Part shown: positions 1 through 32,249 of the stretch, piece by piece
How positions within the stretch are numbered: position 1 is the stretch's first letter
How the letters are laid out: every line of letters begins with the position of its first letter
Origin: Deltaproteobacteria bacterium RIFOXYA12_FULL_61_11
GTDB lineage: Bacteria; Bdellovibrionota_F; JAHFAK01; YA12-FULL-61-11
Direction of reading: 5' to 3'
Length of the DNA: 32,249 nt
NCBI GenBank assembly: GCA_001799195.1
Contig: MGSU01000297.1
Span: forward strand, 1-32,249
Notes under the pieces: model-generated
Database searches by the model: none
Told to the model about the DNA's origin: nothing
Seen by the model: only the letters and a program-made list of their open reading frames with translations
Position numbers and translations under genes: made by a program

Positions 1-636
1 ACGAGTCCGCTCGCCTCGGAGATCAGGGTTAGCAGTTCGGCTGATCTTAGCACCTGGAGTGCGCCGACCACGGTGCTGCGTCCGCAGTATCCCTGGGAGC
101 GTCGCTTGCAAGCGACCAACGGTAATCCCTTCGTCCTGGCCCGTGGAGGTAAGTATTACCTGTATTTCAGCGCGGGGAGCATCTTCCTGCCCGACGCCCT
201 GTACTTCGAACCGAGATACCTCGGCCTCGCGGTGGCCGATCATCCCGAGGGCCCCTTCACCAAATTGCCCGAGCCCATCCTCTCCCCGGAACCCGGTCAC
301 CCCTATTTTTCGCAGGGCAGGGGATCGATCAAGATCCTGCCGCCTTTCCCGGGAAATCCAGGCGTGCTAGCGCTGCACAATGCTATGTATCGGGATGCTG
401 CCGGGCATTCCCGCTCGGCCATCCATGTGCTCGCGAGTGCCGATGGAGTACACTTCGAGCCTGTGTGTTCAGAACCCATCCTTGCCCCCGAGGTCTCGAA
501 ACCCTGGCAAAGGGCTTTTGTCTATGCCTTCGATGCTCGGGTACACGACGCGAGACTTTGGCTGTACTTCAATGCGCGTTCCGGCTGGTTCATCGGCCGG
601 GAGCAACTCGGGCTTGCCTGGCATTCTTGGCCTTGA
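1..636 (+). CDS. Glycosidase-like beta-propeller protein, 5' end cut off by the window
   Basis: The frame is open from base 1 to the TGA at 634-636, so the gene starts upstream of the window; the first internal start (GTG at 73) lies inside the fold. The visible 211 residues contain blade-type motifs of the GH43/GH32-like five-bladed propellers: an S-x-DL-x-x-W motif near residue 15, then NGNPFVL, KYYLYFSAG, 'VADHPEGPFTKL', 'SADGVHFEP' and 'LWLYFNAR'. Such proteins hydrolyse or bind oligosaccharides, often outside the cytoplasm. The N-terminal blades and most catalytic acids would lie outside the window, so activity cannot be judged. It is convergent with the RRM gene. Fold assignment is fairly safe; substrate is unknown. 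Confidence 0.6.
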   Translation, partial: TSPLASEIRVSSSADLSTWSAPTTVLRPQYPWERRLQATNGNPFVLARGGKYYLYFSAGSIFLPDALYFEPRYLGLAVADHPEGPFTKLPEPILSPEPGHPYFSQGRGSIKILPPFPGNPGVLALHNAMYRDAAGHSRSAIHVLASADGVHFEPVCSEPILAPEVSKPWQRAFVYAFDARVHDARLWLYFNARSGWFIGREQLGLAWHSWP

Positions 637-700
637 TCCAATTACCCAACAATACCGGTTACTGCCTCCCGCGTTGGGTAAGGCGCAGCTCCTCGCACGA

Positions 701-750
701 AAGTCGGGTACGACTTGGAAAAAATGATAGTACTCGACCGTCGAACGGTC
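701..750. terminator. Two short inverted repeats between convergent genes
   Basis: Two perfect 6-bp stems lie in the 170-bp gap between convergent genes: AAGTCG/CGACTT with a 4-nt loop (701-716) and GACCGT/ACGGTC with a 3-nt loop (736-750). A run of six A at 719-724 would give a U-run for minus-strand transcripts, but 11 nt after the second stem, which is not the canonical spacing. A transcription stop is an inference from location. Confidence 0.25.
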
Positions 751-806
751 ACATCATGGGAAGATCAGGAGAAGCGATAGCGAGAGGAGGGAAGGGGAAA
801 AATTGT

Positions 807-1124
807 TTACCAACCGCCGCGATTGCCGCCGCGCCCACCACCGCCGCCACCGCTGCCGCCGCGATTGTCGCGGGGAGCTTGCGGGCGAGCTTCGTTCACG
901 GTCAGGCGGCGGCCGTCGAGTTCGGCTCCATTGTGCTGACGAATCGCTTCCTGGGCTTCATCATCGGTCGTCATTTCGACGAAACCGAACCCCTTGCTGC
1001 GACCGGTATCCCGGTCCATGATGATATTGGCGGACTCGACATTCCCGCTCGAGGAGAAGAGATTCCGCAGACCCTGTTCGGTCGTGTTGTAAGAGAGACC
1101 GCCAACGAACAACTTCTTACCCAT
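807..1124 (-). CDS. RRM-type glycine-rich RNA-binding protein
   Basis: A 105-residue protein with a single RNA-recognition motif followed by a Gly/Arg tail. RNP2 is LFVGGL (residues 5-10) and RNP1 is KGFGFVEM (44-51), both with the aromatic residues that stack on RNA bases. Residues 80-105 are an RGG-like flexible tail. Stand-alone bacterial RRM proteins of this size bind single-stranded RNA in the cytoplasm and are often cold-responsive; that role is known for the family, not shown here. I chose the ATG at 1124 because AGGG lies 8 nt upstream and MGKKLFVGG is the usual family start; a GTG at 1133 would add three residues. It is transcribed alone. Confidence 0.9.
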   Translation of the reverse strand: MGKKLFVGGLSYNTTEQGLRNLFSSSGNVESANIIMDRDTGRSKGFGFVEMTTDDEAQEAIRQHNGAELDGRRLTVNEARPQAPRDNRGGSGGGGGGRGGNRGGW

Positions 1125-1455
1125 GTACTTCACCCTACCTTGTTCCGCCGACCGTGAAAGGGCGAATCCCTCCCGCCGGTCCCGACGGAGATTACTGAGG
1201 ACCCCCCTATACCACAGACCGGGAACCTTGCATAGTTTTTTTTTGCCTCAGGTGTAGGAGTTCAGTCTTGGGGGAGCGAGGGGTCCTGTCGCCTCACACC
1301 CCCACCATGCTCATCCTTGCGCGTGGCGGGGGTCCCCCGTCGGCGCCACCCCTACGAGGTTACAGAAACTATCAGCAATCCCCCCTGAATGGTTGCCCTC
1401 AGGTCGCAGTGCAGGTACTTCGTACTTTGGAAGTTCGGGGTTCATGGCGAAGTAA
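1125..1455. other. Divergent intergenic region between the RRM gene and rubrerythrin
   Basis: No convincing gene was found here. The stretch holds the 5' leader and promoter of the RRM gene (minus strand) and sequence upstream of rubrerythrin. A run of nine T lies near 1236-1244, and the region around 1268-1360 is C/G-homopolymer rich. Short ORFs exist but show no motif and no ribosome binding site. I could not place a confident promoter for the RRM gene. Confidence 0.5.
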
Positions 1456-1484
1456 TTGACAACATGCGGGAGGCAGGCTAGGCA
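1456..1484 (+). promoter_or_regulatory. Candidate promoter of the rubrerythrin-lon unit
   Basis: A perfect -35 hexamer TTGACA (1456-1461) is followed after 17 bp by TAGGCA (1479-1484), a poor -10. A start near 1491 would give a leader of about 30 nt containing the AGGGGG ribosome binding site just before the ATG at 1523. The weak -10 suggests an activator or an alternative element. Confidence 0.4.
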
Positions 1485-1522
1485 AAGGCATTCTCTGTTC
1501 CATCTCTGCACCAGGGGGTAAC

Positions 1523-2104
1523 ATGACCACGCTCGCAGGAACCAAGACTCTGACCAATTTGATGGCGGCTTTTGCCGGTGAGAGCCAGGCCCGCAACCGT
1601 TATACCTATTATTCCAAGATCGCCCGCAACGAGGGCTATATCCTGGTGGCCAAGATCTTCGAGGAAACCGCGGACCAGGAGAAAGAGCATGCCAAGGCCT
1701 TGTTCAAGTACCTGAAGGATAGCGGGGCTGAGGTGACCATTACCGGGACTTTCCCCACAGTCATGGCCGGTTCGGTCGAGAACCTCGCCGCAGCCGCCGA
1801 GGGCGAGCACCACGAGTGGGCTGAGATGTATCCCGCCTTCGCCGTAACTGCAGAACAGGAAGGGTTCAAGGACATCGCCGTGGTCCTGCGCAACATCGCC
1901 AAGGCCGAAGCCCATCACCAGGAACGCTACGACCTGTTGCGCCGCAGGTTGCAGAGCGAGACCATGTTCCGGTCTGACGGCGGTCCCGTGAAATGGGTCT
2001 GCCAGAACTGCGGAATGGTCCACGAGGGGCCTCAGGCCCCGGAGAAGTGTCCGGCGTGCGCCCACCCGAAGGCGCATTTCCGTCGCGCGGACCTCAATTT
2101 CTGA
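1523..2104 (+). CDS. rbr: Rubrerythrin
   Basis: A 193-residue protein with the two rubrerythrin modules in standard order. The N-terminal four-helix ferritin-like domain (about 1-145) carries the di-iron ligands expected for the family: E20, E53 and H56 of EKEH, E95 and E98 of EGEHHE, and E129 with H132 of EAHH. The C-terminal rubredoxin-like domain has two CxxC pairs (C160/C163 and C176/C179) for one Fe(SCys)4 site. Rubrerythrins reduce hydrogen peroxide in the cytoplasm using electrons from NAD(P)H via rubredoxin-type partners, and are typical of anaerobes and microaerophiles. AGGGGG precedes the ATG. The gene ends 12 bp before lon, implying co-transcription of peroxide defence with proteolysis. 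Confidence 0.95.
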   Translation: MTTLAGTKTLTNLMAAFAGESQARNRYTYYSKIARNEGYILVAKIFEETADQEKEHAKALFKYLKDSGAEVTITGTFPTVMAGSVENLAAAAEGEHHEWAEMYPAFAVTAEQEGFKDIAVVLRNIAKAEAHHQERYDLLRRRLQSETMFRSDGGPVKWVCQNCGMVHEGPQAPEKCPACAHPKAHFRRADLNF

Positions 2105-2116
2105 GTTGAGGTCTCC

Positions 2117-4570
2117 ATGACGATCGAAGAACAGGGTACCTCTGACCTCGACGAACCGACCCTCGAGAGCGAGGAACCCGGTGAGGACGAAGAGGAACTC
2201 ACAGCTGACGATATCCCGCGCAGTCTCCCCCTCCTGCCCATCCGTAACACGGTGCTCTTCCCGATGATGGCCTTGCCGCTGACCATCAAGCGCAAGGAAA
2301 CGATCAAACTCATCGACGACGTCTCCGAGGCCCAGGGCCTCTTCGCCATCACCATGGCCAAACAGGAGGGGACTCGGTTGCACAATGAGGAAGACCTGCA
2401 CCGCATCGGCACGGTCGTGAAGATCTTCAAGATGTTGCGTTTGCCGGACAACCACCTCCAGGTCATCGTGCACGGTCTTTCTAGGATGCGCATCGAGGCC
2501 ATCACGTCGAGGGATCCGTATCTCCTCGCCGACATCAGTCCCTTGCCGGAACCGGCTCTGGCTGCGGGCAAGGACCTCGAGATCGAGGCGCGGGTGCATG
2601 CTTTACGTTCCAATTTCGGCAAGTACGTCGAGTTGGTCAAGAACGTGCCTCAGGAGTTCGTGCTCATGGTCATGAACGTGCGCGATCCGCGGCGTCTGGC
2701 CGACATCATGTCCACCGCCTTCGATGCCGAGGCCTGGGAACGGCAACAAATTCTCGAGACTCTCGATCCGCGGTTGCGGCTCGACGTGGTCAATGACCTC
2801 TTGGCCAAACAACTCCAGGTCGCAAGGATCGGCAAGGAGATCCAGGACAAGGTCAAAGGCAACATGGATGAGGCACAGCGCAAGTACTTCCTGCGCGAGA
2901 AGTTGAAGTCGATCCAGAAGGAGTTGGGAGAGGGAGAGGACGGTTCTGCAGAGGTCGAGGAACTGCGCCTCAAGATGGACAAGGCAGGCTTGCCCGAAGA
3001 GGCCCGCAAGGCGGCGGAGCGCGAGCTCGACCGGTTGGCCAGGATGTCGACCAACTCGGCCGAGTACACGGTCTCGAAGACCTATCTCGATTGGTTGCTC
3101 GAGTTGCCCTGGTCCGTGGCTTCGACCGACGACCTCTCGCTCCGGCGGGTCAAGAAAGTCCTCGACGAAGATCACTTCGGCCTGGAGAAGGTCAAGGAGC
3201 GGATCCTCGAGTTCCTGGCCGTGCGCAAGCTGAAACCCGACCTCAAGAGCCCGATCTTGTGTTTCGTCGGTCCCCCGGGAGTTGGCAAGACCTCGCTCGG
3301 GCAATCCATCGCCAGGGCCATGGACCGCAAGTTCATCCGCATGTCCCTCGGCGGCGTGCGCGACGAAGCCGAGATCCGCGGCCACCGGCGGACCTACATC
3401 GGATCGCTGCCGGGGAGGATCCTGCAGAGTATCCGCCGGGCCGGGACCAACAACCCCGTGCTCATGCTCGACGAGGTCGACAAGTTGGGCGCCGATTTTC
3501 GCGGCGATCCCTCGTCCGCGCTGCTCGAGGTCCTCGATCCGGAACAGAACCACCATTTCCAGGATCATTATCTCGACGTCGGTTTCGATCTCTCCCGGGT
3601 CCTCTTCATCGTCACCGCCAATGTCCTCCATACGATACCTGAACCCTTGCGCGATCGGATGGAGGTCCTCGATTTGCCCGGTTACGCCGAGAACGAGAAG
3701 CTCGAGATAGCAAGACGCTATCTCCTGCCCAAGCAGATCGCCGGACATGGACTGCCCGAGCGGCAGATCCGCTTCCAACGAAAGGCCCTCAGTGCCCTGA
3801 TCCTCGACTACACCATGGAAGCCGGGGTGCGGAACATGGAGCGCGAGCTGGCCAGGATATGTCGCAAGGTCGCAAGGGATTATACTGTCGGCCGACAAAG
3901 GCCCGTCACTGTGACCCCTACCTCCCTGGTCAGGTTCCTCGGGAAGCCGAAGCGTCGTTTCGATATGGCCGAGCGACTGCGCATCCCCGGCGTGGCCATC
4001 GGTTTGGCCTGGAACGCTGCCGGGGGAGACATCCTGTTCATCGAGGCCAATCGTATGCCCGGAAAGAAGGGTTTGACCCTGACCGGCAAGCTGGGCGAGG
4101 TGATGCGGGAATCGGCCCAGGCTGCGCTGACCTATGTGCGTGCCAATGCCCAGGCTCTCGAGGTGGACGACGATTTCTTCGAGCGGTTCGATCTGCACAT
4201 CCATATACCTTCGGGAGCCATTCCCAAGGACGGTCCCTCGGCCGGGGTAACCCTCTTCACCGCGCTGGTGTCCCTGTTGTCCGATCGGCTGGTTCGCTCA
4301 GACCTCGCCATGACCGGAGAGATTTCCCTGCGGGGGCAAGTCTTGCCGGTGGGCGGGATCAAAGAAAAGGTCATGGCCGCGCATCGCGCCGGGATCAAGA
4401 GCGTAATCCTGCCCGAGCGCAATCGAGAGGATTTGGAGGATGTGCCCGACGAAGTGGCCGCGGCGCTGACCTTCCATTTTGTCTCGACCCTCGCCGAGGT
4501 GGAATCCCTGGCCTTCGAAGCGCGCACTCCGGTCGGAAGTGAGACGGGGGACCTCGGCTCACCCCCTTGA
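2117..4570 (+). CDS. lon: ATP-dependent Lon protease (endopeptidase La)
   Basis: A full-length LonA of 817 residues. An acidic N-terminal extension (about 1-35) precedes the LON substrate-binding domain (LPLLPIRNTVLFP onward). The AAA+ module has Walker A GPPGVGKT at 385-392 and Walker B MLDEVDK with D452/E453. The C-terminal protease domain has the catalytic Ser in KDGPSAG (S708) and its Lys partner in GGIKEKV (K751), 43 residues apart as in E. coli Lon. It degrades damaged and some regulatory proteins in the cytoplasm using ATP. GAGG lies 6 nt before the ATG. It follows rubrerythrin by 12 bp, so both probably share the promoter at about 1456-1484. Confidence 0.98.
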   Translation: MTIEEQGTSDLDEPTLESEEPGEDEEELTADDIPRSLPLLPIRNTVLFPMMALPLTIKRKETIKLIDDVSEAQGLFAITMAKQEGTRLHNEEDLHRIGTVVKIFKMLRLPDNHLQVIVHGLSRMRIEAITSRDPYLLADISPLPEPALAAGKDLEIEARVHALRSNFGKYVELVKNVPQEFVLMVMNVRDPRRLADIMSTAFDAEAWERQQILETLDPRLRLDVVNDLLAKQLQVARIGKEIQDKVKGNMDEAQRKYFLREKLKSIQKELGEGEDGSAEVEELRLKMDKAGLPEEARKAAERELDRLARMSTNSAEYTVSKTYLDWLLELPWSVASTDDLSLRRVKKVLDEDHFGLEKVKERILEFLAVRKLKPDLKSPILCFVGPPGVGKTSLGQSIARAMDRKFIRMSLGGVRDEAEIRGHRRTYIGSLPGRILQSIRRAGTNNPVLMLDEVDKLGADFRGDPSSALLEVLDPEQNHHFQDHYLDVGFDLSRVLFIVTANVLHTIPEPLRDRMEVLDLPGYAENEKLEIARRYLLPKQIAGHGLPERQIRFQRKALSALILDYTMEAGVRNMERELARICRKVARDYTVGRQRPVTVTPTSLVRFLGKPKRRFDMAERLRIPGVAIGLAWNAAGGDILFIEANRMPGKKGLTLTGKLGEVMRESAQAALTYVRANAQALEVDDDFFERFDLHIHIPSGAIPKDGPSAGVTLFTALVSLLSDRLVRSDLAMTGEISLRGQVLPVGGIKEKVMAAHRAGIKSVILPERNREDLEDVPDEVAAALTFHFVSTLAEVESLAFEARTPVGSETGDLGSPP

Positions 4571-4622
4571 CTTGGTTCGCTGAGTTGGGACAATGAACCC
4601 CTCCGGAGAGCAAGAGGCAGGC

Positions 4623-4913
4623 ATGGATCAGGAAGAACTGCTGCGCGGCGTGCGCATCCTCGTCGAAGGCCGCGTCCAAGGGGTAGGCTTCAGGTATTGG
4701 GTCAAACACCAGGCTCTGCGCCACAATCTCACCGGTTGGGTGCGCAATCGAGTTGACGGTGATGTCGAGTTGTACGCCCAGGGTACGCCAAGCGCTTTGC
4801 AGACTTTGATCGATCGCTGTTACGAAGGTCCTCCGACCGCTCGAGTCCTCAGTGTCAATACCGAATGGCGGGACCAACTCGAAGAGTTCTCTGAATTCAG
4901 TATAAGGATCTGA
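4623..4913 (+). CDS. acyP: Acylphosphatase
   Basis: A small cytosolic enzyme of 96 residues that hydrolyses carboxyl-phosphate bonds such as acetyl phosphate or 1,3-bisphosphoglycerate. The family signature GRVQGVGFRYW contains the phosphate-binding Arg (R24), and GWVRN contains the catalytic Asn (N42). The ATG at 4623 has AGAGG 5 nt upstream and gives the usual family length; an in-frame ATG at 4593 would add ten residues but has only GGGA close to it. It follows lon by about 50 bp on the same strand and may be the last gene of that unit. It ends only 6 bp from the convergent DUF4097 gene. Confidence 0.92.
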   Translation: MDQEELLRGVRILVEGRVQGVGFRYWVKHQALRHNLTGWVRNRVDGDVELYAQGTPSALQTLIDRCYEGPPTARVLSVNTEWRDQLEEFSEFSIRI

Positions 4914-4919
4914 GTCAGC

Positions 4920-6203
4920 TCACAGGGTGAGGACGAGACCGAGCTGCCCGGCCAGGGCGTTCAGGTTTTGTGCGTCGATCCTTCCGTAGAGCCAGGAGAG
5001 GCCGAAGTTCGCGGCGAGGAACGAAGCGATGGGACGCTGGTACCCCAGCGTGAGGCCCAGTCCCAAGCCGACCCGCTCGTCGAGTTCGGCATAGCCGTTC
5101 TTTGTCGGCAGGTAACAGAAACCGAGTGCGAATTCAGTATAGGCGGACTTCTGCGGACTGTAACCCCACCCGAGCAGTTCGAACCCGATCAGTTCTTGTT
5201 CGTCCTGACGCTTCGTGGCCAGGAAGGAGCTGTGTAGGGTCGCCTGGCCGTGGCGGCCGCGATGGAGGCCGAGAGCGAGATCTCCATACCCGGCGAGATC
5301 GGGCGAGGTCTTCGTGACGAAGCTGGCCGCGGGGCCGGACCGCAGACCGAGAGAAAAGTTCGAGCCCGGTCGTTCGCTGGACTCGTCGTCCTCCTCCTCT
5401 TCTTCTATGAGGATGTTCAATTGGTTGCGACGACGTGTGGGTGGGCGATCGGTGACGGTGCAGGAGGGGCAGCTCAGTTCGAGATCCCCGCTGACCGTTT
5501 TGACCTCGATCCGCGAAGTCCCTTCGCCCAAACGCAAAACCTTGCCATCCTCCGGGTCTGCCAGATCCTCTCCGTTGAGCAGGAAGCTGCCACTGACCGT
5601 CGAGAACAACACTTTCGACGAGGACGTGGAGGGAAGGTGGAGCTTGATGTCGCCGCTGATGGTCTTGTAGGTGAGGGTCGGGGAGAGGTCAGTTGCGAGG
5701 TGACGCACCGAGATATCGCCGCTGACCGAACGTCCGGAAGCACTCATGGTGCCTTCGAGGGAGACATCGCCGCTGACGGTGCGGAACTCGATGGTCCCGG
5801 TGAGGTTGGAACCCTCGAGGTCCGCGCTCACGGTGCGCAGCTCGACCCGTTGGAGGTTCGGCAGGCGCAGGGTGAAGGAGATGGAGGGGCTTGTGTTCTT
5901 GTCGAAAAGCGAAGCCCAGAGGCCGTCTTCTTCTTCCAACACTTTGATGGTGATGAGTTTTGCGGTTTCATCGACCTCGACGGACACGGGATTGATTCCC
6001 GGGTCCAGGGTTTCGCTGGTCCTGGCCTCGATACCGAGGACCGGGTCAGTGCTGCCGAGGAGGGTGATCTTGCCCTTGACCGTGGTGAGGACGAGCCGGT
6101 ACTCGCTGTCCACGGGGATGGTCCGTTCCAAGATGACCCCTGCCAGGGTGGGCAGAGGGAGGATGAACGCGAGGATACTGCTCAGCAGGAGAAAAGTTCT
6201 CAT
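4920..6203 (-). CDS. Exported DUF4097 (LiaG-like) adhesin-fold protein with C-terminal beta-barrel-like domain
   Basis: A 427-residue protein with an N-terminal signal peptide (MRTFLLLSSILAFILPLP). Residues of about 110-290 carry at least six copies of a short beta-strand repeat of the form [RKS]-[TS]-[VI]-S-[GA]-D (RTVSADL, RTVSGDV, RSVSGDI, KTISGDI, STVSGSF, KTVSGDL), typical of DUF4097/LiaG-like beta-solenoids. After an acidic linker (IEEEEEDDESSE) the last 140 residues are alternating glycine- and aromatic-rich strands ending in LGLVLTL, as in outer-membrane barrels. I chose the ATG at 6203 because the frame upstream overlaps pspC and pspB. It lies 41 bp after pspC and is probably co-transcribed. 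The exact function is unknown; an envelope-stress role is inferred from context. Confidence 0.75.
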   Translation of the reverse strand: MRTFLLLSSILAFILPLPTLAGVILERTIPVDSEYRLVLTTVKGKITLLGSTDPVLGIEARTSETLDPGINPVSVEVDETAKLITIKVLEEEDGLWASLFDKNTSPSISFTLRLPNLQRVELRTVSADLEGSNLTGTIEFRTVSGDVSLEGTMSASGRSVSGDISVRHLATDLSPTLTYKTISGDIKLHLPSTSSSKVLFSTVSGSFLLNGEDLADPEDGKVLRLGEGTSRIEVKTVSGDLELSCPSCTVTDRPPTRRRNQLNILIEEEEEDDESSERPGSNFSLGLRSGPAASFVTKTSPDLAGYGDLALGLHRGRHGQATLHSSFLATKRQDEQELIGFELLGWGYSPQKSAYTEFALGFCYLPTKNGYAELDERVGLGLGLTLGYQRPIASFLAANFGLSWLYGRIDAQNLNALAGQLGLVLTL

Positions 6204-6244
6204 CGAGGATGCACTCCAAGTAAGGTGGTAGGCCAAAGTTGGCA

Positions 6245-6625
6245 TTATGCCAGGTCCTTGTACTTCCGCTCCAGTTCGTACTCGCTCGAGGTCACCAAGT
6301 CCTCCATGCGCCGCAGCCGGTCGTCCATGGAACGGAAATGATGTCTGACCCGGTGCAGGGTATCTTTGGGCGAAAAGCTGACCGAACGCCAGAAATCTTC
6401 TTCTTCGGCGTTGTTGTAGAGGTGCTCCGGCCGGGGTTTCAATCCCCAGGCCAAGAGCAAATATCCGATAAGGAAGAGGGGGAACGACACGAGTAGGCCG
6501 ATGAAGAACACCAGTCTCACGAGAGCGGTGCGCAGGCCGAGATATTCGGCTAGACCGGCGCAGACGCCGAACAGAAAGCCTTTCGCGGCATCCCGGTAGA
6601 GTCGATGGGGGTTTGCAGTGGTCAT
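6245..6625 (-). CDS. pspC: PspC-domain envelope stress membrane protein
   Basis: A 126-residue protein. The PspC domain occupies about 1-62: a short basic N-terminus (HRLYRDAAKGF), an amphipathic GVCAGLAEYLG segment and a strongly hydrophobic helix (VFFIGLLVSFPLFLIGYLLLAWGL). The cytoplasmic C-terminal region has a coiled-coil-like charged stretch (HFRSMDDRLRRMEDL). In Enterobacteria PspC with PspB senses inner-membrane damage and draws PspA away from PspF. The start overlaps the pspB stop by 4 bp (ATGA), indicating translational coupling. Confidence 0.93.
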   Translation of the reverse strand: MTTANPHRLYRDAAKGFLFGVCAGLAEYLGLRTALVRLVFFIGLLVSFPLFLIGYLLLAWGLKPRPEHLYNNAEEEDFWRSVSFSPKDTLHRVRHHFRSMDDRLRRMEDLVTSSEYELERKYKDLA

Positions 6626-6849
6626 CGCCGTTTTCTCCAGCTAGGGTTGTCGGCATCGAGAATGGTTTCCAACGTGACGATCCGGTTCTCCATCTTGCGC
6701 GCGAGCTGCCACAGCTCGCCGAGCATTGCCTCGTCCTCGCGGGAGAGCATGCGCGTCGAGCGGACCTTGCCAAGATAGTTGAAGACTATCCAGATCGGCA
6801 GGACGACGACCAGGAGGACGAGGCTGAGAACGAAGGTGAAGGTGTTCAT
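6622..6849 (-). CDS. pspB: PspB, phage shock protein B
   Basis: A 75-residue protein with the PspB layout: one N-terminal membrane helix (FVLSLVLLVVVLPIWIVFNYL) followed by a cytoplasmic amphipathic or coiled-coil segment (LGELWQLARKMENRIVTLETIL) and a basic end (WRKRR). PspB acts with PspC at the inner membrane in sensing loss of membrane integrity. It sits 9 bp after pspA and overlaps pspC by 4 bp, so the order pspA-pspB-pspC matches the classical operon. True PspB is less widely distributed than PspA or PspC, so its presence marks a proteobacterial-type Psp system. Confidence 0.92.
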   Translation of the reverse strand: MNTFTFVLSLVLLVVVLPIWIVFNYLGKVRSTRMLSREDEAMLGELWQLARKMENRIVTLETILDADNPSWRKRR

Positions 6850-6858
6850 GGGGCCTGC

Positions 6859-7536
6859 TCACGCTCCTTTGGGCTTGTCCTGGTTCATCTTGTTCTTGAG
6901 CTCGGCCAGTTCTGCGTCGATACGGGTTTCCTGTTCCAGTTTCGAGAATTCGTCCTCGAGACCGTTCTTGCCCGAACCGGAGAAGGCCTCGACCTCGCCC
7001 TCGATGCGTTCGAGGTTCTGTTCGAACTGCTCGAACTTGGCGAAGGCCGAGTTCGAACTCACCCGGCTCATGCGCTCTTGGATCTGGCGTTGCGAGAGGG
7101 CGGTCTGCTTGCGCAAGATGATGGCCTTCTGCCGGCTCTTGGCTTCCTTGAGTTTGGTCTCGAGGGTGCCGATATCCTGTTTGAACCGCGCCAAGTTGTC
7201 CACGATCTCGTCGCGCTGGGTCTCCAACCGCCGAGCATCGTCTTCCTTCCTGGTCTTCTGCGAGAGCGCCGCCTTGGCAAGATCATCGCGCTGCTTGCTT
7301 ACCGCCAGCTCGGCCTTCTCTTGCCACGAAAGCTGTTCCTCGCGGAGTCGCCCGAGGTGCCGTTCCATGGTTTTCTGCTCGGCAATGACCTTGGCGGCCT
7401 GGGATTTGACCTCGACCAGGGTGTCTTCCATTTCCTGGATCATCAGGCGCACGATCTTCTCGGGGTCCTCGGCCTTCTCGATCATGTGCAGGATATTGGC
7501 GTTGATGATGTCGTTCAAACGGGAAAAGATGCTCAT
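6859..7536 (-). CDS. pspA: PspA/IM30 family membrane-maintenance protein
   Basis: A 225-residue ESCRT-III-like protein. It begins with the amphipathic membrane-binding helix (MSIFSRLNDIINANI) and is predicted helical throughout, with long charged coiled-coil segments (DPEKIVRLMIQEMEDTL onward) and a family-typical tail. PspA binds stressed inner membrane and, when free, binds PspF and blocks its activity. The ATG at 7536 was chosen because GGAGG stands 5 nt upstream and MSIFSR is the conserved start; a longer frame to 7623 would run through the sigma-54 promoter. It is the first gene of the psp operon and lies divergent from pspF. Confidence 0.97.
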   Translation of the reverse strand: MSIFSRLNDIINANILHMIEKAEDPEKIVRLMIQEMEDTLVEVKSQAAKVIAEQKTMERHLGRLREEQLSWQEKAELAVSKQRDDLAKAALSQKTRKEDDARRLETQRDEIVDNLARFKQDIGTLETKLKEAKSRQKAIILRKQTALSQRQIQERMSRVSSNSAFAKFEQFEQNLERIEGEVEAFSGSGKNGLEDEFSKLEQETRIDAELAELKNKMNQDKPKGA

Positions 7537-7575
7537 GTCGTCCTCCGTGTTGGGTTCAGGTTGGGACGCCGGCAA

Positions 7576-7592
7576 AGCATCTCCCGTGCCAG
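7576..7592 (-). promoter_or_regulatory. Sigma-54 promoter of pspABC
   Basis: On the minus strand the 17-mer CTGGCACGGGAGATGCT matches the sigma-54 consensus YTGGCACGRNNNTTGCW at every defined base but one (A for the first T of TTGC), with the GG and GC doublets at the right distance. The start point would be about 28 nt upstream of the pspA ATG. This fits control by the divergent activator PspF. Confidence 0.85.
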
Positions 7593-7606
7593 GTTGCCAC
7601 TGTTTG

Positions 7607-7619
7607 TAGCGCTTTGATT
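7607..7619 (-). promoter_or_regulatory. IHF-like site upstream of the psp promoter
   Basis: The minus-strand sequence AATCAAAGCGCTA matches the IHF consensus WATCAANNNNTTR except for one base. It lies about 15 bp upstream of the -24 element, where DNA bending would bring PspF to the sigma-54 polymerase, as known for E. coli pspA. The match is short, so this is tentative. Confidence 0.4.
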
Positions 7620-7669
7620 GCACAAAGAGAAGTAAAAAATTGCGGGTGTGGCTCTGGACTGCTTTCGTT

Positions 7670-7688
7670 AAGAATGATAATCATTATT
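7670..7688. promoter_or_regulatory. Fur-box-like palindrome between pspA and pspF
   Basis: The 19 bases here match the classical Fur box GATAATGATAATCATTATC at 16 of 19 positions. The core AATGAT-A-ATCATT (7673-7685) is a perfect 6-1-6 inverted repeat, and 7675-7689 matches the 7-1-7 Fur/Per/Zur box at 13 of 15. It contains the -10-like GATAAT (7676-7681) and ends 24 bp before the pspF start, so a bound Fur-family protein could block pspF expression. Confidence 0.55.
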
Positions 7689-7712
7689 TGAATTCATTAA
7701 AAAGTAGTAAAA

Positions 7713-8756
7713 ATGACTACCCATGTCCCCATTCTCGGCGAATCCGAGGTCCTGCAGAGGATGCTCGAACAGGTCAGCAAACTCGCCAAGCTCAATCGGC
7801 CGGTCCTCATCATCGGGGAGCGGGGCACGGGGAAAGAGTTGGTCGCCGCCAGGTTACATTATCTGTCTCCCCGGTGGGACCAGAGCCTGGTCAAGCTCAA
7901 CTGCGCAGCCCTGCCCGAGGAATTGCTCGACAGCGAGTTGTTCGGTCATGAGGCCGGAGCCTTTACGGGCGCTGTGCGGCGGCGCGCAGGCAGGTTCGAA
8001 CGGGCAGATCACGGCACTCTCTTCCTCGATGAATTGGCGGCGACCTCTCAGCGATTGCAGGAAAAAATCCTGCGCGTGATCGAGTACGGGGAGCTGGAAC
8101 GGGTCGGTGCCGAGCAGACGCTGACGGTAGACGTGCGCGTGATTGCCGCGACCAACGTGGATTTGCCGGTTCTCGCGGCGGCCGGACGTTTCCGCCACGA
8201 CCTCCTCGACCGGCTGGCCTTCGACGTGGTCACCCTGCCGCCGCTCAGGGCCCGCGGCCGCGATGTTGTGCTCCTCGCCGAGCATTTCGCCATGCGCATG
8301 GTCCGAGAACTGGGCGGAGAGTGTTTCGAGGGGTTCAGCGGGGAAGTCCAGGAACAGCTCCTGGCGCACCCATGGCCGGGCAACGTGCGGGAGCTTCGCA
8401 ATACCGTGGAACGGGCGGTCTACCGCTCCCTCGAGCGCGGAGGCCCGATCGACGAGGTGAAGTTCGATCCGTTCGCGTCCCCCTTCAGGCTCGGCCCTGG
8501 CCCTCGAGGGCTTCCCGGCGCTTCGCTCGAAGCGGGGCCACCACCGATGGAGACGGAACCCGAGCCGGAAGTTGGAGGCTTGCTCCAACAGGTCGCGACC
8601 TTCGAACGCGGTCTCTTGGTAAAGGTTCTCGAACGCTGCCGCCATCACCAAGGCCGCACCGCAAAGGCCCTCGGCTTGAGCTACCATCAGCTCCGCGGTT
8701 TGCTGCGCAAGCACGGCCTGATCGGTCCAGCTCGGCAGGCAGAGCGGGGAACATGA
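7713..8756 (+). CDS. pspF: PspF, sigma-54-dependent activator of the psp operon
   Basis: A 347-residue bacterial enhancer-binding protein. It lacks an N-terminal sensor domain and starts directly with the AAA+ domain, as PspF does. Motifs: Walker A GERGTGKE (35-42), the sigma-54-contacting loop GAFTGA (82-87), Walker B LFLDE (103-107), and WPGNVREL near 226. A Pro/Gly-rich linker leads to a C-terminal Fis-type helix-turn-helix (GRTAKALGLSYHQLRGLLR). It hydrolyses ATP to open sigma-54 promoters and is held inactive by PspA. Divergent position from pspA and the sigma-54 promoter between them support the name. No clear Shine-Dalgarno precedes the ATG, and the upstream DNA is AT-rich, so expression may be low. 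Confidence 0.93.
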   Translation: MTTHVPILGESEVLQRMLEQVSKLAKLNRPVLIIGERGTGKELVAARLHYLSPRWDQSLVKLNCAALPEELLDSELFGHEAGAFTGAVRRRAGRFERADHGTLFLDELAATSQRLQEKILRVIEYGELERVGAEQTLTVDVRVIAATNVDLPVLAAAGRFRHDLLDRLAFDVVTLPPLRARGRDVVLLAEHFAMRMVRELGGECFEGFSGEVQEQLLAHPWPGNVRELRNTVERAVYRSLERGGPIDEVKFDPFASPFRLGPGPRGLPGASLEAGPPPMETEPEPEVGGLLQQVATFERGLLVKVLERCRHHQGRTAKALGLSYHQLRGLLRKHGLIGPARQAERGT

Positions 8757-8771
8757 ATGAACAGAAAGGTG

Positions 8772-10625
8772 TCAGGGATTCCCCTGAGCTCTTGATGTGT
8801 CGATCGTCGGGGCAGGGTCGGACCCCACGCCGTCGGAGAGATGCCGGTACCAGGTGAAGTACAACCCGAGGCTGAGACAGACCACGACCGCAAGTAGGGC
8901 GGCGAAATACGACCACTGACTCAGCACCAACATCATCCACATCAGGAAGAGGGCGAGCTGCCAGGGGACGGCCAGGAACAGAGAGAAGAGGTCTCGGCGG
9001 TTCTCCCTCGCGACGTTCCGGCGATGCTCGGTGCTGATACAATCGGCGAGTGGTCGCCACCAACCGAAAGGCCGGGTGGTGCGATAGAAGTGTTCGAGGA
9101 TGGGGCGGGGGGTGGGTGCGGTGAAGAACGTCGCGCCGAGCATACCCACGAGGCTCGCTCCGCTGCAGACGAGGAAGCCGAGGTACTCAGGCAGGTCTGG
9201 CGCGAAGAGGCGCACGAGCAGCGCGGTCAGGGTCCCGAACAGGGCTCCGCAGGCATAGCCGGCGCCGTTGAGCCGCCACCAGTACCAGCGGACGAGGTCG
9301 GGGAGCAAGAGCCCGGAGCCGAGGCTCATGGTGATCCACCCCCAGATGTCGTTGATGCTGCGCACGGTGAGGCTGACCAGGATCCCGAGCAGGACGACCA
9401 CCAGCGAGGCCCAGCGGCCGTGGCGTAGTAGGGTCCGTTCGGTCGCTTGCGGATTGATATACGCCTGGTAGAGGTCTTTGACCCAGTAGGCGGCTCCGGC
9501 ATTGATCGTGGAATCGAAGGTGGACATGGCCGCGGCCATCAGGGCGGCGACCAGCAAGCCCTTGAGTCCGACCGGGACGAGGGCCGAGATGACAACCGGA
9601 AGGGCGAGCTCGGGGTCTTGCACCGCGCCGCTGCTCTGGTGGTGGAGCAGGGCCAGCATGGCGACGGCGACGATGAAGGGCCAGCGGAAGGACAGGAGGA
9701 AGGTCCACCACAGCGAGAGCAGGCCTGCGTCGCGATCACTGCGCGCGGCGAGATAGCGTTGGAGCATATAGCCCGACGTTCCGCTCATCCCGACGATGCA
9801 GATGCGGAAGAAGTAGAACAGGACGGCGATCCCGAAGAGATTGTAGATGGAATACGTCGACTGAGCTGGGAAGTCGAACTCCCAGTTCGGCCAGGGGGTG
9901 CTCCAGAGAGCCCTCGTGGTCTCGAAAGCGTGATAGGTGCCGTCGCGCAGGGGGACGGAGGAGAAAAAGGTTTCGGGCAACCCGCCGCTCTGCATGGCCA
10001 TCACCGTGACCGCGATCAGGGCGACGAAGATGATCGCTGCCTGGGCCAGGTCGGTCACGATGACGCCATACAGCCCGCTGGCCACGGTGTAGATCATGGC
10101 AATGATGATCATGAGCAGCGCACCCCAGAAGTGGGCGGGTAACCCCCACCACCCGGACAAGGTCAGGACCTCGGCCACGAACTTGCCCGAGCCGATGCAG
10201 AAATAGCTGATCATGGCGATGGTGTTGAGCAGCATGACCACGGCGTTGATGGAGCGGGCAGCATCCCCTTGGACACCGGGCCCAAAACGGTAGCTCATCC
10301 ACTCGGCTTGGGTCATGACCCTGGAGCGACGATTCCACTTGCCCATGAAGACCATCAGGAAGGCGAGCACCAGTACCACGCCCCCGCGGATCTCGATGAA
10401 GAACCCCTGGACGCCCAAAGCGAAGATCAGAGCGGTGTTGATCATGGTCCCGGTGATATCGAGGTTCGAGGCCATGCCCGAGATGCCGAGCATCCACCAG
10501 GGCATGTCGCGGTTGCCGAGGAAGAAGCCGTCGATGCCGCTCGAGGCTTTCCTCGTCACGATTAGGCCGATCACGACCATGGCCACGAGGTAGAGGCCGA
10601 CGATGGCGTAGTCCAAGGTATGCAT
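8772..10625 (-). CDS. Sodium:solute symporter (SSS family)
   Basis: A 617-residue inner-membrane protein with about 13 hydrophobic helices, starting with LDYAIVGLYLVAMVVIGLIV and the family's early motif GFFLGNRDMPWWMLGISGMASN. Further SSS signatures are VASGLYGVIVTDLAQ and LLVAALMAAAMSTFDSTINAGAAYWVKDLY, the latter holding the Ser/Thr residues of the Na2 sodium site. The family imports sugars, amino acids or organic acids with sodium; the substrate cannot be told from sequence alone. The ATG at 10625 is preferred because a likely promoter start lies near 10650; neither start has a strong ribosome binding site. It ends 15 bp from the convergent pspF. Confidence 0.9.
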   Translation of the reverse strand: MHTLDYAIVGLYLVAMVVIGLIVTRKASSGIDGFFLGNRDMPWWMLGISGMASNLDITGTMINTALIFALGVQGFFIEIRGGVVLVLAFLMVFMGKWNRRSRVMTQAEWMSYRFGPGVQGDAARSINAVVMLLNTIAMISYFCIGSGKFVAEVLTLSGWWGLPAHFWGALLMIIIAMIYTVASGLYGVIVTDLAQAAIIFVALIAVTVMAMQSGGLPETFFSSVPLRDGTYHAFETTRALWSTPWPNWEFDFPAQSTYSIYNLFGIAVLFYFFRICIVGMSGTSGYMLQRYLAARSDRDAGLLSLWWTFLLSFRWPFIVAVAMLALLHHQSSGAVQDPELALPVVISALVPVGLKGLLVAALMAAAMSTFDSTINAGAAYWVKDLYQAYINPQATERTLLRHGRWASLVVVLLGILVSLTVRSINDIWGWITMSLGSGLLLPDLVRWYWWRLNGAGYACGALFGTLTALLVRLFAPDLPEYLGFLVCSGASLVGMLGATFFTAPTPRPILEHFYRTTRPFGWWRPLADCISTEHRRNVARENRRDLFSLFLAVPWQLALFLMWMMLVLSQWSYFAALLAVVVCLSLGLYFTWYRHLSDGVGSDPAPTIDTSRAQGNP

Positions 10626-10656
10626 GGGCGGACCGGCGCGTTGACCACGAGGCCCC

Positions 10657-10685
10657 ATTGTTCCCGGGGGGTGACAGGATGTCAA
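10657..10685 (-). promoter_or_regulatory. Sigma-70-type promoter of the symporter gene
   Basis: On the minus strand a perfect TTGACA (10680-10685) and AACAAT (10657-10662, 4 of 6 to TATAAT) are separated by 17 bp. A start near 10650 gives a leader of about 25 nt to the ATG at 10625 and argues against the longer reading frames. Confidence 0.5.
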
Positions 10686-10892
10686 TGGATCCTAGAGCGG
10701 ATATTCTTAGGAGATACCGAGAGCTAGGCGCCCTTCCCTGGCTGCGACCACGCTCCCCCTCCCTTGGTCCCTCTCGCCACATGTGCTTTCTGCGAATGAC
10801 CTCAAGATTGGCATAACTGCAGAACGACGATTGAAACAATGAGGGCGCCAATAGATCATGCTGGATCATGCAATATATTGTAAAATTTGGAT

Positions 10893-11093
10893 TTATTTGT
10901 CTCGGCGTTTGTAAGCCTCCCTCCGGTGGCCCACCTTCACCACAGTGACGAGGTGTTGGGGCTCCTCGATTTCGTAGAGGATGCGATAGTCGCCCTGGCG
11001 GAGGCAGTAGCGCTCTTGTCCCGAGAGTTTCTCGCAACCGACGGGCTGGGGGTCTTCGCTCAACGAGCCGATCAGAAGAGCCAGAAGCGTTTT
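10893..11093 (-). pseudogene. Truncated RelE/ParE-family toxin remnant
   Basis: The minus-strand frame encodes the C-terminal two thirds of a RelE/ParE toxin: LIGSLSEDPQPVGCEKLSGQ, then YCLRQGDYRILYEIEE and VVKVGHRREAYKR, which are the KL-G...YR-R-GDYR-lY...HR-evY signatures of the family. The first 25 or so residues of the fold are missing, and there is no ATG or GTG in frame at the proper place; the frame upstream runs antiphase through the neighbouring secreted-protein gene, whose last 21 bp overlap it. No antitoxin gene is visible beside it. RelE toxins cut mRNA at the ribosome; this copy lacks part of the fold and probably is not made. Likely a deletion scar joining two genes. Confidence 0.65.
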
Positions 11094-11860
11094 GCCTTCT
11101 TCGGCGGCGGAGCATCGCTCACGCAACCTCCCTGTTCGATCGAGGCGCGCGTTTTCTTCAGTCCCGCTCTGAGCGGGATCATGTCCTCGATTTCCGGTTG
11201 TTCGTGACCGATCCAGAAGCGGGCAAAGTATTCGTCCACGGCGGCAAGGTTCAACGTGGCCATGGCCGGGGAAAAGACGAAGGCGTTGAGCGCTCGTGCA
11301 TTGCGGCTGTCTGTTGCCCATTCCGGGTACATCGAAGCGGTCAAGATATAATACAACTCGTGCAGGACCAGAGCGGCCTGGTTGGCATCGTCCATCCGTT
11401 CCCACCCCAGAGAGCTGATCCTGACGAAACGCTCGTCGCGCACGGCGATCTGGACGAGGTGCATGGCCGCGACCGGAGAATACTCGTCCTTGATGTCGAC
11501 CAAGGGAACCCCCTCGAGCAGGATCCATTGCCATGCGGTCAGCATCGGGAGGAAGCGGACGTAGAAACCGCAACCGAGGAGCTGGCTGATTTTCCTCGCA
11601 AGTATGGCTTTCGTACCGAACCGGGCAAAAGGCAGCGCAGCTTCCACGGCCATCTGCACCGCCGGATCGGCGCTGCTGTCCTCCGAGAGATAGGGGTGGT
11701 GCTGCAACCCGAATTCGACCAGATCGAGAGAATAGACCTTGCCCTCGAGCTCGACCCCATCCCCGCCATTTCCGACAATGCTCTGGGCCTCGGCGGCAAA
11801 ACCAACCAGCATGGAAACCCCGCAAAGGGCGAGGGCAACCCGATAGTTCCTGAGTTTCAT
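11072..11860 (-). CDS. Exported protein of an uncharacterised family, paralog A
   Basis: A 262-residue protein with a signal peptide (MKLRNYRVALALCGVSMLVG, cleavage likely after AEA). It is clearly homologous to the protein at 12926-13657: both have [KW]VYxLDLVEFG, PYLSE..ADPAV, ARKI(S/T)QL, an LHE/FHE motif and then DS-x-N-x-RALNAF-x-FSPA. Here HE is residues 167-168 (LVLHELYYI) and D183/S184/R188 follow. The HE resembles half of an HExxH zinc motif, but the second His is absent. The last 15 or so residues (PPPKKAKRFWLF) have no counterpart in the paralog and run into relE-derived sequence. GGAGG lies 4 nt before the ATG. It is the last gene of the cluster with the TIGR02147 regulator. Function unknown. 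Confidence 0.8.
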   Translation of the reverse strand: MKLRNYRVALALCGVSMLVGFAAEAQSIVGNGGDGVELEGKVYSLDLVEFGLQHHPYLSEDSSADPAVQMAVEAALPFARFGTKAILARKISQLLGCGFYVRFLPMLTAWQWILLEGVPLVDIKDEYSPVAAMHLVQIAVRDERFVRISSLGWERMDDANQAALVLHELYYILTASMYPEWATDSRNARALNAFVFSPAMATLNLAAVDEYFARFWIGHEQPEIEDMIPLRAGLKKTRASIEQGGCVSDAPPPKKAKRFWLF

Positions 11861-11964
11861 CCTACCTCCATAAGCCTTACCTGCCCCGAGCTTTCCAGAC
11901 CGGGAGCAACCTGACGGTTCAGCAAGAATGAAACCATTGCATCTGCTTGATGTTGTTTGCATTG

Positions 11965-12867
11965 TTACGCACTCTTGGGTTGTTCCTTCGGGCTTTGCGA
12001 CGCGGGGGTCGCAGTTTTCGCTTCTCCGACATTCCCGGAATACCGGTTCGAGGTGAGCGGGAAGAGTTGGAGATTGATTTGCAAAACCTCCTCGCACGCT
12101 TCGTCCTTGAGTACGTCGGTGAGTTCGACCAGGAACTGCTGGATGAGCTTCTTAGCCGCGGGAAGTTTTGCTGGGTTCGCCGGCAAGGTGATGCCGACGA
12201 TTTCCCTCACCTCCAAGGGCTGTTGGAGCAAAGCCTGTTTGGCCTTGTCGAGCATCTGAGCGTGGAAGGTCTTGATCGCGTCGCTCGGCAACGCGGTGCC
12301 GATACCGATGATGCCTTCCTTGTTCCTCTGTAGTCTGCCCTTGCCGTCTCGTACCAATAATTGCAACCGTATCAGACGTTCCAGCGCCCTCGTGATGTCC
12401 CGCGGTGGGACCTCATTGCCGAGCCGCTCTGTGATCCAGGATGCATCTTCGCGGAAATCGGGCAACTGTACCAATTCGAGAATCGCGAGGTGGTACCAGT
12501 CCGCGATGACCGCGAAGGTATCCAACTCGATGGTGGAAAAGGTAGCGTCGGGACGCAGCGAAGCCAGGACTCCGGCAAGCGCCTCCTTCTCTTCCCTGCT
12601 ACCTGCGTTGTCGTAGAGTACGAGCAGATCGAAGTAACGCTTCTCCGCATCGCTTAGTTGCAGATTGGACTTCAGGCGAGCCGACAACTCGTGGCGGATT
12701 TTCCGTTTGCCCCGTAAGATCTCGGAAAGAAGAGAGGGATTGGCATATCCGAGTTGGCGGGACCAAGCCCTCAGGGAAAAACCCGCGTTGCGTTGTTGTT
12801 TTGCTTCGAGGACATCGGAAAGGAATTGCCGCGGGTCTTGGTATTCGTAGACGTTGGGTTGGGACAT
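11965..12867 (-). CDS. TIGR02147-family putative transcriptional regulator
   Basis: A 300-residue cytoplasmic protein recognised from its opening VYEYQDPRQFLSDVLEAKQ, then FSLRAWSRQLGYANPSLL and LRGKRKIRHELSARL, a phage-repressor-like helix-turn-helix at about 30-70. The middle (about 105-180) has a second winged-helix-like part (EVPPRDITRALERLIRLQLL), as usual for TIGR02147 proteins known from Fibrobacter and Bdellovibrio. The last 30 residues are polar and probably disordered. No member's target is firmly known to me. AAGGAAGG precedes the ATG. It lies between two paralogous secreted-protein genes on the same strand, 57 bp after one and 104 bp before the other, so it may regulate its own unit. 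Confidence 0.88.
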   Translation of the reverse strand: MSQPNVYEYQDPRQFLSDVLEAKQQRNAGFSLRAWSRQLGYANPSLLSEILRGKRKIRHELSARLKSNLQLSDAEKRYFDLLVLYDNAGSREEKEALAGVLASLRPDATFSTIELDTFAVIADWYHLAILELVQLPDFREDASWITERLGNEVPPRDITRALERLIRLQLLVRDGKGRLQRNKEGIIGIGTALPSDAIKTFHAQMLDKAKQALLQQPLEVREIVGITLPANPAKLPAAKKLIQQFLVELTDVLKDEACEEVLQINLQLFPLTSNRYSGNVGEAKTATPASQSPKEQPKSA

Positions 12868-12925
12868 GGACCTTCCTTCTTGCAGACCACCAAGGCACTT
12901 GGGAATGGTGGGGCAGGGAACCTCC

Positions 12926-13657
12926 TCAGCTCTTGCGGGCCTTGAGTGTCGTGGTGATGTTCTTGCGCAACTTGCCGAGCTGGAACTTCACCCCGAGCAG
13001 ATCCTCCAACTCCGAGTCCCTATGGGCCTTCCCGTAGTAGAACCGTGCGAGGAATTCTTCAGCGGCCGGCAGATCGAAGGTCGCCAAGGCTGGCGAGAAG
13101 ATGAAGGCGTTCAGGGCCCGAACATTGGTGCTGTCGTCTTCCCATTCCCTGAGCATCGAAGAGGTGAGCAGGAAGAAGAACTCATGGAACAGCGCCGCGG
13201 CTTGTTGCACTGCATGCATCCGTGCGAACACCGGGATACTGAGCCGAAGCTCGTTCTCGTCGTTGCGAGACATTGCTTCCACACCGCGCGAGGCCTCTAT
13301 TCTGCGAAGACCCTGCTCGGAGAGGGCGAGTTCTTCCTCGATCTGCAGGATCGGCAGGTGCTCGAGCATGCGCCGGAATTTGATGTAGATGCCCAAGCCC
13401 TCGAGTTGGGTGATCTTGCGCGCTACGATGCTCCGGGCCTCGGGCCGGAACCCTGACAATTGCCGCTCGACCAGGGCCGTTACCGCGGGATCGGCCTGGA
13501 TTTCTTCGGACAGGTACGGCGCTGCGAGGAGACCGAATTCCACGAGGTCCAGGTTGTAGACCCATCCCTCGCGCTCCAGTGCATCCCCTGTCAGTTCCGC
13601 CGCCACCGCGGTACCCAAGATCATCGTCATTGCCATCGTCATCATGAGCTTCTTCAT
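12926..13657 (-). CDS. Exported protein of an uncharacterised family, paralog B
   Basis: A 243-residue protein with a signal peptide (MKKLMMTMAMTMILGTAVAA). It shares its whole length with paralog A at 11072-11860: WVYNLDLVEFG (32-42), PYLSEEIQADPAV, ARKITQL, then an ALFHEFFFLL motif with HE at 158-159, DSTNVRALNAF (D175, S176, R180) and FSPALATFDL. The HE-(x2)-(Y/F) plus DS-R pattern resembles secreted proteins I associate with Bdellovibrio-like bacteria, whose function is not established. AGGAG stands about 9 nt before the ATG. It is the first gene of the three-gene unit; its promoter region carries TGCGTAC repeats (13717-13764) and an AT-rich -10. Confidence 0.8.
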   Translation of the reverse strand: MKKLMMTMAMTMILGTAVAAELTGDALEREGWVYNLDLVEFGLLAAPYLSEEIQADPAVTALVERQLSGFRPEARSIVARKITQLEGLGIYIKFRRMLEHLPILQIEEELALSEQGLRRIEASRGVEAMSRNDENELRLSIPVFARMHAVQQAAALFHEFFFLLTSSMLREWEDDSTNVRALNAFIFSPALATFDLPAAEEFLARFYYGKAHRDSELEDLLGVKFQLGKLRKNITTTLKARKS

Positions 13658-13732
13658 GGTTCGTTCTCCTTCTGTTGCATAACCAACCAACCTGAAGCCT
13701 TTCTAGCATGCCACGGTGCGTTATGCAAGGTA

Positions 13733-13764
13733 TTTGCGTACAATGTGGATTAGTTTTGCGTACA
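13733..13764. promoter_or_regulatory. Direct repeats (candidate operator) at the promoter of the paralog/TIGR02147 unit
   Basis: TTTGCGTACA occurs twice, at 13733-13742 and 13755-13764, exactly 22 bp apart (two helical turns); a third, weaker TGCGTTA lies at 13717-13723. The minus-strand TATAAT at 13767-13772 would place the transcript start near 13760, inside one repeat. That is the layout of a repressor operator. Which protein binds is inference; the TIGR02147 regulator encoded in the unit is the obvious candidate. Confidence 0.5.
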
Positions 13765-13766
13765 TA

Positions 13767-13772
13767 ATTATA
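13767..13772 (-). promoter_or_regulatory. -10 element of the paralog/TIGR02147 unit
   Basis: A perfect TATAAT on the minus strand, in an AT-rich stretch about 110 bp upstream of the first gene. No good -35 hexamer lies 16-18 bp further up (AGAATT is the best), so the promoter may need an activator. Confidence 0.4.
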
Positions 13773-13807
13773 TTTTAAGGCTATTGACCAATTCTGATGT
13801 AAGGATA

Positions 13808-13826
13808 CCGAGACGCCATATCTCGG
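13808..13826. terminator. Hairpin between unknown membrane protein and paralog B
   Basis: CCGAGA and TCTCGG form a perfect 6-bp stem with a 7-nt loop; on the plus strand it is followed 9 nt later by five T (13836-13840). No plus-strand gene ends here. It may lie downstream of the minus-strand gene at 13934, but then lacks a U-run on the correct side. Confidence 0.25.
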
Positions 13827-13933
13827 GGGCTAGGCTTTTTGGGGGAATGCAGCCAACGCAGGGGTAAGAAGAGAAGGGCAACCGAATACAGTTGGGAATT
13901 TTTACAGGAGCCGGTCACTGAACCGATCGCAGC

Positions 13934-14848
13934 TCAGCGATGGATTGTGCCTATACGTTGATCTTGGAAAAAACCATCTCGATACAGCGCAAGGATGGTG
14001 CCATGGTTGGCTTCGAACTCTGGGCGTAGGATATGCTTGGTGCGTCCCTGCTGGAATTCGACTTGCTTGAAAAATGCTAGCCCGGTTTCTCCAGCGAGTA
14101 GTTTGAACTTCATCTGCGTGATGTTCCCTAACCTTGCAGACAGTTCGGGGTCCTTGGCAATCATCCGTTCGAGAACCTCGATCAAAATGGCTTCAAATTG
14201 TTTAATCTCAGCCCCTGCTGTCCGGAAATCGCGATAGCGCGTGTTCAATCGATCTTCGAGCTTGGTCATCAACATCAGGCCGCCGATAGTCGCGAACCAT
14301 GCCCCATACCCGAGGGTACCAAGATCGGTCAGGCCACGCCCCATGGAGACAGTTAACAGGGGGATACCGATGAAAACTGCAAGGCTGGTGACGATTCCCC
14401 CCTTGTACTTCAGGAGCATCGTTTCAAAGTCACGTTTGAACTGTAAGTGGCGCCGCACGTCCTCAGGGCCGATGACCCCCTGAAAGGTAGTCAGCGCTTG
14501 TTCCAGATCGCGGACCGTCGCCTCATCTGCGAAGTAGGTCGCTGTCGAAAGACAGGTCGCAAACTCATCGGCATCCAGGTTGTGGTCATTGTCCGTAGCC
14601 AAGGTCATGCAAACGGGAATCTCGACTTGCTGCACGCAAGAACACTTCTCGATGACCTCGGTCGGTGTTGGAACTGGGGTTAGGTGTTCGAATGCAATGA
14701 CCGCACAAGCGGTTGCTGCAGGAGACACGAGCCGTTCGCATTGTTTGGGGTCGACACCTTGCGCCTCGAGGGTTTCTTGGCAGGTGCTCGCAAGGGACAC
14801 GACTGGTGAGAAGAATACCAGGACAATGGCAGCATCAAGCAGTCGCAT
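13934..14848 (-). CDS. Exported or membrane protein with a degenerate EF-hand, unknown function
   Basis: A 304-residue protein I do not recognise. It starts with a signal-like helix (MRLLDAAIVLVFFSPVVSLAS) followed by a Cys-containing region (CQETLEAQ, CERL, CSCVQQVEIPVC). The motif ATDNDHNLDADEF looks like an EF-hand calcium loop with D at positions 3, 5 and 9, N at 7 and E at 12, but Ala replaces the usual Asp at position 1. Two hydrophobic helices follow (GGIVTSLAVFIGIPLLTVSMG and GYGAWFATIGGLMLM), then a charged helical C-terminal half. I chose the ATG at 14848; ATG 14863 is possible, and the full frame needs a TTG at 14896. It is transcribed alone, and its codon use is less GC-biased than that of its neighbours, which may indicate recent acquisition. 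Confidence 0.6.
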   Translation of the reverse strand: MRLLDAAIVLVFFSPVVSLASTCQETLEAQGVDPKQCERLVSPAATACAVIAFEHLTPVPTPTEVIEKCSCVQQVEIPVCMTLATDNDHNLDADEFATCLSTATYFADEATVRDLEQALTTFQGVIGPEDVRRHLQFKRDFETMLLKYKGGIVTSLAVFIGIPLLTVSMGRGLTDLGTLGYGAWFATIGGLMLMTKLEDRLNTRYRDFRTAGAEIKQFEAILIEVLERMIAKDPELSARLGNITQMKFKLLAGETGLAFFKQVEFQQGRTKHILRPEFEANHGTILALYRDGFFQDQRIGTIHR

Positions 14849-14980
14849 AGAGAGATACCCCATGGTTGTATTCTGGCCGTGGGCATGTTCATGCAAACCG
14901 CAGGCCTTTCAAATGGTTTGTTATTATTGACGTTCGTATGCATGACCTGTTGTGTTCTGCGACTCGACCGCCTCTATTGT

Positions 14981-14993
14981 TGACCTCAGGTCA
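14981..14993. promoter_or_regulatory. Perfect 6-1-6 palindrome upstream of clpS
   Basis: TGACCT-C-AGGTCA is a perfect inverted repeat of 6-bp arms in the divergent gap between clpS and the minus-strand membrane protein. It overlaps a -35-like TTGACC (14980-14985). This is the form of a dimeric regulator's operator; the binding protein is unknown. Confidence 0.35.
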
Positions 14994-15136
14994 GCTCGGA
15001 TTCCGCGGAGAACGAGCCGGAGGACGTGGCAATTTTCCTTCGTCCTCGACGGGGTTTGCGGTACAGTGCCCGGTCTGCGGCCTGGGGCGGTACCAATAAC
15101 CTCCTCATAGGACCGGCGCATAGTAGAGGCAGATCG

Positions 15137-15454
15137 ATGAGCGAGCATCGTCGAGAGGAAGAGGGTGAGGTCGTCACCGAGGACGATACCAGGATCGAGG
15201 AGCCGCCGATGTACCGGGTGCTCCTGCTCAATGATGATTTCACGCCCATGGATTTCGTGGTCATGATCCTGCGCCGGATCTTTCATTTCCCCGAGGCCGA
15301 GGCGGTCCGGATTATGCTCGCGGTGCACCACCAGGGTAGCGGGGACTGCGGCTTGTTTCCTTACGAAGTTGCCAGGACCAAGGTTTTTCACGTTCAAAGT
15401 CTAGCCAAAGAGCACGGCCATCCGCTCCAATGCACCTATGAGCGCGCTGACTGA
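15137..15454 (+). CDS. clpS: ATP-dependent Clp protease adaptor ClpS
   Basis: A 105-residue protein with a flexible acidic N-terminal extension (residues 1-25) and the ClpS fold. Signatures are YRVLLLNDDFTPMDFVV (the N-degron pocket with DD-x-T-x-MDFV) and AVRIMLAVHHQGSGDCG..PYEVARTK, including the conserved HxxG. ClpS binds substrates with bulky N-terminal residues and hands them to ClpA/ClpP. The ATG at 15137 has GAGG 7 nt upstream; the longer frame to 15026 is unsupported. No clpA follows: the next gene encodes the NYN-domain protein, so clpS is separated from its usual partner here. Confidence 0.95.
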   Translation: MSEHRREEEGEVVTEDDTRIEEPPMYRVLLLNDDFTPMDFVVMILRRIFHFPEAEAVRIMLAVHHQGSGDCGLFPYEVARTKVFHVQSLAKEHGHPLQCTYERAD

Positions 15455-15611
15455 GCGTGCTGGTCAGGCCGACCTCTCGCCGATCATACTACTTCTGGGA
15501 CGAGCAGAAGGGGCTTCTTGGCCTTCCAGCAACGATGAGGTAAGGTACAGCATCAAGGGTGCGTAGCCGCCTCGGTCGCGCACGGACGACAACCTCTATC
15601 GAGTTACCATC

Positions 15612-16994
15612 ATGAACGAGAACAAACGAGAGGATGGGCAGGACAAAGCAGCTCCCGAGACTACTCCCCCTTCGCGCACTCCTGTACCGGTCCAGGCAGC
15701 GATTCCCCGTACCCGTCGAGGCCAATCCTACCGCGGGGTTGCCAAACCGAGGGAGAGCACCGAACAGGGCCAGACCAGGGACAAGTTTCCACCCCAGGAA
15801 CAGCAACGCCCCCTTGCTCCGGCGCCGAGCGTGGCCAGGAACGATTGGCCCGAGGCGATGCCTCTCCTCCTCGGTCTGCAACAAGAACTCAAGGCCATCC
15901 GTATTGCCCTGGGGGGTCTCAACGGCACCCTGGAACGCCTCGCGAGCGAGCGGGAGCAGCGGCACAACGAGAAGCGCAAGCGGACCCTGCGTTCGGCCAT
16001 GTTCGTCGATTTCGACAACATCTTCATCGCGTTCAATGATATCGCACCGCAACTCGGCGACTACTTCGTCAACCAGATCACCTCGTGGGTGGACTGGTTC
16101 GAGAGCGGGAAGACCAACCAATCCGAGAACCAGGACGAACCTATGGAAACGCGGGACCTGCACATCCGCAAGTGCTATCTCAATCCCCGCTCCTTCCACA
16201 AGTACCGCGATCAGTTCGTCCGCTCCGGGTTCCAGATCGTCGATTGCCCGCCCATCTCCTCGCGGGGTAAGACCAGCACCGACATGCGCATGGTCATCGA
16301 CATCATGAACTCGATGCAGAGCGCCAAGGGTATCGACGAGTACATCATCATGTCCTCGGACGCTGATTTCATGCCGATCCTGCTCAGTCTGCGAGAAGCC
16401 GGACATCTCACCACCGTGGTAGCCATCGGTCCGACCTCCGAGCATTACCGCTCGGCGTGCGACCGGATCATCGATTACGAGGATTTCCGGGAACACGCAC
16501 TGGGCATGAGCGAGGAGAAGGTCGAGGAGCATCGCGTCGAACCCGAACTCGAGGAGCCGGTGGAGAAGAAGGAGGATATTTTCAGCACCGACGACCTCGG
16601 ACCGCGCGATTTACACAACTTCCTCCGCGAGTTGAAGGGCCACCTGCGCTTATTGCCGCGGGGCAGCAGCAATGTCGAACTCTTGACCAAAGAGGAATTC
16701 CGGGTCCTCTTCGCAGCCCTGGCCTGGACCATACGCCAACATGGCAACATCGGGTTGCTCCGGACCTCGGCGAGGGTGAGCGACCTCTGCTCACACAATG
16801 GTTGGGACATCTACCGCAACAAGGTCCAGGCCATCTTGCAGGAGTTCCGGCTCGGACCTGAATTGCTGCGCGATCCCAAGACTCTCTCAACCTCGACCAT
16901 TGCCAAGATGTTCCTGCTGCGGTTGCGCAGCATGCGGAAACAGCAACAGACCAGTACTCCTCCACCCGTTGTGCCGCAACCCCCTCAGGTCTGA
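15612..16994 (+). CDS. NYN-domain (PIN-like) putative ribonuclease with long flanking regions
   Basis: A 460-residue protein. Residues 1-80 are a Pro/Arg-rich disordered region, 85-125 a helical segment, and about 126-290 the NYN domain. The acidic residues of a PIN/NYN metal site are visible: D133 and D135 in MFVDFDN, D224 and D230 in STDMRMVIDIM, and D250/D252 in MSSDADF. In the family they bind metal ions for RNA cleavage. After an acidic linker (about 300-335) comes a helical region (about 345-440: PRDLHNFLRELKGHL onward) that may bind nucleic acid, perhaps OST-HTH-like, but this is uncertain. The C-terminus is Pro/Gln-rich. The ATG at 15612 has a weak ribosome binding site. Neighbours offer no clear target. 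Confidence 0.8.
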   Translation: MNENKREDGQDKAAPETTPPSRTPVPVQAAIPRTRRGQSYRGVAKPRESTEQGQTRDKFPPQEQQRPLAPAPSVARNDWPEAMPLLLGLQQELKAIRIALGGLNGTLERLASEREQRHNEKRKRTLRSAMFVDFDNIFIAFNDIAPQLGDYFVNQITSWVDWFESGKTNQSENQDEPMETRDLHIRKCYLNPRSFHKYRDQFVRSGFQIVDCPPISSRGKTSTDMRMVIDIMNSMQSAKGIDEYIIMSSDADFMPILLSLREAGHLTTVVAIGPTSEHYRSACDRIIDYEDFREHALGMSEEKVEEHRVEPELEEPVEKKEDIFSTDDLGPRDLHNFLRELKGHLRLLPRGSSNVELLTKEEFRVLFAALAWTIRQHGNIGLLRTSARVSDLCSHNGWDIYRNKVQAILQEFRLGPELLRDPKTLSTSTIAKMFLLRLRSMRKQQQTSTPPPVVPQPPQV

Positions 16995-17055
16995 GAATCG
17001 GGAACCTCTGAGCAAGGACGTGAGCCAGTTCCAACGATTGGCGTTCTCCTCCCCC

Positions 17056-17083
17056 TTGACGAATCCCAGGACCTGCTTATGAT
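17056..17083 (+). promoter_or_regulatory. Promoter of the Hsp20 gene
   Basis: TTGACG (17056-17061) and TATGAT (17078-17083), each 5 of 6 to consensus, are 16 bp apart; a start near 17090 leaves a 37-nt leader ending in AAGGAGGT. CTTGAC also resembles a sigma-32 -35 box, but no CCCCAT-type -10 follows, and no CIRCE repeat was seen. Confidence 0.55.
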
Positions 17084-17126
17084 TGGCTCAGGTCGAAAAA
17101 GTACCATGAAGATGAAGGAGGTACGT

Positions 17127-17549
17127 ATGAACCTGACCCTTTGGAACCCGTTTTTCGCCCCGGTGACCGGCAGTCCGTTCCGCGGTTTGCTCCAGAGCAT
17201 GTTCGAAGACGATCGCTGGAACAATGAAACCTTGGTTCCGGCAGTGGACGTGCGGGAGACCGACACGAGCTATGAGCTCATCGCCGAGCTTCCCGGTTTC
17301 TCGAAGGACGACCTCAAGCTCGAGGTCAAGGACGGCGTCCTGATGTTGTCCGCGGAGCGGAACGAGAAGAAGGAAGAGAATGATGGCTATCTTCGGATCG
17401 AGCGTCGCAGCGGCATGTTCAGCAGGAGCTGGACCTTGCCCGAGGGCACCAAGGTCGAGGATATCGGCGCCCACTACGAGAATGGTGTGCTGACCCTGAC
17501 CATACCCAAGGCAGAAGCCGCGAAGCCGCGTCAAATCTCCATCCATTGA
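17127..17549 (+). CDS. Hsp20/alpha-crystallin family small heat shock protein
   Basis: A 140-residue chaperone that holds unfolding proteins in a refoldable state in large oligomers. A short N-terminal arm (MNLTLWNPFFAP) leads to the alpha-crystallin domain, starting at VPAVDVRETDTSYELIAELPG and including GVLMLSAERN and the ENGVLTLTIPKAE strand that ends the fold. A C-terminal IxI-like motif (ISI in RQISIH) fits oligomer contacts. The ATG at 17127 was chosen because a perfect AAGGAGGT lies just upstream, which also predicts strong translation. A sigma-70-type promoter precedes it. It is transcribed alone. Confidence 0.95.
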   Translation: MNLTLWNPFFAPVTGSPFRGLLQSMFEDDRWNNETLVPAVDVRETDTSYELIAELPGFSKDDLKLEVKDGVLMLSAERNEKKEENDGYLRIERRSGMFSRSWTLPEGTKVEDIGAHYENGVLTLTIPKAEAAKPRQISIH

Positions 17550-17741
17550 GTTCCAACCCGGGGAGCCCCGCGGGTGCGTCCTGTACCTTGTAGGGGTTCC
17601 CCTTCCCCCTCCTCGCGCACAAACGGGCAACATTTGGGAAGAGAAATATCTAGCTGCAATGAGTCGCAATAAAAACAAGCTCTAATGTCTTTTTTGCTGC
17701 GATCCTCTCTCCGTATTGGTTGGCCCATGGCTTGGTCGGGA

Positions 17742-17771
17742 TTGACAAGCGGTGGGCAAGGCCCGAATAAT
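17742..17771 (+). promoter_or_regulatory. Promoter of the cold-shock/VOC fusion gene
   Basis: A perfect TTGACA (17742-17747) and AATAAT (17766-17771, 5 of 6) are 18 bp apart. A start near 17778 leaves a leader of about 27 nt carrying GGAGG before the ATG at 17805, too short for a CspA-like thermosensing leader. Confidence 0.6.
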
Positions 17772-17804
17772 ACGCGGCTCGTTCGTGACTTCCGGAGGAT
17801 AGTA

Positions 17805-19076
17805 ATGAGCAGTAAGCTCAACGGTACCGTGGTACGCTTCAATGGTCTTATCGGTAATATCAGGGTCGAGGGGGAACCGGACAAAGAACCTCTCTTCTTC
17901 CACCGCAATGAGGTCGAGGGAGGTCAGGTCCAGATCGGCGACAAGGTCAGCTTCTCCCTCAGCAGCAATAAGACGGGACCCTGCGCCCGGACCATCTCGG
18001 TTACCGAGCAGGGCTCCCACGACGACGACCGCTTCAACCGCATCGAACAACCCCGCGCTCCGAAACCCTGGGCTCCGCGAGATCGTGGATTCGGTCGCCG
18101 AGATCCTGGTCCCCGGGATCAAGGCGGTTACAACCGCGGAGATCGTCAGGGTTTCAACCGAGGAGATCGGCAGGGTTATGACCGCGGAGATCGTCAGGGC
18201 GCACGGCCCATACGGCCCTTCCATCGTCCCGACGAGCGACCTCGGATGGATGAGGATGCCCCTGCAGAACGGCATACCGGGACCGTCAAGTTCTATGCTC
18301 TTCGTCCCGGCAGCGCCGACCAATGGTATGGCTTCCTCGTTCCCGAGGGGGGCGGCCAGGATATCTATTTCGATGCCCGTGGGGTCGGGGAAGAAGTCGT
18401 CACGGATGGGGATAGGGTCACCTTCCTGCTCGGCAATAATCGCAAGGGAGGTAATTTCGCGTATGACCTCAAGGTGCTACAGGGTTCTGTCCCCGTACCC
18501 GCGACCGGTCAGCCCCGAGACGACAGACTGCACTCCGGGAACGTGCGCCAGAATGCAAGGAACAGCACGGTGCGCTTTCCTCGCCCTGAGCAAGAAATCC
18601 AGGACGATACTCCTACTTCTGACGTGGATGATCGGGAACTCGAGTATCCACCCCTCCGGGAAGCGTTACCGGCAGAACCCGCGCTCCAAGGTCCTCGCTT
18701 GGTCCTGTCCATCCTCGCGGTGACCGATCTGCCGACCGCGGCTGATTTCTACAGCAAGGCCTTTGGCTGGACCCGGTTGGTCGATGAAGAGACCTATGTC
18801 GAATTCGCTTTGCCGGGTGGGCATCGTCTTGGACTATACAGCCGCGAGGGTTTTGCCGTGAACACCGGCCGTAGGCCGCAACGGCCTATTCGCGGCGCGA
18901 CCACGGCCACGGAACTCTATTTCTATGTGGCTGATCTGGCCGGTACCATAGAACATGTGATCTCTTGTGGGGCCGATCTCCTCGCCGGCGCTGAACCTCG
19001 CGCCTGGGGCGAAGAAGTGGCCTATCTCGCCGATCCCGAGGGCAACGTCCTGGCCCTGGCAAAGCCCAAGGCCTGA
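17805..19076 (+). CDS. Two cold-shock-like domains fused to a VOC (glyoxalase/bleomycin-resistance) domain
   Basis: A 423-residue protein with an unusual order of domains. CSD-like 1 (about 1-68: LNGTVVRFNG, LFFHRNEVEGG, GDKVSFSLSSN) has a degenerate RNP1. A Gly/Arg/Asp linker (about 70-155) contains three repeats of the type GYNRGDRQ. CSD-like 2 (about 157-226) keeps both nucleic-acid motifs: YGFLVPE and DIYFDARGV. After a second acidic linker, residues 298-421 form a VOC domain (LAVTDLPTAADFYSKAFGW, ELYFYVADLAGTIEHVISCGA, AYLADPEGNVLALA). CSDs bind single-stranded RNA or DNA; VOC domains bind metals or small molecules. GGAGG stands 7 nt before the ATG. There is no in-frame stop or sign of frameshift between domains. 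The role is unknown. Confidence 0.85.
   Translation: MSSKLNGTVVRFNGLIGNIRVEGEPDKEPLFFHRNEVEGGQVQIGDKVSFSLSSNKTGPCARTISVTEQGSHDDDRFNRIEQPRAPKPWAPRDRGFGRRDPGPRDQGGYNRGDRQGFNRGDRQGYDRGDRQGARPIRPFHRPDERPRMDEDAPAERHTGTVKFYALRPGSADQWYGFLVPEGGGQDIYFDARGVGEEVVTDGDRVTFLLGNNRKGGNFAYDLKVLQGSVPVPATGQPRDDRLHSGNVRQNARNSTVRFPRPEQEIQDDTPTSDVDDRELEYPPLREALPAEPALQGPRLVLSILAVTDLPTAADFYSKAFGWTRLVDEETYVEFALPGGHRLGLYSREGFAVNTGRRPQRPIRGATTATELYFYVADLAGTIEHVISCGADLLAGAEPRAWGEEVAYLADPEGNVLALAKPKA
18126..18197 (+). repeat. Three tandem 24-bp repeats inside the CSD-VOC gene
   Basis: Units start at 18126, 18150 and 18174 and differ by few bases. Each encodes G-[YF]-[ND]-RGDRQ, so the array is in frame and forms the flexible RGD/RGG-like linker between the two cold-shock domains. 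A partial, more diverged unit precedes it. Copy number may vary between strains. Confidence 0.9.
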
Positions 19077-19156
19077 GCCGAACACGTCAACTCGGGGACG
19101 GGTTCCTCACTCCCCTGCTCCGCAGCGTCGTCGACAACCGATGTTTCGTGTCGGCG

Positions 19157-19966
19157 TCAGGATTTCCGTTCCAGACTCAACCGTCGTCGGCCGCCGAGTA
19201 CGGCAGAGAAGAGTACCAGGGTGGCGCCGAGGTACTGCACGGGGACCATGCGTTCTCCCAACAGGAGCATAGCGAGGATCAGGGTGAGGAGGGATTCGAG
19301 GGGCGCGAGCAGGGCGGTCTGTGCGCTGCCGATGCGGGCGATTGCGGTGAAGAGCAGGATTCTCGCAGCAGCGGTGGAGACAACCGCGCTCCAGACAATG
19401 GCGAGGATGACTGCTCGATGCCAGGGAGGATCCCATCCGTCGATGCAGAGGGAGGCGCCTCCAAGGAGGACGGTCATGCAGGAAATGACATAGAATGAAG
19501 TCGTGGTGGCCGGCAAATCCGCCAGTTTCCATTGCACGTAGACGACATGCACGGCGAACACCAGACAAGAAGTACCGCACAGCATCAGACCGAGGATCGA
19601 CCTGGTACCGCCCGGATCGACCAGGAGCCAGACGCCGGCGAGGGACAAGGTGAAGCGGAGGAGATCGGTCCAGCGAAGGCGTTCGTGGAACAGGGTCAAC
19701 AGGAGCAAGGCGACCATGGGATACAGGGCGTAGATGATAGTCGCGATCGAGACGTCGAGGTAGACGAGCGACTGGTAGTAGGCCAGCATGCTGATCGTGT
19801 TCAGGAGGCCGGCGATACTGCAATGGCGCAAACCCGCACGATCGAGGCGGAGGAGCGAGGGTTTGAAGAGGGCAAAACCGAGACCGAGGATCAAGGCGGC
19901 GAGCGCCATGCGGCCGGTGAGGAGTTGCAGAGGGGTCGCTCCTTCGACCATGCCCAGCTTGATCAC
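19157..19966 (-). CDS. EamA/DMT-superfamily transporter (start codon uncertain)
   Basis: A 10-helix inner-membrane drug/metabolite transporter with two EamA halves: the first contains LLTGRMALAALILGLGFAL and YYQSLVYLDVSIATIIYALYP, the second ARILLFTAIARIGSAQTALLAPLESLLTLILAMLLLGE. Substrate unknown. The only canonical start, GTG at 19966, has no ribosome binding site and cuts off the first helix; the frame upstream encodes a good one (FALAILAYALLATTPPV), and runs open back to the TGA of the preceding gene (20087-20089). The only start-like codons there are CTG, including one directly after that TGA (20084-20086), which would give 309 residues, a normal length. The true start is therefore probably upstream and non-canonical. 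Confidence 0.85.
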   Translation of the reverse strand: MIKLGMVEGATPLQLLTGRMALAALILGLGFALFKPSLLRLDRAGLRHCSIAGLLNTISMLAYYQSLVYLDVSIATIIYALYPMVALLLLTLFHERLRWTDLLRFTLSLAGVWLLVDPGGTRSILGLMLCGTSCLVFAVHVVYVQWKLADLPATTTSFYVISCMTVLLGGASLCIDGWDPPWHRAVILAIVWSAVVSTAAARILLFTAIARIGSAQTALLAPLESLLTLILAMLLLGERMVPVQYLGATLVLFSAVLGGRRRLSLERKS

Positions 19967-20086
19967 CGGAGGGGTCGTGGCCAGCAGGGCATAGGCGAGG
20001 ATGGCCAGGGCGAAACCGGGCCGCGCCGAGGAAGGTGGCGCCAGGGGCGCTCGGTAGTGGTTCGGATCGGAATGGAAGCGGTCCAG

Positions 20087-20725
20087 TCAGCGCTCGCCGA
20101 CACAGAGGGTCAGGCCCATGCCGTCCAGTTGCGGCCGGTTGCTGCCCTGATACACGGTCGGGTCGGTTTCCTCGTCGACGCTGTAGACGTGGAGGGCTTT
20201 GCCGGCTTCCACCGGGTAGGGCAACACCAGGAGCGGCGGAAGGAGGACCAGGGCATCGATCTCCAGGGAGCGTTCGGCAGCCCAGATCACGCTGCTGCGG
20301 AAACCGCTCTCCTCGTTGCAGTGTTGCCAACGGAACATCGGCAGAGAACTGATCCCGAAGCGCTCGTCGAGGAGACTTAGGTCGTCGAGGGTCGGTAGCC
20401 GGAAACTACCCTCCCAGCCATCGACGGTGAGGGCTTCGCAATAGGCCTGAGCAGCGCCTTGCTGCATCGCCTTCGAAGAGAGTTCGCTGAGGACCAGCTC
20501 GGGGAGGTCATCGCTGGCGTAGACCGCAACGTCACCATCGTCGGCGATGCGGTACCAGGTCATGTCGTCCCTGAGTTGTTCACCTTGCCGATCACAGGGA
20601 GTCTGAGCCGGGAGCGGCTCGCCAAGGTCTTCTCCGGGACCGCAGGACGGTCCTGTGCAGAGCCCGAGGACCAGGAGCAAGGTCAAGTTGGCGACAAGGA
20701 CGGCGAGAACGGTTGGGGCTCGCAT
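20087..20725 (-). CDS. Exported protein with a DUF1566-like domain
   Basis: A 212-residue protein with a signal peptide (MRAPTVLAVLVANLTLLLVLGL) followed by CTGPSCG; the LGLC site is a poor lipobox, so lipidation is doubtful. The region AYCEALTVDGWEGSFRLPTLDDLSLL resembles DUF1566/Lcl domains (AxxYC..L..G...WRLPT..EL), found in many secreted bacterial proteins and related to formylglycine-enzyme or lectin-like folds. Further on, SSVIWAAER and a C-terminal GMGLTLCVGER fit the same domain. AAGGAGGAG lies before the ATG. It ends directly in front of, and in the same frame as, the EamA gene. Function unknown. Confidence 0.7.
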   Translation of the reverse strand: MRAPTVLAVLVANLTLLLVLGLCTGPSCGPGEDLGEPLPAQTPCDRQGEQLRDDMTWYRIADDGDVAVYASDDLPELVLSELSSKAMQQGAAQAYCEALTVDGWEGSFRLPTLDDLSLLDERFGISSLPMFRWQHCNEESGFRSSVIWAAERSLEIDALVLLPPLLVLPYPVEAGKALHVYSVDEETDPTVYQGSNRPQLDGMGLTLCVGER

Positions 20726-21010
20726 GAGTGTACTCCTCCTTCTTTGGATGGACGCTGCGAAAGCACGAAGTGTGCCGGAAAAATAGTAGCAAATACAAAA
20801 AGATAAAAAGCATCGTTGGGCCGGAACAGGGTGCCCGGAGGTGAGTTGGTGTCGTCTCGACCTCGGGATTGGCGAGAGGATGGCGCCCCTTTCTCTCCAT
20901 GCGGGTTTGACAGGAGAGAGCCTTCCAGACTACTACCACGACTGGATGCTGTACATCCGCGGTGGAAGGTCCCGCCGGGATCGGGTTACAGGGGGCAAGG
21001 AGAAGGAAGG

Positions 21011-22702
21011 ATGAATGAAGAGGACAGGACGAAGGGCGAGGATTTTATCCGAGCGAGGATCCGCGAGGACCTGGCCGCGGGAAAGAACGGGGGCAGGGTG
21101 GTGACCCGTTTTCCGCCCGAGCCCAACGGATATTTGCATGTTGGTCATGCCAAATCGATCGTGCTGAATTTCGGATTGGCCGAAGAGTTCGGAGGGGCCT
21201 GTTACCTGCGCTTCGATGACACCAACCCTTGCACCGAGAACGTCGAGTACTCGGAATCCATCAAGGAAGCGGTGCGCTGGCTGGGGTTCGACTGGGGTCC
21301 GCGTTTGACTCACGCCTCGGATTATTTCGAGCAACTCTACTCCTTCGCGGAACGCCTGATCCAACTCGGCAAGGCGTATATTTGCGAACAGACGCAAGAG
21401 CAGATTCGGGAGTACAAAGGTACCTTGACCGAGCCGGGCAGACCCAGCCCCTATCGCGATCGTCCGGCGGACGAGAATCTCGAACTCTTCCGCCGCATGA
21501 GGGCGGGGGAATTCGACGAGGGACGTTACGTCCTGAGGGCGAAGATCGACATGGCTTCGCCCAATCTCGTGTTGCGGGATCCGGTCATCTATCGCATCCG
21601 GAAGGTCTCCCACCACAGGACCGGCGAGGCTTGGTGCATCTATCCCATGTACGATTTCACGCACTGCCTCAACGATTCCCTCGAGGGTATCACCCACTCG
21701 CTGTGCACGCTCGAGTTCGAGAACAACAGGCCGTTGTACGACTGGTTCATCGATCAACTGGGATTGCCGCATCACCCCCAGCAGATCGAATTCTCGCGCT
21801 TGAACCTGACCTATATGATCACCTCGAAACGCAAGTTGGCCCAACTCGTCCGCGAGGGGCATGTCAGCGGTTGGGACGACCCCCGTATGCCCACTCTGGT
21901 GGGTATGCGCCGGCGCGGTTTTCCTCCTGGAGCCCTGCGCGATCTGTGTGAGAGGGTGGGGTTGACCAGGAAGGAGAGCTGCATAGAACTCGGTCTCCTG
22001 GAAAACTGTGTGCGCGAAGCATTGGATCGCACCTCCCAGCGGCGGCTGGCCGTGTTGAGGCCGCTCAAGGTGGTGTTGACCAACTGGCCCGAAGCTCGCG
22101 TCGAGCAGCTTGAGGCCCCAAACCATCCTCAGAACCCCGAGGCAGGTAAGCGCTTGCTGTCGTTCGGGAGAGAACTCTACATCGAACGGGACGATTTCGC
22201 CGATCCTCCTCCGAAGAAGTTCCACCGCCTCAGCCCGGGAGCCGAGGTGCGCTTGCGCTCTGCGTATATCATCCGCTGCGACGAGGTCCAGAGGGACGAA
22301 CACGGCGAGGTGGTCGAGTTGCGTTGCCATTGTGACCTCGACAGCCGCAGCGGCTCTCCCGGCGCCGAACGGAAGGTCAAGGGTACCATTCATTGGATTC
22401 ATGCAGCCACGGCCAGGCCGGCGGTGGTGAGGCTGTACGATCGCCTCTTCACCGTACCCGACCCGACCGCGGACAAGGAAGTCGAGTTCCTAACTCACCT
22501 CAATACCGCGTCGCTCGAAGTTCTCAAGAATGCTTTACTCGAAGAGTCCCTCGGGCACGTCGAGCCCGGAACCGTTTTCCAGTTCGAGCGGCTCGGCTAT
22601 TTCTGCGCCGATAGGATCGACCATCGACCCGAGGCCCCGGTGTTCAATCGGACCATCACCCTGCGCGATACCTGGGCCAAGGTTGCCCAGCAGGGCCTTT
22701 GA
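21011..22702 (+). CDS. glnS: Glutaminyl-tRNA synthetase
   Basis: A 563-residue class I aminoacyl-tRNA synthetase that joins glutamine to tRNA-Gln using ATP. The Rossmann catalytic domain has the GlnRS form of HIGH in FPPEPNGYLHVGHAKS (HVGH at 43-46), the RFDDTNP motif and a KMSKS variant ITSKR (270-274). YPMYDFTHCLNDSLEGITHS is GlnRS/GluRS-typical, and the C-terminal anticodon-binding barrels run from about 340 on (RPLKVVLTNWPE). Length and motifs point to GlnRS rather than GluRS. The ATG at 21011 has AAGGAAGG just upstream; the frame extending to 20816 is unsupported. Having glnS implies direct charging rather than only the GatCAB route. Confidence 0.97.
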   Translation: MNEEDRTKGEDFIRARIREDLAAGKNGGRVVTRFPPEPNGYLHVGHAKSIVLNFGLAEEFGGACYLRFDDTNPCTENVEYSESIKEAVRWLGFDWGPRLTHASDYFEQLYSFAERLIQLGKAYICEQTQEQIREYKGTLTEPGRPSPYRDRPADENLELFRRMRAGEFDEGRYVLRAKIDMASPNLVLRDPVIYRIRKVSHHRTGEAWCIYPMYDFTHCLNDSLEGITHSLCTLEFENNRPLYDWFIDQLGLPHHPQQIEFSRLNLTYMITSKRKLAQLVREGHVSGWDDPRMPTLVGMRRRGFPPGALRDLCERVGLTRKESCIELGLLENCVREALDRTSQRRLAVLRPLKVVLTNWPEARVEQLEAPNHPQNPEAGKRLLSFGRELYIERDDFADPPPKKFHRLSPGAEVRLRSAYIIRCDEVQRDEHGEVVELRCHCDLDSRSGSPGAERKVKGTIHWIHAATARPAVVRLYDRLFTVPDPTADKEVEFLTHLNTASLEVLKNALLEESLGHVEPGTVFQFERLGYFCADRIDHRPEAPVFNRTITLRDTWAKVAQQGL

Positions 22703-22764
22703 AAATTTCTTAGTCTTTTCAGCAGCTTTTGGCCTTCCCTGGCCTCGGCTGGACGGTGGGGAAA

Positions 22765-22837
22765 TGGCAAGGGTCGGAATCGAACCGACGACACGCGGAT
22801 TTTCAGTCCACTGCTCTACCGGCTGAGCTACCTCGCC
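22765..22837 (-). tRNA. tRNA-Phe (anticodon GAA)
   Basis: The minus strand folds as a complete 73-nt tRNA. The acceptor stem pairs GGCGAGG with CCTTGCC (one G-U pair) and A73 is the discriminator. The D arm has AGCTCAG..GGTAGAGC, the T arm has GGTTCGATTCC, and the anticodon loop CTGAAAA holds GAA (plus-strand 22802-22804). CCA is not encoded, so it must be added by nucleotidyltransferase. It lies between glnS and secG, convergent with glnS. Confidence 0.97.
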
Positions 22838-22922
22838 GCCGCGTGGGAACCTAGTCCAAGCAGCCTGGGCCAGTCAAGCGATTTCTTTGCTTGCTGAGGG
22901 GATGGGAACGGGTAGGAAGGGT

Positions 22923-23384
22923 TTATTCGCCGGCCGGGGTCGGGGGGGCAGCTTCCGGTTGGGTTGGAGGAGCTTCGACAGGTGCGGGAGCTTCTGCGGG
23001 CGAAGGATTGACCGGAGCCGAGGCTTCGGGGGCAGGGGCGGGCTTGCTGGCATCGATCTCTATCTCGGCCGCCGGAGCCATTTGGTCTGCGGGTTTCGGG
23101 GCGGTGATCGGTGCCGGAGCGGCGTTTTCTTCCTGTAAGAGCGAGGTGGACTGGGGTCTGGTCGCGATGGTGGCCAAGATGATACTGGTGACCATGAACA
23201 CCACCGCGCTGCCGGTCGTGATCTGCCCGAGCACCTTGACCGCGCCGCGGGCTCCGAAGATGTTCTGTTGGGCTCCGCCGCCGAACGCGGAGCCGAGGTC
23301 GCCGCCCTTCCCGGGTTGGAGCAGGACGACGATGATCAAGAAGAGGCAGACGAAAACGTGCAGGGTGATGATGAGTGCGGTCAT
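22923..23384 (-). CDS. secG: SecG, preprotein translocase subunit, with long Pro/Ala tail
   Basis: SecG is the small third subunit of the SecYEG channel in the inner membrane. The first 75 residues are canonical: helix 1 (ALIITLHVFVCLFLIIVVLLQ), the conserved loop PGKGGDLGSAFGGGAQQNIFGARGA, and helix 2 (ITTGSAVVFMVTSIILATIA). Residues of about 80-153 form a long Pro/Ala/Glu-rich, probably disordered tail (KPAPAPEASAPVNPSPAEAP onward). It follows tpiA by 10 bp, the usual tpiA-secG neighbourhood, and is the last gene of the glycolytic operon before tRNA-Phe. Confidence 0.95.
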   Translation of the reverse strand: MTALIITLHVFVCLFLIIVVLLQPGKGGDLGSAFGGGAQQNIFGARGAVKVLGQITTGSAVVFMVTSIILATIATRPQSTSLLQEENAAPAPITAPKPADQMAPAAEIEIDASKPAPAPEASAPVNPSPAEAPAPVEAPPTQPEAAPPTPAGE

Positions 23385-23394
23385 GGGTTGGTCC

Positions 23395-24150
23395 TCAATC
23401 GAAGGAGGTCACGATCTTAGCGAAGCTCTCGGAGTTGAGGCTCGCTCCACCGACGAGTACGCCATCGAGGTCGGGCAGGTCTACGTACCCGGGGATGTTC
23501 TCGGCGTTGACGCTGCCGCCGTAGAGGATGCGCAAACCGTTGGCAAAGACGCTGCCGAACATGTCCCCGAGGTGTTTGCGGATGGTCGCATGGGCTTCTT
23601 GGGCAAGTTCGGGGGTGGCATTCTTGCCGGTACCGATGGCCCACACAGGTTCGTAGGCGACGATCAGGGGAGCGAGATTCTGAACCCGAAGACCTTTGAG
23701 ACCTTCGGTGAGCTGAATGGTCAGGACCTCTTCGGTGCGTCCGGCGTCGCGTTCTTCCTGCCGTTCTCCGATGCACATGATCGGGGCGAGCCCTTCATCG
23801 AGCGCGAGGCGCAGTTTCTTGTTGACCGTGTCATTGGTCTCGGCGAAATACAGTCGGCGTTCGGAATGCCCGAGAATGACATAGGAACACCCTGCATCGA
23901 GGAGCATGGATGCAGAGATCTCACCGGTGTAGGCACCCTGTGCGGCCTGATGGACATTCTGCGCCGCGAGCTTGAGGTGCGAGTTCTGCAAGGCGATGGA
24001 TACCGAGTTGAGGGCGGTGAAGGGAGGGGCGACCACGGTGACGGTGTCGCGTTTCCCCGAGAGTAACCCTTTGAGTTCTGTAACAAGACGGATCGACTCT
24101 GCGATCGTCTTGTGCATTTTCCAGTTGCCGACGACGACGGATTCCCGCAT
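23395..24150 (-). CDS. tpiA: Triosephosphate isomerase
   Basis: A 251-residue TIM-barrel enzyme interconverting dihydroxyacetone phosphate and glyceraldehyde 3-phosphate. Catalytic residues are in place: K11 in GNWKMHK, H95 in ILGHSERR and E167 in VAYEPVWAIGTG, followed by the phosphate-binding YGGSVNAEN and DGVLVGGASL. The ATG at 24150 has GAGGAG about 10 nt upstream and matches the family start; the frame reaching 24279 overlaps the pgk end and the likely promoter. It is separated from pgk by 91 bp that holds a probable promoter, and secG follows 10 bp later. Confidence 0.97.
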   Translation of the reverse strand: MRESVVVGNWKMHKTIAESIRLVTELKGLLSGKRDTVTVVAPPFTALNSVSIALQNSHLKLAAQNVHQAAQGAYTGEISASMLLDAGCSYVILGHSERRLYFAETNDTVNKKLRLALDEGLAPIMCIGERQEERDAGRTEEVLTIQLTEGLKGLRVQNLAPLIVAYEPVWAIGTGKNATPELAQEAHATIRKHLGDMFGSVFANGLRILYGGSVNAENIPGYVDLPDLDGVLVGGASLNSESFAKIVTSFD

Positions 24151-24184
24151 CCAGCAGTTCTCCTCATGTGAGCGAACCACTTGC

Positions 24185-24212
24185 CTTCTACCAGACTTGT
24201 ATCGATTGTCAA
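24185..24212 (-). promoter_or_regulatory. Internal promoter for tpiA-secG
   Basis: On the minus strand a perfect TTGACA (24207-24212) and TAGAAG (24185-24190, 4 of 6) are 16 bp apart in the 91-bp pgk-tpiA gap. It would let tpiA and secG be expressed apart from gap and pgk. Confidence 0.5.
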
Positions 24213-24241
24213 AACGAAAATGCGTGGAAGGACGAGGGACT

Positions 24242-25420
24242 TCAGTTCTCGAGAGCTTGGATACCCGGCAGGGTGCCACCTTCGATCAGCTCGAGCGAGG
24301 CGCCGCCGCCCGTGGAAACATGGGTGATCTTGGCGGCGAAGCCGGACTTCTTGAGGGCCGAGGCTGAATCGCCCCCGCCGGCGATGGTGCAGGCTTTGAG
24401 ACCTGCAAGGGTCTCGGCGATGCCGAAGGTCCCAGCCTTGAACTCGGGCTCTTCGAACTTGCCCATGGGCCCGTTCCAGAACACGGTGCCGGCTGTACCG
24501 AGCAGCCCGCGGAAGAATTCGAGGGTGCGCGGACCGATGTCGAGGGCTGCGGTCCCGGCCGGGATGCTCTGGCCAGGCGTCGTTTCGATTTCCCCGCCCG
24601 CGGTGGAGCGCACGATGTGGTCGATGGGCAAGTGCACCGGGATGCCGAGCTCCTTGGCCTTGGCCAGCAATTGTGCCGCCACGTCGAGGCGATCCTCCTC
24701 GACCAAGCTGTCCCCGGTTGGGACGCCCTGGCTGCGGAGCAGGGTGAAGGCCATCGCGCCGCCGATGATCAATCCGTCGACCTTGGAGAGGAGCCGTTCG
24801 AGCATTAGGATCTTGTCCGAGACCTTCGCTCCGCCGATGACGGCGAAGAACGGGCGTTCGGGTTTTTCCAGGGCGTGGAGGAGATAGGTGATTTCCTTCT
24901 TGAAGGTCGCGCCGTAGCCTTTCACAGGGACCAGTCCGGGAACACCCACGACCGAGGCATGGGCCCGGTGCGAGGCCGAGAAGGCCTCATTGATATAGAC
25001 GTCGATGTTGGCGGCGAGCTGGCGGGAGAAGTCGGGATCGTTGCCCTCTTCCCCTGCGTGGAAGCGGAGGTTCTCGAGCAGGAGCACGCTGCCCGAACGC
25101 AATTCCAACTTCTTGCGCTCGACCTGTTCCCCGATGCAGTCGCCGGCGAAGAGGACCGGACGTTCAAGGAGTTCGGAGAGACGAGACACGACCTGGCTGA
25201 GGGAGAATTCCTTGACGATCTTCTTCTTGGGGCGGCCGAGGTGGGAAGCCAGCACGACCTTCCCTCCTGCGGCAAGAATCGGTTGTATGGTGGGAAGAGA
25301 GGCCCGCAGACGTTTGTCATCGGTGACCTTACCGGCGGCGTCGAGAGGAACGTTGTAGTCGACCCGCACGAAGACGGTCTTGTTGCGATACTCCAGTTCT
25401 TCGAAGGATTTCATGCTCAT
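24242..25420 (-). CDS. pgk: Phosphoglycerate kinase
   Basis: A monomeric two-domain enzyme of about 392 residues that makes ATP from 1,3-bisphosphoglycerate. Family motifs in order: VFVRVDYNVPL (substrate Asp/Asn), LASHLGRPK, LLENLRFHAGEE, FSASHRAHASV, the hinge and C-terminal nucleotide site with VIGGAKVSDKI, the FWNGPMGKFE motif, and IAGGGDSASAL, HVSTGGGASLELIEG. The ATG at 25420 is preferred; a GTG at 25432 overlapping the gap stop codon by 4 bp (GTGA) would add four residues, and a further ATG lies at 25414. It follows gap with no real spacing, so the two are co-transcribed and probably translationally coupled. Confidence 0.97.
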   Translation of the reverse strand: MSMKSFEELEYRNKTVFVRVDYNVPLDAAGKVTDDKRLRASLPTIQPILAAGGKVVLASHLGRPKKKIVKEFSLSQVVSRLSELLERPVLFAGDCIGEQVERKKLELRSGSVLLLENLRFHAGEEGNDPDFSRQLAANIDVYINEAFSASHRAHASVVGVPGLVPVKGYGATFKKEITYLLHALEKPERPFFAVIGGAKVSDKILMLERLLSKVDGLIIGGAMAFTLLRSQGVPTGDSLVEEDRLDVAAQLLAKAKELGIPVHLPIDHIVRSTAGGEIETTPGQSIPAGTAALDIGPRTLEFFRGLLGTAGTVFWNGPMGKFEEPEFKAGTFGIAETLAGLKACTIAGGGDSASALKKSGFAAKITHVSTGGGASLELIEGGTLPGIQALEN

Positions 25421-25428
25421 GGGGGTAC

Positions 25429-26514
<1,086 letters not shown>

Positions 26515-26544
26515 CTGAAATCCGGGTTTGGGGAGGGTGGGGGG

Positions 26545-27768
26545 TCAGCGTCGGCGCGGCGGAAGGGCGTCGAGAGGAGTGAGGATGGAGAGGAGGCGGT
26601 CGAGGTAGAGTTTCTTCTCCACGGGCAGGGAGCGTGGGGCCAGGAAATACGCGGCCACGCACTCGGCGAAGTCTTCGTGGGGCGAGGTGCTCCCATAACC
26701 GGTGACGTAAGGGTCGCGATTGTACCCCATCGGCACCTGCACCAGGTTGCCCGCCGGCATGCGCCAGATACCGACCAAGGGGGAGGTCGGCCGGGAGACC
26801 CAGGTGATGTCCCGGTCGTCCTTGTTGCGCTCGGGTCGCCAGGTCCAACCCGAGACCTGTTGCCAGAGTTGTCCGTGCGAGAAGCCGTGGACCGAATAGA
26901 ACGGTGCGACCCGTTGGTCCACCAACCCGATCTTGCGTAGGCGCGTACCTGCCTCGAAATCGAGGACGTGCGCCAACTCGTGGATGATGATCCAGGGCAG
27001 GGAATTGTGCACTTCGTCGGTCGGTTCAAAGGTCTTGTCGGCGAAGAAGATGGCCTGCAGCGGAGCGAAGAAGGTCACGGCCAGGGCTTCGCCGTGGAAG
27101 GGGCTACGGCCTTCGAAGGAGTCGATCCTGACCATGAGGAAGATATCGCGGTGGTGGAAGGCGGCGGGCAAGGCCGCCACGGTGCTTTCGAAGTCGAGCA
27201 TTTCCTCCAAAGTCCACGGTTTCATGCCGACTTCCTGCACGTCGTGGTCGTCGAGAGGACCGACCATGGCATACCCCGTGGTCTGGAAAACCGACCAGAA
27301 CAGGGCCGAAAGTTTGGGGTCGCTCCGGTGGTAGAGGAGCATGCTGCGAAGGATGTCTTCGGCCAGGTACCCGTTCTCGGGCATGCGCTTGATCCGGGAA
27401 CGCAGGTAGGACAGGTGTTGTTGCCCGCGGCCGAGGCTCTTGCAGAACAGGGTTTGTTTCAGCGCCTCGAGGTCTTCGGGGCCGAGGTGCTTCTTCAGAT
27501 AGGCGACATCGAGTTGTTCGCCGAGGAGGATCCAGAGATCCTGTTCGTCGAGGAAGGAGTTTGCATACGCAGGACGTTTGCCGGCTTTGTGGTTCTGGAG
27601 GGCCCGGGTAAGGGGGCCCTCGGCGGACACCGGGAGGGAGAGGAACCCCATCGCGAGAAGCACGAGGGCCATCGAGAGCGACCGGAGCGTCGCAGGGAGC
27701 GTCCGGTCCCAGGAACGGGAACCGTGGTTCCGAGCCGCGACGGTACGCTGTAGCATGCTGTATTCCAT
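26545..27768 (-). CDS. Exported HExxH metallopeptidase-like protein, unknown substrate
   Basis: A 407-residue protein with a signal-type helix (SMALVLLAMGFLSLPVSA, ending near residue 49). The zinc-protease motif HELAH (H263, E264, H267) sits in PWIIIHELAHVLDFEAG, and a second acidic motif HEDFAE (E365/E369) about 100 residues on could supply the third zinc ligand, as in gluzincin or anthrax-lethal-factor-like enzymes. The middle part has several His/Trp-rich segments. I do not recognise a named family. The ATG at 27768 was chosen because a GAGAGGAAG stretch stands upstream; the frame reaching 27912 is unsupported. It is divergent from the Tyr/Asp-rich surface protein. Confidence 0.75.
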   Translation of the reverse strand: MEYSMLQRTVAARNHGSRSWDRTLPATLRSLSMALVLLAMGFLSLPVSAEGPLTRALQNHKAGKRPAYANSFLDEQDLWILLGEQLDVAYLKKHLGPEDLEALKQTLFCKSLGRGQQHLSYLRSRIKRMPENGYLAEDILRSMLLYHRSDPKLSALFWSVFQTTGYAMVGPLDDHDVQEVGMKPWTLEEMLDFESTVAALPAAFHHRDIFLMVRIDSFEGRSPFHGEALAVTFFAPLQAIFFADKTFEPTDEVHNSLPWIIIHELAHVLDFEAGTRLRKIGLVDQRVAPFYSVHGFSHGQLWQQVSGWTWRPERNKDDRDITWVSRPTSPLVGIWRMPAGNLVQVPMGYNRDPYVTGYGSTSPHEDFAECVAAYFLAPRSLPVEKKLYLDRLLSILTPLDALPPRRR

Positions 27769-28122
27769 ATTCTTCCTCTCCTCGGCGGGTCGCTGGATCG
27801 ATGGAGGTACCCTCGATCCTCGAACGTCGTGGAGCAGTCGACAGCAAGAACGAGGCCAGCATCGCGATCGGAGAGCGAGGCCAACCTGGACAAGACAGAG
27901 CCGTATCGACACCGCTCGACAGGGCGCGAACAGGTCCAGACAGCGGCAATAAAATAATCAATATCAAAAAGTTGCAACTAATTGAAGAATTGAGATCATA
28001 CTTCTATCACATTGTAGTTGAAGCAATTTTTCCTGCTTTCGTGGGTTGGGGCCTTCCCACCTGGTACGAACCTTGATCCAGAGAGGGCCAACGAGCAAAG
28101 GATCAACCCATCGGAGGACGGT
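27769..28122. other. Divergent intergenic region upstream of the Tyr/Asp-rich protein
   Basis: No gene is seen in these 354 bp. From 27769 to about 27940 the base composition is like coding DNA but without a supported frame; 27945-28035 is markedly AT-rich and holds the likely promoter of the plus-strand gene (27982-28010). On the minus strand TTGCAA and TATTTT 15 bp apart could serve the HExxH gene, giving a leader of about 170 nt. Confidence 0.5.
27982..28010 (+). promoter_or_regulatory. Candidate promoter of the Tyr/Asp-rich protein gene
   Basis: TTGAAG (27982-27987) and TATCAC (28005-28010), each 4 of 6 to consensus, are 17 bp apart inside an AT-rich block; the leader would be about 105 nt and ends with GGAGG before the ATG at 28123. 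Confidence 0.35.
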
Positions 28123-29631
28123 ATGTTCAAGATTATCGTAGCAATGGTGACGGCGCTGTTCATCCTCGGCGGGAGCGCGTGGGCGCAGAGCGAGGAGTGC
28201 AACCCCGAAGTGCAGGATTGTTACTGGTACGAGGACGATTACGAGGAATACGACTTCTACGACAACGATCCCCTCTATTATGATGACGACTTCTACTATT
28301 ACGACGATCCGCGCATGGACCCGACCTGGGGTTACGGCATGGACTTCTACTCGTGGAACTACCAAACGCTGTTCAACTACGTCTTCGACGGGTATTGCTG
28401 GGACACGTCGACGGGCTGCCACGAGATCGTGGGCTACCAGTTCGGAGACACCAACTTCTGGCGCACGGATGTTCGCGGTCACCTGATTTCCACCAAGTTC
28501 TTGAAACTCTATGACAGTTCATGGTTCTGGGACAGCTATCCGAAGTTCACGCGCAGCGGCAACCAGAAGGTCTTGGAAGGCACGCTGGGCATCCCGATCT
28601 ACCCGATCTACGAAGAGTGGACATGCACCTCCTCGACGTCGGGCCACTACGAAGAAGTCTGCCCCGAGGAAGAGGATTGGGGCATGGACGACCTCGAGGA
28701 CGAGGAATGGGACGACGAAGAATGGGAGACCGAGGAGACCGAGACCACGACGACCGCCTGTGAGCAGGTGTGGGTCGAGGGCGAGTGCACCAACGGGTAC
28801 TACAAGAAGACCGAGAGCTACAAGGCGATCGACTTCATGGTGTTCTACGTGAGGGTCAAGTTCGACGAGAAGTCGGCGCTGCGGGCCGGTGAGAGCGAGA
28901 GCGTGGGTGTGCACTGGAAGAATGGCAACATCTACCTGACCATCGACAACGCATGGTACCAGTACCAGGCCCCGACGGTGTTCGCGCTGCCGACGCAGTT
29001 CCTGGGCATGGACAATGACCTGAACAACCCGTTCCGCTTCATCAACATCGCCAACCAGGTGATCGAACTGGAAGTGACCACCGGAGAGCGCATGCTGCGG
29101 GAACCCCCGATCGGCGCGGTGGCCAAGGAGAGCTTCGAGAAGACCAGCGCGGACGAGAACGGCCAACTGGTGCTCAAGGTGAAGGACGCTGGCGTGGTGG
29201 CTGGCGAGACGACCATGTACGAGGTCGAGCTGCGCATCTCCAACGCCAACGACGGGTTCGGCCAGAACGCGTTCGGCCGCGGCGACCTGTCCTGCTACAA
29301 GGGCGAGATCCTGGCCGAGGGCGCCAATACCTCGATCAACTTCCACGAGGTCCTGGACAAGATGGTCGCGGAGTGCAAAGAGAACGGCAACCTGCGCGAC
29401 GGGAAGAAGTACTACGCCAGCCTGCGGGTGAAGCGCGAGAGCTCGGCCTACACCGGAGCCTACTCCAAGGGTCAACTCGCTACCCGCACCCTGTCCTGGA
29501 GCGTGAAGGGCGAAGCCCGCGAGGGCGGCGGCCTGTGCGGCACCCTGGCCGGTTCCGAGCGCCAGGCCGGCACCGCCCTGGTCCTCCTCCTCTCCCTCCT
29601 CGGCGCCCTGGTCACCCTGCGCCGCCGCTGA
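28123..29631 (+). CDS. Secreted, Tyr/Asp/Glu-rich surface protein with MYXO-CTERM-like C-terminus
   Basis: A 502-residue protein I cannot assign to a family. It has a signal peptide (MFKIIVAMVTALFILGGSAWAQ), then an extremely acidic, tyrosine-rich stretch (residues 30-65, with runs such as YYDDDFYYYDD), a region with paired Cys, a second acidic block (about 185-210: DLEDEEWDDEEWETEE) and a C-terminal half rich in beta-strand-like sequence. The end is a sorting-signal-like tripartite tail: GGGLCGTLAG, a hydrophobic helix (ALVLLLSLLGALVTL) and RRR. Codon use is strongly biased to GC-ending codons, suggesting high expression. GGAGG lies 5 nt before the ATG. It may be a metal-binding or structural surface protein; that is inference. 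Confidence 0.75.
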   Translation: MFKIIVAMVTALFILGGSAWAQSEECNPEVQDCYWYEDDYEEYDFYDNDPLYYDDDFYYYDDPRMDPTWGYGMDFYSWNYQTLFNYVFDGYCWDTSTGCHEIVGYQFGDTNFWRTDVRGHLISTKFLKLYDSSWFWDSYPKFTRSGNQKVLEGTLGIPIYPIYEEWTCTSSTSGHYEEVCPEEEDWGMDDLEDEEWDDEEWETEETETTTTACEQVWVEGECTNGYYKKTESYKAIDFMVFYVRVKFDEKSALRAGESESVGVHWKNGNIYLTIDNAWYQYQAPTVFALPTQFLGMDNDLNNPFRFINIANQVIELEVTTGERMLREPPIGAVAKESFEKTSADENGQLVLKVKDAGVVAGETTMYEVELRISNANDGFGQNAFGRGDLSCYKGEILAEGANTSINFHEVLDKMVAECKENGNLRDGKKYYASLRVKRESSAYTGAYSKGQLATRTLSWSVKGEAREGGGLCGTLAGSERQAGTALVLLLSLLGALVTLRRR

Positions 29632-29741
29632 CCTGCTAGCCCACCGGGGCGAGCCTACCGTCCTCCGCGCTTGCTCCGGTGTCGCTTCGCACCTCCCCCT
29701 TGCCTTCCCAAAAAACCTCCCACGATACCTGCAAGCATCCC

Positions 29742-29769
29742 TGGAAAACGCTGCCACAAGCACTATAAT
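29742..29769 (+). promoter_or_regulatory. Promoter of the M4/M36-like peptidase gene
   Basis: A perfect TATAAT (29764-29769) follows TGGAAA (29742-29747, 4 of 6) by 16 bp. A start near 29776 leaves a 27-nt leader to the ATG at 29803; it also coincides with an in-frame GTG at 29776, so a leaderless start cannot be excluded. Confidence 0.6.
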
Positions 29770-29802
29770 GGAAAGGTGTTCATCACCTGGTACGTCCCTC
29801 TC

Positions 29803-31848
29803 ATGGTGGCTCGACTCGCGGCGCTCGGTGTTCTCCTCCTCGGTATCGCCTGTGACCGGGGCGACTACCGCAGGGTAGGTCCCGGAGGAGCACTCCCCCC
29901 GGACCAGGCCTTCCTGGCGGAGGGACAAGCGTCCTTCGAGGCGTTCCTCGACCGCGAAGACCGGGTCGTCGCCCTCCAATCCATGGGAAACACAGGCACC
30001 GACAGCCGGGAAGACGAGGTCGTACAACGACTTCGGCAACTCGATGGACTGGGAGTGACCGAACTCCGGGAGAGCCGCAGGCTCGAGCGCGGAGGACGGA
30101 CCGCGGTCACCTATGACCAGTACTTCGGGGACGTGCCGGTGCACGGTTCCGAGGTGACGGTGCAGTATCGCGAAGGCCGGTGGACCGGTCTCCGCGGTCG
30201 GACCAAGCGGATCACGCGCTTGGTCAATAGTCCGCTTATCGATGCTTCGGCAGCCGTCGCGCTGGCGGCCAGGATGTTCGGGGACCATGGCGCCGAGGTC
30301 GTCGAGGTACGCCCGGTCCTGCTCCCCTTGGCAGAGGGAGCTGCCCGGCAGGCCCTGGCTCTCAGGGTGCTGTTCCGTCCGGAGTTCGAAGTCGTGCGAC
30401 TCTTCCTCGACGCCGAGGACGGGACCCTGCTCGACGTGCGCGAGAGCACCCTGCGCTTGGTCGGGAGCGGCAGCATCTATAAGTACTCTCCGCTCGATGG
30501 ACCGCCGCAGGAGGTGCCGTTCTTGCGCTTGCTCAGCGGCGAGGTCTTGCAAGGAGAGACCGTCGGGGTGACCAATCTCGACCTCGAGGGCGAGTACCGC
30601 GACGCGGTGGGCGATGGGAAGGGACGCTTCGTCTACGAGGCGGGGGACGAACGCCTCGAGATGACCATGATCTACTATTGGATCGACTATGCCTACCACT
30701 TCTATCGCGACACCTTGGGTTTACCCGGCCCGGAGCAATGCTTTGCTGCCCACGCCTTCGTGGATCGCGTCGGGGGTATGCGTTTGAGGAACAACGCTGC
30801 TTTTATGGGAGAGCTCGATCTCGACGGCCGCGGCAAAGTCCTGCCTACCTTGGTTTTTTCCAAGCGCGAGGGGTTGAAGAACCCGACCGCTCTGGGCACC
30901 GACGTCATCCTGCACGAGTTCAACCACTGGGTCACCGACTCGATCACCCACATGCTCGAGGCCACGCAGACCACGGCGCTTCACGAGGGATATTCGGACT
31001 TCTTCGCCGTGTACGAGACCCGCGATCCGCACTTTGCGAGGTATTACGACGCTTCGACGAACGGATTACGTGATCTGACCAAAACCACCAAGGTCGCTTT
31101 CCCCATCCCCGAGGCGCAGGATGAGGCGCACGTCCTGGGCGAGATCTATGCGCAGACCCTGTGGGACCTGCACCAACGCTTTCTCGAGGGGTATGGCGGA
31201 GAAGGAGGGGCCGGACGGGAACAGGCCCTGGAAGTGGTGTATCGCAGCCGCTTCTTCCTCAATGCCTCGACCAGGGATTTCCGCGAGGGTTACGAGGCCG
31301 TGCTCGCCGCGGACCAGGACCTCGACCAGGGCCGGCACCGGGCCCTGGTGCGGAAGACCTTCGAGGTTCACGGCTTCGTCCGGCTGGACGGCTCGGCGCT
31401 CGAACCCGAGGCAGTGACTCCCTCGATCGCCGGAGAGAGGCTGACCGGTCAGACCCTGGAACTCACGCTCGATCAGGCGGCTGCCTCACTCTCCTACGTG
31501 TGGACTATCACCAGCCGGCCGGAGCGGAGCGCTCTGGTCCTCGAGGATGCCTTCCAGCCCGTGCAACGGCTCGTGCCCGATGTCCCGGGCGTCTATACGC
31601 TCGAGGTCCTGGTCCTCGGCCAAGACGATCGCGCCTTCGCCGGGTCGGTCGAGGTGCAGGTGGCCGGTGAGGACCTCGCCCCCGAGGATGATGATGCCGA
31701 TGGCGGGGACCAGGACGGTGCTTCGGGCGGGCAGGTGATCACCTCGGGAAGCTGCGGTGGGATGCAGGCCGGGACGACTCCTGCGCCTGGACCGGGCTTC
31801 TGGTTCTTCCTGGCCCTGGGCTTCCTCTACCGCTGCCGCCGTTCCTGA
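29803..31848 (+). CDS. Secreted M4/M36-type zinc metallopeptidase with MYXO-CTERM-like tail
   Basis: A 681-residue exported protease. After a signal peptide ending in LLGIAC (possible lipoprotein) comes a propeptide with an FTP-like segment (VTYDQYFGDVPVHGSEVTVQ). The catalytic motif HEFNH (H371, E372, H375) is followed 19 residues later by E395 in HEGYSDFFAVY, the spacing and E-x-x-SD signature of thermolysin/fungalysin families. The C-terminal part has a PKD-like beta-domain (SLSYVWTITSRPERSALVLE), an acidic linker and the tail SGSCGGMQ, a hydrophobic helix (FWFFLALGFLY) and RCRRS. The ATG was chosen because the promoter lies just upstream. It follows the Tyr/Asp-rich protein, which has a similar tail. 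Confidence 0.88.
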   Translation: MVARLAALGVLLLGIACDRGDYRRVGPGGALPPDQAFLAEGQASFEAFLDREDRVVALQSMGNTGTDSREDEVVQRLRQLDGLGVTELRESRRLERGGRTAVTYDQYFGDVPVHGSEVTVQYREGRWTGLRGRTKRITRLVNSPLIDASAAVALAARMFGDHGAEVVEVRPVLLPLAEGAARQALALRVLFRPEFEVVRLFLDAEDGTLLDVRESTLRLVGSGSIYKYSPLDGPPQEVPFLRLLSGEVLQGETVGVTNLDLEGEYRDAVGDGKGRFVYEAGDERLEMTMIYYWIDYAYHFYRDTLGLPGPEQCFAAHAFVDRVGGMRLRNNAAFMGELDLDGRGKVLPTLVFSKREGLKNPTALGTDVILHEFNHWVTDSITHMLEATQTTALHEGYSDFFAVYETRDPHFARYYDASTNGLRDLTKTTKVAFPIPEAQDEAHVLGEIYAQTLWDLHQRFLEGYGGEGGAGREQALEVVYRSRFFLNASTRDFREGYEAVLAADQDLDQGRHRALVRKTFEVHGFVRLDGSALEPEAVTPSIAGERLTGQTLELTLDQAAASLSYVWTITSRPERSALVLEDAFQPVQRLVPDVPGVYTLEVLVLGQDDRAFAGSVEVQVAGEDLAPEDDDADGGDQDGASGGQVITSGSCGGMQAGTTPAPGPGFWFFLALGFLYRCRRS

Positions 31849-31926
31849 ACCCCCCCTCTGTACATTTTGAGAACGTGCCGGAAGGTCCGGTGCGGGACTT
31901 GCCTCGTAGGGGGCGGACGGAGGGGA

Positions 31927-31967
31927 TAAAAAAGCCCCAAAGAAGGAGGAGTAAAAAACTTTGGGGC
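31927..31967 (-). terminator. Strong intrinsic terminator reading leftward
   Basis: GCCCCAAAG (31934-31942) and CTTTGGGGC (31959-31967) form a perfect 9-bp stem with a 16-nt loop. The U-run (six T) follows the stem only when transcribed on the minus strand. The nearest genes on both sides are plus-strand, so either a leftward transcript starts at or beyond the flagellin gene, or the element works poorly for the peptidase gene. Confidence 0.75.
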
Positions 31968-32043
31968 GTCTGCAAACCGATTTGTATCTATTATATGGGT
32001 GCTCCCTGAAAAAGCAATATTCCCCCGGTTTCGAGCAAAGCGC

Positions 32044-32071
32044 TTAAGTTTTTTCCCGGTCCTTCCGATGT
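32044..32071 (+). promoter_or_regulatory. Sigma-28 (FliA)-like promoter of the flagellin gene
   Basis: TTAAGTTT (7 of 8 to TAAAGTTT) is followed after 12 bp by TCCGATGT (5 of 8 to GCCGATAA, with the CCGAT core intact); the consensus spacing is 11. It is placed correctly upstream of a flagellin start. Confidence 0.45.
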
Positions 32072-32177
32072 TTCTTGTGAGGGTGAACGCAACAGTCCTT
32101 TGCCCGAGGATCGCTTTGCCCGAACGTTTCGTAACAAGAGCAAGAATGCTCGCAACGTCAACAGGGAGGATTTGATC

Positions 32178-32249
32178 ATGGGAATGAGGATCAACACCAA
32201 CGTCGCGGCCCTATCGGCCATGCGCAACTTGCAGAACACCACCCTGGGT
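32178..32249 (+). CDS. fliC: Flagellin, N-terminal end only (cut by window)
   Basis: The first 24 codons encode MGMRINTNVAALSAMRNLQN and on, the highly conserved D0 helix of flagellin (M-x-INTN-x-x-AL-x-A-x-RNL). This segment is recognised by the flagellar type III export gate and packs in the filament core. GGAGG lies 8 nt before the ATG. The rest of the gene is beyond the window. It shows that the organism is flagellated. Confidence 0.93.
   Translation, partial: MGMRINTNVAALSAMRNLQNTTLG

Follow-up and report, generated by a model that had tools for sequence, protein, structure and literature searches.

The window, that is, the whole stretch of 32,249 nt analysed here, carries a 423-codon gene that, as read from its sequence, encodes in one open frame a fusion of two cold-shock domains (CSD1 and CSD2) and a glyoxalase-fold (VOC) domain, and a simpler fusion of one CSD to a VOC domain is conserved through an unrelated phylum. 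The reading that we prefer, to which we give a little less than an even chance, is that of a nucleic-acid-binding protein whose VOC domain would act as a metal-free ligand-binding and/or dimerising module.

Domains of the window protein

The gene is a single frame that ends with a TGA at 19074-19076 (Table 1). Its ATG is preceded by a Shine-Dalgarno-like sequence and by a candidate promoter that shows 11 of 12 consensus matches, in a region holding three such sites against 0.7 expected. An alternative in-frame ATG at 17685 would open a longer frame, and it lies 5' of the candidate promoter and is devoid of a Shine-Dalgarno-like signal. The whole protein scores 34.8 bits against Pfam CSD (cut-off 27, over two stretches) and 38.1 bits against Glyoxalase_6 (cut-off 23.6). 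In agreement with the original prediction, the open reading frame and Pfam both place two CSD-like domains, a linker and a VOC domain in one protein.

Table 1. Coordinates of the fusion gene, its domains and signals, and the related fusion family
Feature	Position	Strand	Evidence
CSD-CSD-VOC gene, 423 aa	17805..19076	+	ORF; Pfam CSD + Glyoxalase_6
Candidate sigma-70-like promoter TTGACA-18-AATAAT, 33 nt 5' of ATG	17742..17771	+	consensus scan
Shine-Dalgarno-like GGAGG, 6 nt 5' of ATG 17805	17794..17798	+	direct reading
CSD1, aa 4-70	17814..18014	+	Pfam CSD 22.4 bits alone; 45% identity to stand-alone CSD
Linker 1, aa 71-155, rich in Arg/Asp/Gly/Pro, predicted disordered	18015..18269	+	composition; pLDDT < 50
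Tandem repeat, 24-bp unit, 3.1 copies, encodes (Y/F)(N/D)RGDRQG	18126..18199	+	TRF score 113
CSD2, aa 156-226	18270..18482	+	Pfam CSD 20.7 bits alone; 41% identity to stand-alone CSD
Linker 2, aa 227-296, acidic and rich in Pro, predicted disordered	18483..18692	+	AlphaFold2; composition; codon bias about neutral
VOC (glyoxalase-fold) domain, aa 297-423	18693..19073	+	Pfam, alignment, ligand mapping, AlphaFold2 model, Foldseek
CSD-VOC fusion family of another phylum (L117-L131)	e.g. L117:1501-2130	-	

Taken singly, both CSDs score under the Pfam cut-off of 27 (E 1e-4 for CSD1 and 4e-4 for CSD2), and each is therefore a degenerate member of the family; the identities in Table 1 refer to cold-shock proteins of another phylum that stand alone. 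CSD1 retains an RNP2-like LFFHR and has lost the aromatics of RNP1 (GLIGNI). CSD2 retains GTVKFY and the YGF of WYGFLVP, and its RNP2 is degenerate, with DIYFD(AR) in place of VFVHF and thus an Asp for the His. Rather than the full pair of RNP1 (KGFGFI) and RNP2 (VFVHF), each CSD retains one of these motifs in part, and despite this both may still function as cold-shock domains. The NCBIfam CspE model gives 31.6 bits on CSD2, under its cut-off of 120. AlphaFold2 outlines both CSDs as five-strand OB-like folds at a pLDDT of only about 50-60, and the CSD part modelled by itself reached about 40, too poor for use. Linker 1 holds three RGD-bearing repeats of eight residues between the two CSDs and not a single RGG, so that of the "RGD/RGG-like" repeats originally described the first half stood and "RGG-like" is a loose label.

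The VOC domain was modelled confidently, with a pLDDT of about 92-98 and one block at 89, in an AlphaFold2 run whose alignment input consisted of 26 VOC relatives. The paired beta-alpha-beta-beta-beta modules of the fold and a Pfam Glyoxalase match are both present; Foldseek matches VOC proteins, among them 3bqx (E 3e-10) and the metal-free drug binders 1kll and 2a4w (mitomycin/bleomycin), 5umq (TnmS1) and 3itw (TioX). The original prediction had proposed looking for metal ligands in a predicted structure, and the glyoxalase I ligands (His5, Glu56, His74 and Glu122 of GloA) turned out to be mostly lost. In an alignment to an E. coli GloA reference sequence, His5, His74 and Glu122 correspond to Leu301, Glu370 and Ala417; the mapping covers these positions (1, 3 and 4), as position 2 is not reliably alignable, and none of the three keeps the GloA residue. 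Glu370 is invariant in the 27 aligned VOC sequences (27/27), and the loss of the ligands is common to the whole window VOC subfamily. With Leu and Ala at positions 1 and 4, glyoxalase-type chemistry, and with it the aldehyde detoxification suggested at the outset, is disfavoured, as is metal-dependent detoxification in general; a metal-dependent glyoxalase was rejected on the missing ligands. The sensing or antibiotic binding suggested alongside may still apply.

Relatives and origin of the fusion

A second protein with the exact CSD-linker-CSD-linker-VOC layout was not found in the genomes, GTDB, plasmids, phages and viral contigs searched. A scan of GTDB with the whole window protein gave no match, and 386 sampled genomes, together with 291 and 40 genomes of two other phyla, gave matches to the CSD or VOC part only. 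When GTDB was scanned with the VOC-family alignment, 28 relatives up to 54% identical were recovered, all of them (28/28) stand-alone proteins, and their loci contained no CSD. These relatives are hosted mostly by Myxococcota, other Deltaproteobacteria and Planctomycetota MAGs. The window's own genome has no second VOC of this type and three further CSD matches: a two-CSD protein on contig C57 accounts for two of them and a one-CSD protein on C76 for the third. The two-CSD protein (G000, C57:4989-5438, locus L001) is a frame of 190 aa opening with a hydrophobic stretch, which may be a signal peptide and as such would be unusual for a cold-shock protein. A phage or plasmid origin was rejected, given that phages and viral contigs contained no relative of the window protein and plasmids a single match to the VOC part. 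Viral contigs scanned for relatives of CSD1 gave none either.

The best match to CSD1 in the genome sample is part of a 226-codon frame whose product also contains a VOC domain. This fusion, of about 200 aa and with one CSD, occurs in 15 of 16 genomes and in all five genera of an unrelated phylum at 55-97% identity, one of the 15 genes being truncated by a contig end. Three of these proteins were scanned with Pfam and gave 56-59 bits for CSD and 43-61 bits for Glyoxalase. The CSD retains RG(F/Y)GF and LFFH, hence both RNP1 and RNP2. The ligand positions of the VOC, assigned by motif in five rows, read Gln, Glu and Arg, which is not a full metal site; in one of these rows (L131) the automatic anchoring was wrong, and its first position, as judged by eye, is His. 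As the ligand positions are Leu or Gln, Glu, and Ala or Arg in the two fusions, a canonical four-ligand metal centre is unlikely in both.

The window protein and this family thus have in common an N-terminal CSD and a C-terminal VOC domain without canonical metal ligands, whereas the family differs in its one canonical CSD, in having no long linkers, in its other VOC subfamily (about 25% identity) and in a ROK-kinase gene as 3' neighbour. Because a related fusion is present in nearly every genome examined of another phylum, the pairing looks functional rather than a sequencing accident. The architecture had been described as unfamiliar, and the exact layout is indeed unreported in the libraries searched, but the simpler fusion is conserved elsewhere; for the same reason, the notion that homologs always occur as separate genes is borne out for the window VOC subfamily and fails for the architecture. 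Profile searches over fewer than 1,000 distinct genomes gave no third CSD-VOC lineage, and no report of the architecture was found in the open-access literature searched.

By sequence, the two fusions have VOC halves from different subfamilies: these halves are about 25% identical to each other, whereas identity between the window VOC and stand-alone proteins reaches 54%, and forcing both together in the full VOC tree costs 43 log-likelihood units (p-AU 0.005). The join therefore probably arose twice, and this rejection of one VOC origin suggests that the pairing is useful and no accident. Two origins are probable rather than proven, since a reduced, quick VOC tree did not reject a single one (p 0.52). 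The CSD tree, built on short halves and with long branches, gave p 0.40 for a common origin, which speaks neither for nor against it.

Genomic context and possible functions

Directly upstream of the window gene on the same strand lie genes for an Hsp20 (17112-17549) and an NYN-domain protein (15612-16994), and Lon, PspA and a sigma-54 activator are encoded at a greater distance. This neighbourhood fits a role in stress or RNA metabolism and is no evidence of one. The NYN protein, whose gene stands just 5' of that of Hsp20 and two genes from the fusion, scores 67 bits in Pfam and has a long Pro/Arg-rich N-terminus. The PspA gene and the divergent sigma-54 activator gene (6859-8756) form a phage-shock-type pair. 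Separately, a 328-aa frame (L156:108-1091, minus strand) joins an apparently NYN-nuclease-like N-terminal region to a C-terminal cold-shock domain. A retron or defence effector was rejected: the retron Se72 CSD effector model (NCBIfam NF038236) scores 32.6 bits, under its cut-off of 82, the other matches are weak and concern general models of CSD and NYN proteins, and among the window genes scanned neither a reverse transcriptase nor any other gene for defence was recognised.

In the other phylum, the stop codon of the CSD-VOC gene overlaps the start of a ROK-family (sugar) kinase gene in one genus (g113), and in the other genera the gene directly 3' is carbohydrate-binding family 9-like, as read from motifs. 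In one genome (L132:5128-8229), an AlkZ-related gene and a gene for a DNA methylase stand in tandem behind the CSD-VOC and ROK genes, possibly as one operon. The context thus differs between the two fusions and provides no shared functional clue.

Cold-shock domains bind single strands, basic flexible linkers containing Arg-Gly commonly add nonspecific RNA contacts, and ligand binding and dimerisation are common among VOC folds that lack metal ligands, such as the MRD and Ble proteins. In the reading that we prefer, CSD1 and CSD2, spaced by the basic disordered RGD-repeat linker, would hold RNA or single-stranded DNA, with aromatic contacts probably better retained in CSD2 than in CSD1. Since RNP1 of CSD1 and RNP2 of CSD2 are degenerate, this binding may be weak. 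The C-terminal VOC domain would bind a ligand and/or dimerise, and so tune or localise the binding of nucleic acid; both dimerisation and small-molecule control are inferred, and the simplest combined view would be a dimer whose binding to nucleic acid is modulated by a small molecule.

An accidental history has to be weighed against this: the window fusion could be incidental, either a recent in-frame join of a CSD gene and an adjoining VOC gene or an artefact of assembly or frameshift, with no joint function. The stand-alone state of all 28 GTDB VOC relatives is in line with this, as are the near-neutral codon bias of linker 2, for which an estimate from base composition gives a probability of about 10% that the frame stays open by chance, and the failure to find a confirming four-part ortholog or a relative of any kind in the one same-class genome examined. 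Linker 2 and the start of the VOC domain, however, contain no in-frame ATG, the few GTG and TTG codons there have no strong Shine-Dalgarno sequence upstream, GC content is uniform across the CSD-VOC junction, and a ribosome binding site and a promoter-like site occur at the CSD end only. Together with the like fusion conserved in another phylum, these indirect observations make an incidental join unlikely.

Two other roles could be assigned to the VOC domain. It might sequester a drug or toxin that damages nucleic acids, as the bleomycin and mitomycin binders do, while the CSDs position it at damaged RNA or DNA; Foldseek and sequence matches to MRD, TnmS1 and TioX, the 29% identity of the other-phylum VOC to a plasmid 'bleomycin binding protein BLMT' and the loss of the metal ligands all accord with this. 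At about 20-30% identity these similarities are nonetheless at the level of the fold, genes for biosynthesis or resistance were not recognised near the fusion in the window, and the other-phylum neighbours are the ROK sugar kinase or the carbohydrate-binding family 9-like gene, so that we regard drug sequestration as distinctly unlikely. Alternatively, the VOC domain could be an enzyme, metal-independent or with a non-canonical site (Glu370, Arg399 and Trp401), acting on a metabolite or modified nucleotide while tethered to RNA by the CSDs. The residues invariant across the window VOC family alignment (F315, E370, Y372, R399, W401, G402 and Y407) would suit such a site, but the canonical ligands are missing and there is no substrate clue, which leaves an enzyme quite improbable.

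More broadly, it is conceivable, if doubtful, that cold-shock domains were joined at least twice to a metal-free VOC domain and so gave rise to a new class of bacterial regulators that bind RNA or single-stranded DNA and respond to a ligand, with a phylum-wide one-CSD form and a two-CSD form in the window lineage. The usual view of cold-shock proteins is that their response to temperature and growth lies in how strongly they are expressed, and a recurrent fusion to a ligand-binding type of fold would suggest direct small-molecule control of some of them. The phylum-wide form of 200 residues is a compact protein suited to testing such control.

Comparison with known systems

The CSD-CSD-VOC protein is a new combination of known parts. 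With the cold-shock proteins (CspA/CspE, PF00313, and the multi-CSD CSDE1/UNR), it shares OB-fold CSDs, the presence of more than one CSD per chain, the LFFH motif of CSD1 and the GTVKFY and YGF motifs of CSD2, but it adds a linker with RGD repeats and, at the C-terminus, a VOC domain, and has partly lost its RNP motifs. The stand-alone VOC subfamily 'LTILAV..DL / RDWGDEAAYFADPDGN' (Glyoxalase_6) has close members that are 40-54% identical over the whole domain and have likewise lost the metal ligands; unlike the window protein, all members found are separate genes without CSDs. Ble, MRD, TnmS1 and TioX, which have a VOC fold without metal chemistry, are among the top structural matches of the window VOC, and with about 20-25% identity and no CSD they resemble it at the level of the fold only.
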